DNA of 64,000 nucleotides, taken from NCBI RefSeq assembly GCF_004786035.1, contig NZ_CP035088.1:2826001-2890000 (forward strand), in the 5' to 3' direction. Every line of letters starts with the position of its first letter. Positions within the stretch are counted from its first letter, which is position 1. The notes beneath the pieces were generated by a model. The model ran no database searches, was not told where the DNA came from, and saw only the letters and a list, made by a program, of their open reading frames with translations. Made by a program: the position numbers and the translations under genes. Shown one piece after another: positions 1 to 64,000 of the stretch. The stretch is from Pseudomonas viciae (GTDB lineage Bacteria; Pseudomonadota; Gammaproteobacteria; Pseudomonadales; Pseudomonadaceae).

Positions 1-1
1 C

Positions 2-3000
2 GGTCGTGCCCGTGGCACGCTGGAACTCAATGCGCGGCGTGCCGGCTCGAATCCGACCCAGGGCGACATTGCCATCGACGCCAGCGGTGGCCTGGATATC
101 CAGGGCGCTCGTTCGATTGCCGTCAACGGTACGTGGCAGTACAACGACGCAGCCTACGGCAGCGATCCGGCGGCCAGCGGTCGCCCTTATCAGGTCATCG
201 ACCAGGCGTACCTGGATGGCAAGCATCAGGACAGTATCGCTTTCATCAACGCGGCGCTGGCCAACGGCGATTTGATGCAACGCAAACTCGCCGGTCTGAA
301 CAACGCTCGATATGCCGATGCGTTCCACTTGCGGCCGGGTGTGGAGATCGTCAGCGCGACGGCTGACGGTGACTTGGTGGTGCGGGGTGACCTGGACCTG
401 TCCGGCTATCGCTATGCCAGTGTGAATCCGCATACCCGTAAAACCGCCGTGTACGGCTCCGGTGAGTCGGGGGCGCTGACGCTGCGGGCCGGAGGTGACC
501 TGAATATCTACGGCAGCATCAACGATGGATTTGCCCAGCCGCCGGCCACCAACGACGACAAGGGCTGGGTGCTGTTGCCGGGCATTGATTTCGCGGCGGG
601 CGATATCGTCGTGCCCGGTACCGGCGTGACCCTGGCCGACGACACGGCGTTTCCGGCGGGCTCGGTGCTCAACTTTGACGTGCCGCTCAAGGGCGCTACC
701 TTGGCGGCGGGAACGCGCCTGCCGGTCGCTGCGACGCTTGATCAACCACTGGTGCTACCGGCCGGTACGGTGCTGGCCGCGGCGGTGCATGACGCCTCGG
801 GTAACCTGTTGTTCGCGGCCGGCACCTTGTTGGCTTCGACTCAGACCCTTGAGGCGGGAACAGTGCTGGGGGCGGGCAGCCTGCTGGGCAGCAGCGCAAC
901 CATCGGCAGCCTGATCTGGCCTAAAGGCGTTGCGTTGCCGGGCATTGCGGACGCGAGCAACGGCTTGACCAACGTCCTGCGTCTCAGCGGTCCCCTGGCA
1001 CTGAGTGTGGGTTCGAAAATCCCTTCAGGTACCGACATCAAGCTGCCGGCCGGTGTCGAGTCGGTGCAGTTGCGTCCGGAAGTGGCGGGGAGCAACTGGG
1101 CCATCGCACCGATGTTGGCCGAGGGCTCGCAGTCCTGGTCGTTGCGCCTTGTGGCGGGCGCCGATACACAGGCGGCGGACAGCCGGGTCGTGCAGCCTGC
1201 CTCGGCACGTGGCGATCTTCATCTGGCTGACAGTCATTACGGTGTATTTGGCGTGCCGAATATGGTCTGGACCGAAGCCGGATCGCTGGAGTTTTTTGGT
1301 GACTCCAGCATGGTAGGGCAACCCGTGGACTTCGTTGGGTTCGGCGATCCGAATCTGTGCATCGACGACCCGTCTCGCTGTGAAGAGGATGGTCCCCCCG
1401 GATATAAGCCGGGCAGCCAACGCTGGAGTGTCATTCGCACTGGCACGGCAGACCTTGAGTTGCTATCGGCAGGTGATCTGAAAATGGATTCCCTTTATGG
1501 GGTCTACACCGCCGGCAGTTCGGCCAACGCAACCTACGCCGGCGATCCATACAACCAGCCCAAGGCACTGGGTGCAGAAGGTAAAGTGCTCAATGACGAT
1601 ACAGGCGAAAACGAGCAATTCGTGGACGGCGGCGTCAACAGTGTTTATCGCGCTTGGTACCCTGACTCAGGCGGCAACCTGACCCTGAAGGTCGGCGGTG
1701 ACTTGATCGGCAACGCCATGGATGTTTCCAGCAGCAATTATGGGCGGCCCAACCTATACGACACCGGTTACGACACGGTCAACGTTGGTAACTGGCTGTG
1801 GCGCCAAGGCAACGGCTCAGTTGCCACGGGTACCGGGGCACAACCGTCCGCCTGGTGGATCAACTTTGGTAGTTACACCGCTGCGCAGGATCCTATCAAT
1901 GCTGACCTGATGGTTGGTTTTACCGGTTTCGGTACGCTGGGCGGGGGGAATCTGAACGTCCAAGTGGCCGGCGATGCCGGAATACTCGATCAACTGGCGG
2001 GCAGTCTTCTTGAGCCGCGCAGCAACCGCCGCAGTCAAGGACTGGTTCTTGCCGTGGGCAGCACCGGGCGGGTAGGTGCCGATGGGAGTTTGCAACTGAC
2101 CGGCGGTGGTGATCTCAATCTGCGTGTGGGTGGTGCTTTGAATCCCGAGGGCCTGTTCGTGAGCGGACATCTCAACGGCGCGGTCATCAACCTGCGGGGC
2201 CACGCGCAGATCGACAGCGGCGCCATCGGTCGAATCGACCTTCAATACGGCAATGCTGTCGCAGTACAGTCCCCTGGAGAAACGCGGGCCTACGACTCCT
2301 TCAAATCCACACGAGGGTTTGCGACCGGCGGCCTGACCCTCATGCCGGGCGATGCTACCTTCGATCTGACGACTTCAGGCGACCTTGTGGTGACGGACGT
2401 CGCCGACCCGGGTCGGGCGTCGATGATGAGCGCCTCACGCTTCAAGGACGGTAACACTAACGGATCGGGCGTGAGCTGGTTCACGCTGTGGACGGCCAAT
2501 ACTGCGGTCGACTTGTGGTCGTCGGGAGGTAACCTGACGCCTTTTACCTTCAGTACCGCAACGGATCTGGCGGTCGTCTATCCGTCCATCCTGAGAGCTG
2601 TGGCAGCCAGTGGCAGTCTTTATTACGGGAAGTCCTCGCAACTGTATGACACAGGCTACAACGGCAACAATCGTCCGGCACTGCTGCTCGCTCCCGGCAT
2701 CAACAGTGAGCTGCAATTCATGGCCGGCGATTCCATCTACGGCGGCGATATGTCGGTCAGTCGCTCCGGTGCATCGTCCGCAGCCCTGGCCACACCGTTT
2801 CGGCCGGCCTTTGCCGGTATCGTCGATGGTTTCATCATAAAGGCCAGCAATCTCTCAACCGATGGCAACCCCGCTCGCCCTAGTGCGAACATATTGCCTC
2901 TGTTTGCCTTCGACACCAGCAGCGCTTCCAGCGAATGGGCCCTCAATGTCGATTCTGCTCGCTTCTATGCGCTTGAAGGTGACTTGCTGGCAGTCGCCAC

Positions 3001-4609
3001 TGGACGGTCGATGACCTCAGTCTCTACAGGCAGATGGCCGGGGCGAATCGCGTACGAAGGCGCCGGACCTGTACGGATGATGGCTGGGCGAGACATCGTC
3101 AGCAGCGGCATACCGCTGGGCGGGTCTCTGAATGATAATTTCGACGCGGGGAACTACACCAGCACCGGCAACCTCTTTATCCACAACAACCCAACCGACA
3201 TCTCCATCGTCTCGGCCGGGCGCGACATCCTCTACAGCACCTTCAACGTCGCCGGCCCCGGCCTGCTGGAAATCACCGCCGGGCGCAATATCCTGATGGA
3301 CGACAAGGTCAGCATCACCAGCCTCGGCGCGGTGGTGCCAGGGGATGCGCGCCCCGGCGCGAGCCTGGTGCTGCAAGCCGGCGCGGGGCTCAACGGGGCG
3401 GATTACGAGCGCTTCGTCAAGGCGTACCTGGACCCGGCGAACCAGGCCCTGGCCGGTGTGCCCCTGGCGAACCAGGACGGTAAGGTCGCCAAGACCTACG
3501 AGGTGGAACTGGTGAAATGGCTGGAGAAACGCTTCGGCTTCAGCGGCGATACCGAGCAAGCCCGCAGTTACTTCGCGGCACTGCCGGCCGAGCAGCAACG
3601 GGTGTTTGCCCGCGATGTGTACTTCGCCGAACTCAAGGCCGCTGGCCGTGAGTACAACGAAGTGGGCGGTGTGCGCCAGGGCAGTTACCTGCGGGGCCGG
3701 GAGGCGATTGCGCTGTTGTTCCCGGACAAGGATGTGGCGGGCAATGCGATCACCTACAAGGGCGATATCACGATGTTCGGCGGGGCGGGGGTGCACACCG
3801 ATTTCGGTGGCACTATCCAGATGCTCACCCCAGGTGGCGGGCAGACATTTGGCATCGAGGGTAATGCGCCGCCGTCCACCGCCGGGGTCATTACCCAGGG
3901 CGAGGGCGATATCCAGTTGTACGCGCAGAACAGCATTCTGCTGGGGCAGAGCCGGATCATGACCACCTTTGGTGGCTCGATCCTCGGCTGGTCGGCCCAG
4001 GGCGACATCAACGCCGGTCGTGGCTCGAAGACCACCGTGGTCTACACGCCGCCCAAGCGCTTGTATGACACCTGGGGCAACGTGACGCTGTCGCCGTCAG
4101 TGCCGAGCACCGGGGCCGGTATCGCCACGCTCAACCCGATTGCCGAAGTGGCGCCTGGCGACATCGACCTGATCGCGCCGCTGGGCACCATCGATGCGGG
4201 CGAGGCGGGGATCCGGGTGTCGGGCAACGTCAACATCGCGGCATTGACCGTGGTGAACGCAGCCAACATCCAGACCCAGGGCAAATCCTCCGGTGTACCG
4301 CTGGCGGCTTCGGTGAACACTGGGGCCATCACCTCGGCCAGTTCGGCGGCGTCCTCGGCCACCCAAGCGGCGGAAGACGTGGCGCGCCAGCAGCAAAATG
4401 CGGCGCGGCAGAACCAGGCGTCGGTGTTCACCGTGCAGGTGGTGAGCTTCGGCTCGGAACAACTGGCCCCGTCCCGCGACGGCGCCAGCCGCGAAGCGCC
4501 ACGGGCCTACGACCCGGCCAGCCCGGTCCAGGTATTGGGTGCCGGCCCGCTCGATGAACAGACCCGGCAGCGGTTGACCGAGGACGAGCGGGGGCGATTG
4601 AGTTTGTAG
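2..4609 (+). CDS. Filamentous haemagglutinin-like exoprotein, C-terminal part (5' end outside window)
   Basis: The reading frame is open from the window edge, so about 1,535 residues of the C-terminal part are seen and the true start lies upstream. The sequence is rich in G, N, S, D and beta-strand-like repeats with recurring patterns such as AGGDLN, GGDL and SAGRDI, as in haemagglutinin-family beta-helix exoproteins with a DUF3739-type C-terminal region. Such proteins are usually secreted by two-partner systems and act in adhesion; that role is inference here. The last 100 residues are A/Q/S-rich and no C-terminal toxin domain of the CDI type is evident. It ends upstream of a REP pair that separates it from the nir cluster. 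Confidence 0.8.
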   Translation, partial: GRARGTLELNARRAGSNPTQGDIAIDASGGLDIQGARSIAVNGTWQYNDAAYGSDPAASGRPYQVIDQAYLDGKHQDSIAFINAALANGDLMQRKLAGLNNARYADAFHLRPGVEIVSATADGDLVVRGDLDLSGYRYASVNPHTRKTAVYGSGESGALTLRAGGDLNIYGSINDGFAQPPATNDDKGWVLLPGIDFAAGDIVVPGTGVTLADDTAFPAGSVLNFDVPLKGATLAAGTRLPVAATLDQPLVLPAGTVLAAAVHDASGNLLFAAGTLLASTQTLEAGTVLGAGSLLGSSATIGSLIWPKGVALPGIADASNGLTNVLRLSGPLALSVGSKIPSGTDIKLPAGVESVQLRPEVAGSNWAIAPMLAEGSQSWSLRLVAGADTQAADSRVVQPASARGDLHLADSHYGVFGVPNMVWTEAGSLEFFGDSSMVGQPVDFVGFGDPNLCIDDPSRCEEDGPPGYKPGSQRWSVIRTGTADLELLSAGDLKMDSLYGVYTAGSSANATYAGDPYNQPKALGAEGKVLNDDTGENEQFVDGGVNSVYRAWYPDSGGNLTLKVGGDLIGNAMDVSSSNYGRPNLYDTGYDTVNVGNWLWRQGNGSVATGTGAQPSAWWINFGSYTAAQDPINADLMVGFTGFGTLGGGNLNVQVAGDAGILDQLAGSLLEPRSNRRSQGLVLAVGSTGRVGADGSLQLTGGGDLNLRVGGALNPEGLFVSGHLNGAVINLRGHAQIDSGAIGRIDLQYGNAVAVQSPGETRAYDSFKSTRGFATGGLTLMPGDATFDLTTSGDLVVTDVADPGRASMMSASRFKDGNTNGSGVSWFTLWTANTAVDLWSSGGNLTPFTFSTATDLAVVYPSILRAVAASGSLYYGKSSQLYDTGYNGNNRPALLLAPGINSELQFMAGDSIYGGDMSVSRSGASSAALATPFRPAFAGIVDGFIIKASNLSTDGNPARPSANILPLFAFDTSSASSEWALNVDSARFYALEGDLLAVATGRSMTSVSTGRWPGRIAYEGAGPVRMMAGRDIVSSGIPLGGSLNDNFDAGNYTSTGNLFIHNNPTDISIVSAGRDILYSTFNVAGPGLLEITAGRNILMDDKVSITSLGAVVPGDARPGASLVLQAGAGLNGADYERFVKAYLDPANQALAGVPLANQDGKVAKTYEVELVKWLEKRFGFSGDTEQARSYFAALPAEQQRVFARDVYFAELKAAGREYNEVGGVRQGSYLRGREAIALLFPDKDVAGNAITYKGDITMFGGAGVHTDFGGTIQMLTPGGGQTFGIEGNAPPSTAGVITQGEGDIQLYAQNSILLGQSRIMTTFGGSILGWSAQGDINAGRGSKTTVVYTPPKRLYDTWGNVTLSPSVPSTGAGIATLNPIAEVAPGDIDLIAPLGTIDAGEAGIRVSGNVNIAALTVVNAANIQTQGKSSGVPLAASVNTGAITSASSAASSATQAAEDVARQQQNAARQNQASVFTVQVVSFGSEQLAPSRDGASREAPRAYDPASPVQVLGAGPLDEQTRQRLTEDERGRLSL

Positions 4610-4637
4610 ACCGGTCGTAGACCGAGTCGCCCCCATT

Positions 4638-4659
4638 CGCGAGCAAGCCCGCTCCCACA
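4638..4659. repeat. Single REP-type half palindrome
   Basis: The segment CGCGAGCAAGCCCGCTCCCA is one arm of the Pseudomonas REP family that recurs through the window. It lies just after the exoprotein stop codon. Confidence 0.75.
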
Positions 4660-4700
4660 CGGGTTCTCAGGTGTTCAGAGAATCTGTGTACACCCAAAAA

Positions 4701-4794
4701 CTGTGGGAGCCGAGCTTGCTCGCGATAGCGGTGGATCAGCTTGCAATGATGTTGGCCATGCCGCTGCCATCGCGAGCAGGCTCGGCTCCCACAG
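4701..4794. repeat. REPIN (inverted REP pair) between exoprotein gene and nirN
   Basis: Two inverted REP arms (CTGTGGGAGCCGAGCTTGCT and its complement near 4775-4794) flank a spacer of about 40 bp. A T-run follows the right arm. The pair lies between convergent genes and could also end transcription from the left; that is inference. Confidence 0.85.
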
Positions 4795-4805
4795 TTTTTT
4801 TATCG

Positions 4806-6299
4806 CTAGTGCGATGTCCCCTCGGCAAATTCGATCTTGTTGCCGACGTTGTACTTGCCCGAAGGTTTGTTCATGGGCAGGCGCTTGATCTCCTGGAGGG
4901 TGTTGCTGTCGTAGACGATCAGCGCGCCGTCGGTGGCCCAGATGCTCAGCAGCAGGTATCGGCCGTCGCGGGTGAATTCGACGTGGGCGGCGGTTTTGCC
5001 GGGCATCGGGCGCAGGGTGTGGGCGATTTCCAGGGTCTGTTTGTCGATCAGGTGGATGGCATCGTTGTCCGGGCCGAAGAACACGTCGGTCCAGGCATAG
5101 CGCGAGTTGACGTGGCTGCGCAGGAAGAAACCCGGCCCCAGGGTGGGGATCTGCTTGATGACTTTCCAGGTGTTGAAGTCGATCACCGAAATCAGCCCCT
5201 TGCTGATATTGGGCGTGGCGAACACCCAGTGCCCATCGCGCTTCCAATAAGTGCCCGAGCCCAGGTGCGGCATGCCCGGCAACGCGATGTCGGTGACGAC
5301 ACGACCAGAGTCGAGGTCGATCACCTGGCCGCCTTGGGCCTTGCGCGAGGTGGCGAGCAATTGGCGGTAGTCGGGCGAGAAGGAGAAGTCGTCCAGATCA
5401 TCCTCGGTCTCGATACGCCTGGGCACGAAGTCCGGGCTCGGTCCGGTGGACAGTTCCCAAACTTCTTTGACGTCCTTCAACGCGACAATGAAGCTGTTGC
5501 GCGGTGGGGCTGTGTAGACCGCGCTGACCCGCGAAGCTTGCCCGTCGCGGCCCACCGTTGGGAGGGTCTTGACCAGTGACAGGTCGCGGGCATCGAGCAC
5601 CGTCAGGTTGCCGGGCAGGTAGTTGCCCACCAACACCCAGCGGCCGTCTTTGCTCACCGCCAGGTTACGGGTATTGAGCCCGGCCCGTACCTCGGCGATC
5701 AGCTTGAGGTTGTGCAGGTCGTACAGGCTGATCCAGCCGTCCCGGGAGGCCAGGTAGACGAAGCGCCCATCCGGCGAAAACTTCGGCCCGCCATGCACGG
5801 CGAAGTGCGAGGCGAAACGTGCGAGGACCTCGAAGCGATCGCCGTCGACCACGTCGATGTGATGATCGCCGGCCTCCACCACCACGAACAGGTTCAGCGG
5901 ATCGGCCTTGTGCTGAGGGGTGTCGGGCAGTCTGGCGACGTCGGCCAGCAGCCGATGGCTCTGGCGAATGTCGTCCTCATTCCAGGTCGGCTCGACGGCG
6001 AGGGGGCGCTGCAAGTACAGCGCCAGGGCGTCGATCCGCGCCGGCTCCAGCACCGTGCCGAACGCCGCCATCTGGCTGGCCGGCCGGCCGTTTTCAATTA
6101 CCTGGCGGACTTCGGCGGGCTTGATCCGGCTCAGGCTCTGGGGCAACAGCGCCGGCCCGGTGCCGCCGATACGATTGACGCCGTGGCATTGTTGGCAATG
6201 CTGCTGGTAGTCACGCTCGGCCAGTTGCAGATCCACGTCGCGGGTGACCGCGCCATGGGCCGCGCCGATCCACAGCAGTGGCAGCCACCAGCGCTTCAT
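4806..6299 (-). CDS. nirN: NirN, periplasmic c-type cytochrome / cytochrome cd1-like dihydro-heme d1 dehydrogenase
   Basis: The 497-residue protein starts with a signal peptide (MKRWWLPLLWIGAAHGA), then has a cytochrome c domain with heme motif CQQCH at residues 35-39, then an eight-bladed beta-propeller like the d1 domain of NirS. In Pseudomonas NirN performs the last oxidation that turns dihydro-heme d1 into heme d1 in the periplasm. The start at 6299 overlaps the nirE stop by four bases (ATGA), which fixes it. It is the last gene of the nirSMCFDLGHJEN run, and a REPIN follows. Confidence 0.93.
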   Translation of the reverse strand: MKRWWLPLLWIGAAHGAVTRDVDLQLAERDYQQHCQQCHGVNRIGGTGPALLPQSLSRIKPAEVRQVIENGRPASQMAAFGTVLEPARIDALALYLQRPLAVEPTWNEDDIRQSHRLLADVARLPDTPQHKADPLNLFVVVEAGDHHIDVVDGDRFEVLARFASHFAVHGGPKFSPDGRFVYLASRDGWISLYDLHNLKLIAEVRAGLNTRNLAVSKDGRWVLVGNYLPGNLTVLDARDLSLVKTLPTVGRDGQASRVSAVYTAPPRNSFIVALKDVKEVWELSTGPSPDFVPRRIETEDDLDDFSFSPDYRQLLATSRKAQGGQVIDLDSGRVVTDIALPGMPHLGSGTYWKRDGHWVFATPNISKGLISVIDFNTWKVIKQIPTLGPGFFLRSHVNSRYAWTDVFFGPDNDAIHLIDKQTLEIAHTLRPMPGKTAAHVEFTRDGRYLLLSIWATDGALIVYDSNTLQEIKRLPMNKPSGKYNVGNKIEFAEGTSH

Positions 6300-7126
6300 A
6301 GCGCCACCTTCAGGGCCTGTGTGATGGGGTGAAGACGCGCCGGATGCTCCAGCATTTGATGGGCGAACAGGCCGACGACCTTGCCGATCACCGTCAACGT
6401 CGGCAGGCCTTCGCAGCATTGCAGCGCCATGCCCGGCAATTGCCGCAGGGTGCCACGCAGCACCTGTTGGTCGGGGCGGGTGCCGTTGCTGATCAACGCC
6501 GCCGGGGTGTCGGCCGCCAGGCCTGCCTCCATCAGCCGCGCAGCAATGGTGCCCAGGTTCGACAGCCCCATGTAAAACACCAGGGTCTGGCTGTCATCCG
6601 CCAGGCTTTGCCATGGCAGGCTCAAATCGCCTTCGCGTTGCAGATGACCGGTGATGAACCGGCAGGAATTGACCAGGTCGCGATGGGTCAGCGGAATGCC
6701 GGCGTAGGCGCTGCAACCGGCCGCAGCGGTGATGCCGGGCACCACTTGGCAATCGATGCCACGGGCCAGCAAGTACTCCAGTTCTTCGGCACCGCGACCG
6801 AAAATGAATGGGTCGCCGCCCTTGAGTCGGACCACCCGTTGTCCCTGGTCCGCCAGCTCGGCCAGCAGCTCGTTGATCTGCGCCTGGGGCAGGCTGTGGC
6901 AACCGGCGGCCTTGCCGACGTAATGTCGGGCGCAGGTCAACGGGATCAGGCTCAGCAGTTGCGGGCTGATCAAGCGGTCGTAGACAACCGCGTCGGCCTG
7001 CATCAACAGGCTCCAGGCGCGCAACGTCAGCAGGCCCGGGTCACCGGGACCGGCGCCGACCAGGGCGACTTCCCCCGGTCTGAGGAACGATTGCAGGGCA
7101 GCGGGCAAAACGAGGGGGGCTGGCAT
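6296..7126 (-). CDS. nirE: NirE, uroporphyrinogen-III C-methyltransferase (heme d1 pathway)
   Basis: This 276-residue SUMT-family enzyme makes precorrin-2 from uroporphyrinogen III using S-adenosylmethionine, the first committed step toward heme d1. The N-terminal signature VGAGPGDPGLLTLRAW and the internal GGDPFIFGRG motif are characteristic. I chose the ATG at 7126 because AAGGAAG precedes it; longer upstream starts would run into nirJ. The gene sits between nirJ and nirN, which separates it from the assimilatory cobA/cysG paralogues. Confidence 0.93.
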   Translation of the reverse strand: MPAPLVLPAALQSFLRPGEVALVGAGPGDPGLLTLRAWSLLMQADAVVYDRLISPQLLSLIPLTCARHYVGKAAGCHSLPQAQINELLAELADQGQRVVRLKGGDPFIFGRGAEELEYLLARGIDCQVVPGITAAAGCSAYAGIPLTHRDLVNSCRFITGHLQREGDLSLPWQSLADDSQTLVFYMGLSNLGTIAARLMEAGLAADTPAALISNGTRPDQQVLRGTLRQLPGMALQCCEGLPTLTVIGKVVGLFAHQMLEHPARLHPITQALKVAL

Positions 7127-7163
7127 GGGACTTCCTTGGTTCGGCATCAGGTTCGCCATTGGG

Positions 7164-8360
7164 TTATCGGGCGCAGGGCAACGCAGTGCTGGGAATCCCA
7201 ACGCTGGGAATCGCGTGCACACCAATTTCTTCATCGCTGAGGTGGCAGCCCGGGTCCTGGCCCCACAGGTCGCCGTCGGCCCAGGCACGGGTGCGGGTAT
7301 TGCCGTTGCAGATCGCCAGCCAGCGGCATTGTCCGCAGCGACCGCTCACGGCCCGTGGGTGCTCACGCAGTTTCAGCAGCAGGGCATCGGGACGCTCGAG
7401 CCAGAGGGTCTTGAACGGGGTCTGGCGGACATTGCCCACCGAGTGCTGCCACCAATAAGTGTCGGGATGGACCTCGCCGGTGTTGTCGATATTGGCGATG
7501 CCGCTGCCCGAAGCATTGCCGCCCCAGGCCCGCAGCATCTGCTCCAGTGCGGTGTAGTGCTGGGGCAGGCGCCGGGCGACCCATTGCAGCAGCACGATTG
7601 CATCGGCGTCGTTGTTGCCGCTGACGAAATCACTCTCACGACCCTGCTCGACATCGCGCCAGGCCCGCTCGAAAATCAGCGTCATTGCTTCGCGGCTCAT
7701 CTGCTGCAGGGCGTCGAGCTTGCGGCTGCGCTTGCCCCGGCCGCTGTAGTTGAGGTGCGACAGGTAGAATTTCTGCACGTCGTATTCAGTCATCAAGTCC
7801 AGCAGCCGTGGCAGCTGGGTATGGTTTTGCTGGGTGAGGGTGGTGCGCAACCCGACGCGGATCCCGCGTTCACGGCAGAGCCGGATGGCCGCCATGGAAC
7901 TGGCGAAACTGCCCTTGAGTTGCCGGAACTCATCGTGGGTGGCTTCCAGGCCATCAATGCTGATGCCCACGTAATCGAAGTTCGCCGCGGCAATCTGTTC
8001 GATGTTGGACGCGTTGATCAGCGTGCCGTTGGTAGACAGGGCGAGGAAAAAGCCTTTGTCGCGGGCATAGGCGCTGAGCTGGAACAGGTCCTCGCGCAGC
8101 AACGGTTCGCCACCGGAAAGGATCAACACACGTACGCCGGCGTCATGCAGGTCGTCGATGACCTGCAGCGCCGCCGTCGTGTCCAGCTCATCGCGAAACA
8201 CGCTGTCGGCGGACGTGGCGTAGCAGTGCTTGCAGGTCAGGTTGCAGCGCCTGAGCAGGTTCCAGATCACCACGGGCGGCCGGCTGCTGCCCGGTGATGC
8301 TACGCGTGGGGCAGCGCATTGGCCGGCCAGGGCCCGCAGGTAGTGGCTGATCCTCAACAT
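7164..8360 (-). CDS. nirJ: NirJ, radical SAM heme d1 biosynthesis protein
   Basis: The 398-residue protein carries the radical SAM motif CNLTCKHC (C39, C43, C46) and a C-terminal auxiliary Fe-S motif (CGQCRWLAIC and a later Cys). NirJ replaces two propionate side chains of the didecarboxysiroheme intermediate by keto groups. The ATG at 8360 has a good AAGGAG site eight bases upstream. It lies between nirH and nirE, as in P. aeruginosa. Confidence 0.95.
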   Translation of the reverse strand: MLRISHYLRALAGQCAAPRVASPGSSRPPVVIWNLLRRCNLTCKHCYATSADSVFRDELDTTAALQVIDDLHDAGVRVLILSGGEPLLREDLFQLSAYARDKGFFLALSTNGTLINASNIEQIAAANFDYVGISIDGLEATHDEFRQLKGSFASSMAAIRLCRERGIRVGLRTTLTQQNHTQLPRLLDLMTEYDVQKFYLSHLNYSGRGKRSRKLDALQQMSREAMTLIFERAWRDVEQGRESDFVSGNNDADAIVLLQWVARRLPQHYTALEQMLRAWGGNASGSGIANIDNTGEVHPDTYWWQHSVGNVRQTPFKTLWLERPDALLLKLREHPRAVSGRCGQCRWLAICNGNTRTRAWADGDLWGQDPGCHLSDEEIGVHAIPSVGIPSTALPCAR

Positions 8361-8388
8361 AACGTGCTCCTTCGGCCGACGTGCCGGT

Positions 8389-8925
8389 TCAGCCCAAGGT
8401 GGGCGACAGGCGCAGGCCGGTTTTTTTCAGGATGCGGCTGCTCACCAGCATGTCGTCGGCGGCACAGGCGTCACCCAGCAAGTAGCGCAGGTGCTCGCGG
8501 TAGCTGTCGATTTCTTCGCGGCTGCGGCCATGGACCATGGCGAACAGGTTGTAACGCCAGTGGGGCCGGCGCGGACGGCGGTAGCAATGGCTGACGAAAG
8601 GCTGCGCGCCCAGCAGGGCACCGAGGCGCGCGATGTCGGTATCGCACACGTCCCAGACGGTCATGCCGTTGTGGCGATAACCCAGGCGATAGTGATTGGG
8701 GACGGCGGCGATGCGACGGATCGCGCCTTCGGCCTGCAGGCGCTTGAGCAAATCGAGCGTGGATTCCACACTCAGCCCCAGTTGCTCCGCGAGCCAGGCC
8801 CAGGGGTCTTCGAGCAAGGGCAGGCCGGCCTGGGTCAGTTCCACCAGCCGCAGCGCCAGAGGTGTTTCATCCAACCGAGGCAGGGGCCGCAGCAATGACT
8901 CAGACCGGGAAATACAGGCCGACAT
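8389..8925 (-). CDS. nirH: NirH, siroheme decarboxylase subunit (Lrp/AsnC-like)
   Basis: This 178-residue Lrp/AsnC-fold protein is one of the four related NirD/L/G/H proteins that decarboxylate siroheme to didecarboxysiroheme. It has a winged-helix-like N-terminus (LGLSVESTLDLLKRLQAEGA) and the family motif CYRRPRRPHWRYNLFAMVHG. The start at 8925 overlaps the nirG end by 26 bases, and GAGGAG lies seven bases upstream of it. Despite the Lrp fold it is an enzyme subunit in this context, not a likely regulator. Confidence 0.92.
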   Translation of the reverse strand: MSACISRSESLLRPLPRLDETPLALRLVELTQAGLPLLEDPWAWLAEQLGLSVESTLDLLKRLQAEGAIRRIAAVPNHYRLGYRHNGMTVWDVCDTDIARLGALLGAQPFVSHCYRRPRRPHWRYNLFAMVHGRSREEIDSYREHLRYLLGDACAADDMLVSSRILKKTGLRLSPTLG

Positions 8926-9343
8926 GGTAGGTCTCCTCTTTGGGCAGGTTCAGCGGCACCAGGCCGGTCAGATGCTCGATGCGCGTCAGGGTGTCGCTGA
9001 TGGCTTGTTCGCTGGGGCAGGCGAGCACGAACCACATGTTCCAGGTGTGTTCGCGGCGGTAGTTGTGGGCCACCTCGGGCATGGCCCCAAGCAGCTCGGC
9101 GACGGTGTCGAAACGCGGCTCGGGCACCGCCAGCGCCGCCAGGGTGAAGGCGCCGCCCAGGCGATCGATGTCGAACATCGGACCGAAGCGGGTGAGGACG
9201 CCGTCGTTGAGCAATTCGTGCAGGCGGTCGAGCAATTCGCTGCTACTGCTGTCCAGTTCGCGGGCCAGGGCCTGCCAGGGATGCCGCACCAGTGGCAGGC
9301 CCAGTTGCAGGCGGTTGATCAGGCGACGGTCGAGGTCATCCAT
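8900..9343 (-). CDS. nirG: NirG, siroheme decarboxylase subunit (Lrp/AsnC-like)
   Basis: The 147-residue protein has the NirG/NirD signature [18 protein letters not shown] near residues 105-120 and an N-terminal Lrp-like helix-turn-helix. I chose [12 protein letters not shown] at 9343, which overlaps the nirL stop by eight bases. It acts with NirD, NirL and NirH in siroheme decarboxylation. Its closest relative in the window is NirD. Confidence 0.92.
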
Positions 9344-9848
9344 TGAGGCAGGCTCCGGCCGGTGGGGCGAAGCGCCCGCCGCATTGCTTGAACAGGTGCG
9401 TGCTGAACAACAACTGGTGGGGCAGGTCGTCGAGCAAATGCTCTTGCAGCAACGCCTGGACCTGGGCTTCCACGCGGTCACGCTGGCGCCCGTGGATCAT
9501 GCAGAACAGGTTGTATTGCCACTGGGGCAAGCGCCGCGGCCGTTGATAGCAAAGGCTGATGCCCGGCGCCTGGCCCAGGCGACGACCGACTTCATCGACC
9601 AGTGCGTCCGGCACATCCAGCACCAGCATGGCGTTGGCGGCGAAACCCAAAGCGCGATGGTTGACCACCAGGCCGACGCGCCGGAACAGGCCTTGTTCAT
9701 GCCAAGCCTGCATCTGTTCGAGGACGTGTTGCTCGCTGGCATCGATCTGCTCGGCCAGGACCTGGAAGGGCCGTGCGGCCAGGGGCAGGCCGGCTTCCAG
9801 CAGGCGGCGTAGCGTCAGTAACTGTTGCTCGTTCAAGGGGATGTTCAT
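9336..9848 (-). CDS. nirL: NirL, siroheme decarboxylase subunit (Lrp/AsnC-like)
   Basis: The 170-residue protein shares [20 protein letters not shown] with NirH, so the NirL/NirH pair and the NirD/NirG pair form two sub-types. It starts at 9848, overlapping nirD by four bases (ATGA). Four separate genes exist here, whereas some denitrifiers have nirD and nirL fused. Confidence 0.92.
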
Positions 9849-10303
9849 GGGGTGGCCTCCAGGGCAAAGCCCAGGTCGATGCGGTAGGCGGTCAGCATGG
9901 GCAGGTCCAGTGGTGTGAGGCCGGTGTCGCTTTCCAGCTCCTGGAGAATGTTGTCCAGGTGTGCGCGGTCAGGGCCGGTCAGCACGAACCAGAGGTTGTA
10001 GCGATGTTCCCGGGCGTAGTTGTGATTCACTTCCGGGTATTGGCTGACGCGCGCCGCGACTTGATGCAAGCGGTCCTCGGGCACCGCCAGGGCGGCGAGG
10101 GTGCTGGCGCCGGCCCGGGTGTGTTCGAACACCGGGCCGACTCGCGACAAGGTGCCGGCCACTTGCAGGTGTTGCAGGCATTCGAGCACTTGCGCCTCGC
10201 TGCAGCCCAGGGCATCGGCCATGGCCCGATAGGGTTCGGCGCACAGCGGCATGCCGTGCTGGAATTGATCGATCAGGCGCCGGGCCAGTGAACTCGATGT
10301 CAT
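9845..10303 (-). CDS. nirD: NirD, siroheme decarboxylase subunit (Lrp/AsnC-like)
   Basis: The 152-residue protein carries the motif [18 protein letters not shown], matching NirG's [15 protein letters not shown]. It follows nirF with a two-base gap and overlaps nirL by four bases, which implies coupled translation. It is part of the complex that decarboxylates siroheme on the way to heme d1. Confidence 0.92.
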
Positions 10304-10305
10304 GG

Positions 10306-11484
10306 TCAGTACCCCGGTTTGTGTGCGCGGCTGCTGAAGAAAATGCCGCTGGGGCTAAGGGCCGGCAGGCTGCCCAGGCGTTCGAGGCGATAAGGGTCCC
10401 AGACTTGCACCTCAGCGCCATCTCGTGCGGACAGCCACAGCTGGTCACCCCTTGCGGTAAATTCCATGTGCAGCACCGCCGGCCCCGGTCGCAGGTCGGC
10501 GACGATGGCGTGGGTCTGGGTGTCGATGACCTGCACGCGATCGTTGTCCGGGTAGGCGAAGTTGACCCACAGTTGCCGGCCGTCCGGGCGTGCCGTGACA
10601 AACACTGGCTGGCCGGCCACGGCGATGGCATCGCGCTGCTGCCAGTTGCTCGCGTCCATCACCAACACCTGGTGATGGCCGACGGCGGGCACGAAGGCTT
10701 GTTGGTCGGCCAGGGCCCAGCCTTCCAGATGGGGCATCTTGTACACCGGGAGGCGGGCCTCGCCGCGTCCGTATTGCCCCAGCACCCGTTTCACGCCGTG
10801 TTCCGGGTGCCAGAGATCGAGTTGCGCCATACCGTCCTCACCGAACAGCCCGGCCATGTAATAACGCCCGTCTGGGGTGATCAACGCGTCGTAGGGTTGC
10901 TGGCCGATGGCGGTGAAACGTTCGATGCGCGGCGTGTGGCCCTGGCTGAAGTCGGCGGTCCAGATTTCGCCGGTGTCGAACAGGCTGAACACGAAGCGCT
11001 GCCCCGGGGCGTCCACCAGACCGACCACTCGTGAACGTTTCTTGCCGTCAGGCAAAGGCGTGGCCGGAATGTCAGCGACCTGTGCCAAGGTCTGGGCATC
11101 GAACACCTTGACGCCGCCGGGCTCGTAGTTGGACACCGCGATCAGTTTGCCGTCCTGACTGATCGCGCCACCGATGCTGTTGCCGCCCTGGATAATGCGC
11201 CGGTCGATGTGTGCGGTGAGCAGGTCAACCTTGCTCAAGCCGCCATCGCGGCCGAACACATAGGCATAACGCTGGTCACGGGAGAACACCACCGAGGCGT
11301 GAGACAGATCCCCCAGTCCCTCAACGCGGGCGAGGGCGGTGCGGGTGTCGCTTTCGATGATTTGCAGGCTGCCGGTGGCGCGCTCCACCACCACGCCGAG
11401 ATCGCCGGTGCCGCGCAGCGGTGTCTGGGCGCAAGCCGAGAGCAGCAGGGCGGTGGCTGTAAGGGACAATAGAGAACGGATCAT
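10306..11484 (-). CDS. nirF: NirF, periplasmic heme d1 biosynthesis lipoprotein
   Basis: The 392-residue protein is a cytochrome d1-like beta-propeller without a cytochrome c domain. It begins with a lipoprotein signal ending in LLLSAC (C18), which fits the known periplasmic, membrane-anchored NirF that binds heme d1 precursors and works with NirN and NirS. The ATG at 11484 overlaps the nirC stop by four bases. Confidence 0.94.
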   Translation of the reverse strand: MIRSLLSLTATALLLSACAQTPLRGTGDLGVVVERATGSLQIIESDTRTALARVEGLGDLSHASVVFSRDQRYAYVFGRDGGLSKVDLLTAHIDRRIIQGGNSIGGAISQDGKLIAVSNYEPGGVKVFDAQTLAQVADIPATPLPDGKKRSRVVGLVDAPGQRFVFSLFDTGEIWTADFSQGHTPRIERFTAIGQQPYDALITPDGRYYMAGLFGEDGMAQLDLWHPEHGVKRVLGQYGRGEARLPVYKMPHLEGWALADQQAFVPAVGHHQVLVMDASNWQQRDAIAVAGQPVFVTARPDGRQLWVNFAYPDNDRVQVIDTQTHAIVADLRPGPAVLHMEFTARGDQLWLSARDGAEVQVWDPYRLERLGSLPALSPSGIFFSSRAHKPGY

Positions 11485-11810
11485 GAGGCGGGTTTTCCTT
11501 GAAGGAGCCGGTCCACCAGCCAGCGGATATCGTCGGGGCCGAGCAGCGGCGCCCAAGCGGGCATGGCACTGCCGGGCCGCCCCAGGGTGACGGTGGCGAT
11601 GAGGTTGTCTCGGGATTTTCCGGCCAGGGCATCACGGGTCAGGGCTGGGCCGAGGCCGCCGGTCATGTACAGGCCGTGGCAGGCGCCACAATCCTGTTCC
11701 AACAGGTGTTGCAGTTGCACCTGGCGCTGGTGGTCGGGATCGGCCAGCACACAGGAGGAGAAAACAAAGAGGAGGGTGGTCATCAAGGTTGCAGAGCGGT
11801 GTCGTTCCAT
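11481..11810 (-). CDS. nirC: NirC, small periplasmic cytochrome c
   Basis: The 109-residue protein has an N-terminal signal sequence and one heme site, CGACH at residues 41-45. NirC donates electrons to NirS and is implicated in heme d1 maturation. The start at 11810 is preceded by AGGAGG at a good distance. A strong hairpin lies between this gene and nirM upstream. Confidence 0.92.
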   Translation of the reverse strand: MERHRSATLMTTLLFVFSSCVLADPDHQRQVQLQHLLEQDCGACHGLYMTGGLGPALTRDALAGKSRDNLIATVTLGRPGSAMPAWAPLLGPDDIRWLVDRLLQGKPAS

Positions 11811-11850
11811 GACGTCCTCCTGATCAAGAAATAAAGTCGAGCGCAGCTTT

Positions 11851-11907
11851 TGTGGCGAGGGGGTTATGTGGGAGCAAGCTTTGCTCCCACATAAATCCCT
11901 CGCCACA
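11851..11907. repeat. Long palindrome between nirM and nirC
   Basis: Outer arms TGTGGCGAGG / CCTCGCCACA enclose inner arms ATGTGGGAGCAAGC / GCTCCCACAT with a three-base loop. This is a compound of the two palindrome families seen in the window. On the nir transcript it would form a stable stem-loop inside the operon and may set the nirSM to nirC ratio; that effect is inference. Confidence 0.85.
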
Positions 11908-11928
11908 GGGAGATGCTCTCAGTCAAAG

Positions 11929-12237
11929 TTATTTAAGGCTCAACACCCACGCAGCCAGGATCTTGGCTTCTTCATCGGTCACTGGGTTGGCCGGCATCGG
12001 CATCGGTCCCCAGTTGCCTTGCGTACCCTCCTTGATGTGCTTGGCGAGCAGGTCCTGCGCGCCAGCGACGCCGGCGTTTTTCGCCGCCACTTCCTTGAGC
12101 GCCGGGCCAACCACCTTGGTATCGATGGAATGGCAGGCTGCGCAGGGTTTGCTCTTGAACAGCGTCGGGCCGTCTTGTGCCAGCGCCGGTAGGCTGTAGG
12201 CGGCCGTCAGGGCCAAGGCAATCAGAATAGGCTTCAT
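11929..12237 (-). CDS. nirM: NirM, cytochrome c551
   Basis: The 102-residue class I cytochrome c has a signal peptide cleaved after ALA (about residue 20), heme motif CAACH at 32-36 and the distal methionine region GPMPMPAN. It is the periplasmic electron donor to NirS. It directly follows nirS (24-base gap), so the two are probably co-transcribed. Confidence 0.95.
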
Positions 12238-12261
12238 GGTTTTTCCTCTTATTGATGGGGC

Positions 12262-14127
<1,866 letters not shown>

Positions 14128-14139
14128 TCAGGCTCTGTC

Positions 14140-14943
14140 ATGAACACTCTCCATACCTTGCAGCACCCGGACGAACCCTTTTATCAACCTCAGGACAACG
14201 AACAGGCGCTGTTCGAACAGGCCTGGCATCACGGCATGCCGGTGCTGATCAAAGGCCCCACCGGGTGTGGCAAGACCCGTTTTGTCCAGCACATGGCCCA
14301 CCGTCTGAAACTGCCGCTGTACACCGTGGCCTGCCACGATGACTTGAGCGCGGCCGACCTGATCGGCCGTCACCTGATCGGCGCCCAGGGCACCTGGTGG
14401 CAGGACGGGCCATTGACCCGGGCGGTGCGCGAGGGAGGCATCTGTTACCTGGACGAGGTGGTCGAAGCGCGGCAGGACACGGCGGTGGTGCTGCACCCAC
14501 TGGCCGATGATCGGCGGCAGTTGTATCTGGAGCGCACGGGCGAAGTGCTCCAGGCGCCGCGGTCCTTCATGCTGGTGGTGTCTTACAACCCCGGTTACCA
14601 GAACCTGCTCAAAGGCATGAAGCCCAGCACCCGCCAGCGTTTCGTGGCGATGCGCTTTGGTTATCCGGCTGTTGCCGATGAAGAACGTATCGTTGCCCGT
14701 GAGGCCGGCGTTGATATGGCCCTGGCAGCCCAGGTGGTGCGACTGGGGCAGGCACTGCGCCGGCTCGATCAGCATGATCTGGAGGAGGTCGCTTCCACGC
14801 GCTTGCTGATTTTTGCGGCGCGCATGATCGGTTCCGGTATGGGCCCGCGACAGGCCTGTCTGGCGTGCCTGGCCGAGCCCTTGAGTGATGACCCGCAGAC
14901 GGTTGCCGCGTTGATGGATGTGGTCGATGTCCACTTCGGCTGA
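14140..14943 (+). CDS. nirQ: NirQ/NorQ, MoxR-type AAA+ ATPase
   Basis: The 267-residue MoxR/CbbQ-family ATPase has Walker A GPTGCGKT (39-46) and Walker B ICYLDEV. It works with the vWA protein NorD in activating nitric oxide reductase, probably in metal insertion or assembly. It is divergent from nirS and starts the nirQ-nirO-nirP run. Confidence 0.93.
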   Translation: MNTLHTLQHPDEPFYQPQDNEQALFEQAWHHGMPVLIKGPTGCGKTRFVQHMAHRLKLPLYTVACHDDLSAADLIGRHLIGAQGTWWQDGPLTRAVREGGICYLDEVVEARQDTAVVLHPLADDRRQLYLERTGEVLQAPRSFMLVVSYNPGYQNLLKGMKPSTRQRFVAMRFGYPAVADEERIVAREAGVDMALAAQVVRLGQALRRLDQHDLEEVASTRLLIFAARMIGSGMGPRQACLACLAEPLSDDPQTVAALMDVVDVHFG

Positions 14944-15511
14944 AACCGCTATCACACCCCGGCGTTTGCCGGGGGACTTGGCGATGTGGTTTTTCATCCT
15001 CGCCGAGTTGTCAGTGTTTGCACTGTTGATCCTGGCGTTCGCCGTCGCCCAGATGTTGCACCCGCAGATGTTCAGTGAAGGCAGGCAGTTGCTGGACCGT
15101 TCCACGGGGCTGGCGATGACCCTCAGCCTGCTGACCGCCGGGCTGTTCGCCGCCCTGGCCCAGGAGCAGGTCAGGCAGGACCGGCCGGGTCGAGGTGCGC
15201 TGTTTTTGTCTGTGGCGTTGTTGCTTGCCTGTGGCTATGTGGGGATCAAGCTCACTGAGTACGCCCATCTGTTGGCGAGCGGCCTGGGCATGGAGCACAA
15301 CACCTTCTTCACCTTGTACTGGATCCTCACGGCGTTTCATTTCCTGCACGTGCTGCTGGGCATGGTGATTCTCGGTTGGCTGGCCGAGGGTTGTCGGCGC
15401 CGTCGTTATGATTCACAGCGCTACAGCGGGCTGGAATCCGGCGTGCTGTATTGGCACATGGTGGATCTGGTCTGGGTGCTGTTGTTTCCGTTGGTCTACA
15501 TCCTTGATTGA
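14918..15511 (+). CDS. nirO: NirO/NorE, cytochrome c oxidase subunit III homologue
   Basis: The 197-residue membrane protein has about five hydrophobic segments and resembles subunit III of heme-copper oxidases. Genes of this type (norE, nirO) accompany NO reductase and improve NO reduction, but the protein is not part of the purified NorBC enzyme. Its first ATG lies inside the end of nirQ (26-base overlap); a second ATG at 14927 is equally possible. Confidence 0.88.
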   Translation: MWSMSTSAETAITPRRLPGDLAMWFFILAELSVFALLILAFAVAQMLHPQMFSEGRQLLDRSTGLAMTLSLLTAGLFAALAQEQVRQDRPGRGALFLSVALLLACGYVGIKLTEYAHLLASGLGMEHNTFFTLYWILTAFHFLHVLLGMVILGWLAEGCRRRRYDSQRYSGLESGVLYWHMVDLVWVLLFPLVYILD

Positions 15512-15523
15512 GATGAAATACCC

Positions 15524-15781
15524 ATGTCGGCTTCTCGTGTTCTGATCGTTTGTTGGATGGCGCTGGCGGTGTTGAGCAGCGCCACCGTGGCCCTGGGCCA
15601 GGCAGCCGCCACCGGACTGGTTTCCATCGCCATATTGACGGTGGCGGTGGCCAAGGCCTGGTTGATCGCCGACGGCTTCATGGAACTGCACCATGCGCCG
15701 CGCCTGTGGCGGCGGTTGGTACTGAGCTGGGCGGTGGTGCTGGCGAGCGTGATAGGGATCGTCATCACATCCGCGGTCTGA
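15524..15781 (+). CDS. nirP: NirP/NorF, small membrane protein of the nor region
   Basis: The 85-residue protein has two to three hydrophobic segments (about 7-25, 29-47 and 65-84) and a charged loop (FMELHHAPRLW). It corresponds by position and size to NirP/NorF, related to cytochrome oxidase subunit IV. It follows nirO after 12 bases, so the two are likely co-translated. Confidence 0.85.
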   Translation: MSASRVLIVCWMALAVLSSATVALGQAAATGLVSIAILTVAVAKAWLIADGFMELHHAPRLWRRLVLSWAVVLASVIGIVITSAV

Positions 15782-15798
15782 ATCTGTGAACACGGTCC

Positions 15799-15830
15799 CT
15801 GTGGCGAGGGAGCTTGCTCCCTCGCCACAG
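15799..15830. repeat. Perfect 32-bp palindrome between nirP and norC
   Basis: CTGTGGCGAGGGAGC and its exact complement are separated by TT. It belongs to the second palindrome family of the window. It lies upstream of the norC promoter and could separate the nirQOP transcript from norCB. Confidence 0.88.
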
Positions 15831-15883
15831 CAAGCTCCCCAGTCACAGGGGGGCGAACAACCGACTAAAACCATCGGAGATTC

Positions 15884-15926
15884 TTGATCGCCATCAAGCG
15901 GTTTCAGACCCCTCGCTTCCTAGAAT
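15884..15926 (+). promoter_or_regulatory. Anr/Dnr-dependent norCB promoter
   Basis: TTGATCGCCATCAA at 15884-15897 is a perfect FNR-type box. TAGAAT at 15921-15926 is a good -10, 30.5 bp from the box centre, which predicts a start near 15933 and a leader of about 22 bases to the norC ATG. No usual -35 is needed with this geometry. Confidence 0.9.
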
Positions 15927-15954
15927 GAACACGCCAAGCAATGAGGAAGTGACC

Positions 15955-16395
15955 ATGTCAGATACCTTCACCAAAGGCATGGCCAGGAATATTTATTTCG
16001 GGGGAAGCGTGTTCTTTTTCCTGATATTCCTGGCCCTGACCTACCACACGGAACAGACCTTTCCAGAGCGCAGCAACCAGGCGCAATTGAGCGAATCGGT
16101 GATACGCGGCAAGGGCGTCTGGGAGCGCAACAACTGCATCGGCTGCCATACCCTGCTGGGCGAGGGTGCGTACTTTGCGCCGGAGCTGGGCAATGTGGTC
16201 AACCGTCGCGGTGGCGAGGAAGCCTTCAAGCCGTTCCTGCAGGCCTGGATGAAAATGCAGCCGCTGAACGTCCCGGGCCGTCGGGCCATGCCGCAGTTCA
16301 ACCTGAGCGAGCAGGAAGTCGACGACATCGCCGAGTTCCTCAAGTGGAGTTCGAAAATCAATACCAATGGCTGGCCGCCAAACAAGGAGGGCTGA
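15955..16395 (+). CDS. norC: NorC, cytochrome c subunit of nitric oxide reductase
   Basis: The 146-residue protein has one N-terminal membrane anchor (about residues 12-30) and a periplasmic cytochrome c domain with CIGCH at 61-65. It passes electrons from periplasmic cytochromes to NorB. The ATG at 15955 is the first start downstream of the predicted promoter. norB follows after three bases. Confidence 0.96.
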   Translation: MSDTFTKGMARNIYFGGSVFFFLIFLALTYHTEQTFPERSNQAQLSESVIRGKGVWERNNCIGCHTLLGEGAYFAPELGNVVNRRGGEEAFKPFLQAWMKMQPLNVPGRRAMPQFNLSEQEVDDIAEFLKWSSKINTNGWPPNKEG

Positions 16396-17826
<1,431 letters not shown>

Positions 17827-17860
17827 ATCATCATCGCTGAACCTGTGGCAAGGGCGTTTG

Positions 17861-17892
17861 TTGTGGGGAGGGAGCAAGCTCCCTCGCCACAA
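17861..17892. repeat. Palindrome between norB and norD
   Basis: TTGTGGGGAGGGAGC and GCTCCCTCGCCACAA form a near-perfect stem with a two-base loop. It is the same family as the palindromes near 15.8 and 54.7 kb. It may reduce read-through into norD. Confidence 0.85.
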
Positions 17893-17943
17893 CAACGGTG
17901 CGAGTCAGTCCCTTCACTGCAACGGGTCGATAGGAGAGTAACC

Positions 17944-19782
17944 ATGGCATTCACCCTGGAGCTGGAAGAATGGGTCGGCAGTGTCTGGCACCGTTTCATC
18001 ACCCGCCGCGCCAGCGTCGATTTTCCCGAGGCACGGGTCGAGCTGATTCCTCGGCAACGCGCCCTGCAGGTATTGTTTCGCGCCACCGGCGGTGCGCTTC
18101 ACCTGGGTGTGGAGGCCGTCAGCGACCGCGATCTGCTGCTGCGCCGCAACCTGTTGCAGCAGATCGCCGGCACCTGCAAGCAAGTGCCCCTGGCCTGGTG
18201 CGATGGCGACAACCTGCGTTTGCCAGCGAACCTGGCGGCGTTTCCCGATATCGGGCTGAACGAGGAGCTGTATCGCTGGCTTGCGTTGCTGGCCGCGCAA
18301 TCGGGGCCGATGCGGCACTGGGGGCGGGACAATCAGCGCTGGACGCAAGCAGTATTGAAGCGCTACCCGGCGCTGCGCGCTCGTTACCGGCGGCTGGTGG
18401 AAGCGCATTTGTCCCTGCGCCCCGATCCCGCCACGCTCAACCCAGCCGAAGCCGCCCTGGAGCGCGCGCTGTGCCAAGCCTTGCGCGAACCAGGCAGTGT
18501 CGAGCATTTTCCACGCAGTGAACGGGCCGCCTGGCCATTGCCGCTGTGGCTGTATCCGCCGCAGCATCTGGCCAATCCCCAGGCAGCCGAGCTTGAAGAG
18601 TCCGACCAATACCTGGCGACGCCGCCGGGTGAGCAGCAGGGCGGGCGCAAGCGCGCTGAGCGCATCGACGAAACCAGTCGTGACGGTGGCTTGCTGATCG
18701 TGCGCCTGGAGAACCTGTTCAGCTGGACCGAACACGTGGACCTGGATCGCTGGGCGGACGACAGCGAAGACCCGGACGCCGCCCGGGTGGCCGAAGATTT
18801 GGACCAATTGACCCTGTCACGTACCCGCTTGCGCAAGGGCGGCGGCCTGAAGCTGCACCTGGACCTGCCGCCGGCCGATTTGGATGACATCCCCTTGGGC
18901 GAGGGCATCCTGTTGCCCGAATGGGACTACCGCAAGCAACGGCTGCAGGATGATTTCGTCAGCGTACAGACCTTCATTCCCCGGGACTGCGAGCCGCAGC
19001 CGCTGCCATCGCGCCTGCGCCCCTCGGCCCAGCGCTTGCGTCGCCAATTCGAACACCTGCGTAACGATCGACAATGGCTGCGCCAGCAAACCCAGGGCTC
19101 GGAACTGGACCTGCAAGCCTGGCTGGATTTTCACGTCGAGCGCCAGCACGGCCGATGCAGCGAGCGCGGCCTGTTCATGGAACAACGCCAGACCCGCCGC
19201 GACCTGGCCTGCCTGCTGTTGGCGGACCTGTCGATGTCCACCGATGCCCACCTCAACGACGAACACCGGGTGATCGATGTGATCCGCGACAGCCTGTTGC
19301 TGTTCGGTGAAACCCTGTCGGTGCTGGGCGACGATTTTGCTTTGTACGGGTTCTCCTCACTGCGGCGTCAACAGGTGCGGATGCATGAACTGAAGGCGTT
19401 CAACCAGCGCTACGACGACCACACCCGGGGCCGGATCCAGGGGCTCAAACCCGGTTATTACACACGCATGGGGGCGGCGATTCGCCAAGCCACGCAACGG
19501 TTGGAGGGCTGCAAGCGGCGGCGCAAATTGTTGCTGCTGCTCAGTGACGGCAAGCCCAATGACTTGGACCTCTACGAAGGGCGTTACGGCGTGGAAGACA
19601 CTCGCCAAGCGGTGCTCGAGGCCCGGCGCCAAGGGCTGACGCCGTTCTGCATCACTATTGATCGCGAGGCGGGGGATTATCTGCCGTACATGTTCGGGGC
19701 CAACGGCTACACCTTGATTCGTCAGCCCGAACAACTGCCGCTGCGGCTGCCGCAGTTGTACCGGCAATTGACGCAGGATTGA
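17944..19782 (+). CDS. norD: NorD, von Willebrand A domain activator of nitric oxide reductase
   Basis: The 612-residue soluble protein has a C-terminal vWA domain with the MIDAS motif DLSMS and the downstream LLLLLSDGKPND segment. NorD-type proteins pair with NorQ/NirQ MoxR ATPases to give active NorBC. The ATG at 17944 is preceded by AGGAG; upstream in-frame codons run through the palindrome and are unlikely to be coding. Confidence 0.94.
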   Translation: MAFTLELEEWVGSVWHRFITRRASVDFPEARVELIPRQRALQVLFRATGGALHLGVEAVSDRDLLLRRNLLQQIAGTCKQVPLAWCDGDNLRLPANLAAFPDIGLNEELYRWLALLAAQSGPMRHWGRDNQRWTQAVLKRYPALRARYRRLVEAHLSLRPDPATLNPAEAALERALCQALREPGSVEHFPRSERAAWPLPLWLYPPQHLANPQAAELEESDQYLATPPGEQQGGRKRAERIDETSRDGGLLIVRLENLFSWTEHVDLDRWADDSEDPDAARVAEDLDQLTLSRTRLRKGGGLKLHLDLPPADLDDIPLGEGILLPEWDYRKQRLQDDFVSVQTFIPRDCEPQPLPSRLRPSAQRLRRQFEHLRNDRQWLRQQTQGSELDLQAWLDFHVERQHGRCSERGLFMEQRQTRRDLACLLLADLSMSTDAHLNDEHRVIDVIRDSLLLFGETLSVLGDDFALYGFSSLRRQQVRMHELKAFNQRYDDHTRGRIQGLKPGYYTRMGAAIRQATQRLEGCKRRRKLLLLLSDGKPNDLDLYEGRYGVEDTRQAVLEARRQGLTPFCITIDREAGDYLPYMFGANGYTLIRQPEQLPLRLPQLYRQLTQD

Positions 19783-19786
19783 GGGT

Positions 19787-19987
19787 TCAGACGATGCTGC
19801 GGGGCAGCCAGAAGAACATGACGATGCAGAAGATCGTCAGCCCGACACAGAACCAGCCGAAGCGCCGCAGCCGACGCTCGCCGGCCAACGCAGCTTCGGC
19901 CGGCAGGGGCATGCCGCACTGGCGACATTCGCTTTCATCGGTGGGATTAGCCTGTTGGCAATACAGGCAGACGGGCTGTGCGTTCAT
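19787..19987 (-). CDS. dnrP: DnrP-like small zinc-ribbon membrane protein
   Basis: The 66-residue protein has two CxxC pairs (CLYC and CRQC) that suggest a zinc ribbon, followed by one membrane helix (about residues 45-62). It overlaps the dnr stop by four bases, so it is translationally coupled to this regulator. The name follows the family label used next to dnr in pseudomonads. Its function is unknown. Confidence 0.8.
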   Translation of the reverse strand: MNAQPVCLYCQQANPTDESECRQCGMPLPAEAALAGERRLRRFGWFCVGLTIFCIVMFFWLPRSIV

Positions 19988-20667
19988 TCGAATTGCTCCA
20001 GGCGCAGGCGATCGAGAATGGCGATCTGGCGACCGTCCTGGGTGATGATCTTTTCATCGATCAGGCGCCGGATGATCCGCGAGAAGGTTTCCGGCTGGAT
20101 CGACAAGTGCCCGGCGATCAATTGCTTGGCCATTGGCAGTTCGAACTGGCTGTTCACGGTTTGCAGGCGCACCAGTTGCGTCAGCAGGTAGCGCACCACG
20201 CGGTGAGTGGCGTTCTTCAGCGACAGGGTTTCAATCTCGTTGACCCGTTGGTGCAGGCGTACGCAAAGCTTGCCGAGCAGGGCAAAGGTCAACCGGCTGT
20301 TGCTGTGCAACAGGCGCATGTACGTGGCGTTGGACAGGCGATACAACTGGGTCGGGCCGACGGCTTCGGCGGATGCGACGTAGTTGGGGGTGTCCATCAG
20401 CATCATCGCCTCGGCGAAAGTCTGGCGCTCGCCGATCACCTCGAAGACTTTCTCCTGGCCGTCCGGGGTCAACCGGTAGATTTTCACCGCCCCGGAGATC
20501 ACGAAGTAAAACGCCTGCGCCGGTTCGCCCTGGCGGAACAGCGGATCGCCCTTGTCGATATTCAGCAGTTGGCTGGTGCTCATCAGTTCGTCGAGTTGTT
20601 CTTCATTCAACGGCTCGAACAGGTGATGGCTGCGCAGAATCTGGTGATGGACACGGTGGAGCACCAT
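19984..20667 (-). CDS. dnr: Dnr, Crp/Fnr-family NO-responsive regulator of denitrification
   Basis: The 227-residue protein has an N-terminal cyclic-nucleotide-type sensor domain, a long dimer helix (about 110-140) and a C-terminal helix-turn-helix with the FNR-like recognition helix ETFSRIIRRL. It lacks an N-terminal cysteine cluster, so it is not a [4Fe-4S] oxygen sensor; Dnr proteins bind heme and sense NO. It should act at the TTGAT-N4-ATCAA boxes in this window. AAGGATT precedes the ATG at 20667. Confidence 0.92.
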   Translation of the reverse strand: MVLHRVHHQILRSHHLFEPLNEEQLDELMSTSQLLNIDKGDPLFRQGEPAQAFYFVISGAVKIYRLTPDGQEKVFEVIGERQTFAEAMMLMDTPNYVASAEAVGPTQLYRLSNATYMRLLHSNSRLTFALLGKLCVRLHQRVNEIETLSLKNATHRVVRYLLTQLVRLQTVNSQFELPMAKQLIAGHLSIQPETFSRIIRRLIDEKIITQDGRQIAILDRLRLEQFE

Positions 20668-20704
20668 GGCATGAATCCTTGTGGTGGCAAGAAAGTAAGC
20701 GGGT

Positions 20705-20794
20705 TCAGACGAGGCTCAGGGACAGGCTGCTGGCCAGTGCTACGACGCAGGAGAGCAGGACGAACCAGGTCAGTGGCAGCGCGACATTTTTCAT
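20705..20794 (-). CDS. 29-residue single-span membrane peptide upstream of dnr
   Basis: A short reading frame on the dnr strand encodes 29 residues starting MKNVALPLTWFVLLSC and ending SLSLSLV. It is almost wholly hydrophobic after Lys2, as in single-span small membrane proteins. It ends 37 bases before dnr, so co-transcription is possible. The upstream Shine-Dalgarno is weak (GGGG, about seven bases before the ATG). I do not recognise a family; P. aeruginosa has a small annotated gene next to dnr (PA0527.1), but I cannot confirm that it is the same. Confidence 0.5.
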   Translation of the reverse strand: MKNVALPLTWFVLLSCVVALASSLSLSLV

Positions 20795-20977
20795 GGATTA
20801 CCCCGGGCAAAAGTCTATGCCCTGCCTGAGCAAGACGCGGGCCATGCTGGCGGGCGTTGATTCGCGGGGCGATGCAGGCGATGTGGGTACAAATGACCCT
20901 GGCCTGATAGGGTTAAAACAACCATAAAAAGGTCATAAATACCCTTTCAGCTACAGTCTTTGTGGGAGTGAGCCCTC

Positions 20978-21064
20978 GTGGGAGCCAAGCTTGCTCGCGA
21001 TGAAGACACCGGGATCTACAGCGGAACCGCGTTATCGTTCATCGCGAGCAAGCTTGGTTCCCAC
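20978..21064. repeat. REPIN between dnr region and nnrS
   Basis: Inverted arms GTGGGAGCCAAGCTTGCTCG and its near complement flank a 35-bp spacer. The gap from 20795 to 21225 also holds AT-rich sequence at 20920-20945 that may contain the dnr-side promoter, but I see no convincing FNR box there. Confidence 0.85.
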
Positions 21065-21120
21065 AACGGCAAGCCCCTTGCAAGTGCCTGTTCGAGACGG
21101 GAGGTTGCCGATGCGCGGGC

Positions 21121-21134
21121 TTGATCTGAGACAA
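21121..21134 (+). promoter_or_regulatory. Possible degenerate Anr/Dnr box upstream of nnrS
   Basis: TTGATCTGAGACAA has a perfect left half and a degenerate right half (GACAA for ATCAA). It lies about 98 bp before the nnrS ATG. No clear -10 is found 30 bp downstream, so this is a weaker call than the other boxes. Confidence 0.4.
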
Positions 21135-21225
21135 GGCCTGCCGGCGTCGATAACCGATCATTCGAACCCTGATTTGTCGTACCTCATTGGCGGGCCAGAT
21201 CCCCGGTGAGGCAGAGGAGTGGTGT

Positions 21226-22416
21226 ATGCAAGTGCTTGACCGTCGCAAGGCCATGGCCATCCTGCCGTTGTGGCGCCTGGCGTTCCGACCGTTCTTTCTC
21301 GCCGGGGGTGTGCTTGCGCTACTGGCGGTGCCGCTGTGGCTCGCGGCGTTCACCGGGCGATTGGCGGCCTGGCAGCCGGCTGGCGGCTGGTTGGCCTGGC
21401 ATCGCCATGAGCTGTTGTTCGGCTTCGGCCTGGCGATCATTGCCGGGTTCCTGCTGACGGCGGTACAGACCTGGACGGGAACGCCGGGACTCAGCGGCAA
21501 GCGCTTGGCGGCGCTGGCGGTGGTGTGGCTTGGCGCACGATTGGCCTGGTTGGTGGATGCGCCCTGGCCAGTGCTGACGGTGCTGGAGCTGGGATTCGCC
21601 CTGGCGGTCGCGGTGTTGATGGGGCTGACGTTGTGGCGCGTGCGGCAGAAGCGCAATTACCCGATTGTCCTGGTATTGCTGCTGTTGGCCGCCGCCGATG
21701 CGTTATCCCTGTACGGCCTGGTGCAGCACAACGAGGGCTTGCAACGTCAGAGTGTGCTCACCGGCCTGTGGCTGGTGGCGGCGATGATGGGGCTGATCGG
21801 CGGGCGCGTGATTCCGTTCTTTACCCAGCGCGGCCTCGGTCGGGTCGAGGGCGTCGCGCCCTGGCCGTGGCTCGATCGTCTGTTGCTGGCGGGTTCGGCG
21901 CTGGTGGCGTTGCTGTATGCCTTCGGTCTGGCGCTGGCGGCCAGTGCCTGGGTCGGCCTGTTGTTCGTCGCGCTGGCGGTGGGGCACGGGATTCGACTGG
22001 TGCGTTGGCATGATCGGGATTTGTGGCGGGTGCCGCTGCTGTGGTCGTTGCACCTGGCTTACGCTTGGCTGGCGGTGGCGTGCCTGGGCATGGCGCTGTG
22101 GCACTTCGGTGTGCCGGTGAATCCGAGCCTGGCGGTGCACGGCCTGACCATCGGGGCCATGGCCGGGCTGATCCTGGCGATGATCGCCCGCGTCAGCCTG
22201 GGCCATACCGGGCGCCCCCTTGAGCCGCCAGCGGGCATGACCCTGGCTTTCATTCTGTTGAACCTGGCGTGTGTGAGCCGTGTTTTGCTGGTGCTGGTAT
22301 TCCCGTTGGCCGGGCTGTGGTTGGCGGCGCTGTGCTGGACGTTGGCGTTCGGCCTCTACGCCTGGCGTTATGGCCCGATGCTGTTGCAGACCCGGGTGGA
22401 TGGGCATCCGGGATGA
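21226..22416 (+). CDS. nnrS: NnrS, heme-copper membrane protein of NO stress
   Basis: The 396-residue protein has about twelve membrane segments and the NnrS-typical N-terminal LWRLAFRPFFLAGG and HRHELLFGF motifs, plus GGRVIPFFTQRG. NnrS proteins protect against NO-derived stress. The ATG at 21226 is chosen for the conserved N-terminus. It sits beside dnr and is followed 13 bases later by a CopD-like gene. Confidence 0.92.
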   Translation: MQVLDRRKAMAILPLWRLAFRPFFLAGGVLALLAVPLWLAAFTGRLAAWQPAGGWLAWHRHELLFGFGLAIIAGFLLTAVQTWTGTPGLSGKRLAALAVVWLGARLAWLVDAPWPVLTVLELGFALAVAVLMGLTLWRVRQKRNYPIVLVLLLLAAADALSLYGLVQHNEGLQRQSVLTGLWLVAAMMGLIGGRVIPFFTQRGLGRVEGVAPWPWLDRLLLAGSALVALLYAFGLALAASAWVGLLFVALAVGHGIRLVRWHDRDLWRVPLLWSLHLAYAWLAVACLGMALWHFGVPVNPSLAVHGLTIGAMAGLILAMIARVSLGHTGRPLEPPAGMTLAFILLNLACVSRVLLVLVFPLAGLWLAALCWTLAFGLYAWRYGPMLLQTRVDGHPG

Positions 22417-22429
22417 GCCGAGGGGATCG

Positions 22430-22870
22430 ATGATGTATGGGGTCTTGCTGGTCACGCACCTGTTGGCGGCTATCGCCTTTATCGGCACGTTGTTTTTCGA
22501 GGTTTTTATCTGGCATGCCGCCCGCAGGCCCTTGGCCCAAGGCGTCAAGGACGCCGCCGACTCGGCGATCGCCAAGCGTTCGCGGCAGGTGTTGCACGGT
22601 GTGGTGCTGGTGCTTTACAGCGCCGGCATAGCCCTGGCCTGGCAGCATCGCGGTGCATTGAGCCAACCGTTGAACAACAGCTTCGGCCTGTTGCTGAGCC
22701 TGAAGATCCTGCTGGCCCTGAGCATCATCGGCCATTATTTGTGGCTGGCGTACTGGCTCAAGCGCGGGCGGCTGACCCCGGGCCGCGCTAGTTGGCTGCG
22801 TCGCAGTATCCTGGGGCACATGTTGCTGATCGTGGTGTTGGCCAAGGCGATGTTCTATTGGCAGTTTTGA
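22430..22870 (+). CDS. CopD-like small integral membrane protein
   Basis: The 146-residue protein (start at 22430 or 22433) has four predicted membrane helices and conserved-looking histidines (VTHLLAAIAF, HGVVLVL, GHYLWLAY, GHMLLIV). This resembles CopD/DUF2269-type membrane proteins that may bind heme or copper. GAGGGG lies upstream and the gap to nnrS is 13 bases, so it is probably co-expressed with nnrS. The exact function is unknown. Confidence 0.7.
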   Translation: MMYGVLLVTHLLAAIAFIGTLFFEVFIWHAARRPLAQGVKDAADSAIAKRSRQVLHGVVLVLYSAGIALAWQHRGALSQPLNNSFGLLLSLKILLALSIIGHYLWLAYWLKRGRLTPGRASWLRRSILGHMLLIVVLAKAMFYWQF

Positions 22871-22895
22871 GCGGGAGAATACAACACCGAACCCC

Positions 22896-22923
22896 TGTGG
22901 GAGCGAGCAAGCCCGCTCCCACA
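22896..22923. repeat. REP-type palindrome after the CopD-like gene
   Basis: TGTGGGAGC and GCTCCCACA form a stem around a ten-base loop. It lies between convergent genes. Confidence 0.75.
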
Positions 22924-22963
22924 CTGAACCGAGGTGATTGCAAAAAGGGTGAATATCACAAAT

Positions 22964-22996
22964 CCCTTGTGGAAGCAGGCTTGCCCCCACAAGGGG
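22964..22996. terminator. Stem-loop between convergent CopD-like gene and ytfE
   Basis: CCCTTGTGG and CCCACAAGGG(G) form a stem over a 13-base loop, followed by TTTT on the plus strand. It lies 18 bases past the ytfE stop and could terminate either gene. Confidence 0.55.
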
Positions 22997-23013
22997 TTTT
23001 CAGTGTTTGATGT

Positions 23014-23688
23014 TCAGCGGGCAGGCTTCATCGCGTTGACGAACAACACATTGTTTTCCAGATGGATATGCTGCATCAGGTCATCACGAAACTCCACGAG
23101 CCCGCGATACAGGGCGCGCCAGGTGTTGCAGGCGTTGGCGGGCGGGGTGATCTGGTCGGTCAGGGTGAGCATGGTTTCCAGGGCTTCACCGTGCTGGTCG
23201 TGTTCGTAACGCAGGACCTGGATTGGCGCCGAGGCCCGTTCGCCGAGGCCCTGTTGCAGCATCGGGAACAGCACCTGTTCTTCCTTGAGCATGTGGCCTT
23301 CGAGCTCCTGATACATGTCCTGCAGGTGATCAGCCAGACCGTTCGGGCAGTTGGGCCGCGCACCATGGACCTGCTCGACACGCCGGGCCAGGCGGATAAG
23401 TTCCGGCAGTTGTTCGCGATGGCGGGCGTGGTAGCGTTCCAGGATGTGGCCGATCAACAGCGCCTGGGGCTCGTCGCGCCAGTCATGGCCCAGCTCCCCG
23501 GCGGCTTGCAGCGTGCGCAGGGCATCGGCGATCAGCAGTGGGTTGAGGCCTTTGCCCAGCGCCGCTTCGCGCAAGGACTTTTGCCCGCCGCAGCAGAAGT
23601 CGAGGTTGTAATGATGGAAGGTACGGGTGGCACCGGGAATGTCGCAGGCCAGTTGGCCGAGGCTTTGTTCCAGCAGATCGAGGCTCAT
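23014..23688 (-). CDS. ytfE: YtfE/ScdA/DnrN-type di-iron protein (iron-sulphur cluster repair, NO defence)
   Basis: The 224-residue protein has the ScdA N-terminal domain with DFCCGG (about residues 30-35) and a hemerythrin-like helical domain with His/Glu iron ligands (HARHRE, EGHMLKEEQ, HIHLENN). Such proteins repair or release iron from NO-damaged clusters; DnrN is the denitrifier name. AAGGAAA precedes the ATG at 23688. A sigma-54 promoter and three NorR boxes lie upstream in the gap shared with norR. Confidence 0.92.
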   Translation of the reverse strand: MSLDLLEQSLGQLACDIPGATRTFHHYNLDFCCGGQKSLREAALGKGLNPLLIADALRTLQAAGELGHDWRDEPQALLIGHILERYHARHREQLPELIRLARRVEQVHGARPNCPNGLADHLQDMYQELEGHMLKEEQVLFPMLQQGLGERASAPIQVLRYEHDQHGEALETMLTLTDQITPPANACNTWRALYRGLVEFRDDLMQHIHLENNVLFVNAMKPAR

Positions 23689-23735
23689 CGTGTTTCCTTG
23701 GGTTGAATCCCGGGGAGGGACAGATGAGCGAACTT

Positions 23736-23751
23736 TGCAGTCAGCGTGCCA
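23736..23751 (-). promoter_or_regulatory. Sigma-54 promoter of ytfE
   Basis: On the minus strand TGGCACGCTGACTGCA matches the sigma-54 consensus TGGCAC-N5-TTGCA with one change, keeping the invariant GG at -24 and GC at -12. It predicts a start near 23725 and a leader of about 37 bases to the ytfE ATG. Confidence 0.85.
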
Positions 23752-23791
23752 GATGTAACTGACTGAAAATAAAGCATTAATTTTTTACCAG

Positions 23792-23848
23792 GGTGATTGT
23801 CACCCTGGTTGCGAAGGGTCAAACGAACCCTGGAGGGTCATCACTACC
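23792..23848. promoter_or_regulatory. Three NorR enhancer boxes (GGT-N7-ACC)
   Basis: GGT-N7-ACC occurs at 23792-23804, 23817-23829 and 23836-23848. The first is the core of a longer inverted repeat (CCAGGGTG / CACCCTGG). This spacing motif is the described NorR target in Ralstonia, also usually in threes. The third box ends at the base before the norR ATG and so overlaps its ribosome-binding region. All three lie 40-100 bp upstream of the ytfE sigma-54 promoter. Confidence 0.85.
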
Positions 23849-25381
23849 ATGCTGCGTGAAAGCCTGGCCGCCGACCTGATCGTCGAGCTGCCCAATGCCG
23901 TGCGATTGCAGCGCCTGGTGCAGACCCTGCGCGAATACTTCAACAGTGGCGCCGTGGGTTTGTTGCGCCTGGACGATGACAGCCTCAGGCCCGTGGCCAC
24001 CGTGGGCCTGGTTCACGAGGCGTTGGGCCGTCGCTTCGTGATTGCCCAGCACCCGCGCCTGGCGGCGATCATGGCTTCGCGTGAACCCACCTGGTTCGAG
24101 CCCGACAGCCGCTTGCCGGATCCTTATGACGGCTTGCTCGACAACCACGTCGGCGAACCGCTGCCGGTGCACGACTGCATGGGCGTGAGCCTGTACGTGG
24201 AAGGCCGGCTGTGGGGGGCGATCACCCTCGATGCGTTGCACGCCGGTACCTTCGACAGCCGCGCTCGCGAGGAGCTCAAGCGTTGTACCTTGCAGATCGA
24301 GGCGGCGGTGCGGGTCACCCGACTCGAGCAGGAAAACCGCAGCCTGCGGGCCTCGCGCAGTGATCCGGCGGACCTGCGCCTGCCGGCCGAAGAGGGCGAA
24401 ATCCTCGGGCGCAGCGAGGGGCTGCAGCAGTTGCTCAACGAGCTGGATGTACTGGCCGACTCGGAACTGCCGGTGCTGTTGCTGGGGGAAACCGGTGTCG
24501 GCAAGGAGTTGTTCGCCCGCCGCCTGCATCGCCTGTCCCGGCGTGGCCACAAGCCGTTGGTCCAGGTCAATTGCGCGGCGCTGCCGGAGTCCCTGGCCGA
24601 AAGCGAGTTGTTCGGTCACGTCAAAGGCGCGTTTTCCGGCGCGACCACCGACCGTGCCGGACGGTTCGACGCGGCCAATGGCGGCACGCTGTTTCTCGAC
24701 GAGGTCGGCGAATTGCCGTTGAGCGTGCAGGCCAAGTTGCTGCGCACCCTGCAGAATGGCGAGATCCAGCGCCTGGGGGCGGACAAGCCGCTGCACGTCG
24801 ATGTGCGGATCATCGCCGCCACCAACCGACATTTGCCCGACAGCATCCGTGACGGCCTGTTTCGCGCCGACCTGTATCATCGGCTCTCGGTCTACCCGGT
24901 GCCGATCCCGCCGTTGCGCGAACGCGGCCACGACGTGTTGATGCTGGCCGGCCACTTCCTCGAACTGAACCGCACACGCCTGGGCCTGCGCGGTTTGCGC
25001 CTGTCACCGGCGGCCGAACAGGCGCTGCTGGCGTACTCCTGGCCGGGCAACGTGCGGGAGCTGGAACACGTGATCAGTCGCGCGGCGTTGAAGCAACTGA
25101 GTCGCGGCGCCAGTCGCAGCCTGATCATGACCCTGGAACCGCAGGTGCTGGATCTGGACGTCAATGCCAGTGCAGCGTCGGCGCAGGCGATGCCGGACCA
25201 AGCCCTGGAGGCTCTGGATACGCCCGTGCAACCCTTGAGCGAAGCCGTCGATGGTTGTCAGCGCCAGGCGATCCTCAAGGCCCTGGAGCGTTGCGGGCAG
25301 AACTGGGCCGGGGCGGCGCGGCTGTTGGAGGTTGATCCGAGCAATCTGCATAAGCTGGCACGGCGGTTGGGGCTCAAGTAG
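23849..25381 (+). CDS. norR: NorR, NO-responsive sigma-54 activator
   Basis: The 510-residue protein has an N-terminal GAF domain with candidate non-heme iron ligands (D94, H108, C110, D128), an AAA+ domain with GETGVGKE (213-220) and the sigma-54 loop GAFSGA (260-265), and a C-terminal Fis-type helix-turn-helix. NO binding to the GAF iron relieves inhibition of the ATPase in E. coli NorR. The loop has Ser where the usual GAFTGA has Thr. It is divergent from ytfE, its likely main target. Confidence 0.93.
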   Translation: MLRESLAADLIVELPNAVRLQRLVQTLREYFNSGAVGLLRLDDDSLRPVATVGLVHEALGRRFVIAQHPRLAAIMASREPTWFEPDSRLPDPYDGLLDNHVGEPLPVHDCMGVSLYVEGRLWGAITLDALHAGTFDSRAREELKRCTLQIEAAVRVTRLEQENRSLRASRSDPADLRLPAEEGEILGRSEGLQQLLNELDVLADSELPVLLLGETGVGKELFARRLHRLSRRGHKPLVQVNCAALPESLAESELFGHVKGAFSGATTDRAGRFDAANGGTLFLDEVGELPLSVQAKLLRTLQNGEIQRLGADKPLHVDVRIIAATNRHLPDSIRDGLFRADLYHRLSVYPVPIPPLRERGHDVLMLAGHFLELNRTRLGLRGLRLSPAAEQALLAYSWPGNVRELEHVISRAALKQLSRGASRSLIMTLEPQVLDLDVNASAASAQAMPDQALEALDTPVQPLSEAVDGCQRQAILKALERCGQNWAGAARLLEVDPSNLHKLARRLGLK

Positions 25382-25410
25382 CGTTTTGTCTGTCACGACC
25401 GAGCCGCCTT

Positions 25411-25485
25411 CATCGCGAGCAAGCTCGCTCCCACATTCGTCCTGTGGCGCTCACAAAACCCTGTGGGAGCGAGCTTGCTCGCGAT
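25411..25485. repeat. REPIN between norR and pdxH
   Basis: CATCGCGAGCAAGCTCGCTC and its exact complement flank a 31-bp spacer. The pair sits just after the norR stop. Confidence 0.88.
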
Positions 25486-25516
25486 GGCGTCGGTAAATTC
25501 AACACAGGAATCAGCA

Positions 25517-25558
25517 TTGACAACGATCAAGGTCGGCTCAGGCGGCCAGGCGCAGACT
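25517..25558 (+). promoter_or_regulatory. Anr/Dnr-dependent promoter of pdxH
   Basis: TTGACAACGATCAA at 25517-25530 matches the FNR-type consensus with one change. CAGACT at 25553-25558 is a fair -10, 29.5 bp from the box centre. This predicts a start near 25565, 22 bases before the ATG. Confidence 0.8.
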
Positions 25559-25586
25559 GGGCCAAACCTATCGGGAGATCACCGTC

Positions 25587-26234
25587 ATGCCCCTTTCCCT
25601 GGCCAAAATGCGCCGCCAGTACACCCTCGATGGTCTGGATGAAGCCCAGGCACCAGACGACCCGATGGTCTTGTTCGGGTTGTGGATGCAACAGGCCCGC
25701 GATACCGAGAGCCCGCCAGTGGAAGCCAACAGCATGGCCCTGGCGACGGTGGACGGGCAGGGCCGGCCTCACTGCCGGATCTTGTTGCTCAAGGGCTTCA
25801 GTAGCGAAGGCTTCTCGTTTTTCGGTAACTACGACAGTGCCAAGGGCCAGGACCTGGCCGCCAATCCCTGGGCGGCCATGACCTTTTTCTGGCCGGGACT
25901 GGAGCGGCAAGTGCGTATCGAAGGGGTCGTCGGCAAGCTCGCCCCGGCGCTGTCGGATGCCTATTTCGCCTCCCGCTCCGTGGCCAGCCGTCTTGGCGCC
26001 TGGGCCTCACCACAAAGCCGTCCATTGGACGATCGTGCCACCCTCGAGATCTTGCTGGCGCAAACCGGACAACATTTCGCCGATCAACCGGTGCCGCGTC
26101 CCGAGCATTGGGGCGGTTATTGCCTGCGGCCCGAACGGCTGGAGTTCTGGCAGGGCCGCGCCGACCGTCTGCATGATCGTCTCGACTACCGCCGGCAAGC
26201 GGGCGTATGGCAGCGCACGCGTCTGGCGCCCTGA
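25587..26234 (+). CDS. pdxH: Pyridoxamine/pyridoxine 5'-phosphate oxidase (PdxH family)
   Basis: The 215-residue FMN protein matches PdxH in length and motifs: [21 protein letters not shown] for FMN binding, FFGNYDS, VRIEGVV and the C-terminal [11 protein letters not shown]. PdxH makes pyridoxal phosphate and normally uses O2. Here it follows an FNR-type box and precedes moaB/moeA, which is an odd setting for an oxygen-using enzyme. It may be a second copy beside a housekeeping pdxH elsewhere; the window cannot show that. Confidence 0.9.
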
Positions 26235-26320
26235 CGCCGAGGAGGTACCTCCATGGAGGAATAGGCCCGGCACCGAATGCGGTTCAGGCTGGGCCATCTT
26301 TTCTGACAGGACGGCTGACC
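26235..26320 (+). promoter_or_regulatory. Structured leader between pdxH and moaB with a three-codon upstream ORF
   Basis: The gap holds two overlapping perfect palindromes, GGAGGTACCTCC (26241-26252) and CCTCCATGGAGG (26248-26259). A strong Shine-Dalgarno (GAGGAGG) is followed by ATG GAG GAA TAG at 26253-26264. A further stem pairs GGCCC (26264-26268) with GGGCC (26291-26295) around ACCG/CGGT. This could be an RNA control element for moaB; I could not match it to a known riboswitch. Confidence 0.35.
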
Positions 26321-26875
26321 ATGGCCCATCTGACGCAACGCCTTTTTCAACCGCTGAACATTGCGGTACTCACCATCAGCGATACCCGCAGTTTCGACAC
26401 CGATACCTCCGGCCAAACCCTCGCCGATCTATTGCAAACCGCCGGGCATGTGCTGATCGACCGCGGGCTGGTGAAGGACGATATCTACCAGATCCGCGCC
26501 CAGGTCTCGCAGTGGATCGCCGACCCGAACGTGCAAGTGGTGTTGATGACCGGTGGCACCGGTTTCACCCCGCGCGATAATACGCCCCAGGCGGTGGCAC
26601 CGTTGCTGGACAAGCACGTCGACGGTTTTGGCGAGTTGTTCCGACAGGTGTCGTTGGCCGAGATCGGCATGTCCACCCTGCAATCTCGTGCCTTGGCGGG
26701 TATGAGCAACGGTGTGCTGGTGTGCTGCCTGCCAGGCTCGCCGGGGGCTTGCCGCACCGGTTGGGAACAGATCCTGGCCGGGCAATTGGACAGTCGCACT
26801 GGCCCGTGCAATTTCACGCCCCACCTCAAGCCGCAGCCAGGTATTGCCCTGGAACCCTGTGAGGCGCGTTCATGA
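26321..26875 (+). CDS. moaB: MoaB, molybdopterin biosynthesis protein (MogA/MoaB family)
   Basis: The 184-residue protein carries the MPT-binding motifs TISDTRSFDTDTSG, MTGGTGFTPRD and LPGSPGACRTGW. MoaB/MogA-type proteins adenylylate molybdopterin before molybdenum insertion. The moeA ATG overlaps its stop codon (ATGA), showing a two-gene unit. The product serves the Moco of the NarG enzyme encoded further on. Confidence 0.93.
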   Translation: MAHLTQRLFQPLNIAVLTISDTRSFDTDTSGQTLADLLQTAGHVLIDRGLVKDDIYQIRAQVSQWIADPNVQVVLMTGGTGFTPRDNTPQAVAPLLDKHVDGFGELFRQVSLAEIGMSTLQSRALAGMSNGVLVCCLPGSPGACRTGWEQILAGQLDSRTGPCNFTPHLKPQPGIALEPCEARS

Positions 26876-28119
26876 GCAGCGGCGCGTGTGGCAGCGCCTG
26901 TGACAGCGGCGCGCTGATGCCGGTGGAGGAAGCCATTCGCTATTTGCTGGATCAGGCGCCGCTGCCGCCTCCGGTGCAGCGGGTGGCGCTGGCCCAGGCC
27001 TTGGGCCGAGTGCTGGCGACCGACATCCGTTGTCCGGTGAACTTGCCCCCATGGGACAACAGTGCCATGGACGGTTATGCCCTGCGGGCCGCTGACCTGC
27101 CAGCCGCCGGCGGTTCCCTGACCCTGGCCGGGCGCATTGCCGCCGGCCAGGCATCGAGTCAACCGCTGCGGTCCGGACAGGCCGTACGGATTTTCACCGG
27201 CGCGCCGCTGCCGCCGGGGGCAGACACGGTGGTTCCCCAGGAAAGCTGCCGGGTGGAAGGTGAGCGAGTCTGGTTGCCACCGGTCAATGGCGGGGAGCAT
27301 GTGCGCAAGGAAGGCGAGGAAGTGCGCCGAGGGGACCGTTTGCTTCAGGCCGGAAAACGCTTGCGGGCCCAGGAACTGGGGTTGCTGGCCGGTGCCGGGA
27401 TTGCCCGGGTAGAGGTCTATCGACCGTTGCAGGTGGGCCTGCTCAGCAGCGGTGATGAATTGCGCGAACCGGGCGAAACGCTGGCACCAGGGCAGATCTA
27501 CAACAGCAATCGCCATAGCCTCGCGGCACTGCTGCGCGGCTGGGGTATCGAGGTCCACGACTACGGCGTCATGCCGGACAAACTGCTCGCCAGTCGCCAG
27601 GCCTTGAGCCTGGCGGCGGCCGAATGCGACGTGCTGCTGACCTCCGGCGGTGTGTCGGTGGGTGAGGAGGATCATCTCAAACAAGCCATCGAAGCCCTGG
27701 GCAGCGTTGACCTGTGGCGCCTGGCAATCCAGCCGGGCAAACCCCTGGCCTTTGGCGAGGTGGCGGGCAAACCCTGGATCGGGCTGCCGGGTAACCCGTC
27801 GGCGGCGCTGATTACCGCGTTGATTGTCGTGCGCCCGTTCCTGTTCCGGGCCCAGGGCATGGATGAGGTGTTGCCCGCAGCGTTGCAGGTGCCGGCCGGA
27901 TTTGACTGGTTAAAACCCAACCGGCGACGGCAGTACTTGCGGGCGAAATTGACCCCGACCGCCGATGGCTCGTTGTGTGTCGAGCTGCATCCCCAGCAAA
28001 GTTCGGCCATGTTGGCGGCCGCGTGCTGGGCCGATGGCTTGGCCGTGGTGGAGTGCCAGGCGCAAGTGCACAAGCACGACAAAGTGATGTATCTGCCGTT
28101 CGCGAGCCTGATGCAGTGA
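26872..28119 (+). CDS. moeA: MoeA, molybdopterin molybdenumtransferase
   Basis: The 415-residue protein has the MoeA motifs PPWDNSAMDGYALR, IFTGAPLPPGADTVVPQE, SGDELREPGE and TSGGVSVGEEDH, then a GLPGNPSAA motif and a small C-terminal domain. It inserts molybdate into adenylylated molybdopterin. The first 15 residues are Cys/Gly/Ser-rich and may be an extension before MPVEEAIRYLL. Confidence 0.94.
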   Translation: MSSGACGSACDSGALMPVEEAIRYLLDQAPLPPPVQRVALAQALGRVLATDIRCPVNLPPWDNSAMDGYALRAADLPAAGGSLTLAGRIAAGQASSQPLRSGQAVRIFTGAPLPPGADTVVPQESCRVEGERVWLPPVNGGEHVRKEGEEVRRGDRLLQAGKRLRAQELGLLAGAGIARVEVYRPLQVGLLSSGDELREPGETLAPGQIYNSNRHSLAALLRGWGIEVHDYGVMPDKLLASRQALSLAAAECDVLLTSGGVSVGEEDHLKQAIEALGSVDLWRLAIQPGKPLAFGEVAGKPWIGLPGNPSAALITALIVVRPFLFRAQGMDEVLPAALQVPAGFDWLKPNRRRQYLRAKLTPTADGSLCVELHPQQSSAMLAAACWADGLAVVECQAQVHKHDKVMYLPFASLMQ

Positions 28120-28125
28120 CGGCAA

Positions 28126-28166
28126 TTGATTGCCGTCAAGGTGGCCAGCGGAGGGCTGGCTAGACT
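28126..28166 (+). promoter_or_regulatory. Anr/Dnr-dependent promoter of ubiUVT
   Basis: TTGATTGCCGTCAA at 28126-28139 is a good FNR-type box starting six bases after the moeA stop. TAGACT at 28161-28166 is a good -10, 28.5 bp from the box centre. It predicts a leader of about 28 bases to the ubiU ATG. Confidence 0.85.
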
Positions 28167-28200
28167 GGCGGCGCCCTTAGTTTTCTCACGAGGATGCCCC

Positions 28201-29196
28201 ATGCAACTGGTTTGCCCGGCAGGGAATCTGCCTGCCCTCAAAGCGGCGGTGCGCCAAGGCGCCGATGCCGTCTATGTCGGCTTTCGCGATGACACCAATG
28301 CCCGGCATTTCGCCGGGCTGAACATGGACGACAAGCAATTCGACGCCGCTGTCGCGCACATCCGTCAACACCAACGCAAGCTGTATGTGGCGGTCAACAC
28401 CTACCCGCAACCCAAGGGCTGGGAGCGCTGGCAGCGGGCGGTGGACCGTGCCGCCGATTTCGGCGTGGACGCGCTGATTGCCGCCGACCCCGGTGTGCTC
28501 AGCTACGCCCGCCAGCGCCATCCACAACTGGCGTTGCACCTGTCGGTACAGGGCTCGGCGACCCACGCGGCGGCCCTGGCTTTTTACGCCGAGCGCTATG
28601 ACATCCGCCGCGCCGTGCTGCCACGGGTGCTGTCCCTGGCCCAGGTGCGTCAGGTGGCAGCGGCCAGCCCGGTGCCGATCGAGGTCTTCGGTTTCGGTAG
28701 CTTGTGCATCATGGCCGAGGGCCGTTGTCACTTGTCTTCCTACATCACCGGCGAATCACCGAACCTCTGTGGTGTCTGCTCGCCCGCCAAGGCGGTGCGC
28801 TGGAGCGAGGACGCCGACGGCCTGAGTGCCCGCTTGAGCGAGGTGCTGATCGACCGCTACACCCCTGAAGAACCCGCCGGTTACCCAACCCTGTGCAAGG
28901 GCCGCTTCCTGGTGGGCGGCAAGCGTTTCCATGCATTGGAAGAACCCACCAGCCTCGACACCCTGGACCTGCTGCCGGAACTGACGGCCATTGGCGTCGA
29001 AGCGGTGAAAATCGAAGGTCGCCAGCGCAGCCCGGCGTATGTCGAACAAGTGACCCGGGTCTGGCGCGCCGCGCTGGACGCACACCAGGCCGCGCCGCAA
29101 CGGTTCCGGGTACAGGAAGAATGGCGCCAGGTGTTGGCCGGTTTGTCCGAGGGCAGCCAGACCACCCTGGGTGCCTACCATCGATCATGGCAATGA
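28201..29196 (+). CDS. ubiU: UbiU, U32-family subunit of O2-independent ubiquinone hydroxylation
   Basis: The 331-residue protein is a peptidase-U32-like Fe-S protein. The four cluster cysteines at C169, C176, C193 and C232 fall at the same numbers as in E. coli UbiU. With UbiV and UbiT it hydroxylates ubiquinone precursors without O2, which is needed for ubiquinone during denitrification. The ATG at 28201 is chosen for the conserved MQLVCPAGNLPALK start. Confidence 0.95.
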   Translation: MQLVCPAGNLPALKAAVRQGADAVYVGFRDDTNARHFAGLNMDDKQFDAAVAHIRQHQRKLYVAVNTYPQPKGWERWQRAVDRAADFGVDALIAADPGVLSYARQRHPQLALHLSVQGSATHAAALAFYAERYDIRRAVLPRVLSLAQVRQVAAASPVPIEVFGFGSLCIMAEGRCHLSSYITGESPNLCGVCSPAKAVRWSEDADGLSARLSEVLIDRYTPEEPAGYPTLCKGRFLVGGKRFHALEEPTSLDTLDLLPELTAIGVEAVKIEGRQRSPAYVEQVTRVWRAALDAHQAAPQRFRVQEEWRQVLAGLSEGSQTTLGAYHRSWQ

Positions 29197-29206
29197 GGGA
29201 AACCCG

Positions 29207-30097
29207 ATGAAACTCAGCCTGGGACCGGTCCTGTTTTACTGGGACAAAGCGCAACTGGGGAATTTCTACGCCGAGATGTCGGCCCTGCCGTTGGATGTGA
29301 TTTACCTGGGGGAAACCGTGTGTTCCAAGCGCCGGGCATTTTCCCTGGATCAATGGCTGGGCTTGGCGCGTGAGCTGCAAGCGTGCAGTCAGGCGCAGAT
29401 CGTATTGTCGAGCCTGACGCTGATCGAGGCGGCCTCGGAGCTGTCCTCGCTGCGACGCCTGTGTGACAACGGCCAGTTGTTGGTGGAGGCCAATGACATG
29501 GGCGCGGTGCAGTTCCTCGCCGAGCGCAAATTGCCCTTCGTCGGCGGGCCGGCGTTGAACTTGTACAACGGCCATGCCCTCGGGCAATTGCTCGACAGCG
29601 GCATGATCCGTTGGGTACCGCCTGTGGAGTGTTCGGCGGCACTGATCGGCGATGTACTGGAGCAGGTGCGCGAGATGGACCGTGAACTGCCCGAGGTGGA
29701 GATTTTTGCCTACGGCCATCTGCCTTTGGCTTACTCGGCGCGCTGCTTCACCGCCCGGGCCGAAAACCGCCCCAAGGACGACTGCCAGTTCTGTTGCATC
29801 AACTATCCCGACGGCCTGGCGTTGAGCAGTCAGGAGGGCCAGCAGTTGTTCACCCTCAACGGTATCCAGACGATGTCGGGGGAGGTGACGAATCTGCTGG
29901 CTGATTACAACGCACTCATGGCCAGTGGCGCCGACCTGCTGCGCCTGAGCCCGCGCGCCCAGGGCATGGCCGAGGTGGTCACGGCGTTCGACAAGGTGCG
30001 CCAGGGCGAGGCTCCACCGCTGTTCGTGGAGGGTTGCAACGGTTACTGGCACGGCCATGCCGGCATGTTGAAGGTAGAGGAGGCAGGCCTGTGTTGA
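29207..30097 (+). CDS. ubiV: UbiV, U32-family partner of UbiU
   Basis: The 296-residue U32-like protein carries cluster cysteines C39, C180, C193 and C197, again at the E. coli positions. It forms a complex with UbiU. The start at 29207 follows GAGGGAA by a normal distance. The ubiT GTG start overlaps its last codons. Confidence 0.95.
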   Translation: MKLSLGPVLFYWDKAQLGNFYAEMSALPLDVIYLGETVCSKRRAFSLDQWLGLARELQACSQAQIVLSSLTLIEAASELSSLRRLCDNGQLLVEANDMGAVQFLAERKLPFVGGPALNLYNGHALGQLLDSGMIRWVPPVECSAALIGDVLEQVREMDRELPEVEIFAYGHLPLAYSARCFTARAENRPKDDCQFCCINYPDGLALSSQEGQQLFTLNGIQTMSGEVTNLLADYNALMASGADLLRLSPRAQGMAEVVTAFDKVRQGEAPPLFVEGCNGYWHGHAGMLKVEEAGLC

Positions 30098-30561
30098 GTC
30101 CGAAGAAGTGGCTGCTCAAAGGTGCCGACCGCGTGTTGCCGCTGGTGAGCAAGGTGCCGTTCGTGGTGCAGCGATTGGCGTTGCAGCAGGCGCTCAATCG
30201 TTGCCTGGCCGAGCCAGTGCGCGATGGCGGATTCGAAGTGCTGCGCGGGCGCTGGTTGTGCCTGCGGGTGCCGGACCTGAAGTTGTGCTGGTACTTGACC
30301 CTGGCACGGGATGGCTTGCGCATCGCCGAACGGGCTGAAGCCCAGGTCACCATCAGCGGCAACTGGCGTGAGTTCCTGTTGCTGGCCAGCCGTCAGGAGG
30401 ATCCTGATACCTTGTTCTTCCGCAGGCGCCTGGTGATTGAGGGCGACACCGAACTCGGGCTGGCGCTGAAGAACCTGATCGACAGCCTTGACCCGGAGGT
30501 CCTGCCGCCATGGCTGTGGCGCAACCTGGAGCGGGCGGGCAAGGGGTTGGCAGCGGTGTGA
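30091..30561 (+). CDS. ubiT: UbiT, SCP2-domain lipid-binding accessory factor for anaerobic ubiquinone synthesis
   Basis: The 156-residue protein has an SCP2-like lipid-binding domain (YhbT family) and is the accessory factor in O2-independent ubiquinone synthesis. I chose the GTG at 30091, which overlaps the ubiV stop (GTGTTGA) and has GAGGAGG seven bases upstream. The next gene begins on its stop codon (TGATG). Confidence 0.9.
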   Translation: MLSPKKWLLKGADRVLPLVSKVPFVVQRLALQQALNRCLAEPVRDGGFEVLRGRWLCLRVPDLKLCWYLTLARDGLRIAERAEAQVTISGNWREFLLLASRQEDPDTLFFRRRLVIEGDTELGLALKNLIDSLDPEVLPPWLWRNLERAGKGLAAV

Positions 30562-30929
30562 TGAAAGCCCCGAGCGCATTGCCCCTGGTGTATTCGTGTT
30601 CCGGTTGCTCCAACGTCGCGCAACTGGCCAACAGCGTTGCCCTGCGCCTGGACCGTGTCGGCCTGGCGGAGATGTCCTGCATTGTCGGGGTGGGCGGGCA
30701 TGTGGCGGCGCTGGTCAACAAGGCGCGCTCGGGGCGGCGGATCATTGCGCTGGACGGGTGTCCGTTGCAGTGCGTCCAGGCATGTTTGCAGCAGCATGAT
30801 CTGACGGCGGATGTGCATGTGATTTTGAGCCAGTTGGGGCTGCGCAAGCGTTTCGGGGTCGATTGTTCGCAAGAGGAGGGGGACGAGTTGTTCGAGCGGT
30901 TGATACCGATGATAGGCGTTGATCGATAA
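30561..30929 (+). CDS. DGC-domain putative zinc-binding protein coupled to ubiUVT
   Basis: The 122-residue protein has a DGC-type signature (LDGCPLQCVQAC) and an N-terminal CSGCSN motif, so cysteine-based metal binding is likely. Its ATG shares a base with the ubiT stop, so it is the fourth gene of the anaerobic ubiquinone operon. Its role is unknown. Candidates are metal or cluster supply for UbiUV, or a redox sensor; both are inference. Confidence 0.78.
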   Translation: MKAPSALPLVYSCSGCSNVAQLANSVALRLDRVGLAEMSCIVGVGGHVAALVNKARSGRRIIALDGCPLQCVQACLQQHDLTADVHVILSQLGLRKRFGVDCSQEEGDELFERLIPMIGVDR

Positions 30930-30962
30930 CCCGTGGCGAGGGCGCTTGCTCCCGCTGGGTCC

Positions 30963-31059
30963 TGTAGGCGCTGGCGAAGCCTGCGATCTTTTGATCTTTC
31001 GCTTGAGAATCAAGTGTCTGGGGAAAGATCGCAGCCTCGTTGCACTCGACAGCTCCTAC
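30963..31059. repeat. Pseudomonas-type inverted repeat with AAAGATCGCAG arms
   Basis: Arms CTGCGATCTT and AAGATCGCAG flank a spacer of about 40 bp, with outer GTAGG and CCTAC ends. The right end reaches into the stop codon of the minus-strand Dnr-like gene (31056-31058). Confidence 0.75.
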
Positions 31060-31733
31060 TGCTGGTAAGCCTCCAGCTCATCCTCGGCCAGGATGCGAAT
31101 GTTGCGCCGTTCCATGGCAATCAGGCCGCCATCCACCAGGCGATGAAGAATGCGCGAGAAGGTCTCCGGCTGAATCCCCAGCTTGGAGGCCACCAGGCGT
31201 TTGGACACCTGCAGCACCAACTGGCCGTCACGGGGATCGCGCTCCTGAAGCAGAAAGTTGATGACGCGCCGGCTGGCGCTGGCCAGGGTCAGGTTGTCGA
31301 TGTCCTTGAGGCGCTGGTGCAGATGGATGCTCATGCTCGCCAGGATTGCCAGGCAGACCTTTGGTTGGTCTTCCAGGGCGTTTCGGTAATGGTTGCCTTC
31401 GACACTCACCAGCACACTGTCCTTGATCGCCGACGCGCTGACCGGGTAGCACTTGGCCTGGCTGAACAGCAGGGCCTCGGCGAAGGTCTGGCCGGGCTGG
31501 ATGATCTCCACCAGGTTTTCCTGGCCTTCGCCGGTGACCCGATACAACTTGATCTGCCCACTGACCAGCAGGAAAAACCGCTTGGCCGGGTCGCCCTGAT
31601 GCATGAGCGTGCTGTTGCAGGGCAGGCGCTTGAGGACGGCGAGGTTGCACACTTCCTCGAAAATCCGCTCCGGCAACTGGCTGAACAAGTGGTGACGGCG
31701 CAACAGTAAAACGATGGAAGGGTGAGTCAGCAT
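31056..31733 (-). CDS. Second Dnr-like Crp/Fnr-family regulator
   Basis: The 225-residue protein has the same plan as Dnr: sensor domain with FFLLVSGQIKLYRV, dimer helix and a recognition helix ETFSRILHRL that should read the same TTGAT half-sites. It lacks the N-terminal cysteine cluster of Anr/FNR; only scattered cysteines occur. P. stutzeri carries several Dnr paralogues (DnrD, DnrE, DnrS), and this may be of that kind. GGAGG precedes the ATG by six bases. Confidence 0.85.
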   Translation of the reverse strand: MLTHPSIVLLLRRHHLFSQLPERIFEEVCNLAVLKRLPCNSTLMHQGDPAKRFFLLVSGQIKLYRVTGEGQENLVEIIQPGQTFAEALLFSQAKCYPVSASAIKDSVLVSVEGNHYRNALEDQPKVCLAILASMSIHLHQRLKDIDNLTLASASRRVINFLLQERDPRDGQLVLQVSKRLVASKLGIQPETFSRILHRLVDGGLIAMERRNIRILAEDELEAYQQ

Positions 31734-31737
31734 GGCG

Positions 31738-31754
31738 TACCTCCGCGTACCCTC
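31738..31754 (-). promoter_or_regulatory. Two NarL-like heptamers overlapping the ribosome site of the second Dnr-like gene
   Basis: TACCTCC (31738-31744) and TACCCTC (31748-31754) resemble the NarL heptamer TACYYMT and are spaced 10 bp apart. On the coding strand they form an imperfect tandem, GAGGGTACGC-GGAGGTACGC, that includes the Shine-Dalgarno. The match may be chance. Confidence 0.3.
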
Positions 31755-31839
31755 ATGGTAGGGCCCAAGGCGCCGCCGGCCTATGCCTCGGCAGGCCTAC
31801 CTCGGAAGAGGGATGGGCCCCCGCTCAAGACACAAACCT

Positions 31840-31932
31840 TGTGGGAGCAAAGCTTGCTCGCGATAGCGGTGGGGCAGCTTGCCGGGGTGTTGAATGTGCC
31901 GCCGCCTTCGCGAGCAAGCTGTGCTCCCACAG
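31840..31932. repeat. REPIN between the second Dnr-like gene and narL
   Basis: Inverted arms TGTGGGAGCAAAGCTTGCTC and its near complement flank a spacer of about 45 bp. It sits 20 bases past the narL stop. Confidence 0.85.
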
Positions 31933-31951
31933 GGGGGATGTGCTGGCTGGG

Positions 31952-32599
31952 CTAGCCCGCTCCGCGCAGATGCTCCATGGCCCATACGGCCGCTTCGACC
32001 CGTGAACGCAGGCCGAGCTTGTGCAGCAGGTTTTTCACATGGACCTTGACCGTGCCTTCGGTGATGCCCAGTTTGTGGCCGATGACTTTGTTGCTGTAGC
32101 CGCCAGCAATGGTCTTGAGCACCTGGCGTTCGCGCTCGGTCAGTTCCACATCGGTCTGGCGCGGCGGGGAGCGCAGGGCTTGGGCCATGACGCGGGTCAG
32201 GCCGGGGCTGATCACCAGCGCGCCGTTGAGGGCGTCGCGGATGTACTGGATCAGCAGTTCAGGCTCCATGTCCTTGAGCAGGTAGCCGTTGGCGTCCAGG
32301 CGCAGGGCATCGCGGATGTCGTCTTCGGCGTCGGACACGGTGAACAGCAACACCTTGCCGGTGTAGTGCATGGCGCGTAGCCGACGCAGGGTTTCGATGC
32401 CGTTCATCTGCGGCATGTTGTTGTCCAGCAGCACCAGATCGGGCTTGAGCGGTTCGATCAGCGTCAGGGCTTCTTCGCCGTGGCTGGCTTCGCCGACGAT
32501 CTGCAAATCGTCTTCAAGCTCAAGCATCTGGCGGATCCCGCGACGCATCATCGGGTGATCGTCGACCAATAGCAAGGTGTGACGCAGAGGGGCGTTCAT
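31952..32599 (-). CDS. narL: NarL, nitrate response regulator
   Basis: The 215-residue protein has a receiver domain (LLLVDDHPMMRR, phospho-acceptor D59 in LVLLDNNMP) and a C-terminal LuxR/NarL helix-turn-helix (LTERERQVLKTIAGGYSNKVIGHKL). It is phosphorylated by NarX and should bind TACYYMT heptamers such as those before narK1. It overlaps narX by four bases. Confidence 0.95.
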   Translation of the reverse strand: MNAPLRHTLLLVDDHPMMRRGIRQMLELEDDLQIVGEASHGEEALTLIEPLKPDLVLLDNNMPQMNGIETLRRLRAMHYTGKVLLFTVSDAEDDIRDALRLDANGYLLKDMEPELLIQYIRDALNGALVISPGLTRVMAQALRSPPRQTDVELTERERQVLKTIAGGYSNKVIGHKLGITEGTVKVHVKNLLHKLGLRSRVEAAVWAMEHLRGAG

Positions 32600-34395
32600 G
32601 TTGCGAGGCCTTCGGTGTGTTGGCCCAGGAATTCCGGTTGGAAATGCACCTGGATACGGGTGCCCTGGGGGGCTCGGGAGAGAATCTGCAATTGGCCGCG
32701 CAGGCTGCGGGCCCGTTCGTTCATGATGTTCAGCCCATGGTGTTCGCGCTGGTCGACCTCGCCGCTAAAGCCCCGGCCATCGTCTTCGATCGACAGCCGC
32801 ACCGTCTCGCCTTCCTGGCGCAGTTCGAGCCAGGCGTTCTCGGCATGGGCATGGCGCAGGCAGTTGGACAGGGCCTCACGGGTGATCTGCAGGATGTGGA
32901 TTTGCTCACTGGCTGACAGCTCGAAAGCCAGGGTGTCAACGAACAGGTGCACTTTGAAGTCGCCTCGGTTGGAGAACTCTTCAGCGGTGTCCTTGAGCTC
33001 CTCGACCAGGCCGTCGTCGTGGATCTGCAGGCGGAAGGTCGTCAGCAATTCGCGCAACTGGCGGTAGGCGTTGTTGAGGCCTTCGCGCAGTTCGCCGGTG
33101 ACGGTCTCCAGGGTTTGCACCGGCTCGCCCCGACGCATCAGGGTCTGCATGCGGCTGACTTGCAGCTTCATGTACGACAAAGCCTGGGCCAGGGAATCAT
33201 GCAGCTCGCGGGCAATGATTGTGCGCTCATCGAGCAGCAGCAGGCGATGGTCCTGTTCACGCTGGCGCTTGAGCGACAGTGATGTGCCAATCAGGTTCGC
33301 CAAGGCTTGGATCAGTGCGGTTTCCCAGGGTTGCGCCGTGTGGCCGTCGACAAAATGCGCCTTGAGTTCACCCAGTTCATTGCCCTGGTTACTGATGCTG
33401 AACGTCTGCGGACGAGCGGTGTGATGTTTCTGGCAGGTGGCGCAATCGCTGCTGGCGCACACCTCGCGGCTGTTGGCGCCATGCAGGGCCAGCAGTTGCC
33501 GGGCCGGTGCCTGCAATTGCCCTTGCAGGCACAGCGATAGACGCAGGCCAGGGAGTCGCTGTTGGAAGCGCCGGATCAATTCATCGAGCCCTTCGGCGTT
33601 GGCCTGGCGGGTGGCGAGGTTGCGGCTGCTCTGATACAGCAACTCCAGGGCGGCATTGGCCTGTTGCAGGTTCAGGGTCTTTTGCTGGACCTGGTTTTCC
33701 AAGGTGCGGTGGGATTGCTCAATGGTCTCGGCCATGGTGTTGAAGCTCGTCGCCAACTGGCCCAACTCATCCGCGGATTGATGATTGACCCGTACCTGGA
33801 ACTCGCCACGGCGAAAGCGCTGGGTGGCTTCCACCAATTCCTGCAAGGGTGTGACCACGCCGTACTGCAACTCATACAGGCCGATCAGCAGGATGATCAT
33901 GGTGCTGAACAGCGCCATGCCCTGGATCGTCTGTTGCCAGCCCTGTTTGTGTTCGCTCTGGCGTTGCAGCAGGGTGACAAATTGGTCCAGTTGCTCAACG
34001 AAAGAGCTGGCGCTGGCCTGGAAAAACGCCGCATCGCCGCGCTCGATGGCCGGTCGCAAGGTCTGGTTCCAGCGTTGCACAAGGTTCTGGTAGCTCTGGT
34101 GCAGGGAGGTTGTCGGCCCATCTTCCAGCACGGCGCGCAAGGCGGGGCTGTCGAGGCGCTGTTGCAGGCTGTCGATGATTGCCGGGACCTCACCGGTGGC
34201 CCCGGCCGCCAGTTTCCAGCTCAGGTGGTAGGTCTCCATGCGTACGGAGCCGGCAGTGTTGATGGCCGCGGCGTCGCCCTGGCTGAACCAGGCGATCAAC
34301 CCGGCGCTCAACGAACTGGCCAGGGCGAGGATGGCGATGAGGATCACCGCCACGCCGGCGCGAGCGGGCAGGGAGCTGCGCAGCCAGCCCATCAT
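32596..34395 (-). CDS. narX: NarX, nitrate/nitrite sensor kinase
   Basis: The 599-residue membrane kinase has two transmembrane helices (about 14-36 and 160-178) around a periplasmic four-helix sensor with the nitrate-binding P-box (NTAGSVRMETY). HAMP, a central module with a cysteine cluster (CASSDCATC) and a HisKA_3/HATPase domain with ARELHDSLAQALSY follow. It faces narK1 across a 303-bp control region. Confidence 0.95.
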   Translation of the reverse strand: MMGWLRSSLPARAGVAVILIAILALASSLSAGLIAWFSQGDAAAINTAGSVRMETYHLSWKLAAGATGEVPAIIDSLQQRLDSPALRAVLEDGPTTSLHQSYQNLVQRWNQTLRPAIERGDAAFFQASASSFVEQLDQFVTLLQRQSEHKQGWQQTIQGMALFSTMIILLIGLYELQYGVVTPLQELVEATQRFRRGEFQVRVNHQSADELGQLATSFNTMAETIEQSHRTLENQVQQKTLNLQQANAALELLYQSSRNLATRQANAEGLDELIRRFQQRLPGLRLSLCLQGQLQAPARQLLALHGANSREVCASSDCATCQKHHTARPQTFSISNQGNELGELKAHFVDGHTAQPWETALIQALANLIGTSLSLKRQREQDHRLLLLDERTIIARELHDSLAQALSYMKLQVSRMQTLMRRGEPVQTLETVTGELREGLNNAYRQLRELLTTFRLQIHDDGLVEELKDTAEEFSNRGDFKVHLFVDTLAFELSASEQIHILQITREALSNCLRHAHAENAWLELRQEGETVRLSIEDDGRGFSGEVDQREHHGLNIMNERARSLRGQLQILSRAPQGTRIQVHFQPEFLGQHTEGLAT

Positions 34396-34478
34396 TGAGG
34401 CTGACTCTGCAAGAAAATCTGAAACCCGAACATGGGCGACGCCTGGACCTGGGGTGTAGTCGCCGATCCTTGGCGTAC

Positions 34479-34494
34479 TACCTCTAAAGAGTTG
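34479..34494. promoter_or_regulatory. Distal NarL 7-2-7 site
   Basis: TACCTCTAAAGAGTTG fits the 7-2-7 plan with a good left heptamer and a weaker right one. Its centre is about -191 from the predicted narK1 start. Confidence 0.6.
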
Positions 34495-34531
34495 CCCGCC
34501 GCTCCGTTTCGATAAAAGCTTCGGCAGACGT

Positions 34532-34544
34532 GATCAAGATGTTG
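34532..34544 (+). promoter_or_regulatory. Candidate IHF site in the narK1 control region
   Basis: GATCAAGATGTTG matches WATCAA-N4-TTR at all but the first base. It lies between the two NarL sites at about -140, where DNA bending would bring the distal NarL site close to the promoter. Confidence 0.5.
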
Positions 34545-34557
34545 ATAAATAAAGGGT

Positions 34558-34571
34558 TTTATCGATATCAG
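34558..34571. promoter_or_regulatory. Weak FNR-like box that may serve narXL
   Basis: TTTATCGATATCAG has one mismatch in each half-site. No convincing -10 is seen toward narX, so its use is uncertain. Confidence 0.35.
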
Positions 34572-34575
34572 GGTC

Positions 34576-34591
34576 TACCTCCTTAGAGGTA
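34576..34591. promoter_or_regulatory. Proximal NarL 7-2-7 site
   Basis: TACCTCCTTAGAGGTA is a near-perfect inverted repeat of NarL heptamers with a two-base spacer. Its centre is about -94 from the predicted narK1 start. Confidence 0.85.
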
Positions 34592-34629
34592 GGCGGGCCA
34601 AGCATAGGCCAGTACCGCCTTGGGGCACG

Positions 34630-34671
34630 TTGACCCAGGTCAAGTTTTTGCGGGGTTCGCATCACTAGGCT
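34630..34671 (+). promoter_or_regulatory. Anr-type narK1K2GHJI promoter
   Basis: TTGACCCAGGTCAA at 34630-34643 is an FNR-type box with symmetric TTGAC/GTCAA halves. TAGGCT at 34666-34671 is a fair -10, 29.5 bp from the box centre, giving a start near 34678 and a leader of about 21-24 bases. Confidence 0.88.
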
Positions 34672-34698
34672 GCGCTCATCGAACTGACGGAGTGCATC

Positions 34699-36003
34699 GT
34701 GATGCGAGCGCAAATGCAACAAGGGCTGGTACTAGGGATGAGTACCCTGGCCTTCACCGTGTGCTTCATGGTCTGGATGATGTTTGCCGTGCTCGGCGTC
34801 CCGATCAAGGAAATGCTGGCCCTCAACGAAACCCAATTCGGCCTGTTGGCCGCCACCCCGGTGCTGACCGGTTCGCTGGTGCGTTTGCCCCTGGGCCTTC
34901 TGACCGACCGCTTTGGCGGACGGATCGTGTTCTTCCTGCTGATGCTCTCCTGCGTGTTGCCGCTGTACCTGATCACCCTGGCGACCGCTTTCTGGCAGTT
35001 CCTGGTGCTGGGCCTGTTCGTCGGCCTGGCCGGTGGTTCGTTCTCGGTGGGCATCGCCTACGTCGCCAAATGGTTCGACAAGCAGAACCAGGGTTTCGCC
35101 ATGGGCGTCTTCGGTGCGGGCAACGCGGGGGCTGCGGTGACCAAGTTCCTCGCTCCGGCGTTGATCGCCTTCGGCTCCTGGCACCTGGTGCCGAAAGTGT
35201 TCAGCGCCATCCTGTTCATCACTGCGCTGCTGTTCTGGTTTCTCACCAGCGAGAAAAAGGAACACAGCGGCACTGGCGGCGCCACGTTGCGCGAGCAATT
35301 GAAAACCTTGAAAGAACCGGCGGTGTGGCGCTACTGCCAGTACTACTCGATCGTGTTCGGCGGCTACGTGGCCCTGGCCCTGTGGATGACCAAGTACTAC
35401 GTGCAGGAATACGGTTTCAGCCTGCAAAGCGCAGCGCTGCTGGCGGCGTGTTTCTCCCTGCCCGGCGGCGTGCTGCGGGCCGTCGGCGGCTGGATGTCCG
35501 ACCGCTGGGGTGCCCAGAGCGTGACCTGGTGGGTGTTGTGGGTCAGCTGGATCTGCCTGTTCCTGCTGTCCTACCCCCAGACCCAACTGCAAGTGCAGAC
35601 CGTCAACGGCCTCGTCGACTTCCACATCGGCCTCAGCGCCACGCTGTTCACCGTGCTGCTGTTCGTGATGGGCATCGCCTTCGCGTTCGGCAAGGCCTCG
35701 GTCTTCAAATACATCGCCAACGACTACCCGAAAAACATGGGTGCGGTGTCCGGCATCGTCGGCCTGGCCGGCGGCTTGGGTGGGTTCGTGCTGCCGATCA
35801 TGTTTGGCGCCCTGGTGGACCTCACCGGCGTGCGCTCGTCCTGCTTCATGTTGATGTACGGCGTGGTCTGGGTCTCCCTGATCTGGATGTACCTGAGCGA
35901 AGTGCGCAAGCGCCCGCTGCTGGGTAAACAAGCGCCGGCCAGTCAGTCCCCGTTTTCCAGCATTGCCCAAGGAGAAGAACATGTCCGTTCTGCAAACGCC
36001 TGA
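34699..36003 (+). CDS. narK1: NarK1, MFS nitrate transporter
   Basis: The 434-residue protein has twelve membrane segments of the nitrate/nitrite porter family, with the family motifs GVGNAGA-like GAGNAGAAVTKF and GLAGGLGGFVLP. NarK1-type proteins are thought to import nitrate with protons. GTG at 34699 or ATG at 34702 can start it; GGAG at 34689 fits both. It overlaps narK2 by 23 bases. Confidence 0.93.
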   Translation: MMRAQMQQGLVLGMSTLAFTVCFMVWMMFAVLGVPIKEMLALNETQFGLLAATPVLTGSLVRLPLGLLTDRFGGRIVFFLLMLSCVLPLYLITLATAFWQFLVLGLFVGLAGGSFSVGIAYVAKWFDKQNQGFAMGVFGAGNAGAAVTKFLAPALIAFGSWHLVPKVFSAILFITALLFWFLTSEKKEHSGTGGATLREQLKTLKEPAVWRYCQYYSIVFGGYVALALWMTKYYVQEYGFSLQSAALLAACFSLPGGVLRAVGGWMSDRWGAQSVTWWVLWVSWICLFLLSYPQTQLQVQTVNGLVDFHIGLSATLFTVLLFVMGIAFAFGKASVFKYIANDYPKNMGAVSGIVGLAGGLGGFVLPIMFGALVDLTGVRSSCFMLMYGVVWVSLIWMYLSEVRKRPLLGKQAPASQSPFSSIAQGEEHVRSANA

Positions 36004-37378
36004 AAAAGGCCCGGTCATTCATGACTGGCGCCCGGAAGACCCTGCATTCTGGGGGCGCAGCGGCAAACAGACCGCACGCCGTAATCTGTGGATTTCCATC
36101 CCGGCGCTGTTGTTGGCCTTCGCGGTGTGGATGGTCTGGAGCACGGTGATCGTGCGCCTGAACGCCATCGGCTTCAGCTTCACCACTGACCAGCTGTTCT
36201 GGCTGGCGGCCCTGCCGGGGCTGTCCGGCGCGACCTTGCGCATCTTCTATTCGTTCATGGTGCCGATCTTCGGTGGCCGGCGCTGGACCGCCCTGAGCAC
36301 CGCGTCGCTGCTGGTGCCTGCGCTGTGGATGGGCTTCGCCGTGCAGGATCCGGCCACGCCTTATAGCGTGTTCGTACTGATCGCGCTGCTCTGCGGTTTT
36401 GGGGGCGGCAACTTCGCCTCGAGCATGTCCAACATCAGCTTCTTCTACCCCAAGTCCCAGCAGGGCACCGCCCTGGGCCTGAACGCCGGGCTGGGTAACC
36501 TGGGTGTGTCGGTGATGCAGTTCAGCGTGCCGCTGGTGATCTCCTTCGGTGTGTTCGGCTTCATGGGCGGCCAGCCACAGGTGTTGGCCGACGGCAGCTC
36601 GTTGTGGCTGCAAAACGCCGGTTTCATCTGGGTGCCGTTCATCCTCGCCGTGACCCTGATTGCCTGGTTCGGCATGAACGACCTGTCCAGCGCCCGCGCT
36701 TCGTTCAGCGAGCAGGCAGTGATTTTCAAGCGCAAGCACAACTGGCTGATGTGCTGGTTGTACCTGGCAACCTTCGGCTCGTTCATCGGTTTCTCTGCCG
36801 CCTTTCCACTGCTGATCAAGACCTCGTTCCCGGAAGTCATCGCGCTGAAATTCGCCTTCCTCGGCCCGCTGGTCGGTGCCTTGGTGCGGCCACTGGGCGG
36901 CTGGCTGGCGGACAAGCTCGGTGGGGCGAAGGTCACCCTGTGGAACTTCGTCCTGATGATCGCGATGGTCTTCGGCGTCCTGCACTTTTTGCCGCAGAAC
37001 GGCCAGGGTGGCAGCTTCTACGGCTTCCTGGGGATGTTCATGTTGCTGTTCATCACCACCGGCGTGGGCAACGGTTCCACCTTCCGGATGATCCCGGTGA
37101 TCTTCCGCACCCTGCATGAAAAAGCCGCCCTGGGCAAAAAGCCCGAGGTACGCGAGCAAGCGCTCAAGAACGCCGGCAAGGAATCGGCCGCGGTGCTGGG
37201 TTTCAGCTCGGCCATGGGCGCCTTTGGGGCGTTCTTCATTCCCAAATCATTTGGCACTTCGATGGCCCTGACCGGCGGCCCGGAGATGGCCTTCTACATG
37301 TTCGTCGGCTTTTACCTGAGCTGCATCGTGGTGACTTGGTGGTGGTACGCCCGCAAGGGCGCCGCGACACCTTGCTAA
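35981..37378 (+). CDS. narK2: NarK2, MFS nitrate/nitrite antiporter
   Basis: The 465-residue protein belongs to the NarK2 branch, with a longer hydrophilic N-terminus (MSVLQTPEKGPVIHDWRPED) and the signatures GFGGGNFASSMSNISFF and GLGNLGVSVMQF. NarK2 in Pseudomonas exchanges external nitrate for internal nitrite. AAGGAGA precedes the ATG. It is followed by a hairpin and then narG. Confidence 0.94.
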   Translation: MSVLQTPEKGPVIHDWRPEDPAFWGRSGKQTARRNLWISIPALLLAFAVWMVWSTVIVRLNAIGFSFTTDQLFWLAALPGLSGATLRIFYSFMVPIFGGRRWTALSTASLLVPALWMGFAVQDPATPYSVFVLIALLCGFGGGNFASSMSNISFFYPKSQQGTALGLNAGLGNLGVSVMQFSVPLVISFGVFGFMGGQPQVLADGSSLWLQNAGFIWVPFILAVTLIAWFGMNDLSSARASFSEQAVIFKRKHNWLMCWLYLATFGSFIGFSAAFPLLIKTSFPEVIALKFAFLGPLVGALVRPLGGWLADKLGGAKVTLWNFVLMIAMVFGVLHFLPQNGQGGSFYGFLGMFMLLFITTGVGNGSTFRMIPVIFRTLHEKAALGKKPEVREQALKNAGKESAAVLGFSSAMGAFGAFFIPKSFGTSMALTGGPEMAFYMFVGFYLSCIVVTWWWYARKGAATPC

Positions 37379-37399
37379 GCCGAACCTAAACCTGCGTGG

Positions 37400-37417
37400 G
37401 CGGGGCGCAGACCCCGC
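37400..37417 (+). other. Stem-loop between narK2 and narG
   Basis: GCGGGG (37400-37405) and CCCCGC (37412-37417) form a stem with a six-base loop in the 64-bp gap. There is no T-run, so it is more likely an mRNA processing or stability element than a terminator. Confidence 0.5.
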
Positions 37418-37442
37418 GGAGCAAGCCTGAGAGGAACACACT

Positions 37443-40400
37443 GTGAGTCATTTATTGGATCAACTGCGGTTTTTCAACCGCAAGCAAGGCGAGTTTTCCG
37501 ACGGTCATGGCGAGACCCGCAAGGAGTCCCGCGACTGGGAGAACGTCTACCGCTCCCGCTGGCAGTACGACAAGATCGTGCGTTCCACCCATGGGGTGAA
37601 CTGCACCGGTTCGTGTTCGTGGAAAATCTACGTCAAGAACGGCCTGATCACCTGGGAAACCCAGCAGACTGACTACCCGCGTACCCGCAACGACCTGCCC
37701 AATCACGAGCCGCGCGGCTGCCCTCGTGGCGCCAGCTACAGCTGGTACATCTACAGTGCCAATCGGCTCAAGTACCCGAAGATCCGCAAGCCATTGCTCA
37801 AGCTGTGGCGCGAAGCCCGGCAGACCCTGCCGCCAGTGGAGGCCTGGGCCAGCATTGTCGAGGACAAGGCCAAGGCTGACGCCTATAAAAGCAAGCGTGG
37901 CATGGGCGGTTTCATCCGTTCCAATTGGGAGGAAGTCAACGAGATCATTGCCGCGGCCAACGTCTACACCGTCAAGGAACACGGCCCGGACCGGGTGGTC
38001 GGCTTCTCGCCGATCCCGGCGATGTCGATGGTCAGCTATGCCGCCGGTTCGCGTTACCTTTCGCTGATCGGTGGCGTGTGCCTGAGTTTCTATGACTGGT
38101 ACTGCGACTTGCCACCGGCCTCGCCGATGGTCTGGGGTGAGCAGACCGACGTGCCGGAATCGGCCGACTGGTACAACTCCAACTACATCATCGCCTGGGG
38201 CTCCAACGTTCCGCAGACCCGTACCCCCGACGCGCACTTCTTCACCGAGGTGCGCTACAAGGGCACCAAGACCGTGGCGATCACCCCGGATTACTCGGAA
38301 GTCGCCAAGCTCACCGACCTGTGGCTCAACCCCAAGCAGGGCACCGACGCCGCGCTGGCCCAGGCCTTCAACCATGTGATCTTCAAAGAATTCCACCTGG
38401 ACAAGCCTAGCGCCTATTTCACCGAATACGCCAAGCGCTACACCGACTTGCCGGTGCTGGTGATGCTCAAGCCGATGCTCGGCGCAGCGCCGGGTGCCGG
38501 TTATCAGCCGGACCGTTTCCTGCGCGCCAGCGACCTGACCGACAACCTCGGCCAGGACAACAACCCGGAATGGAAAACCATTGCCCTGGATGCCGACGGC
38601 GAACTGGTTTCGCCCCAAGGCTCCATCGGCTATCGCTGGGGCGAGAAGGGCAAGTGGAACATCCTGCCCCGTGAAGGCGGCGCAGGGCGTGAGATCGACC
38701 TCAAGCTGAGCCTGATCGGTGGCGACGTCGCCGAGGTGGCGTTCCCGTATTTTGCCGGTGAAGCCCAGGAGTACTTCCAGCACGTGGCCGGTGATGCGGT
38801 GCAGTTCCGTCGGGTGCCGGTGCACAGCGTGGTGCTTGCCGATGGCAGCGTGGCGAAAGTCGCCACTGTATTCGACCTGTCGGCGGCCAACCTGGCCATT
38901 GACCGTGGCCTGGGTGGCGCCAACGTTGCCAAGGACTACGACGATGCCTCGGTGCCTGGCACCCCGGCCTGGCAAGAGCAGATCACTGGCGTGAGCCGCG
39001 AGAAAGCGATCCAGATCGCTCGCGAGTTCGCCGACAACGCCGACAAGACCCGTGGACGCTCGATGATCATCGTCGGTGCGGCGATGAACCACTGGTACCA
39101 CATGGACATGAACTACCGTGGGCTGATCAACATGCTCATGCTCTGCGGTTGCGTCGGCCAGACCGGCGGTGGCTGGGCCCACTACGTCGGCCAGGAAAAA
39201 CTCCGTCCGCAATGCGGCTGGCTGCCCCTGGCCTTCGGCCTGGACTGGAACCGTCCGCCACGGCAGATGAATGGCACGAGCTTCTTCTACGGCCACAGTT
39301 CGCAATGGCGCCACGAGAAGATGAGCATGCACGATGTGCTCTCGCCCCTGGCCGACAAATCGCAATTCCCCGAGCACGCCCTGGACTACAACATCCGCGC
39401 CGAACGGGCCGGCTGGTTGCCGAGCGCGCCGCAGCTCAACACCAACCCGCTGCACATCTGCCGCGATGCCGCCGCCGCTGGCCTGGACCCCAAGGACTAC
39501 GTGGTCAAGTCACTGCAGGACGGTTCCCTGCGCTTTGCCTGCGAGCAGCCCGACAGCCCGGTGAATTTCCCGCGCAACATGTTCATCTGGCGTTCCAACC
39601 TGCTGGGCTCCTCTGGCAAGGGCCACGAGTACATGCTCAAGTACCTGCTGGGCACCAAGAACGGCGTGATGAACGAAGACATCGGCCATAGCACCGAGTG
39701 CAAGCCCACCGAGGCCGAATGGGTCGACGAGGGCGCCATTGGCAAGCTCGACCTGGTGACTACCCTGGACTTCCGCATGTCCTCGACTTGCGTGTATTCC
39801 GACATCGTCTTGCCGACCGCCACCTGGTACGAAAAAGACGACATGAACACCTCGGACATGCACCCGTTCATTCACCCGCTGTCGGCCGCTATCGATCCGG
39901 CCTGGGAGTCGCGTTCGGACTGGGAAATCTACAAAGGCATCGCCAAGGCGTTTTCCGCCATGTCGGTCGGCCACCTGGGCGTCGAGAAAGACCTGGTCAC
40001 CGTGCCGTTGATGCATGACAGCGTCGGCGAGCTGGCCCAACCCTTTGGCGGCACCGACTGGAAAAGTGCCGGTGTGGCGCCCATCCCGGGCAAGAACGCA
40101 CCGAACCTGCAGGTGGTGGAGCGCGACTACCCGAACATCTACAAGCAGTTCACCTCCCTGGGCCCGATGCTCGAGAAGCTCGGCAACGGTGGCAAGGGCA
40201 TCAACTGGAACACCGACACTGAAGTTAAATTCCTCGGCGAACTGAACCACAAGGAAGTCGAGGCGGGTATCAGTCAAGGGCGGCCGAAGATCGACAGCGC
40301 CATCGACGCCGCCGAAGTGATCCTGTCCCTGGCCCCGGAAACCAACGGCCATGTCGCGGTGAAAGCCTGGGCTGCACTGTCGGAGTTCACCGGCATCGAC

Positions 40401-41216
40401 CACAGCCACCTGGCCATCTCCAAGGAGCACGAGGCGATTCGTTTCCGCGACATCCAGGCCCAGCCGCGCAAGATCATTTCCAGCCCGACCTGGTCTGGCC
40501 TGGAAGACGATCACGTGAGCTACAACGCCGGCTACACCAACGTCCACGAGTCGATCCCATGGCGCACCATCACCGGCCGCCAGCAGTTCTACCAGGATCA
40601 CCCGTGGATGCAGGCGTTCGGCGAGCAGTTGATGAGCTACCGGCCACCGGTCAACACCCGCACCATCGAAGGCGTGAAGGGCAAGCGCAGCAATGGCCAG
40701 ACCGAGATCGTCCTGAACTGGATCACCCCGCACCAGAAGTGGGGCATCCACAGCACTTACAGCGACAACCTGCTGATGCTCACCTTGAGCCGTGGCGGAC
40801 CGATTGTCTGGCTCTCGGAAATCGACGCCAAGCGCGCCGGTATCGAGGACAACGACTGGATCGAATGCTTCAACGTCAACGGCGCGCTGACCGCCCGGGC
40901 GGTGGTCAGCCAGCGGGTCAAGGAAGGCATGGTGATGATGTATCACGCTCAGGAACGGATCGTGAACGTGCCCGGCTCGGAAACCACCAAGACCCGTGGC
41001 GGCCACCACAACTCGGTGACCCGCGTGGTGCTCAAGCCCACCCACATGATCGGTGGCTATGCGCAACAGGCCTATGGCTTCAACTATTACGGCACGGTCG
41101 GTTGCAACCGCGACGAGTTCGTCGTGGTGCGCAAGATGTCCAAAGTCGATTGGCTCGATGGTTCCAGTGGCGATGATCTGCCGCGTCCACTGCCGACTGA
41201 TATCGAGGAGAACTGA
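37443..41216 (+). CDS. narG: NarG, catalytic molybdopterin subunit of membrane-bound nitrate reductase
   Basis: The 1,257-residue protein reduces nitrate to nitrite at a bis-MGD molybdenum site on the cytoplasmic side. The FS0 ligands H50, C54, C58 and C93 and the Mo-ligand D222 fall at the E. coli positions. It starts with GTG after GAGAGG. narH follows after one base. Its Moco needs MoaA, MoaB and MoeA, all encoded in this window. Confidence 0.97.
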   Translation: MSHLLDQLRFFNRKQGEFSDGHGETRKESRDWENVYRSRWQYDKIVRSTHGVNCTGSCSWKIYVKNGLITWETQQTDYPRTRNDLPNHEPRGCPRGASYSWYIYSANRLKYPKIRKPLLKLWREARQTLPPVEAWASIVEDKAKADAYKSKRGMGGFIRSNWEEVNEIIAAANVYTVKEHGPDRVVGFSPIPAMSMVSYAAGSRYLSLIGGVCLSFYDWYCDLPPASPMVWGEQTDVPESADWYNSNYIIAWGSNVPQTRTPDAHFFTEVRYKGTKTVAITPDYSEVAKLTDLWLNPKQGTDAALAQAFNHVIFKEFHLDKPSAYFTEYAKRYTDLPVLVMLKPMLGAAPGAGYQPDRFLRASDLTDNLGQDNNPEWKTIALDADGELVSPQGSIGYRWGEKGKWNILPREGGAGREIDLKLSLIGGDVAEVAFPYFAGEAQEYFQHVAGDAVQFRRVPVHSVVLADGSVAKVATVFDLSAANLAIDRGLGGANVAKDYDDASVPGTPAWQEQITGVSREKAIQIAREFADNADKTRGRSMIIVGAAMNHWYHMDMNYRGLINMLMLCGCVGQTGGGWAHYVGQEKLRPQCGWLPLAFGLDWNRPPRQMNGTSFFYGHSSQWRHEKMSMHDVLSPLADKSQFPEHALDYNIRAERAGWLPSAPQLNTNPLHICRDAAAAGLDPKDYVVKSLQDGSLRFACEQPDSPVNFPRNMFIWRSNLLGSSGKGHEYMLKYLLGTKNGVMNEDIGHSTECKPTEAEWVDEGAIGKLDLVTTLDFRMSSTCVYSDIVLPTATWYEKDDMNTSDMHPFIHPLSAAIDPAWESRSDWEIYKGIAKAFSAMSVGHLGVEKDLVTVPLMHDSVGELAQPFGGTDWKSAGVAPIPGKNAPNLQVVERDYPNIYKQFTSLGPMLEKLGNGGKGINWNTDTEVKFLGELNHKEVEAGISQGRPKIDSAIDAAEVILSLAPETNGHVAVKAWAALSEFTGIDHSHLAISKEHEAIRFRDIQAQPRKIISSPTWSGLEDDHVSYNAGYTNVHESIPWRTITGRQQFYQDHPWMQAFGEQLMSYRPPVNTRTIEGVKGKRSNGQTEIVLNWITPHQKWGIHSTYSDNLLMLTLSRGGPIVWLSEIDAKRAGIEDNDWIECFNVNGALTARAVVSQRVKEGMVMMYHAQERIVNVPGSETTKTRGGHHNSVTRVVLKPTHMIGGYAQQAYGFNYYGTVGCNRDEFVVVRKMSKVDWLDGSSGDDLPRPLPTDIEEN

Positions 41217-41217
41217 G

Positions 41218-42756
41218 ATGAAAATTCGCTCACAAATCGGCATGGTCCTGAACCTGGACAAATGCATCGGCTGCCACACTTGCTCGATTACCTGCAAAAA
41301 CGTCTGGACCAGCCGTGAAGGCATGGAATACGCCTGGTTCAACAACGTCGAATCCAAGCCGGGCATTGGCTATCCCAAGGAATGGGAAAACCAGGACAAG
41401 TGGAAGGGCGGCTGGATCCGCAACGCCGACGGTTCGATCAACCCGCGCATTGGCGGCAAGTTCCGCGTGCTGGCGAACATCTTCGCCAACCCGGACCTGC
41501 CGAGCCTGGACGACTACTACGAACCGTTCGACTTCGACTACCAGCACCTGCACACCGCGCCGCTGGGCGAGCATCAGCCCACCGCGCGGCCGCGTTCACT
41601 GGTGTCTGGCAAGCGCATGCAGAAAATCGAATGGGGCCCGAACTGGGAGGAAATCCTCGGCACCGAATTCGCCAAACGGCGCAAGGACAAGAATTTCGAC
41701 AAGATCCAGGCGGACATCTACGGCGAGTACGAAAACACCTTCATGATGTACCTGCCGCGCCTGTGCGAGCACTGCCTGAACCCAGCGTGCGCGGCGTCCT
41801 GCCCGAGCGGCGCGATCTACAAGCGCGAAGAGGACGGCATTGTCCTGATCGACCAGGAGAAGTGCCGCGGCTGGCGCATGTGCATCAGCGGCTGCCCGTA
41901 CAAGAAGATCTATTTCAACTGGAAGAGCGGCAAGTCGGAAAAATGCATTTTCTGCTACCCGCGCATCGAAGCCGGGATGCCGACAGTCTGTGCTGAAACC
42001 TGCGTCGGACGGATTCGTTACCTCGGTGTGCTGCTGTATGACGCCGACCGCATCAGCGAAGTGGCCAGCACCGCCAATGAGCAGGACCTGTACGAAAAAC
42101 AACTGGAGATTTTCCTCGACCCGAACGACCCGGCGGTGATTCGCCAGGCCCTGGCCGATGGCGTGCCGCAGTCGGTGATCGACTCGGCGCAACGCTCGCC
42201 GGTCTACAAAATGGCCGTGGACTGGAAGCTCGCGCTGCCGCTGCACCCGGAGTACCGCACCTTGCCGATGGTCTGGTACGTGCCGCCACTCTCGCCGATC
42301 CAAAACGCGGCCGCCGCTGGCACCGTGGGCATGAACGGGGTGATCCCGGATGTCGACAGCCTGCGCATCCCGCTGCGTTACCTGGCGAACATGCTCACCG
42401 CTGGCGATGAAAAACCGGTCAAGCGCGCCCTCAAGCGCCTGCTGGCGATGCGTGCCTACAAGCGTTCCGAACAAGTGGACGGCGTGCAGGATCTGCAAGT
42501 GCTGGCCGACGTCGGCTTGAGCGTGAACCAGGTGGAAGAGATGTACCGCTACCTGGCCATTGCCAACTACGAAGATCGGTTTGTCGTGCCAAGCGCCCAC
42601 CGCGAAGACGCCATGAGCGATGCGTTCGCCGAACGCTCCGGTTGTGGCTTCAGCTTTGGTAGCGGTTGCAGCGGCAGTTCCGACACCAACATGTTCGGCG
42701 GCAAGAAAGCCAACCGCCGCGACGTAATCAAAACCGTGCAGTTGTGGGAGGAGTGA
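41218..42756 (+). CDS. narH: NarH, iron-sulphur subunit of nitrate reductase
   Basis: The 512-residue protein carries four ferredoxin-type clusters; CIGCHTCSITC starts at residue 16 and CRGWRMCISGC has the Trp that marks the [3Fe-4S] site. It passes electrons from NarI to NarG. The C-terminal tail is Gly/Ser/Cys-rich (SGCGFSFGSGCSGSS). GAGGAG precedes the ATG. Confidence 0.97.
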   Translation: MKIRSQIGMVLNLDKCIGCHTCSITCKNVWTSREGMEYAWFNNVESKPGIGYPKEWENQDKWKGGWIRNADGSINPRIGGKFRVLANIFANPDLPSLDDYYEPFDFDYQHLHTAPLGEHQPTARPRSLVSGKRMQKIEWGPNWEEILGTEFAKRRKDKNFDKIQADIYGEYENTFMMYLPRLCEHCLNPACAASCPSGAIYKREEDGIVLIDQEKCRGWRMCISGCPYKKIYFNWKSGKSEKCIFCYPRIEAGMPTVCAETCVGRIRYLGVLLYDADRISEVASTANEQDLYEKQLEIFLDPNDPAVIRQALADGVPQSVIDSAQRSPVYKMAVDWKLALPLHPEYRTLPMVWYVPPLSPIQNAAAAGTVGMNGVIPDVDSLRIPLRYLANMLTAGDEKPVKRALKRLLAMRAYKRSEQVDGVQDLQVLADVGLSVNQVEEMYRYLAIANYEDRFVVPSAHREDAMSDAFAERSGCGFSFGSGCSGSSDTNMFGGKKANRRDVIKTVQLWEE

Positions 42757-42758
42757 GC

Positions 42759-43514
42759 ATGCGCATTCTCAAAGTGATTTCGTTGCTGCTCGATTATCCG
42801 ACCGAGACCCTGGTGGCCGCTCGGGATGAGCTGGAACAAGCGATTCTCCAAGCGAGGGAAATCAGTCCGAACCAGCGCGCCGGGTTGTTCGAGTTGCTCG
42901 AGGTGATCTGCGGCAAGGACCTGATGGACGGCCAGGAGCATTACGGCGCGCTGTTCGGCCGGGGCCGTTCGCTGTCGCTGCTGTTGTTCGAACACGTCCA
43001 CGGCGAGTCCCGCGACCGCGGCCAGGCCATGGTGGACATGATGGCCCAGTACGAAGAGGCCGGCTTTGCCATCGGCGTCAAGGAGCTGCCCGATTACATC
43101 CCGCTGTACCTGGAGTTCTTGTCCACTCGCGAAGACATCGAGGCCCGCGAGGGCCTGGCCGATGTGGCGCACCTGCTGGCCTTGCTTGCGGCGCGCCTGG
43201 ATGAGCGTGAAAGCGCCTACGCCAGTTGCTTCCGGGCCTTGTTGCAAATCGCTGGGGCCGAGCCTCAGGTGGCGGTGGCCGAGTTGCGTGAGCAAGTGAA
43301 GGCCGAGCCACGGGACGACTCACTCGAAGCCCTGGACAGGATCTGGGAAGAGGAGGCGGTGGATTTCATGAAAGCCGAACAGCAGGACCGTTGCAGTTCA
43401 CTGCCGAGCGCGCCGGGCAAGGCGCGGGACGAAAGCGCGGTGCCGTTGCACTGGGTGGATTTTCAGCATGAAGGGCGGGCCGCTGCGCCTGCCGGGGAGG
43501 TGGGCAATGTCTAA
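42759..43514 (+). CDS. narJ: NarJ, nitrate reductase assembly chaperone
   Basis: The 251-residue TorD/NarJ-family chaperone has the typical helical core with YGALFGRGRSLSLLLFEHVHGESRDRGQAM and ELPDYIPLYLEFL. It binds apo-NarG and controls Moco insertion and membrane attachment. It overlaps narI by eight bases. Confidence 0.95.
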   Translation: MRILKVISLLLDYPTETLVAARDELEQAILQAREISPNQRAGLFELLEVICGKDLMDGQEHYGALFGRGRSLSLLLFEHVHGESRDRGQAMVDMMAQYEEAGFAIGVKELPDYIPLYLEFLSTREDIEAREGLADVAHLLALLAARLDERESAYASCFRALLQIAGAEPQVAVAELREQVKAEPRDDSLEALDRIWEEEAVDFMKAEQQDRCSSLPSAPGKARDESAVPLHWVDFQHEGRAAAPAGEVGNV

Positions 43515-44187
43515 ATGGGATCTGTTGTTGTTCGGGGTCTACCCCTATATCGCCTTGGCGATTTGCCTGCTCGGCAGCTGGGCGCGGTTCGACCTGTCCC
43601 AGTACACCTGGAAGGCCGGTTCCAGCCAGATGCTGAGCAATCGTGGCATGCGCGTGGCGAGCAACCTGTTCCACGTCGGCGTGCTGTTCGTGCTGGCCGG
43701 GCACTTCGTCGGGCTGCTGACGCCATCGGCGATTTACCACCATGTGCTGAGCACCGAGAACAAGCAGTTGTTGGCGATGGTCTCCGGCGGCTTCTTCGGT
43801 GTCCTGGGCCTGATCGGCCTGGTGATGCTGATCAATCGGCGCCTGACCGACCCACGGGTCCGCGCCACGTCCAGTACCTCGGACATTCTGGTGCTGGTGG
43901 TGCTGCTGGTGCAACTGGTGTTGGGGCTGCTGACCATCGTCGCGTCCACCGCCCACATGGACGGATCGGTAATGGTGATGCTGGCCGACTGGGCCCAGAA
44001 CACCGTGCTGTTGCGTCCGGTGGAAGCGGCTACGGCCATCGCACCAGTGGGCTTGGTCTACAAGCTCCATGTGCTGCTGGGCCTGACGCTGTTCGTGTTG
44101 TTCCCGTTCACTCGTCTGGTCCACATCGTCAGTGCGCCGGTCTGGTACCTGGGACGTCGTTATCAAATCGTTCGGCAGAAGTTTTGA
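43507..44187 (+). CDS. narI: NarI, cytochrome b subunit of nitrate reductase
   Basis: The 226-residue protein has five membrane helices with histidines for two b hemes (FHVGVLFVLAGHFVG near the start, HVLLGLTLFV and HIVSAPVWYLGRRYQIVR near the end). It oxidises quinol and anchors NarGH. GGGGAGG precedes the ATG at 43507. Confidence 0.96.
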   Translation: MSKWDLLLFGVYPYIALAICLLGSWARFDLSQYTWKAGSSQMLSNRGMRVASNLFHVGVLFVLAGHFVGLLTPSAIYHHVLSTENKQLLAMVSGGFFGVLGLIGLVMLINRRLTDPRVRATSSTSDILVLVVLLVQLVLGLLTIVASTAHMDGSVMVMLADWAQNTVLLRPVEAATAIAPVGLVYKLHVLLGLTLFVLFPFTRLVHIVSAPVWYLGRRYQIVRQKF

Positions 44188-44197
44188 GGAGAAGATC

Positions 44198-45169
44198 ATG
44201 ACGAGTGGATGCGGATGTGGCGGTAGTGGTGGCGGCAGCGGCGGCTGCGGTTCTTCGGCAAAAGCGGCACCGGTGAGCGCGCCGGTTGCCGATGTCGAAT
44301 CGACAGGAGCGGTGCAGTTCGAACCGGCCCAGGCCGAGCCGGCGGCGGGTGATGAAGCCCCGGCGCAATTGATCGCCAGCAGTGAGCAGGAGTGGCCGAT
44401 CATCAGCGTCAACGGGGTGTCGATCACCCCGCAGGCGATGGCTCAGGAGCTGCAATATCACCCGGCCGAGAGCCGCGAGGATGCGGTCTACCAGGCCGCC
44501 CGGGCCCTGGTGATACGCGAACTGCTTCAGCAGCGCATCGCCGAGTTGGGTCTGGCACTGCAGGTCGGCGCCGGTGAAAACGAAGAGGAAGCGGCCACGC
44601 GGCTGCTCCTTGAGCGTGAGGTGCAGGTGCCGAACTGTGACGAGGCCACTTGCCTGCGTTACTACGAGAGCAATCGGGCGCGCTTTCACAGCGCACCGTT
44701 GCTGGCGGTGCGGCACATTCTGCTCGAATGTGCGCCGGATGATACCGAGGCCCGCGATCAGGCCCATGTCCAGGCCGAGTTGCTGCTGGAACGGCTTGAC
44801 CAGTTCCCGGGCAGCTTCGCCGAACTGGCGCTGATGCATTCGGCTTGCCCGTCCAAGGAGCAGGGCGGCTCGCTGGGACAGATCAGCAAGGGGCAGACCG
44901 TGCCCGAGCTGGAACGCCAGTTGTTCACCCTGCCGGCGGGCCTGGCCAGCAAACCGCTGGAAAGTCGTTACGGCTGGCACGTGATCAGCATCGACCAGCG
45001 CATCGAAGGCCAGCCGTTGCCTTACGAGGTGGTGGCGACGGCGATTCGCACCCAGTTGCAGCAGGGCGTGTGGCAAAAAGCGCTGGTGCAGTACCTGCAA
45101 ACCCTGATCGGTGCGGCGGACATCCGTGGCATTCATCTTCAGGGCGCCGACTCGCCGCTGGTGCAGTGA
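44198..45169 (+). CDS. PpiC/NifM-type parvulin peptidyl-prolyl isomerase in the nar operon
   Basis: The 323-residue protein has an N-terminal Gly/Cys-rich stretch ([17 protein letters not shown]), a SurA/NifM-like helical region and a parvulin domain ([44 protein letters not shown]). No signal peptide is seen, so it is probably cytoplasmic and helps nitrate reductase folding; that role is inference from its place after narI (10-base gap) and before moaA. Confidence 0.88.
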
Positions 45170-45194
45170 GCACTGGTTCAATCAGGGGACATAC

Positions 45195-46187
45195 ATGAAC
45201 GCGGTGTTGCAGGACGGGTTTGGGCGCCAGATCGATTATTTGCGGATGTCGGTGACCGATCGTTGTGATTTTCGCTGTGTGTATTGCATGGCGAAGAACA
45301 TGACGTTCCTGCCGCGCCAGCAGGTGTTGACCCTGGAAGAGTTGCAACGTCTGGCGCGGTTGTTCGTCGGCCTGGGGGTGAAGAAAATTCGCCTGACCGG
45401 TGGCGAGCCGTTGATCCGTCCGGGCATCGTCGGGCTGTGCCGCGAGATCGCGGCATTGCCCGGCCTGCGGGAACTGGTGATGACCAGCAACGGCTCGCAG
45501 TTGGGACGACTGGCACGGCCGCTGGTCGACGCTGGCGTCAAGCGCATGAACATCAGCCTCGACAGCCTGGACGGCGAGCGCTTCCGGGCGATCACCCGCA
45601 ACGGCAACCTGGATCAGGTGCTGGCTGGCATTGAAGCGGCGAAGGTGGCCGGGTTCGAACGGATCAAACTCAACTGCGTGGTGATGAAAGGGCGCAACTT
45701 CGATGAAGTCCCGGCGTTGGTGCAGTACGCCATCGAGCAGCGGATCGACATCAGCTTTATCGAGGAAATGCCCTTGGGGGAGGTCGGGCGTTCCCGGGGT
45801 GAATCGTTCTGTTCCAGTGATGAAGTCAGGGCTGAGATCGCCAGCCATCACCGGCTGCTCGACAGCACTGAAAACAGCGGTGGCCCGGCGCGCTATGTAC
45901 GCCTGGAGCGGCATCCGCAGACCCGGATCGGTTTCATTTCGCCCAACACCCATAACTTCTGCGCCAGTTGCAACCGCGTGCGCATGACCGTTGAAGGACG
46001 GTTGCTGCTGTGCCTTGGGCAAGAGGATTCCCTCGACCTGCGTGGCTTGCTGCGCCGCTATCCGTTGGACGACCAGCCGCTGATCCAGGCGGTGCAGCAG
46101 GCGTTGCGCGGCAAACCCTTGCGCCACGACTTCAACCCTGGCGGGGAGGTGCAGATTGTGCGGTTCATGAACATGAGTGGGGGGTGA
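45195..46187 (+). CDS. moaA: MoaA, GTP 3',8-cyclase (radical SAM)
   Basis: The 330-residue enzyme starts Moco synthesis from GTP. It has the radical SAM motif CDFRCVYC (C24, C28, C31), the C-terminal cluster motif (NFCASCN plus a later Cys in LLLCLG) and the conserved C-terminal GG. AGGGGA lies upstream. It closes the narK1K2GHJI-ppiC-moaA operon. Confidence 0.95.
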
Positions 46188-46265
46188 GCTTCACTACATA
46201 TGTTGAATGTACCGCCGCCATCGCGAGCAAGGTCAACCTCAATGCTGCTGACCCACCCTCGATTC

Positions 46266-46307
46266 TTGATATCGATCAATTGCAACCCGTGCCTTTGTCC
46301 GTACCAT
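46266..46307 (+). promoter_or_regulatory. Anr/Dnr-dependent promoter of nrdDG
   Basis: TTGATATCGATCAA at 46266-46279 is a perfect FNR-type palindrome. TACCAT at 46302-46307 gives a -10 29.5 bp from its centre, predicting a start near 46314 and a leader of about 52 bases. Confidence 0.9.
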
Positions 46308-46354
46308 CCACTGCATGTTGTGTTTTAAAGATCATGAAAATCTATATGTAGTGT
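46308..46354 (+). promoter_or_regulatory. Pair of NrdR boxes in the nrdD leader
   Basis: AATCTATATGTAGTGT (46339-46354) matches the NrdR consensus ACACTATATATAGTGT at 13 of 16 positions. CCACTGCATGTTGTGT (46308-46323) matches at 11 of 16. The two start exactly 31 bp apart, the usual three-turn spacing, and cover the predicted start point, as expected for repression. Confidence 0.75.
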
Positions 46355-46365
46355 CTGGAGCCAAA

Positions 46366-48381
46366 ATGCAGAGCACGTTGATCTCAGTAGGCTGTAACCG
46401 TTTGCACAAGCGCGATGGCAGTGTGGTCGCCTTTGATGCGGACAAGATCCGCCAGGCGCTGATCGCTGCCGGCAAGGCCACCGGCGAGTACGCCGAAGTC
46501 GAGGCCGAAGGGTTGCTGGAGGCGGTGTTGGCGCGGTTGGAAGGGCAAACGCGGTTGAACGTCGAGCAGATCCAGGACCGCGTCGAACGGGTGCTGATGG
46601 ATGCGGGTTTCTTCCTCTCCATGCGTGCCTATATCGTCTACCGCGAGCAACATGGTCGCTTGCGCCGGGACCGCCGCACCCTGGTGGAAGTCGCCACCTC
46701 GATGAACGAATACCTGGACCGTGAAGACTGGCGCGTGCAAGCCAACGCCAACCAGGGCTATTCCCTTGGCGGGCTGATCCTCAACGTATCGGGCAAGGTC
46801 ACCGCCAACTACTGGCTCGACGAGGTCTACAGCCAGGCCATCGGCCAGGCCCACCGCGAGGCCGATCTGCATATCCACGACCTGGACATGCTCGCCGGTT
46901 ACTGTGCCGGTTGGTCCTTGCGCACGTTGTTGCATGAAGGCCTCAACGGCGTGCCAGGTCGGGTCGAGGCCGGGCCACCCAAGCACCTGAGCAGCGCCTT
47001 GGGACAGATGGTGAATTTCCTCGGCACCCTGCAAAACGAATGGGCCGGGGCCCAGGCATTCAGCTCGTTCGACACTTACCTGGCGCCCTACGTGCGCAAG
47101 GACCAACTCAGCTACGACGAGGTTCGCCAGTCGTTGCAGGAGTTCATCTACAACCTCAACGTGCCGTCACGCTGGGGCACGCAAACGCCGTTTACCAACC
47201 TCACGTTCGACTGGGTCTGCCCGCAGGATCTGCGCGAACAGATCCCGGTGATCGGCGGCGAAGAGATGCCATTCGCCTATGGCGACCTGCAAGTGGAAAT
47301 GGAGCTGATCAACCGTGCCTACATCGAAGTGATGCAGGCTGGCGATGCGAAAGGGCGGGTGTTCACGTTCCCGATCCCGACCTACAACATTACCCATGAC
47401 TTCCCGTGGGACAGTGAGAACGCCGATCGGCTGTTCGAAATGACCGCTCGCTACGGCTTGCCGTATTTCCAGAACTTCCTCAACTCGGACATGCAACCCA
47501 ACCAGGTGCGCTCAATGTGCTGCCGCCTGCAACTGGACGTGCGTGAGTTGCTCAAGCGCGGTGGTGGCCTGTTCGGCTCAGCGGAACAGACCGGCTCCCT
47601 GGGGGTGGTGACGATCAACTGCGCACGCCTGGGCTATCTGTACAAAGGGAATACCAGCGCATTGCTGCAACGCATCGATGCGCTGATGGAGCTGGCGAAG
47701 GAGAGCCTGGAGGTCAAGCGCAAGGTCATCCAGCACCACATGGATGCCGGTTTGTACCCCTACACCAAGCGCTACCTGGGCACCTTGCGCAATCACTTCT
47801 CCACCATCGGCGTGAACGGCTTGCATGAAATGCTGCGCAACTTCACCGACGACCAGCAAGGCCTGCACACCGAGCAGGGTCGGGCGTTCGCGCTGAAACT
47901 GCTGGATCACGTGCGGGCCACGCTGCTGCGTTTCCAGGAAGAAACCGGCCACCTCTACAACCTGGAAGCCACGCCCGCCGAAGGCACCACCTACCGCTTC
48001 GCCAAGGAAGACCTCAAGCGCTACCCCGACATCTTGCAGGCCGGCAGCCCGGTCGCCCCGTACTACACCAACTCGTCGCAACTGCCGGTGGGCTTCACCG
48101 ACGATCCGTTCGAAGCCCTGGAGCTGCAAGACGAACTGCAATGCAAGTACACCGGCGGCACCGTGCTGCATCTGTACATGGCCGAGCAGATTTCCTCCAC
48201 TCAGGCCTGCAAGCAACTGGTGCGCAAGGCCCTGGGACGTTTCCGCCTGCCGTACCTGACCATCACGCCGACCTTTTCCATCTGCCCGGTGCACGGTTAC
48301 CTGGCCGGCGAACACGAGTTCTGCCCCAAATGCGACGAAGCCTTGCTGCTGCAACAGCAGTTGGCAGGCAGCGTTCACTGA
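46366..48381 (+). CDS. nrdD: NrdD, anaerobic ribonucleoside-triphosphate reductase main subunit (lacks glycyl-radical tail)
   Basis: The 671-residue protein has an N-terminal ATP-cone (HKRDGSVVAFDADKIRQAL) and the class III reductase barrel with MVNFLGTLQNEWAGAQAF. It ends in the zinc-site region (FSICPVHGYLAGEHEFCPKC) but stops before the glycyl-radical RVxGY motif. That motif is encoded by the next small gene. E. coli NrdD has 712 residues, close to the sum of the two pieces (724). Confidence 0.93.
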   Translation: MQSTLISVGCNRLHKRDGSVVAFDADKIRQALIAAGKATGEYAEVEAEGLLEAVLARLEGQTRLNVEQIQDRVERVLMDAGFFLSMRAYIVYREQHGRLRRDRRTLVEVATSMNEYLDREDWRVQANANQGYSLGGLILNVSGKVTANYWLDEVYSQAIGQAHREADLHIHDLDMLAGYCAGWSLRTLLHEGLNGVPGRVEAGPPKHLSSALGQMVNFLGTLQNEWAGAQAFSSFDTYLAPYVRKDQLSYDEVRQSLQEFIYNLNVPSRWGTQTPFTNLTFDWVCPQDLREQIPVIGGEEMPFAYGDLQVEMELINRAYIEVMQAGDAKGRVFTFPIPTYNITHDFPWDSENADRLFEMTARYGLPYFQNFLNSDMQPNQVRSMCCRLQLDVRELLKRGGGLFGSAEQTGSLGVVTINCARLGYLYKGNTSALLQRIDALMELAKESLEVKRKVIQHHMDAGLYPYTKRYLGTLRNHFSTIGVNGLHEMLRNFTDDQQGLHTEQGRAFALKLLDHVRATLLRFQEETGHLYNLEATPAEGTTYRFAKEDLKRYPDILQAGSPVAPYYTNSSQLPVGFTDDPFEALELQDELQCKYTGGTVLHLYMAEQISSTQACKQLVRKALGRFRLPYLTITPTFSICPVHGYLAGEHEFCPKCDEALLLQQQLAGSVH

Positions 48382-48412
48382 TCCGATCCATCGACCGCAA
48401 GGAGCTTCTCCC

Positions 48413-48574
48413 ATGAACGCATCACAATCTCTTCCGCAGGCACAGCGTCAACGTTGCGAAGTCTGGACCCGCGTGATGGGTTACCACCGCCCGGTGGCGG
48501 CCTTCAACCCGGGCAAGCAGTCCGAGCATCGCGAACGGCTGCACTTCACTGAAAGCGCGGCCGGGCGTCCATGA
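48413..48574 (+). CDS. Separate 53-residue glycyl-radical segment of NrdD
   Basis: This small gene encodes MNASQSLPQAQRQRCEVWTR followed by VMGYHRPVAAFNPGKQSEHR and a short tail. CEVWTRVMGYHRPVAAFNPGK matches the C-terminal glycyl-radical region of NrdD proteins, with G23 as the radical glycine. It is 31 bases after nrdD, in another frame, with its own AAGGAG site, and its stop overlaps the nrdG start (ATGA). It is therefore translated as a separate polypeptide rather than fused. Confidence 0.85.
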   Translation: MNASQSLPQAQRQRCEVWTRVMGYHRPVAAFNPGKQSEHRERLHFTESAAGRP

Positions 48575-49266
48575 GTCGAGTGCTACGGGTCGGGGGCATG
48601 GTGCCCCTGACCACCCTCGATTATCCGGGCCAACTGGCTTGCGTACTGTTTTGCCAGGGTTGCGCCTGGCGTTGTCGTTACTGCCATAACCCGCAATTGA
48701 TCCCGCCGCGCGGCAGCGAGGAGGTGGATTGGTGTCGGGTCTTGGCGTTCCTGCAACGCCGCCAGGACCTGCTCGATGCCGTGGTGTTCAGCGGCGGCGA
48801 GCCGACCTTGCAGGACGGCCTGGCCTCGGCCATGGAGGAGGTCCGGCAGATGGGGTTTCGCGTCGGCCTGCACAGCGCCGGAATCAAGCCGGCGGCCTTC
48901 GCCAAAGTGGTCGGTCTGGCCGACTGGGTGGGCTTCGACATCAAGGCGTTGCCCGAAGATGCCCTGGACGTGACCCGGGTCGAAGGCAGTGGTGCCGCCA
49001 ACTGGCGCAGCCTCGACCATCTGCTGGCCAGCGGCGTGGAGTATGAATGCCGTACCACCGTGCATTGGCACCTGTTCGACCCCGAACGGTTGTTGACCCT
49101 GGCCCGCCGTTTGAGCGAGCGCGGCGTCAGCCGGTTCGCCGTGCAATTGGTGCGCACTGCGCGGATGCTCGACCCCCATCTTTCCAGCGTCTCGGCACAA
49201 GCCTTGCAACCTGAGTTGTGGGCCGCCCTGCGCGAGTTGTTCCCCTCGTTCGTCTTACGCAGTTGA
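48571..49266 (+). CDS. nrdG: NrdG, radical SAM activating enzyme of class III ribonucleotide reductase
   Basis: The 231-residue protein carries CQGCAWRCRYCHNP with the radical SAM cysteines C31, C35 and C38, and GGEPTLQ. It generates the glycyl radical using S-adenosylmethionine, here presumably on the separate 53-residue peptide. Translation is coupled to that peptide by a four-base overlap. Confidence 0.93.
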   Translation: MSRVLRVGGMVPLTTLDYPGQLACVLFCQGCAWRCRYCHNPQLIPPRGSEEVDWCRVLAFLQRRQDLLDAVVFSGGEPTLQDGLASAMEEVRQMGFRVGLHSAGIKPAAFAKVVGLADWVGFDIKALPEDALDVTRVEGSGAANWRSLDHLLASGVEYECRTTVHWHLFDPERLLTLARRLSERGVSRFAVQLVRTARMLDPHLSSVSAQALQPELWAALRELFPSFVLRS

Positions 49267-49294
49267 CCGAACGCAGGGATGAACGACCGACAGC

Positions 49295-49324
49295 GGCCCG
49301 GGATGACCGGGCCACACTTTTTTA
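49295..49324 (+). terminator. Rho-independent terminator after nrdG
   Basis: GGCCCGG (49295-49301) and CCGGGCC (49307-49313) form a perfect seven-bp stem with loop GATGA, followed by ACAC and seven T. It lies 28 bases past the nrdG stop. Confidence 0.88.
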
Positions 49325-49377
49325 AGGTTTTCAAATGCGCTGCCAGTCGGCAGGTAATTGAACAGGGAGCATTTGAT

Positions 49378-50997
49378 ATGACCAGACTCACCACTGCCCA
49401 ACGTATCGTGATCGGCTTTGCCATCGCCCCACTGGCCTTGATCGCCTTGGCGCTGTACGCCTTGAGCGACCTGGCGATGCTGCGCGACCAGGCCGAGCAG
49501 ATCGTCAGGCAGGATTGGCCGAAGATCGATCCGATCATGGTGATCGCCACGGGCGTGCGCGATAACGCCAGGAACACCCGGGACCTGTTGATCGACAAGA
49601 ACAATGCGCAAGTCCAGCAATCGATCGACACCACCCGGCAACGCATTACCCAGGCCTTTGCCACGCTGGAGCCGTTGTTCGATCAACCCGAAGGCAAGGC
49701 CGCCTATGCCGAGCTGAAGAAGCGCCGCGAGGCTTATGTGGCAGCGTTCGTCCAGGTGCAGGCGTTGATCCGCCAAGGCGCTACGGACGAGGCGATGACG
49801 CAGCTCAAGCAAGGCGTGATGCCGGCAGAGCTTGAGGTGTACAAAAGCCTGGATGCGCTGATGGCGATGCAGGGCAAGGTCTTTGTCGAACGTGAACAGT
49901 TGGCCCAGGCGCGTTACAGCGATGCGCGGCGCAACATGCTCGCGCTGGTGCTGGCTTGCCTGGCCCTGGTGAGCCTTGTCGCGATACTGGTGACCCGCAG
50001 CGTGACCCGTCCACTGGGGGGGGAGCCCAATGACGCGGCGCGGGTGCTGAACCTTATCGCCCAGGGCGACCTGACGATCCGGGTACCGGTGGGTGTCGGC
50101 GCCAACGACAGTGTGATGAGCAACATGCATGACATGCAGCAGAGCCTCAACAGCATGGTCCGGCACATTGCGGCCTCGGTGGATCGGGTGGCCAGTTCCT
50201 CCGAAGAATTGAGCGCGGTGAGCAGCCAGACCAACAGCACCTTGCAGTTGCAAGGACAGGAAATCGAACAGGCTGCGGCGGCGGTGAACCAGATGACCGC
50301 CGCCGTGGATGAAGTGGCGCGCAATGCCGTGAGCACCAGCGAAGCCTCGCGGGTGTCCGAGCAAACCGCCCAGCGTGGCCGTGAGCAGGTTCAGGAGACG
50401 GTCGCTTCCATTACTGCGCTGGCGGACGGTGTGACGGACAGCTCCGGGCGAATCCAGCAATTGGCCGGACGGGTGCAGGACATCAGTTCGGTGTTGGATG
50501 TGATTCGCAGCATCGCTGAACAAACCAACCTGCTGGCCCTGAACGCCGCCATCGAAGCGGCTCGCGCGGGTGATGCCGGGCGTGGTTTTGCGGTGGTCGC
50601 CGATGAAGTCCGCGCACTGGCCCATCGGACCCAGGTTTCGACCCGGGAGATCGAGGACATGATCGGCAATATCCGCCTGGACAGCGGCCACGCGGTGACC
50701 TCCATGCAAAACAACAGTGAACTGGTGCAGGCCACCCTGCTAGTGGCCCAGCGCTCCGGCGATGCCCTGGATGAAATCGCCCATTCGATCTCGCAGATCA
50801 ACGAGCGCAACCTGATGATCGCCAGCGCCACGGAACAGCAGGCCCTGGTGGCCCGAGAGGTGGACCGCAACCTGGTGGGTATTCGCAACCTGTCCGAACA
50901 GGTGCTGCTGGGCGCCCGCCACACCGACACCGCCGGCCAGGACCTGGCGCAGATGGCCGGTTCGCTGCATGAGACGGTGGCGCGGTTCAAGGTATAG
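49378..50997 (+). CDS. Methyl-accepting chemotaxis protein with four-helix-bundle sensor
   Basis: The 539-residue receptor has two membrane helices (about 10-30 and 184-204) around a periplasmic 4HB-type domain of about 150 residues, then HAMP and a signalling domain with the hairpin tip [20 protein letters not shown]. The ligand is not known. GGGAG lies ten bases before the ATG. It follows the nrdG terminator, so it has its own promoter. Confidence 0.92.
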
Positions 50998-51043
50998 GCG
51001 AGGCACTGCCAGGCTTCACAGCAATCGACCTCACCATAAATCC

Positions 51044-51125
51044 CCTGTGGGAGCGAGGCGGTGGGTCAGTTTGCGGTGATGTTGGATGTGCCGACGTCAT
51101 CGCGAGCAAGCTCGCTCCCACAGGG
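51044..51125. repeat. REPIN with a shortened left arm
   Basis: The right arm (CATCGCGAGCAAGCTCGCTC) is complete, while the left arm stops at CTGTGGGAGCGAG and continues directly with the spacer, so about 12 bases are missing from it. It lies between convergent genes. Confidence 0.8.
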
Positions 51126-51149
51126 GGAGTTCAGGTGTTGGAGCGGTGA

Positions 51150-52516
51150 TCACCAACCCCGGAACTGCAACCACCAGCCATAGCCCACCAAGCTGCTGGC
51201 CAGGACCAGGCAGGCCATGGCTGCCAGTCGTTGAATCGGTGATGCAGTCATCTGCTCCAGGCGTTTCCAGCCCAGCCACAGGCTCCATGCGATCGCCAGC
51301 ACCAGCAACCCAGCCCGTGCCGGCTGTACCCATTCCAGCAGCAGCCCTTCATAACGCAGCAGTTTGACCGTGGTGGCTGACAAGCCGAGGAACAACCCTG
51401 CACCGCCAAGGGGCGTGAGGGTGATGGCTAAGGGCCAATATTGTGCAGGATCACCCGAGAGTCTTGCCGCCAGGCGCATCAGCAGCATCAATGACATGCC
51501 CAGCAGCAAGGCACTCATGCCCAAATAAACGACGATGCAAAAGCCATCGAGCCAACTGAAGCTGTCATTGAGTTGCGGATAGTGGGTCAGCAACCACCAA
51601 GGTGCGTTGTCCTGCAGGGGCCACAGCTGGTCGTGCGTCACCAGCCATTGTGCCAGTGCCTGTTTCAGGGCAATGAACCAGGGGCTGACAGTCCACTGAA
51701 AGGCCCCCATGGCCAGGCCGATGACACCGAACAGCAATAAGCGAACATCCCAGGGCGAGAGCGTGTCAGCGCGTGAGTGAAGAATTTCTTCGTTACTGGA
51801 GCGAGCAATCAGGCGCACCGCATCGCGCTGGCCGCTGCAGCGACCACAGGCGTGGCAATCGGCGGCGCCGCGCAGGCGACGGATGTCCAGCAAGGGCGCG
51901 CAGTTGGGGGCGGGCGGCGCGGCGCAGGATTTTCCAGCCAGCGTTGTTCGTCCACCCGAAAGTGCACCGGCGCCAAGCGGGCGAGCAGGGCGAAGACTCC
52001 ACTGACCGGACACAGGTAACGGCACCACACCCGTTTGCCGCGGGCGAACAACAGGCCAACGATCACCGCAGCGACGGTCGAGCCCCCCAGGATCAGCAAC
52101 GCAGCCTGGGCATAGTCGTACACGCTGATCAACTGGCCGTAGATTGTGGTCAGGCAGAACGCCAGGGTCGGCCAGCCAGCCCAGCGCAACCCGCGCGGCA
52201 TGCCCAGGCCTTTGCCGTAGCGACTGGCCCATTCACTCAAGGCGCCTTCGGGGCACAGCACGCCACACCAGAGTCGCCCGAACAACACGATCGAGAGCAA
52301 CACGAACGGCCACCATACCCCCCAGAACAGAAACTGTGCCAGCAGCGTGAGGTTGTCGAACAGACGCGCCTGGCTGCTGGGCAATGGCGACAGGGCCGGT
52401 ACCACCAGCAGCACTGCGTAGAACAGCACCACCGCCCATTGCACGGCGCGAATGCTTGCACCGTGGCGCCGCATGCCGTCGCCCAGGCGCTGGAGCCAAG
52501 GGTTCAGGTCGGACAT
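51150..52516 (-). pseudogene. ftrD: FtrD-like 4Fe-4S polyferredoxin membrane protein, frameshifted
   Basis: The N-terminal part (start at 52516) has membrane helices and cluster motifs LWCGVLCPEGALSEW and VWCRYLCPVSGV, like NapH/FtrD proteins. After RWLENPA near 51921 the frame must shift by one base to continue as CAPLLDIRRLRGAADCHACGRC and then several membrane helices to the stop at 51150. The site is GC-rich with a C5 run, so it is either a real one-base deletion or a sequencing error. FtrD is thought to pass electrons in ferrous iron uptake. Confidence 0.8.
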
Positions 52517-53358
52517 GGCAGGTCTTGCGCCTTGTGTGGCCGCAGCCAACCCGCAACGACGCCCCAATAGCAGAGCCATACCAGCAACGTCAGCGCGCTG
52601 GGGCTGGCTCGATAGCCGGTGAAATCAGCCAGGAACCCACCGAAACCGTGGCCGTCGTCGAGGATCGCGCTGCTGTCCCAAAGTGCCTCGCCAATGCCGC
52701 GATACACCGCGTCGGGCCAGTCCATACCGAGCAACTGCCCAGCGACCCGCTCGATACCGCTGACCAACAACGCCGCGCCCAACAGCAGCAGGATTGCTTC
52801 GCTGATGGCAAAGAACCGCGGCCATGAGATGAACCGGCGACTGCTGTGCAGCAAGGAAACGGTCAACAGCGCCAGCGTCAGGCCAGCGATTGCCCCGACG
52901 GCGAACAGCCCCAGTTGCGCCCCTTGCAAGCGGGCGCCGGCGCCATACAGGAAGACCACAGTTTCACTGCCTTCGCGGCTGACCGCCAGCAATGCCAGCA
53001 CCAGCAGGCCCAGGCCGCCCTGGCGGCTCAGGCGCTGGTCGGCGTGGCGCGCCAGGTCCTGTTTCAGCGTCCCCGCGTTGCGGTGCATCCAGCCGACCAT
53101 TTGCACGATCAGCAGACTCGCAACCAGTGCCAACGACGCCTGGAACCATTCGTTGGCCGCGCCGCTCATGGCTTCGCCGGCCAGCAGAATCAGGCCGGCC
53201 AATACGCCGGAAAGCAGCAAGCCCAACGCCGCGCCGGCCCATACGTAACGCAGCAGTTGGCTGGCCTGTTGCTGGCGGCCGACCCAGGCCTGGAGAATAC
53301 CGATCACCAACAGCGCCTCGACGCTTTCGCGCCAGACAATAAACATCGATTGAGTCAT
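52504..53358 (-). CDS. ftrC: FtrC, FTR1-family high-affinity iron permease
   Basis: The 284-residue protein has seven predicted membrane helices and the two REXXE iron motifs of FTR1 permeases, RESVE (10-14) and REGSE (128-132). It transports the iron handed over by FtrA/FtrB. GGAGG precedes the ATG at 53358. It overlaps the ftrD-like gene by 13 bases. Confidence 0.92.
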   Translation of the reverse strand: MTQSMFIVWRESVEALLVIGILQAWVGRQQQASQLLRYVWAGAALGLLLSGVLAGLILLAGEAMSGAANEWFQASLALVASLLIVQMVGWMHRNAGTLKQDLARHADQRLSRQGGLGLLVLALLAVSREGSETVVFLYGAGARLQGAQLGLFAVGAIAGLTLALLTVSLLHSSRRFISWPRFFAISEAILLLLGAALLVSGIERVAGQLLGMDWPDAVYRGIGEALWDSSAILDDGHGFGGFLADFTGYRASPSALTLLVWLCYWGVVAGWLRPHKAQDLPCPT

Positions 53359-53380
53359 GCAAACGCCTCCTGCTGACCGA

Positions 53381-53722
53381 TTACTGGGCCAGGATGCCGC
53401 CCTCGGGCAGTTGCGGATTGAATTCATCGAAAAACGGATAGTGCCCGGGGCGCAGCGGGTGAATCACTACGAAAGTGGTGACACCCGGGGACAGCACTTT
53501 TTCCACCCGCAGTGGCGTGCTCTCGAACTCCGCAGGACCCTGGCCGACGTTTTTCAGCACGATCTTGAAGCGCTGCCCGGCGGGGACTTCCAGCAGCGGT
53601 GGAGTGAAATGCCCGTCGCGAATGCTCAGCTCGTAAGTCGGCAATTGGGCATGGGCGCTTGACGGCAACATCAGGCCGGCCAGCATCAGCCAGGCCAAGT
53701 GTTTGCAGGTCGGGCGATTCAT
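53381..53722 (-). CDS. ftrB: FtrB, periplasmic cupredoxin-like protein
   Basis: The 113-residue protein has a signal peptide (cleavage after AHA, about residue 25) and a cupredoxin fold with GHYPFFDEFNPQ near the end. In Ftr systems FtrB is proposed to oxidise ferrous iron before FTR1 transport. It starts two bases after the ftrA stop. Confidence 0.88.
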   Translation of the reverse strand: MNRPTCKHLAWLMLAGLMLPSSAHAQLPTYELSIRDGHFTPPLLEVPAGQRFKIVLKNVGQGPAEFESTPLRVEKVLSPGVTTFVVIHPLRPGHYPFFDEFNPQLPEGGILAQ

Positions 53723-53724
53723 CC

Positions 53725-54255
53725 TCAGTACCCGCCTTTTTTACCGATCCCGGCGTAGACGAATTCGTAATGCAGTTCACAGCGCTCGAACCATGGCGCC
53801 ACGCCGGTTTCCTTGTCGGTATGACGGCCGAGGGAGCCATGGCCGCCGGGCGGCAGGACGGTGAAGGTCAGTTGGTATTTACCAGGGCCGAGCAGCTTCA
53901 CGTTGTCGCCATAATGGGGGCCGTCATTGGCGACCATGGCATGGAAGTCACCCTTGAGCTCGGTGTCGTTGCCTTGTTTCTTCAGTTGGAACGACACATT
54001 GAGGTAGGGCACGAAACTGCCTTCCTGGAAGCCCTGCTGGTTGTCCGCCGTGGCGCGGATGTCGGCTTCCAGGTGAACGTCGGAATCGGCCGTGGCCCGC
54101 ATCATCCCGGCCGGGGCCATTTCAATCGGCTGCAGATACACCGCGCCGACTTCCAGCCCAGGGCACAGTTGCGGTTCGCCGATGGGGTATTCCTTGGCCT
54201 GGGCCAGCGGTGCGAGAAACAGCAGGGCGAGGGACAGAGGGGCAAGCGTGCGCAT
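53725..54255 (-). CDS. ftrA: FtrA, periplasmic P19-type iron-binding protein
   Basis: The 176-residue protein has a signal peptide (cleavage after AQA) and the P19/Tp34 fold, with the metal-site segments PIEMAPAGMM, HLEADI and MVANDGPHYGDNV. It captures ferrous iron, with a copper site in homologues. It is the first gene of the ftrABCD run and has a Fur-like box upstream. Confidence 0.9.
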   Translation of the reverse strand: MRTLAPLSLALLFLAPLAQAKEYPIGEPQLCPGLEVGAVYLQPIEMAPAGMMRATADSDVHLEADIRATADNQQGFQEGSFVPYLNVSFQLKKQGNDTELKGDFHAMVANDGPHYGDNVKLLGPGKYQLTFTVLPPGGHGSLGRHTDKETGVAPWFERCELHYEFVYAGIGKKGGY

Positions 54256-54308
54256 GATGACTTCCTGGACGACGTAAAAGATGGCCGAGTCTAGGAGGCT
54301 TCGCCGCG

Positions 54309-54327
54309 AATAATAATGATTCTTGTC
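54309..54327 (-). promoter_or_regulatory. Fur-like box upstream of ftrA
   Basis: AATAATAATGATTCTTGTC matches the 19-bp Fur consensus at 13 positions. It lies 54 bp upstream of the ftrA ATG, in the most AT-rich stretch of this area. Confidence 0.65.
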
Positions 54328-54383
54328 AATTTTCAGCGTTAATTCACGCTCGCCAGCGGCAGTTCACTCAGGCACGGCGGTTC

Positions 54384-54425
54384 TTGATCATGGTCAAGGG
54401 CCACTGCGCCCCGACGCGGTAGGGT
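54384..54425 (+). promoter_or_regulatory. Anr/Dnr-dependent promoter of the DUF3079 gene
   Basis: TTGATCATGGTCAA at 54384-54397 is a good FNR-type box and TAGGGT at 54420-54425 a fair -10, 29.5 bp from the box centre. The predicted start is near 54432, 25 bases before the ATG. Confidence 0.82.
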
Positions 54426-54456
54426 ACGGGTACACCCATCGTTATACGGGGTCGTC

Positions 54457-54684
54457 ATGGCAAAGCCATTTCCCATCAGTCCCAAGCATCCCGAGCGCAT
54501 TTGCTGGGGTTGCGATCGTTACTGCCCGACCAGTGCGCTGGCCTGTGGTAACGGTGCCGATCGAACGATGCACCCGGCCGAGATGATCGGCGAGGACTGG
54601 TACCTGCATGGTGATTGGGGGCTGGAGCTGGTGGACATTACGGCCAAGGTCATCGACCCAAGCGCAACCCACCTGAAGGAATGA
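54457..54684 (+). CDS. DUF3079-family small cysteine-rich protein
   Basis: The 75-residue soluble protein begins MAKPFPISPKHPERICWGCD and has CWGCDRYC with a further Cys in ALACGNG, typical of DUF3079. The clustered cysteines suggest metal or Fe-S binding. The function is unknown. Its Anr/Dnr-type promoter ties it to low-oxygen growth. Confidence 0.85.
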   Translation: MAKPFPISPKHPERICWGCDRYCPTSALACGNGADRTMHPAEMIGEDWYLHGDWGLELVDITAKVIDPSATHLKE

Positions 54685-54691
54685 AATAAAC

Positions 54692-54723
54692 CTGTGGCGA
54701 GGGAGCAAGCGTCCTCGCCACAG
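54692..54723. repeat. Palindrome after the DUF3079 gene
   Basis: CTGTGGCGAGG and CCTCGCCACAG enclose GAGCAAGCGT. It belongs to the same family as the palindromes near 15.8 and 17.9 kb, with a damaged inner part, and may end transcription between convergent genes. Confidence 0.8.
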
Positions 54724-54738
54724 TGGATCACACGGGGC

Positions 54739-56478
54739 TTACAGCTTCGGCAACTGCCCAATCCGCCCCATCATCTCGGTCACGATCTGCAGGTCCAGCA
54801 GGAACTGCTCGACCGTCTTGAACTCGTTGTCGTTATGCCCGGTGTACTTGACGTCGGGCATGGCCAGGCCGAACTGTACGCCGTTGGGCAGCTCATGCAC
54901 CGAAGTGGCACCGGCAGAGGTGCCGTATTTGTGTTCCATGCCCAGGTTTTCACTGGCCACGGCCAACAGCGCCTTGACCCATTCACCCTCAGGGTTGCGA
55001 TACATCGGCTCGTCGATGGAATAATCGAAGGCCACGGCGACATGGGACTTCTTGCTCCAGGTGGCGAGCTTATCGGCGATTTCAGTCTTGAGGGTTTCGG
55101 TGGACTTGCCGACCGGCACCCGCAGGTTGACCGCCAGCTTGAAAGCCTTGTCATCCATGCCGACATAGGTCAGGGACGCGGTCAGCGGGCCCATGAACGC
55201 ATCGGAAAAACCAATGCCCAGTTTTTTACCCAGGTAGTCCAGGCCCCAGTTGTCGGCGGCGTAGCGCGCGGCATCGGTGATGTGGTTGTGCTTGAGCGCG
55301 ACCTTGCCGTCCAGGCCGTTGATGAAGTCCAGCATCCGCGCCACCGGGTTGACGCCTGACTCGGGCTCGGAGGAGTGCGCGGACACGCCGGTGAAGGTCA
55401 GTTGGACGTCCTTGCCGACGACGTTGGTGGCGACCTCGAAATTGCCGCCATTGCGCTTGGCATAGTCGGTACCGGCCTTGAGCAGGTTGGCGGCCAGTTC
55501 GGTGGGCTTGTCGCTGGCAAAGGTGGCCACCGAGGTCGATGGAATCTGGTTGGTGGCCAGGCCGCCGGTCAGCGCGGTGATTTCCGCGCCTTTACCCTGT
55601 GCGCTGCGCCGAGCGAAGTTCGCCATGACCGTGCCGTAGCCTTTTTCGGCAATCACGACGGGGTAGCCGCCATCCAGCGCCAGGTTGTAGTTGGGCGTCG
55701 GGTTGCGTTCGAAGTAATAGGGAATCGCGTCGCCGCTGGTTTCCTCGGTGGTGTCGACCAGCAGCTTGAAGTTCCTCGCCAGTGGCAGCTTCTCTTCCTT
55801 GATGATTTTCATGGCATAGAGCGCCACCACGATGCCGTTCTTATCGTCTTCGGTGCCGCGGCCATACATGCGGTCGCCCACCAGGGTGACCTTGAACGGA
55901 TCAAGGCGGGTGCCGTCTTTCAATACCCAGTTTTCCGGCGTCACCGGCACCACGTCGGCATGGGCGTGAATGCCGACGACTTCGTCGCCGCTGCCTTCGA
56001 GGGAAATCTCATAGACGCGGTTGTCGATGTTGCGAAAGTTCAGCTTGAAGGACTGGGCCAGGTCCTTGATCTTGTCCGCGATCTTGAGGAATTCGGGATT
56101 CTCGTGCTGAGCAACGCCGTCCTTGCGAAAGGTCGGGATCGCTACCAGCTCTTTCAGCGTCTCGGTGGCTGCGCTGCCGTACTTCACCCGGGCATAGAGA
56201 CCCAGCAGGCGATGGATTTCGTTCTGCTGTTCAGCCGAAAGCGCCTTGTTGTCGAGGAAGGCGCTGATGGCCGGGCCAAGGTTGGCGGGCTTGGCGACGT
56301 CACTCTTGGCCACGCTTGCCAGGAACTGCCTGAAGTCGGTGGCTGAGGTTTCAGTGAAGGTCTTGACGATGGCTGCGCTCTGTTGCGCGCTGATATTGGC
56401 GAATGCTGGCGTGGTGATCGACGCGAGGCTGGACAGAATCAGGGTGGTCACGGCCAGGTGCTTGAGGGAGAAGTCCAT
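54739..56478 (-). CDS. Periplasmic M20-family metallopeptidase (dipeptidase type)
   Basis: The 579-residue protein has a signal peptide (MDFSLKHLAVTTLILSSLAS, cleavage after AFA) and M20 motifs: GIHAHADVVPVTPENW, YGRGTEDDKNG, DTTEETSGD and FTGVSAHSSEPE. It probably cleaves short peptides with two zinc ions. I prefer the ATG at 56478 over 56490, which has no room for a ribosome site. Confidence 0.88.
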   Translation of the reverse strand: MDFSLKHLAVTTLILSSLASITTPAFANISAQQSAAIVKTFTETSATDFRQFLASVAKSDVAKPANLGPAISAFLDNKALSAEQQNEIHRLLGLYARVKYGSAATETLKELVAIPTFRKDGVAQHENPEFLKIADKIKDLAQSFKLNFRNIDNRVYEISLEGSGDEVVGIHAHADVVPVTPENWVLKDGTRLDPFKVTLVGDRMYGRGTEDDKNGIVVALYAMKIIKEEKLPLARNFKLLVDTTEETSGDAIPYYFERNPTPNYNLALDGGYPVVIAEKGYGTVMANFARRSAQGKGAEITALTGGLATNQIPSTSVATFASDKPTELAANLLKAGTDYAKRNGGNFEVATNVVGKDVQLTFTGVSAHSSEPESGVNPVARMLDFINGLDGKVALKHNHITDAARYAADNWGLDYLGKKLGIGFSDAFMGPLTASLTYVGMDDKAFKLAVNLRVPVGKSTETLKTEIADKLATWSKKSHVAVAFDYSIDEPMYRNPEGEWVKALLAVASENLGMEHKYGTSAGATSVHELPNGVQFGLAMPDVKYTGHNDNEFKTVEQFLLDLQIVTEMMGRIGQLPKL

Positions 56479-56632
56479 TGCTGGGGGCATTCCTTTGCAG
56501 GCAGTTGAGAGGGAAGTGTCTGATTTGATGACACAAACCCTTACAACCTAACACCACGGGGAAGCGGCGGGGGAGTCCTGAAAGATGATCTGTCGCACAG
56601 CAAAGCAAAAACGGCGCAGAAATGAAAAATGG

Positions 56633-56719
56633 TGTGGGAGCGGGCTTGCTCGCGAAGGCGGCACATTCAACATCAATGCAAGCAGACCCACCGCTTTCGC
56701 GAGCAAGCCCGCCCCCACA
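56633..56719. repeat. REPIN between the M20 peptidase and rlhA genes
   Basis: TGTGGGAGCGGGCTTGCTCG and its near complement flank a 40-bp spacer. The rest of the 56479-56754 gap shows no further gene. Confidence 0.85.
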
Positions 56720-56754
56720 AAGGATTTGTGCTGAGCACAAATCCTGGGATTTGC

Positions 56755-58755
56755 TCAATGCGGCGCGCGAGGAATCGTCTTGAGCAGGTCTTCAGGGCTG
56801 ATGTAGCCGACCACTGGCTGCGCTGTGCTACCCGGCAGCGGCAGGTCAAGGATATGGCCCTTGATCTTGCCGACTACATGCATCTCGCAGGGTTTGCAGT
56901 CGAACTTCAACGTCAGCACTTCATCGCCGTGTATCAGCTGCATTGGCGCAACCTTGGTACGCACGCCGGTGACGCCCTTGGCTTGCTTGGGGCAGAGGTT
57001 GAACGAGAAACGCAGGCAGTGCTTGGTGATCATCACCGGCACTTCACCGGTCTCTTCATGGGCCTCGAACGCGGCGTCGATCAGCTTCACGCCGTGGCGA
57101 TGATAGAAATCCCGGGCCTTCTGGTTGTAGACGTTGGCGAGGAACGACAGGTGCGACTCCGGGTACACCGGTGGCGGATTGGTCTCGGCCTTGCGGCCAC
57201 CGCGCGGGTGGGCCTCGATGCGGGCGGCGGTCAAGGCTTCGATGACTTCGCGACGCAATGCCTTGAGCTGCGAATTGGGAATGAAGTACGCCTGGGGCGC
57301 ATCCAGCTCGATCGCGGTGGCGTGGTATTCGGTGGTGCCCAATTGGCCCAGCAGGTCGTGCAGTTGCTCCAGGGCCTGTTCCGGCTTGTTCGCCAGGCCA
57401 AATGGTCCATCCAGGGCGACGCTGGCGCTGATGCCTTCCTCGCTGGTGGCGGTCAGTTCCAGGCGTTCTTCGCGCAGGCGCGCGACCCACGTCAGGCCCA
57501 CACGACGCTCGGAGGACGTCTTGAGCAGCGCTTGTTGCCAGTTGTGGTCCAGGTTACGGCTCAACGGATGGTTGGGGCGCAATTGGTACATGCCGGCGGG
57601 CATCTCGTTGGGCTCGACGCGGTAGCGATAACGCTTCTGGCCGTCCTCCTCGAACTCGCCCTTGGGCTCGGCGATGTTGGCCCGAAAGCCCACCACTTCA
57701 CGCTTGACCTGCACGTTCAGGCCGTCGCCATTGGACAGCGGATCAAAGGTCACCACTTGCAGGTCGCGCTTGCCGACTTTCTCCACTACACCCACTGGCA
57801 CGCCAGTAAAGGTCGGCGAATCGAAGGCGCCGATGTCGATCTTGCGCTCGCTGACGAAGTAGTCGGTGCTGCCACGATGGAAGGTCTTGTCCGGATCCGG
57901 CACGAAGAAGTGTGCGGTGCGGCCACTGGAGGCGCGGGCCAGGTCTGGGCGGTCTTCGAGGACGTCGTCCAGGCGCTGACGGTAATAGGCGGTGATGTTC
58001 TTCACATAGCCCATGTCCTTGTAGCGCCCTTCGATCTTGAACGAACGCACGCCGGCTTCCACCAGGGCGCGGATGTTGGCGCTCTGGTTGTTGTCCTTCA
58101 TCGACAGCAGGTGTTTTTCGTAGGCGACCACCCGACCCTGGTCATCCTTGAGGGTGTAGGGCAGGCGACAGGCCTGGGAGCAGTCGCCACGGTTGGCGCT
58201 GCGGCCGTTCTGGGCGTGGGAGATGTTGCACTGGCCGGAAAACGCCACGCACAGCGCGCCATGGATAAAGAACTCGATGGCCGCTTCGGTCTCGTCGGCG
58301 ATGGCGCGGATTTCCTGCAGGTTCAACTCGCGGGCGAGCACCAGTTGCGAGAAACCGGCCTGGTCGAGGAATTTTGCCCGTGCCAGGGTACGGATGTCGG
58401 TCTGGGTGCTGGCGTGCAGCTCGATGGGCGGGATATCCAGCTCCATCACCCCCAGGTCCTGGACGATCAGCGCATCGACGCCGGCATCGTACAGTTGGTG
58501 GATCAACTGGCGGGCCGGCTCCAGCTCGTTGTCGTGCAGGATGGTGTTGATCGTGGTGAACACCCGGGCGTGGTAGCGATGGGCGAACTCCACCAGCCGG
58601 GCAATATCGCCCACCTCGTTGCAGGCGTTGTGACGCGCGCCGAAACTCGGGCCACCGATGTACACGGCGTCGGCGCCATGCAGGATGGCTTCGCGGGCGA
58701 TGGTCACGTCGCGGGCAGGGCTGAGCAGTTCCAGATGATGTTTGGGCAAGGACAT
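56755..58755 (-). CDS. rlhA: RlhA/YdcP-type U32 protein (23S rRNA C2501 hydroxylation)
   Basis: The 666-residue protein has the U32 core (ELLSPARD, GADAVYIGG, HASTQTDI, SGQCNISH, RGDCSQACRLPY, SFKIEGRYK) and the long C-terminal extension of E. coli YdcP/RlhA (653 residues). RlhA makes 5-hydroxycytidine 2501 in 23S rRNA and needs prephenate. The C-terminal FDCKPCEMH may bind metal. Confidence 0.85.
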   Translation of the reverse strand: MSLPKHHLELLSPARDVTIAREAILHGADAVYIGGPSFGARHNACNEVGDIARLVEFAHRYHARVFTTINTILHDNELEPARQLIHQLYDAGVDALIVQDLGVMELDIPPIELHASTQTDIRTLARAKFLDQAGFSQLVLARELNLQEIRAIADETEAAIEFFIHGALCVAFSGQCNISHAQNGRSANRGDCSQACRLPYTLKDDQGRVVAYEKHLLSMKDNNQSANIRALVEAGVRSFKIEGRYKDMGYVKNITAYYRQRLDDVLEDRPDLARASSGRTAHFFVPDPDKTFHRGSTDYFVSERKIDIGAFDSPTFTGVPVGVVEKVGKRDLQVVTFDPLSNGDGLNVQVKREVVGFRANIAEPKGEFEEDGQKRYRYRVEPNEMPAGMYQLRPNHPLSRNLDHNWQQALLKTSSERRVGLTWVARLREERLELTATSEEGISASVALDGPFGLANKPEQALEQLHDLLGQLGTTEYHATAIELDAPQAYFIPNSQLKALRREVIEALTAARIEAHPRGGRKAETNPPPVYPESHLSFLANVYNQKARDFYHRHGVKLIDAAFEAHEETGEVPVMITKHCLRFSFNLCPKQAKGVTGVRTKVAPMQLIHGDEVLTLKFDCKPCEMHVVGKIKGHILDLPLPGSTAQPVVGYISPEDLLKTIPRAPH

Positions 58756-58873
58756 GTTTTTTTAGTCGGGCTGGTCACGGTCGAAGCGCCCATTGTAGCC
58801 GTCAGGCGCCTGACAGGCACCTGTGGACTTGGGTTCGCATGATGTGGACCGATGCGCGGCTGTCCGGCGGGGT

Positions 58874-60442
58874 TTATCCCTGGGACGCGCCAGCGCTGCA
58901 CCAGCGATTTCGCCCGGTGTTTTTCGCCAGGTACAAAAAGGCGTCAGCGGCCTTTATCAGCATGGCTGGGGTCATATCCTCGCTGCCCGGCTGGCTGATG
59001 GTAATGCCCGCGCTGGCCGTGACGATGCCCAATGGATGATCAACGTGCTCGATGTTCAGCGCCCTGATGGCTTCCAGGATCTCTTGGGCGATCTTGGTGG
59101 CGCCTGCGCTGTGGGTGTGGGGAAGCAACACGGTGAACTCTTCGCCACCGTACCTCACGGCCAGGTCACCCGGTCGCTTGATGGTTTTCTGGATCGCACC
59201 TGCAATCGCGCGCAGGCAGTCGTCCCCGGCAGCGTGACCGTATTTGTCGTTGAAGCGTTTGAAGTAATCGACATCGAGCATGATCAATGCCAGGCAAGAG
59301 CCGTCGCGCTTGGCCCTGCGCACCTCATCGGCCAATGCGGTGTCCAGCCGCCTGCGGTTGCCCAGCCCGGTCAGGCTGTCGGTCAGTGCCATATCCCGCA
59401 TGACCTGGTGGGCGCTGCGAATCTGCTTCTCCATGGTCATCCGGTAGCGCAACTGACTCAGCACGATGAGCCCGAAGCCTACGAGTATCACGATCAGGAA
59501 AATCAGGACAAAGCCGGTCTTGAGCAGGTCACGACGCCAGGGTGCGATGATCGACTCCCGGGACAGGCCGGCTTCTACCACCAAGGGGTAGGTGGTCAAG
59601 GCCCGATAGCCGTACAGGCGCTCAGTGTCATCGACGACAGCCCTGGCCTCTGCGACGCCCTGGTTTGAAGTGGGCAGGTGTTCTCTGAAAATCACGCTAT
59701 TGAGCAGGCTCTTGCCGACCACCGAGGCCACGAACGGCCGACGCACCAGGATGGTTCCACTGCGCATGGCCAGGACCAGGGCACCCTTGTCGTCGATCTT
59801 GAAGTCACCGTAGTAGTCCACGAAGTAGCTGACCTTGACTGTTCCCAGCAGCACACCGGCGAACGAACCATCGGGGTTGTTCAAACGACGGGAGATAGGG
59901 ATGATCAGGTCGTTGGTGGATCGGCTCTTGATCACTTCGCCGATGCGCACGCGTCGATCCGCGTGGGTGCGGTGGTACTGGAAGTAATCGCGGTCGGCGT
60001 TGTTTGCCGGTTCCGGAGTCACTTCCTTGTCGGTGACTACCCACTGCCCGTCGGGGCCGTAGATAAACAGCCCGTGCAGTTGCGGCATGATGGCGGATTG
60101 CTGGACCAGCAGCTTGTGGATGCGCGGGATGTCGATGTTCTGGAGTCCGTCACCTTCCACGCGCTCACTGAGGGCGGCAGTCACCACATCCACTTGGCGG
60201 ATGGTGTCCTCGGCATGCTGGGCCGTCGCCCGCGCCAGGTTCGTCACCGAGTCGCGTGCCGACGCAAAGGCCGCGCGATAATCACGCCACGTCCGCCAGC
60301 CTTCAACGGCCAGGAAGGCGACAATCACCACCAGCATGAAGCTCACGGTGAGCCGCAACGCTGCTCCGGCCCGGGCCGACTGGGGAGAAAAGGCTTCATC
60401 AGAGCTTTCAATCTTTGGCTCTGGCCGTTTGCGTCCGAGCAT
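58874..60442 (-). CDS. Membrane-bound diguanylate cyclase (Cache-type sensor, GGDEF)
   Basis: The 522-residue protein has two membrane helices (about 30-50 and 305-325) around a dCache-like periplasmic sensor, then a GGDEF domain with DSLTGLGNRRRLD and RYGGEEF. RPGD five residues before GGEEF is an inhibitory I-site. It should make c-di-GMP. The ATG at 60442 has AAGGAA at a proper distance; 60448 does not. Confidence 0.9.
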   Translation of the reverse strand: MLGRKRPEPKIESSDEAFSPQSARAGAALRLTVSFMLVVIVAFLAVEGWRTWRDYRAAFASARDSVTNLARATAQHAEDTIRQVDVVTAALSERVEGDGLQNIDIPRIHKLLVQQSAIMPQLHGLFIYGPDGQWVVTDKEVTPEPANNADRDYFQYHRTHADRRVRIGEVIKSRSTNDLIIPISRRLNNPDGSFAGVLLGTVKVSYFVDYYGDFKIDDKGALVLAMRSGTILVRRPFVASVVGKSLLNSVIFREHLPTSNQGVAEARAVVDDTERLYGYRALTTYPLVVEAGLSRESIIAPWRRDLLKTGFVLIFLIVILVGFGLIVLSQLRYRMTMEKQIRSAHQVMRDMALTDSLTGLGNRRRLDTALADEVRRAKRDGSCLALIMLDVDYFKRFNDKYGHAAGDDCLRAIAGAIQKTIKRPGDLAVRYGGEEFTVLLPHTHSAGATKIAQEILEAIRALNIEHVDHPLGIVTASAGITISQPGSEDMTPAMLIKAADAFLYLAKNTGRNRWCSAGASQG

Positions 60443-60448
60443 CAACAT

Positions 60449-60720
60449 TTCCTTCTACGACGGGTCTGCGCATGATTGATGCGCAGCCTATCTTATTCGA
60501 TTTCAGCACGTTAGCTAGCTGAGACGCGGCCGGCAGGGGGCAGCGACACTTGCGGGTCGATATCAAGCAATAAAGTAAGGACACAAACGCCCGTGGTTAG
60601 TGCCTAATACCTTTCGGTCAAGCCGTGCCGCGCTATAAGGTTTGCCTGAGTCATTGTGGTGCGGGAGTCCGCTCCCGTCGGGCTGCACGGCAGCTGCTGT
60701 TTTTTGCGAGGGAACCGCTC
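60449..60720. other. Gap between diguanylate cyclase and YfcE-type genes
   Basis: I see no gene, palindrome or clear factor site in this stretch of about 270 bp. It must hold the two divergent promoters. Confidence 0.6.
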
Positions 60721-61179
60721 ATGAAAGTTGGCGTCATTTCCGATACCCACGGCCTGCTCCGCCCGCAAGCGCTGGTAGCGTTGGAGGGCTGTGAACAGAT
60801 CATCCATGCCGGTGACATCGGCAACCCCGGGATCCTGGATCAACTGGCGTCCATCGCGCCATTGCACGTGGTGCGCGGCAATAACGACCTGGGGGCCGAT
60901 TGGGCCGGGCAACTTGCCGATCGCCTGCAATTCGAGCTCTGCGGGTGGGCGGTTGTGCTGGTGCATGACATCGCCGATGTGCCAGCAACGCTCGAACCGG
61001 GCGTGAAACTGGTGATCACCGGCCATTCCCACAAGCCAGGCATCGAGTGGCGCGGCGAGCGCTTGTACCTCAACCCCGGCAGCGCCGGCCGGCGGCGGTT
61101 CAAGCTACCGGTGACGCTGGCCTTGCTCGAGGTGAGTGCAAGTGCGATAGACCCGCGGATCGTTCAATTACTGGAGTGA
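60721..61179 (+). CDS. YfcE/MJ0936-type metallophosphoesterase
   Basis: The 152-residue protein has the metallophosphoesterase motifs SDTHG, HAGDIG, RGNND and GHSHKPG in order, and matches the YfcE family in length. It probably hydrolyses phosphodiesters; the natural substrate is not known. It is convergent with the next gene across a nine-base gap. Confidence 0.88.
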   Translation: MKVGVISDTHGLLRPQALVALEGCEQIIHAGDIGNPGILDQLASIAPLHVVRGNNDLGADWAGQLADRLQFELCGWAVVLVHDIADVPATLEPGVKLVITGHSHKPGIEWRGERLYLNPGSAGRRRFKLPVTLALLEVSASAIDPRIVQLLE

Positions 61180-61188
61180 CGAACGCGT

Positions 61189-62091
61189 CTACCTGAAGTA
61201 CTTGTCGACGTAGGCCTGGATTTCCTTGCGCATGAAGCGCCCGGATTCATCCGCCCGTTCTTCCCAGCCGAACACACAGGCAGTGACGATGCCGTCGAAG
61301 CCAGTCTTGGCCAGTTCGCTGAAGAACAGGTCCCAGTCGATCTCGCCCTGGTGCATGTCCATGTGCTGGTGGACGGTGACTTTGGCGCCAGGTGGGTTGA
61401 CGATGTAGCGCAGGCCTGAGGAGGCCTTGTGGTTGTAGGTGTCGGCGATGTGGACATGGGCGATCATTGACCCGGCCTCGGCGATCATGGCCTTCATGTC
61501 ATCGCCGAAATAGAAGGTGTGCGGCGTGCAGTAAAGGAACTTGACGTTGTCCGAACCGATGGTCTTGAGCATGTCCAGGGCCGGGTGCAGTGTCTCGCAC
61601 CAGTCTTCCGGGTGGGGCTCGACGTTCAGCGTGACCCCCTCGCTTTCCAGGATCGGCACCAGTTCCTCCATCGAGCGCCACCACGCCGCTTCGCTGGACT
61701 CATGGCTGTGCAGCCCCCCGCAGCAGCTGACTTTGTGCCCGCGATCCGGTGAAGGCCCGCGACCGAACTCCGAATTCATGGTCGTGCAGCCCATCTCCAC
61801 GGCGACCTGGATGGCTTCTTTCCAGTAATTCACCGCCGCCCGGCGTTCGTCTTCGTGGGGGCTGGCCCAGCGGTACATCGGCAACAGCGAGGCCAGTTGC
61901 AGGTTATGGTCGCGCAGGGCTTTCTTGAATTGGGCGATGCGTTCCTTGTGGGCGCGGGGGCGCACCCACCACGGCAGGAAGTCTTCCCGTGGCGACAGCT
62001 CCAGGTATTCGTAGCCAAGCTCGGCGGTCTTGCGGCACAGATCCGGCAGGCCCAGGTGGCGGTGCATGTAGGGGTCGAGTGCGATTTTCAT
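61189..62091 (-). CDS. Sugar phosphate isomerase/epimerase family protein (AP-endonuclease 2 fold)
   Basis: The 300-residue protein has the TIM-barrel pattern of the IolE/xylose isomerase-like family (LDPYMHRHLGLPDLCRKTAE, LELSPREDF, LNVEPHPEDW, AHVHIADTYNHK). Candidate metal ligands are Glu and His in these motifs. It groups with a Gfo/Idh/MocA oxidoreductase and another epimerase-like gene, suggesting a catabolic route for an unusual sugar or cyclitol. The substrate cannot be read from the sequence. Confidence 0.82.
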   Translation of the reverse strand: MKIALDPYMHRHLGLPDLCRKTAELGYEYLELSPREDFLPWWVRPRAHKERIAQFKKALRDHNLQLASLLPMYRWASPHEDERRAAVNYWKEAIQVAVEMGCTTMNSEFGRGPSPDRGHKVSCCGGLHSHESSEAAWWRSMEELVPILESEGVTLNVEPHPEDWCETLHPALDMLKTIGSDNVKFLYCTPHTFYFGDDMKAMIAEAGSMIAHVHIADTYNHKASSGLRYIVNPPGAKVTVHQHMDMHQGEIDWDLFFSELAKTGFDGIVTACVFGWEERADESGRFMRKEIQAYVDKYFR

Positions 62092-62150
62092 TGTTGTTCT
62101 CCGGTGAGCATTGGGGGCATTGTCTTTTCGATTGCAGGTAAGTCGCCCGC

Positions 62151-63320
62151 TCAGTAGGCAACCCAGGCCGCGTCCTTGTCGGCTGATTCCACACAACGTT
62201 CGACCCAGCGCACGCCTTCGACGCCGGCGTTGATGTCGGGGTAATGCAGGGCGGCCAGTGCCTCGCTGTCGCCACGGTCGGATGCGTCCATGGCCAGGGC
62301 AAAGCGGCGATAGAGATTGGACCAGGCTTCGAACAACCCTTCGGGATGGCCGCCGCCGATGCGATCGTCCTGCTGCGCGTCGGGGTGCAGGTAGCCCATG
62401 CCGCGCTCCAGGACCTGCGCCGGTTGGCCCTGGATTTCGAAACTCAGCTGGTTGGGCCGTTCGTCCCACCATTCAAGGCTGGCCCGGGAGCCGATCACGC
62501 GGATCTTCTGCCCGTGCATGGACCCTGCGTTCACCGCGCTGGACCAGACCGTGCCCATGGCGCCGCCCTCGTATTCCATCAAGGTGTAGGCGTTGTCCTC
62601 CAACGGGGCGCGGCTGGCGACGAAGCTTTGCCGACTGCACATCAGTCGTTTGATCTTGAGGTCGGGCAACATCACTTTGGCCAGGTACAACGGGTGGGTG
62701 CCGACATCCCCCAGCACGTAGCTGGGCCCGGCCTGGCGCGGGTCGACACGCCACTGGGTGGCCTGGTTCTGCGTCTCGACCGGCGCGCTATGGAAACCAT
62801 GGGCGAACTGCATGTGCACCATACGCACGTCCCCCAGTTCGCCCGCCGCGATCATCGCCCGGGCCTGTTCGATCAACTGGTGCCCGGCGTAGCCGTAGGT
62901 CAGGCCAACGATGCGGTCCCTGGATTGCGCCAGGGTTCGCAGCGCCTCAGCCTGTTCGAGGGTGAAACACAGTGGTTTTTCGCAGACCACATGCAGCCCG
63001 GCTTCAAGGGCGGCCCGGGTGATAGCGTAGTGGGTACCATTGGGCGTGGCGATTGACACTGCCTCGATCCCATCGGCACGTTGTGCTTCCAGTTCGAACA
63101 GGCTCAGGTAGTCCGAATAGCAGCGCGCGGGGTCGATGCCCAATTGCTCGCCAAAGGCCCGGCCGCGTGCAGGGTCGATATCCAGCGCCGCAGCGACCAA
63201 TTCGAAATTCCGGTCGCGCAGGGCGGCCGAGCGGTGGATGTAGCCGATCTGGCTGTGCTCACCGCCACCGACCATGGCCCAACGGATGGGCCGGGTAATT
63301 GTCTTGCTGCCATTGATCAT
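62151..63320 (-). CDS. Gfo/Idh/MocA-family NAD(P)-dependent oxidoreductase
   Basis: The 389-residue protein has an N-terminal Rossmann motif (MVGGGEHSQIGYIHR), the VVCEKPLC catalytic-lysine motif and a C-terminal domain with DVGTHPLYLAKVM, where the His is a usual catalytic residue. It oxidises a sugar or inositol derivative. It lies between two isomerase/epimerase-like genes on the same strand. Confidence 0.88.
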   Translation of the reverse strand: MINGSKTITRPIRWAMVGGGEHSQIGYIHRSAALRDRNFELVAAALDIDPARGRAFGEQLGIDPARCYSDYLSLFELEAQRADGIEAVSIATPNGTHYAITRAALEAGLHVVCEKPLCFTLEQAEALRTLAQSRDRIVGLTYGYAGHQLIEQARAMIAAGELGDVRMVHMQFAHGFHSAPVETQNQATQWRVDPRQAGPSYVLGDVGTHPLYLAKVMLPDLKIKRLMCSRQSFVASRAPLEDNAYTLMEYEGGAMGTVWSSAVNAGSMHGQKIRVIGSRASLEWWDERPNQLSFEIQGQPAQVLERGMGYLHPDAQQDDRIGGGHPEGLFEAWSNLYRRFALAMDASDRGDSEALAALHYPDINAGVEGVRWVERCVESADKDAAWVAY

Positions 63321-63338
63321 GGGGCTGTCCTCATGTGA

Positions 63339-64000
63339 TCAGAAACCGATTCGGGCCAGGTAGGCGCGGCTGGCCGCTACATCGTCCAGGCTGGTCCCGG
63401 CGTTGCGCGGGTCGCGTTCCTGTTCGACGGTGATGCAGCCTTGGTAACCCAACTCATGCACGAGGTTGTGCAGCGCTGGGTAGTCGATGACGCCGCGTCC
63501 AATGGGGCACATGACGCCCCGGGCGCAGGCGGCAAAGAAGCGGATGTGTTCGTTCAACACCTGGTCGAAAACCACCGGGTCGATGTCTTTGAAGTGCAGG
63601 TAGTCCAGGCGATGAGCGTAGGTGCGCAGCGACGCGACCGGGTCCATGCCTGCGTAATAGAGATGTCCGGTGTCCAGGCACAGCCCGGCGACTTCGTCGG
63701 GGATGTCGTCCACCAGGCGTGCCAACTCGTCGGCGAACTCGATGTAGCCGCCAGCGTGGGGATGGACGACGGCGCGGATGCCGTATTGATGCCAGGCAAT
63801 GTCAGCGATGGCGCGGATGTGCGCCATCATGGTGTTCCAGCGCGCATCGTCCAGGCGTGGCGCGCGGTCCGAGTGCCCGGCGGCGTAGTCGCGCTCGTCG
63901 TGGCCCCAATCGATGATCACCAGATAGGGGCCGGCATGGCGCTGTCCGGTTTGCTTTTGCGGGGCTGGCAATTGCTTGAGCAGCGCGCAGATGTTGTGGG
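63339..64000 (-). CDS. Sugar phosphate isomerase/epimerase (IolE-like), N-terminal part outside window
   Basis: About 220 C-terminal residues are present and the frame stays open past the window edge. Motifs AVVHPHAGGYIEF, LCLDTGHLYYAG and LHFKDIDP match the IolE/inosose dehydratase-like branch, with metal-binding His, Asp and Glu (ITVEQERDP). It precedes the oxidoreductase gene by 18 bases and is probably in the same operon. Confidence 0.85.
   Translation of the reverse strand, partial: HNICALLKQLPAPQKQTGQRHAGPYLVIIDWGHDERDYAAGHSDRAPRLDDARWNTMMAHIRAIADIAWHQYGIRAVVHPHAGGYIEFADELARLVDDIPDEVAGLCLDTGHLYYAGMDPVASLRTYAHRLDYLHFKDIDPVVFDQVLNEHIRFFAACARGVMCPIGRGVIDYPALHNLVHELGYQGCITVEQERDPRNAGTSLDDVAASRAYLARIGF

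Follow-up and report, generated by a model that had tools for sequence, protein, structure and literature searches.

A separate gene for the glycyl-radical domain and a probable two-chain class III ribonucleotide reductase in Pseudomonas viciae

A separate gene for the glycyl-radical domain downstream of nrdD

In Pseudomonas viciae, the glycyl-radical domain (GRD) of the class III ribonucleotide reductase is encoded apart from the rest of NrdD, in a small gene of its own located between nrdD and nrdG, and the locus very probably specifies a two-chain enzyme, with a radical subunit that would be activated by NrdG and would dock in trans. The locus lies within a stretch of 64,000 nucleotides of contig NZ_CP035088.1 (positions 2,826,001 to 2,890,000), which was analyzed as a whole and is referred to as the window. 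The following features were assigned in window coordinates.

46266-46279, no strand assigned: FNR/Anr/Dnr-type box TTGATATCGATCAA, centred some 94 bp ahead of the nrdD ATG, exact match to TTGATNNNNATCAA
46366-48381, plus strand: nrdD large chain, 671 amino acids, TGA stop; class III ribonucleotide reductase, ending shortly past the zinc site
nrdD residues 15-97: ATP-cone (PF03477)
48283-48333, plus strand: zinc-ribbon motif CPVHGYLAGEHEFCPKC, nrdD residues 640-656; the chain ends 15 residues further
48399-48404, plus strand: ribosome-binding site AAGGAG of the GRD gene, 8 nt before its ATG
48413-48574, plus strand: separate GRD gene, 53 amino acids, with a 14-residue leader and the GRD from Cys15
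48479-48481, plus strand: codon GGT of Gly23, predicted radical glycine (RVMGY)
48571-49266, plus strand: nrdG, radical-SAM activase of type NrdG2, 231 amino acids (TIGR02495, 217.7 bits, cut-off 131.15)

The start of nrdD was taken as 46366; the mechanical list of open reading frames (ORFs) begins at an earlier ATG (46315). In profile searches the large ORF matched positions 2-528 of PF13597 with 582 bits, its best family was NCBIfam NF006126 (PRK08270, ribonucleoside triphosphate reductase; 1136 bits), and the catalytic barrel domain of class III ribonucleotide reductases (PF13597, TIGR02487, NF006126) is present. The active-site cysteines, namely Cys180 and those of the finger loop MCCR (residues 384-387), whose roles are taken from passages of PMC9669993, are also present and were invariant in an alignment of 47 sequences (A3). 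Invariant across the same sequences are the four predicted zinc ligands C640-x2-H643-x9-C653-x2-C656; the zinc motif of NrdD from Thermotoga maritima is given as CxxxHx6CxxC in the accessible part of PMC4493059. Because all four invariant ligands are in the large chain, the break falls between the ribbon and the radical loop. The 671-residue chain contains no glycyl-radical motif, which is located in the separate ORF, and the earlier claim that the NrdD frame ends after its zinc site was borne out.

The small gene starts 31 nt past the nrdD stop in frame +1 relative to nrdD; upstream, a TGA at 48257 closes this reading frame, whose first start codon is at 48413. The initial annotation had credited it with its own start, an AAGGAG site and a different frame, as well as coupling to nrdG by ATGA, and all of these were found, the GRD stop and the nrdG start overlapping at 48571-48574. 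The small ORF matched positions 531-562 of PF13597 with 33.9 bits (cut-off 26.2), and on NF006126 (model length 684) the large chain covers positions 4-653 and the small ORF 648-682. A profile search of the genome gave no further NRDD matches beyond the large and the small ORF, nor was a PF01228-type glycyl-radical protein found in the genome; against PF01228 the small ORF gave no match at E<=1, while its match to PF13597 exceeds the cut-off. The first residue of the GRD, Cys15, is conserved as cysteine in all 146 split rows compared and in 76 of the 79 phage rows. An interchain zinc site formed through this cysteine was considered and dropped as the leading idea, as the large chain already has four invariant ligands.

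The neighbours of the locus are moaA, narG, narH, narJ and genes for a NarK-type transporter, NarL and a NarX/NarQ-like kinase (the last a call below model cut-offs), and with nar genes and moaA as neighbours the locus is therefore placed among nitrate-respiration genes. FNR-type boxes matching TTGATNNNNATCAA occur twice in the window, as compared with a mean of 0.02 in shuffles, and a Dnr box is described for the nrdDG promoter of Pseudomonas aeruginosa (PMC5645315, in part).

Conservation of the split in Pseudomonas

An NRDD match was detected in 95 of 398 Pseudomonas genomes, and the gene was split in 93 of these 95, fused in one (G285) and cut by a contig end in one (G330). The 93 genomes, which include G005 (locus L057), likewise with a stop between the pieces, carry 95 split loci, with three copies in a single genome (G169). 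No GRD match (PF13597, E<=0.001) was obtained in any of the 303 nrdD-negative Pseudomonas genomes. At all 95 split loci the GRD gene begins with ATG and is preceded, 7-10 nt upstream, by a ribosome-site match of at least 5 nt. Its frame relative to nrdD is +1 at 39 loci, +2 at 39 and 0 at 17, the gap from the nrdD stop to the GRD ATG ranges from -26 to 633 nt (mostly 31-32), and at 84 of the 95 loci the first 4 nt of nrdG overlap the end of the GRD gene. Chance is excluded because the split is conserved in nearly all nrdD-positive Pseudomonas genomes, and the retention of start and ribosome site at every split locus, with frame and spacing drifting, is the pattern of a separate gene and not that of recoding or decay.

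Among 74 distinct sequences with the 14-residue leader, the GRD had a mean pN/pS of 0.067 and the leader one of 0.32, and variable sites numbered 15, 12 and 43 at the first, second and third codon positions. Judged from these substitutions, the GRD is under strong purifying selection. The initial annotation had argued for a functional two-chain enzyme as opposed to a broken gene, which the number of split genomes, the conserved starts and ribosome sites and the low pN/pS all support; it had left open whether other pseudomonads have the split, which proved to be genus-wide.

Occurrence beyond Pseudomonas

When sampling was widened to the order, 57 of 390 genomes were positive, 32 of them split (including the window's own genome) and 25 fused; in the class, 38 of 369 were positive, with 28 split (4 already counted), 7 fused and 3 too fragmentary or weak; and in the phylum, 57 of 398 were positive, with 13 split (7 already counted), 43 fused and 1 weak match, the split rows having been checked in DNA (G488 only under code 25) and fused rows without fetched DNA having been classed from tables. 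Named genomes yielded at least 584 loci, and the 80 best of these comprised 78 split and 2 fused ones (MAGs of Maricaulis and Parvularculaceae), a set that was drawn with a split-type GRD query and is biased towards split loci. Members with the split include Pseudomonas, Stutzerimonas, Halomonas, Marinobacter, Acidovorax, Thiobacillus and Methylophaga, and it is also found on plasmids of Cupriavidus, Bradyrhizobium, Paracoccus and Sulfuricurvum; matches in Omnitrophota, Chloroflexota and Geobacteraceae come from MAGs and could be mis-binned. At least 7998 small relatives, some of which may be fragments, were scored in a length-limited protein search. By these sequence matches the split reaches many families and some other phyla, far past Pseudomonas.

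Fused genes and their relation to the split

A quick tree of 82 large chains has low support at its deep branches and four end branches flagged as long. In it, 70 split and 8 fused rows group together, with the four fused outgroup rows outside, and at least three changes between split and fused are forced by well-supported branches. An uninterrupted gene in homologous strains had been named in the initial annotation as refuting its reading, and formally one such gene exists in Pseudomonas (L003 of genome G285), but this copy is nested with close kin of the window (SH-aLRT 99) and retains the Arg-Cys found before EVW in the stand-alone GRD gene. Because it is nested within split Pseudomonas and has kept this Arg-Cys, L003 looks like a later re-fusion. 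In the four outgroup fusions, four residues lead from the last zinc cysteine to the glutamate of EVW/EVY; L003, L282 and L287 have longer linkers of 6, 18 and 18 residues, ending in TRC or RQPC like stand-alone genes, which is what re-fusions would be expected to show. L152 and L215, also fused and within the 78-row group, carry the short linker, and their fusions may therefore be either ancestral or independent ones. The split itself may plausibly have arisen once. Separation of the two chains is not obligatory, because one Pseudomonas and several other members are fused.

GRD genes away from nrdD

In genome G1409 (locus L205), nrdD and the GRD-nrdG pair are 8.4 kb apart, and the ORFs between them are on the opposite strand. 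Genome G1041 has, in addition to the usual operon, another GRD at a different place close to a reductase large subunit, and on two Allochromatium plasmids a GRD is the sole NRDD match. In genome G600 the only other NrdD is fused and E. coli-like, and an orphan GRD lies in a frame different from that of an adjoining Cys-rich, leader-like stretch.

In IMG/VR, 251 of 286 pattern matches encoded a GRD relative, the pattern requiring an RVMGY[HY]RP or [FW]NxGK segment, so that conservation there is partly selected. The best 80 of the 251 loci were fetched, and no NrdD barrel was detected in their flanks. In 30 whole phage records, chosen among the 80 loci, mostly from the longer ones, and possibly including fragments, the GRD was the sole PF13597 match in all 30 (above cut-off in 29), and the NrdG2 model detected no NrdG2-type activase in any of them. 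Weak nrdG-like matches at ten phage loci were rejected as separate activase genes, all of them overlying the GRD itself. Among 16 virus loci with partly scanned neighbourhoods, 11 have head, packaging, portal, connector or tail genes, and a Cys-rich leader, defined by pattern, was present in 10 of 79 phage forms. The family phrog_4132 (PHROG, listed as of unknown function) matches the GRD of the window and all six phage GRDs scanned, and the phage copies point to a hidden gene of anaerobic nucleotide metabolism. A phage-genome search with a 44-residue phage GRD gave no match, and one with the window GRD gave one archaeal-virus gene, annotated as the reductase.

A proposed two-chain mechanism and its alternatives

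In the proposed mechanism, NrdD would supply the ATP-cone, the catalytic barrel and the zinc ribbon, and the 53-residue protein would provide the glycyl-radical domain as a subunit of its own. NrdG, whose translation is coupled to that of the GRD, would put the radical on Gly23, and the GRD loop would then insert in the barrel beside the finger-loop cysteines, in the way the C-terminal loop does in one-chain NrdD, with turnover following. In an alignment, the glycine of VMGY in the fused homologue L152 corresponds to Gly621 of NrdD from T. maritima, the radical site of that enzyme (PMC4493059, in part), and from this homology, together with the kept Cys180 and MCCR, we infer that the small chain is the substrate of NrdG, on which the radical would form, and that it docks in trans in the barrel. 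Gene structure, conservation, selection, independence of frame and neighbourhood, co-occurrence in Pseudomonas and the homology of the glycine are directly supported by the comparisons above.

AlphaFold single-chain models were obtained for the natural fusion L003 and for L008 with its in-frame TGA read as Trp. Both show a good barrel; the block-mean pLDDT of the GRD was about 34-53 in both and the domain was not placed, so that the models lend docking no structural support. The GRD was covered by few alignment rows. A VIA-align comparison with the L003 model gave matches mainly to the barrel and the ribbon.

In a two-chain enzyme, oxygen should cleave only the small chain, and by analogy with YfiD (PMC8683613, in part) a cleaved small chain might be replaceable, which would rescue the barrel and spare its renewed synthesis. 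A separate GRD might then serve mainly as an exchangeable repair part, oxygen-cleaved chains being swapped in a YfiD-like manner and mobile elements adding copies, a reading that we regard as a real possibility, though somewhat short of probable. It is favored by the GRD standing alone in the 30 phage records, by its presence on the two Allochromatium plasmids and as an extra copy in G1041, and by the precedent of YfiD and T4 Y06I (PMC8683613, in part). However, the virus records may be fragments, and G600 combines a fused, E. coli-like NrdD with an orphan GRD that is out of frame with the Cys-rich stretch. Tentatively, and with about the same reserve, the GRD may be viewed as a mobile and exchangeable radical cartridge, which would be a free subunit in a large branch of class III enzymes and of which phages and plasmids would carry copies, some with a Cys-rich leader, to recharge or take over the anaerobic dNTP synthesis of the host. 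If this were true, oxygen damage would cost the cell only about 50 residues, and spare-part systems would extend to ribonucleotide reductase.

Programmed recoding, by which a frameshift or stop readthrough would join the frames so that the working protein is one chain, is very improbable: the GRD shares the frame of nrdD at 17 of the 95 Pseudomonas split loci, and nine genomes gave search matches that ran through a single stop from one piece into the other, but the other 78 loci use the other two frames over widely differing gaps, the joining stops differ (TGA, TAA), an own ATG and ribosome site is kept at every split locus, and in G1409 kilobases lie between GRD and nrdD. We give as little credence to a decayed or inactive nrdD, with the split as a product of degeneration or a sequencing error: class III could be dispensable, P. 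aeruginosa possessing reductases of classes I and II as well (PMC4860495, in part), and 303 of 398 Pseudomonas genomes are without an NRDD match, yet both pieces are intact and conserved with the GRD under constraint, the arrangement is kept across many genera, an FNR-type box precedes nrdD, and nar genes and moaA adjoin. Recoding, sequencing error and pseudogene were accordingly rejected on the comparison with relatives, and the two-chain enzyme is the reading that we prefer.

Comparison with known systems

One-chain NrdD enzymes (E. coli, T4, T. maritima) have in common with this locus the ATP-cone (in many), the barrel, the finger-loop cysteine or cysteines, the zinc ribbon, the RVxGY-type loop and NrdG, but their radical loop is in the same chain, whereas here it belongs to a separate gene product. 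Passages of PMC4009431, PMC9669993 and PMC9531940 place the class III radical at the C-terminus of the NrdD chain itself.

YfiD/GrcA and T4 Y06I, which serve pyruvate formate-lyase, are likewise small free proteins with a radical glycine and expected to act in trans, but they substitute for a damaged domain that their enzyme itself possesses, while the large chain described here lacks one. They are Pfam PF01228 proteins, whereas the small ORF of the window belongs to PF13597. Spare-part systems have so far been validated only for pyruvate formate-lyase and are an open proposal for other glycyl-radical enzymes, according to the accessible part of PMC8683613, and a split NrdD would allow a direct test of that proposal. 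With the radical subunit separated, radical generation, docking and catalysis could be taken apart and mixed in vitro.

Other divided reductases offer a looser analogy: NrdJa/NrdJb, the split class II enzyme of P. aeruginosa, is likewise one reductase in two ORFs, although class and split point differ, and the split class I enzyme of phage Aeh1 is likewise a chain in two genes, again of a different class (PMC3267527, PMC4009431, both in part). In their accessible passages, these two reviews describe split class I and II enzymes and mention no split class III enzyme. Searches of open-licence papers yielded no published split class III enzyme, although an older mention is possible. The NCBI annotation already lists both ORFs of the locus, the small one under the name nrdD, anaerobic ribonucleoside-triphosphate reductase, and such annotation can mislead, the small gene being named as if it were the whole enzyme.

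Conserved cysteine and unusual nrdD genes

In the separate glycyl-radical domain (GRD) gene of the window, a cysteine codon at 48455-48457 lies just before EVW, and this residue is invariant in split-type GRDs (146/146 split rows). A role as zinc ligand is not required of it.

On the contig of one fetched locus, L217 (G488:C163:14000-19000), nrdD contains in-frame TGA codons which, where compared by eye, fall at conserved glycine positions, and the radical glycine of its GRD likewise has TGA as its codon. Such TGA use is that of code 25, known from SR1/Gracilibacteria, and the contig is perhaps foreign to the G488 assembly. In three other loci (L220, L298, and L303), nrdD is broken by an insert at about residue 272, possibly an intein; that of L220 is in frame, leaving an open frame of 1021 residues.

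Orphan, second, and phage-borne GRD genes

GRD genes of the following kinds were found in bacterial genomes, plasmids, and IMG/VR phage contigs.

L206:7664-7792 (genome G600), orphan GRD whose surroundings resemble a prophage
L208:5827-5970 (genome G1041), second GRD gene, with the large subunit of a ribonucleotide reductase (phrog_84) encoded nearby
L306:4001-4138, orphan GRD gene, Allochromatium vinosum pALVIN01
L316:2481-2612, orphan GRD gene, A. tepidum (Allochromatium) pAt1
L326:8001-8135, stand-alone GRD gene, phage contig
L385:8001-8123, stand-alone GRD gene, phage contig

The orphan GRD of G600 has a tape-measure gene nearby and, just upstream in a different frame, a Cys-rich leader-like stretch; the only other match to the NrdD family profile (NRDD) in this genome is of the fused, E. 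coli-like kind. G1041 also possesses the usual nrdD-GRD-nrdG operon. On pALVIN01 and pAt1, NRDD matches other than the orphan GRD were not found on either plasmid.

The last two genes listed exemplify stand-alone, NrdD-type GRD genes in phage contigs (L321-L400), several of which carry an extra Cys-rich module at the N-terminus. Neither an NrdD barrel nor an NrdG2-type activase was found in the 30 whole phage-contig records searched from this set.

Other features of the window and its genome

A class II-like reductase match in the window's own genome (G000:C1:5143524-5145317; NrdJ_Z, 386.7 bits) scores slightly below the cut-off and marks a candidate reductase. Two further features lie in the window.

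44198-45169, NifM/PPIase-like gene flanked by the nar cluster and moaA, its product rich in Gly and Cys at the N-terminus
15884-15897, second perfect FNR-type box, TTGATCGCCATCAA
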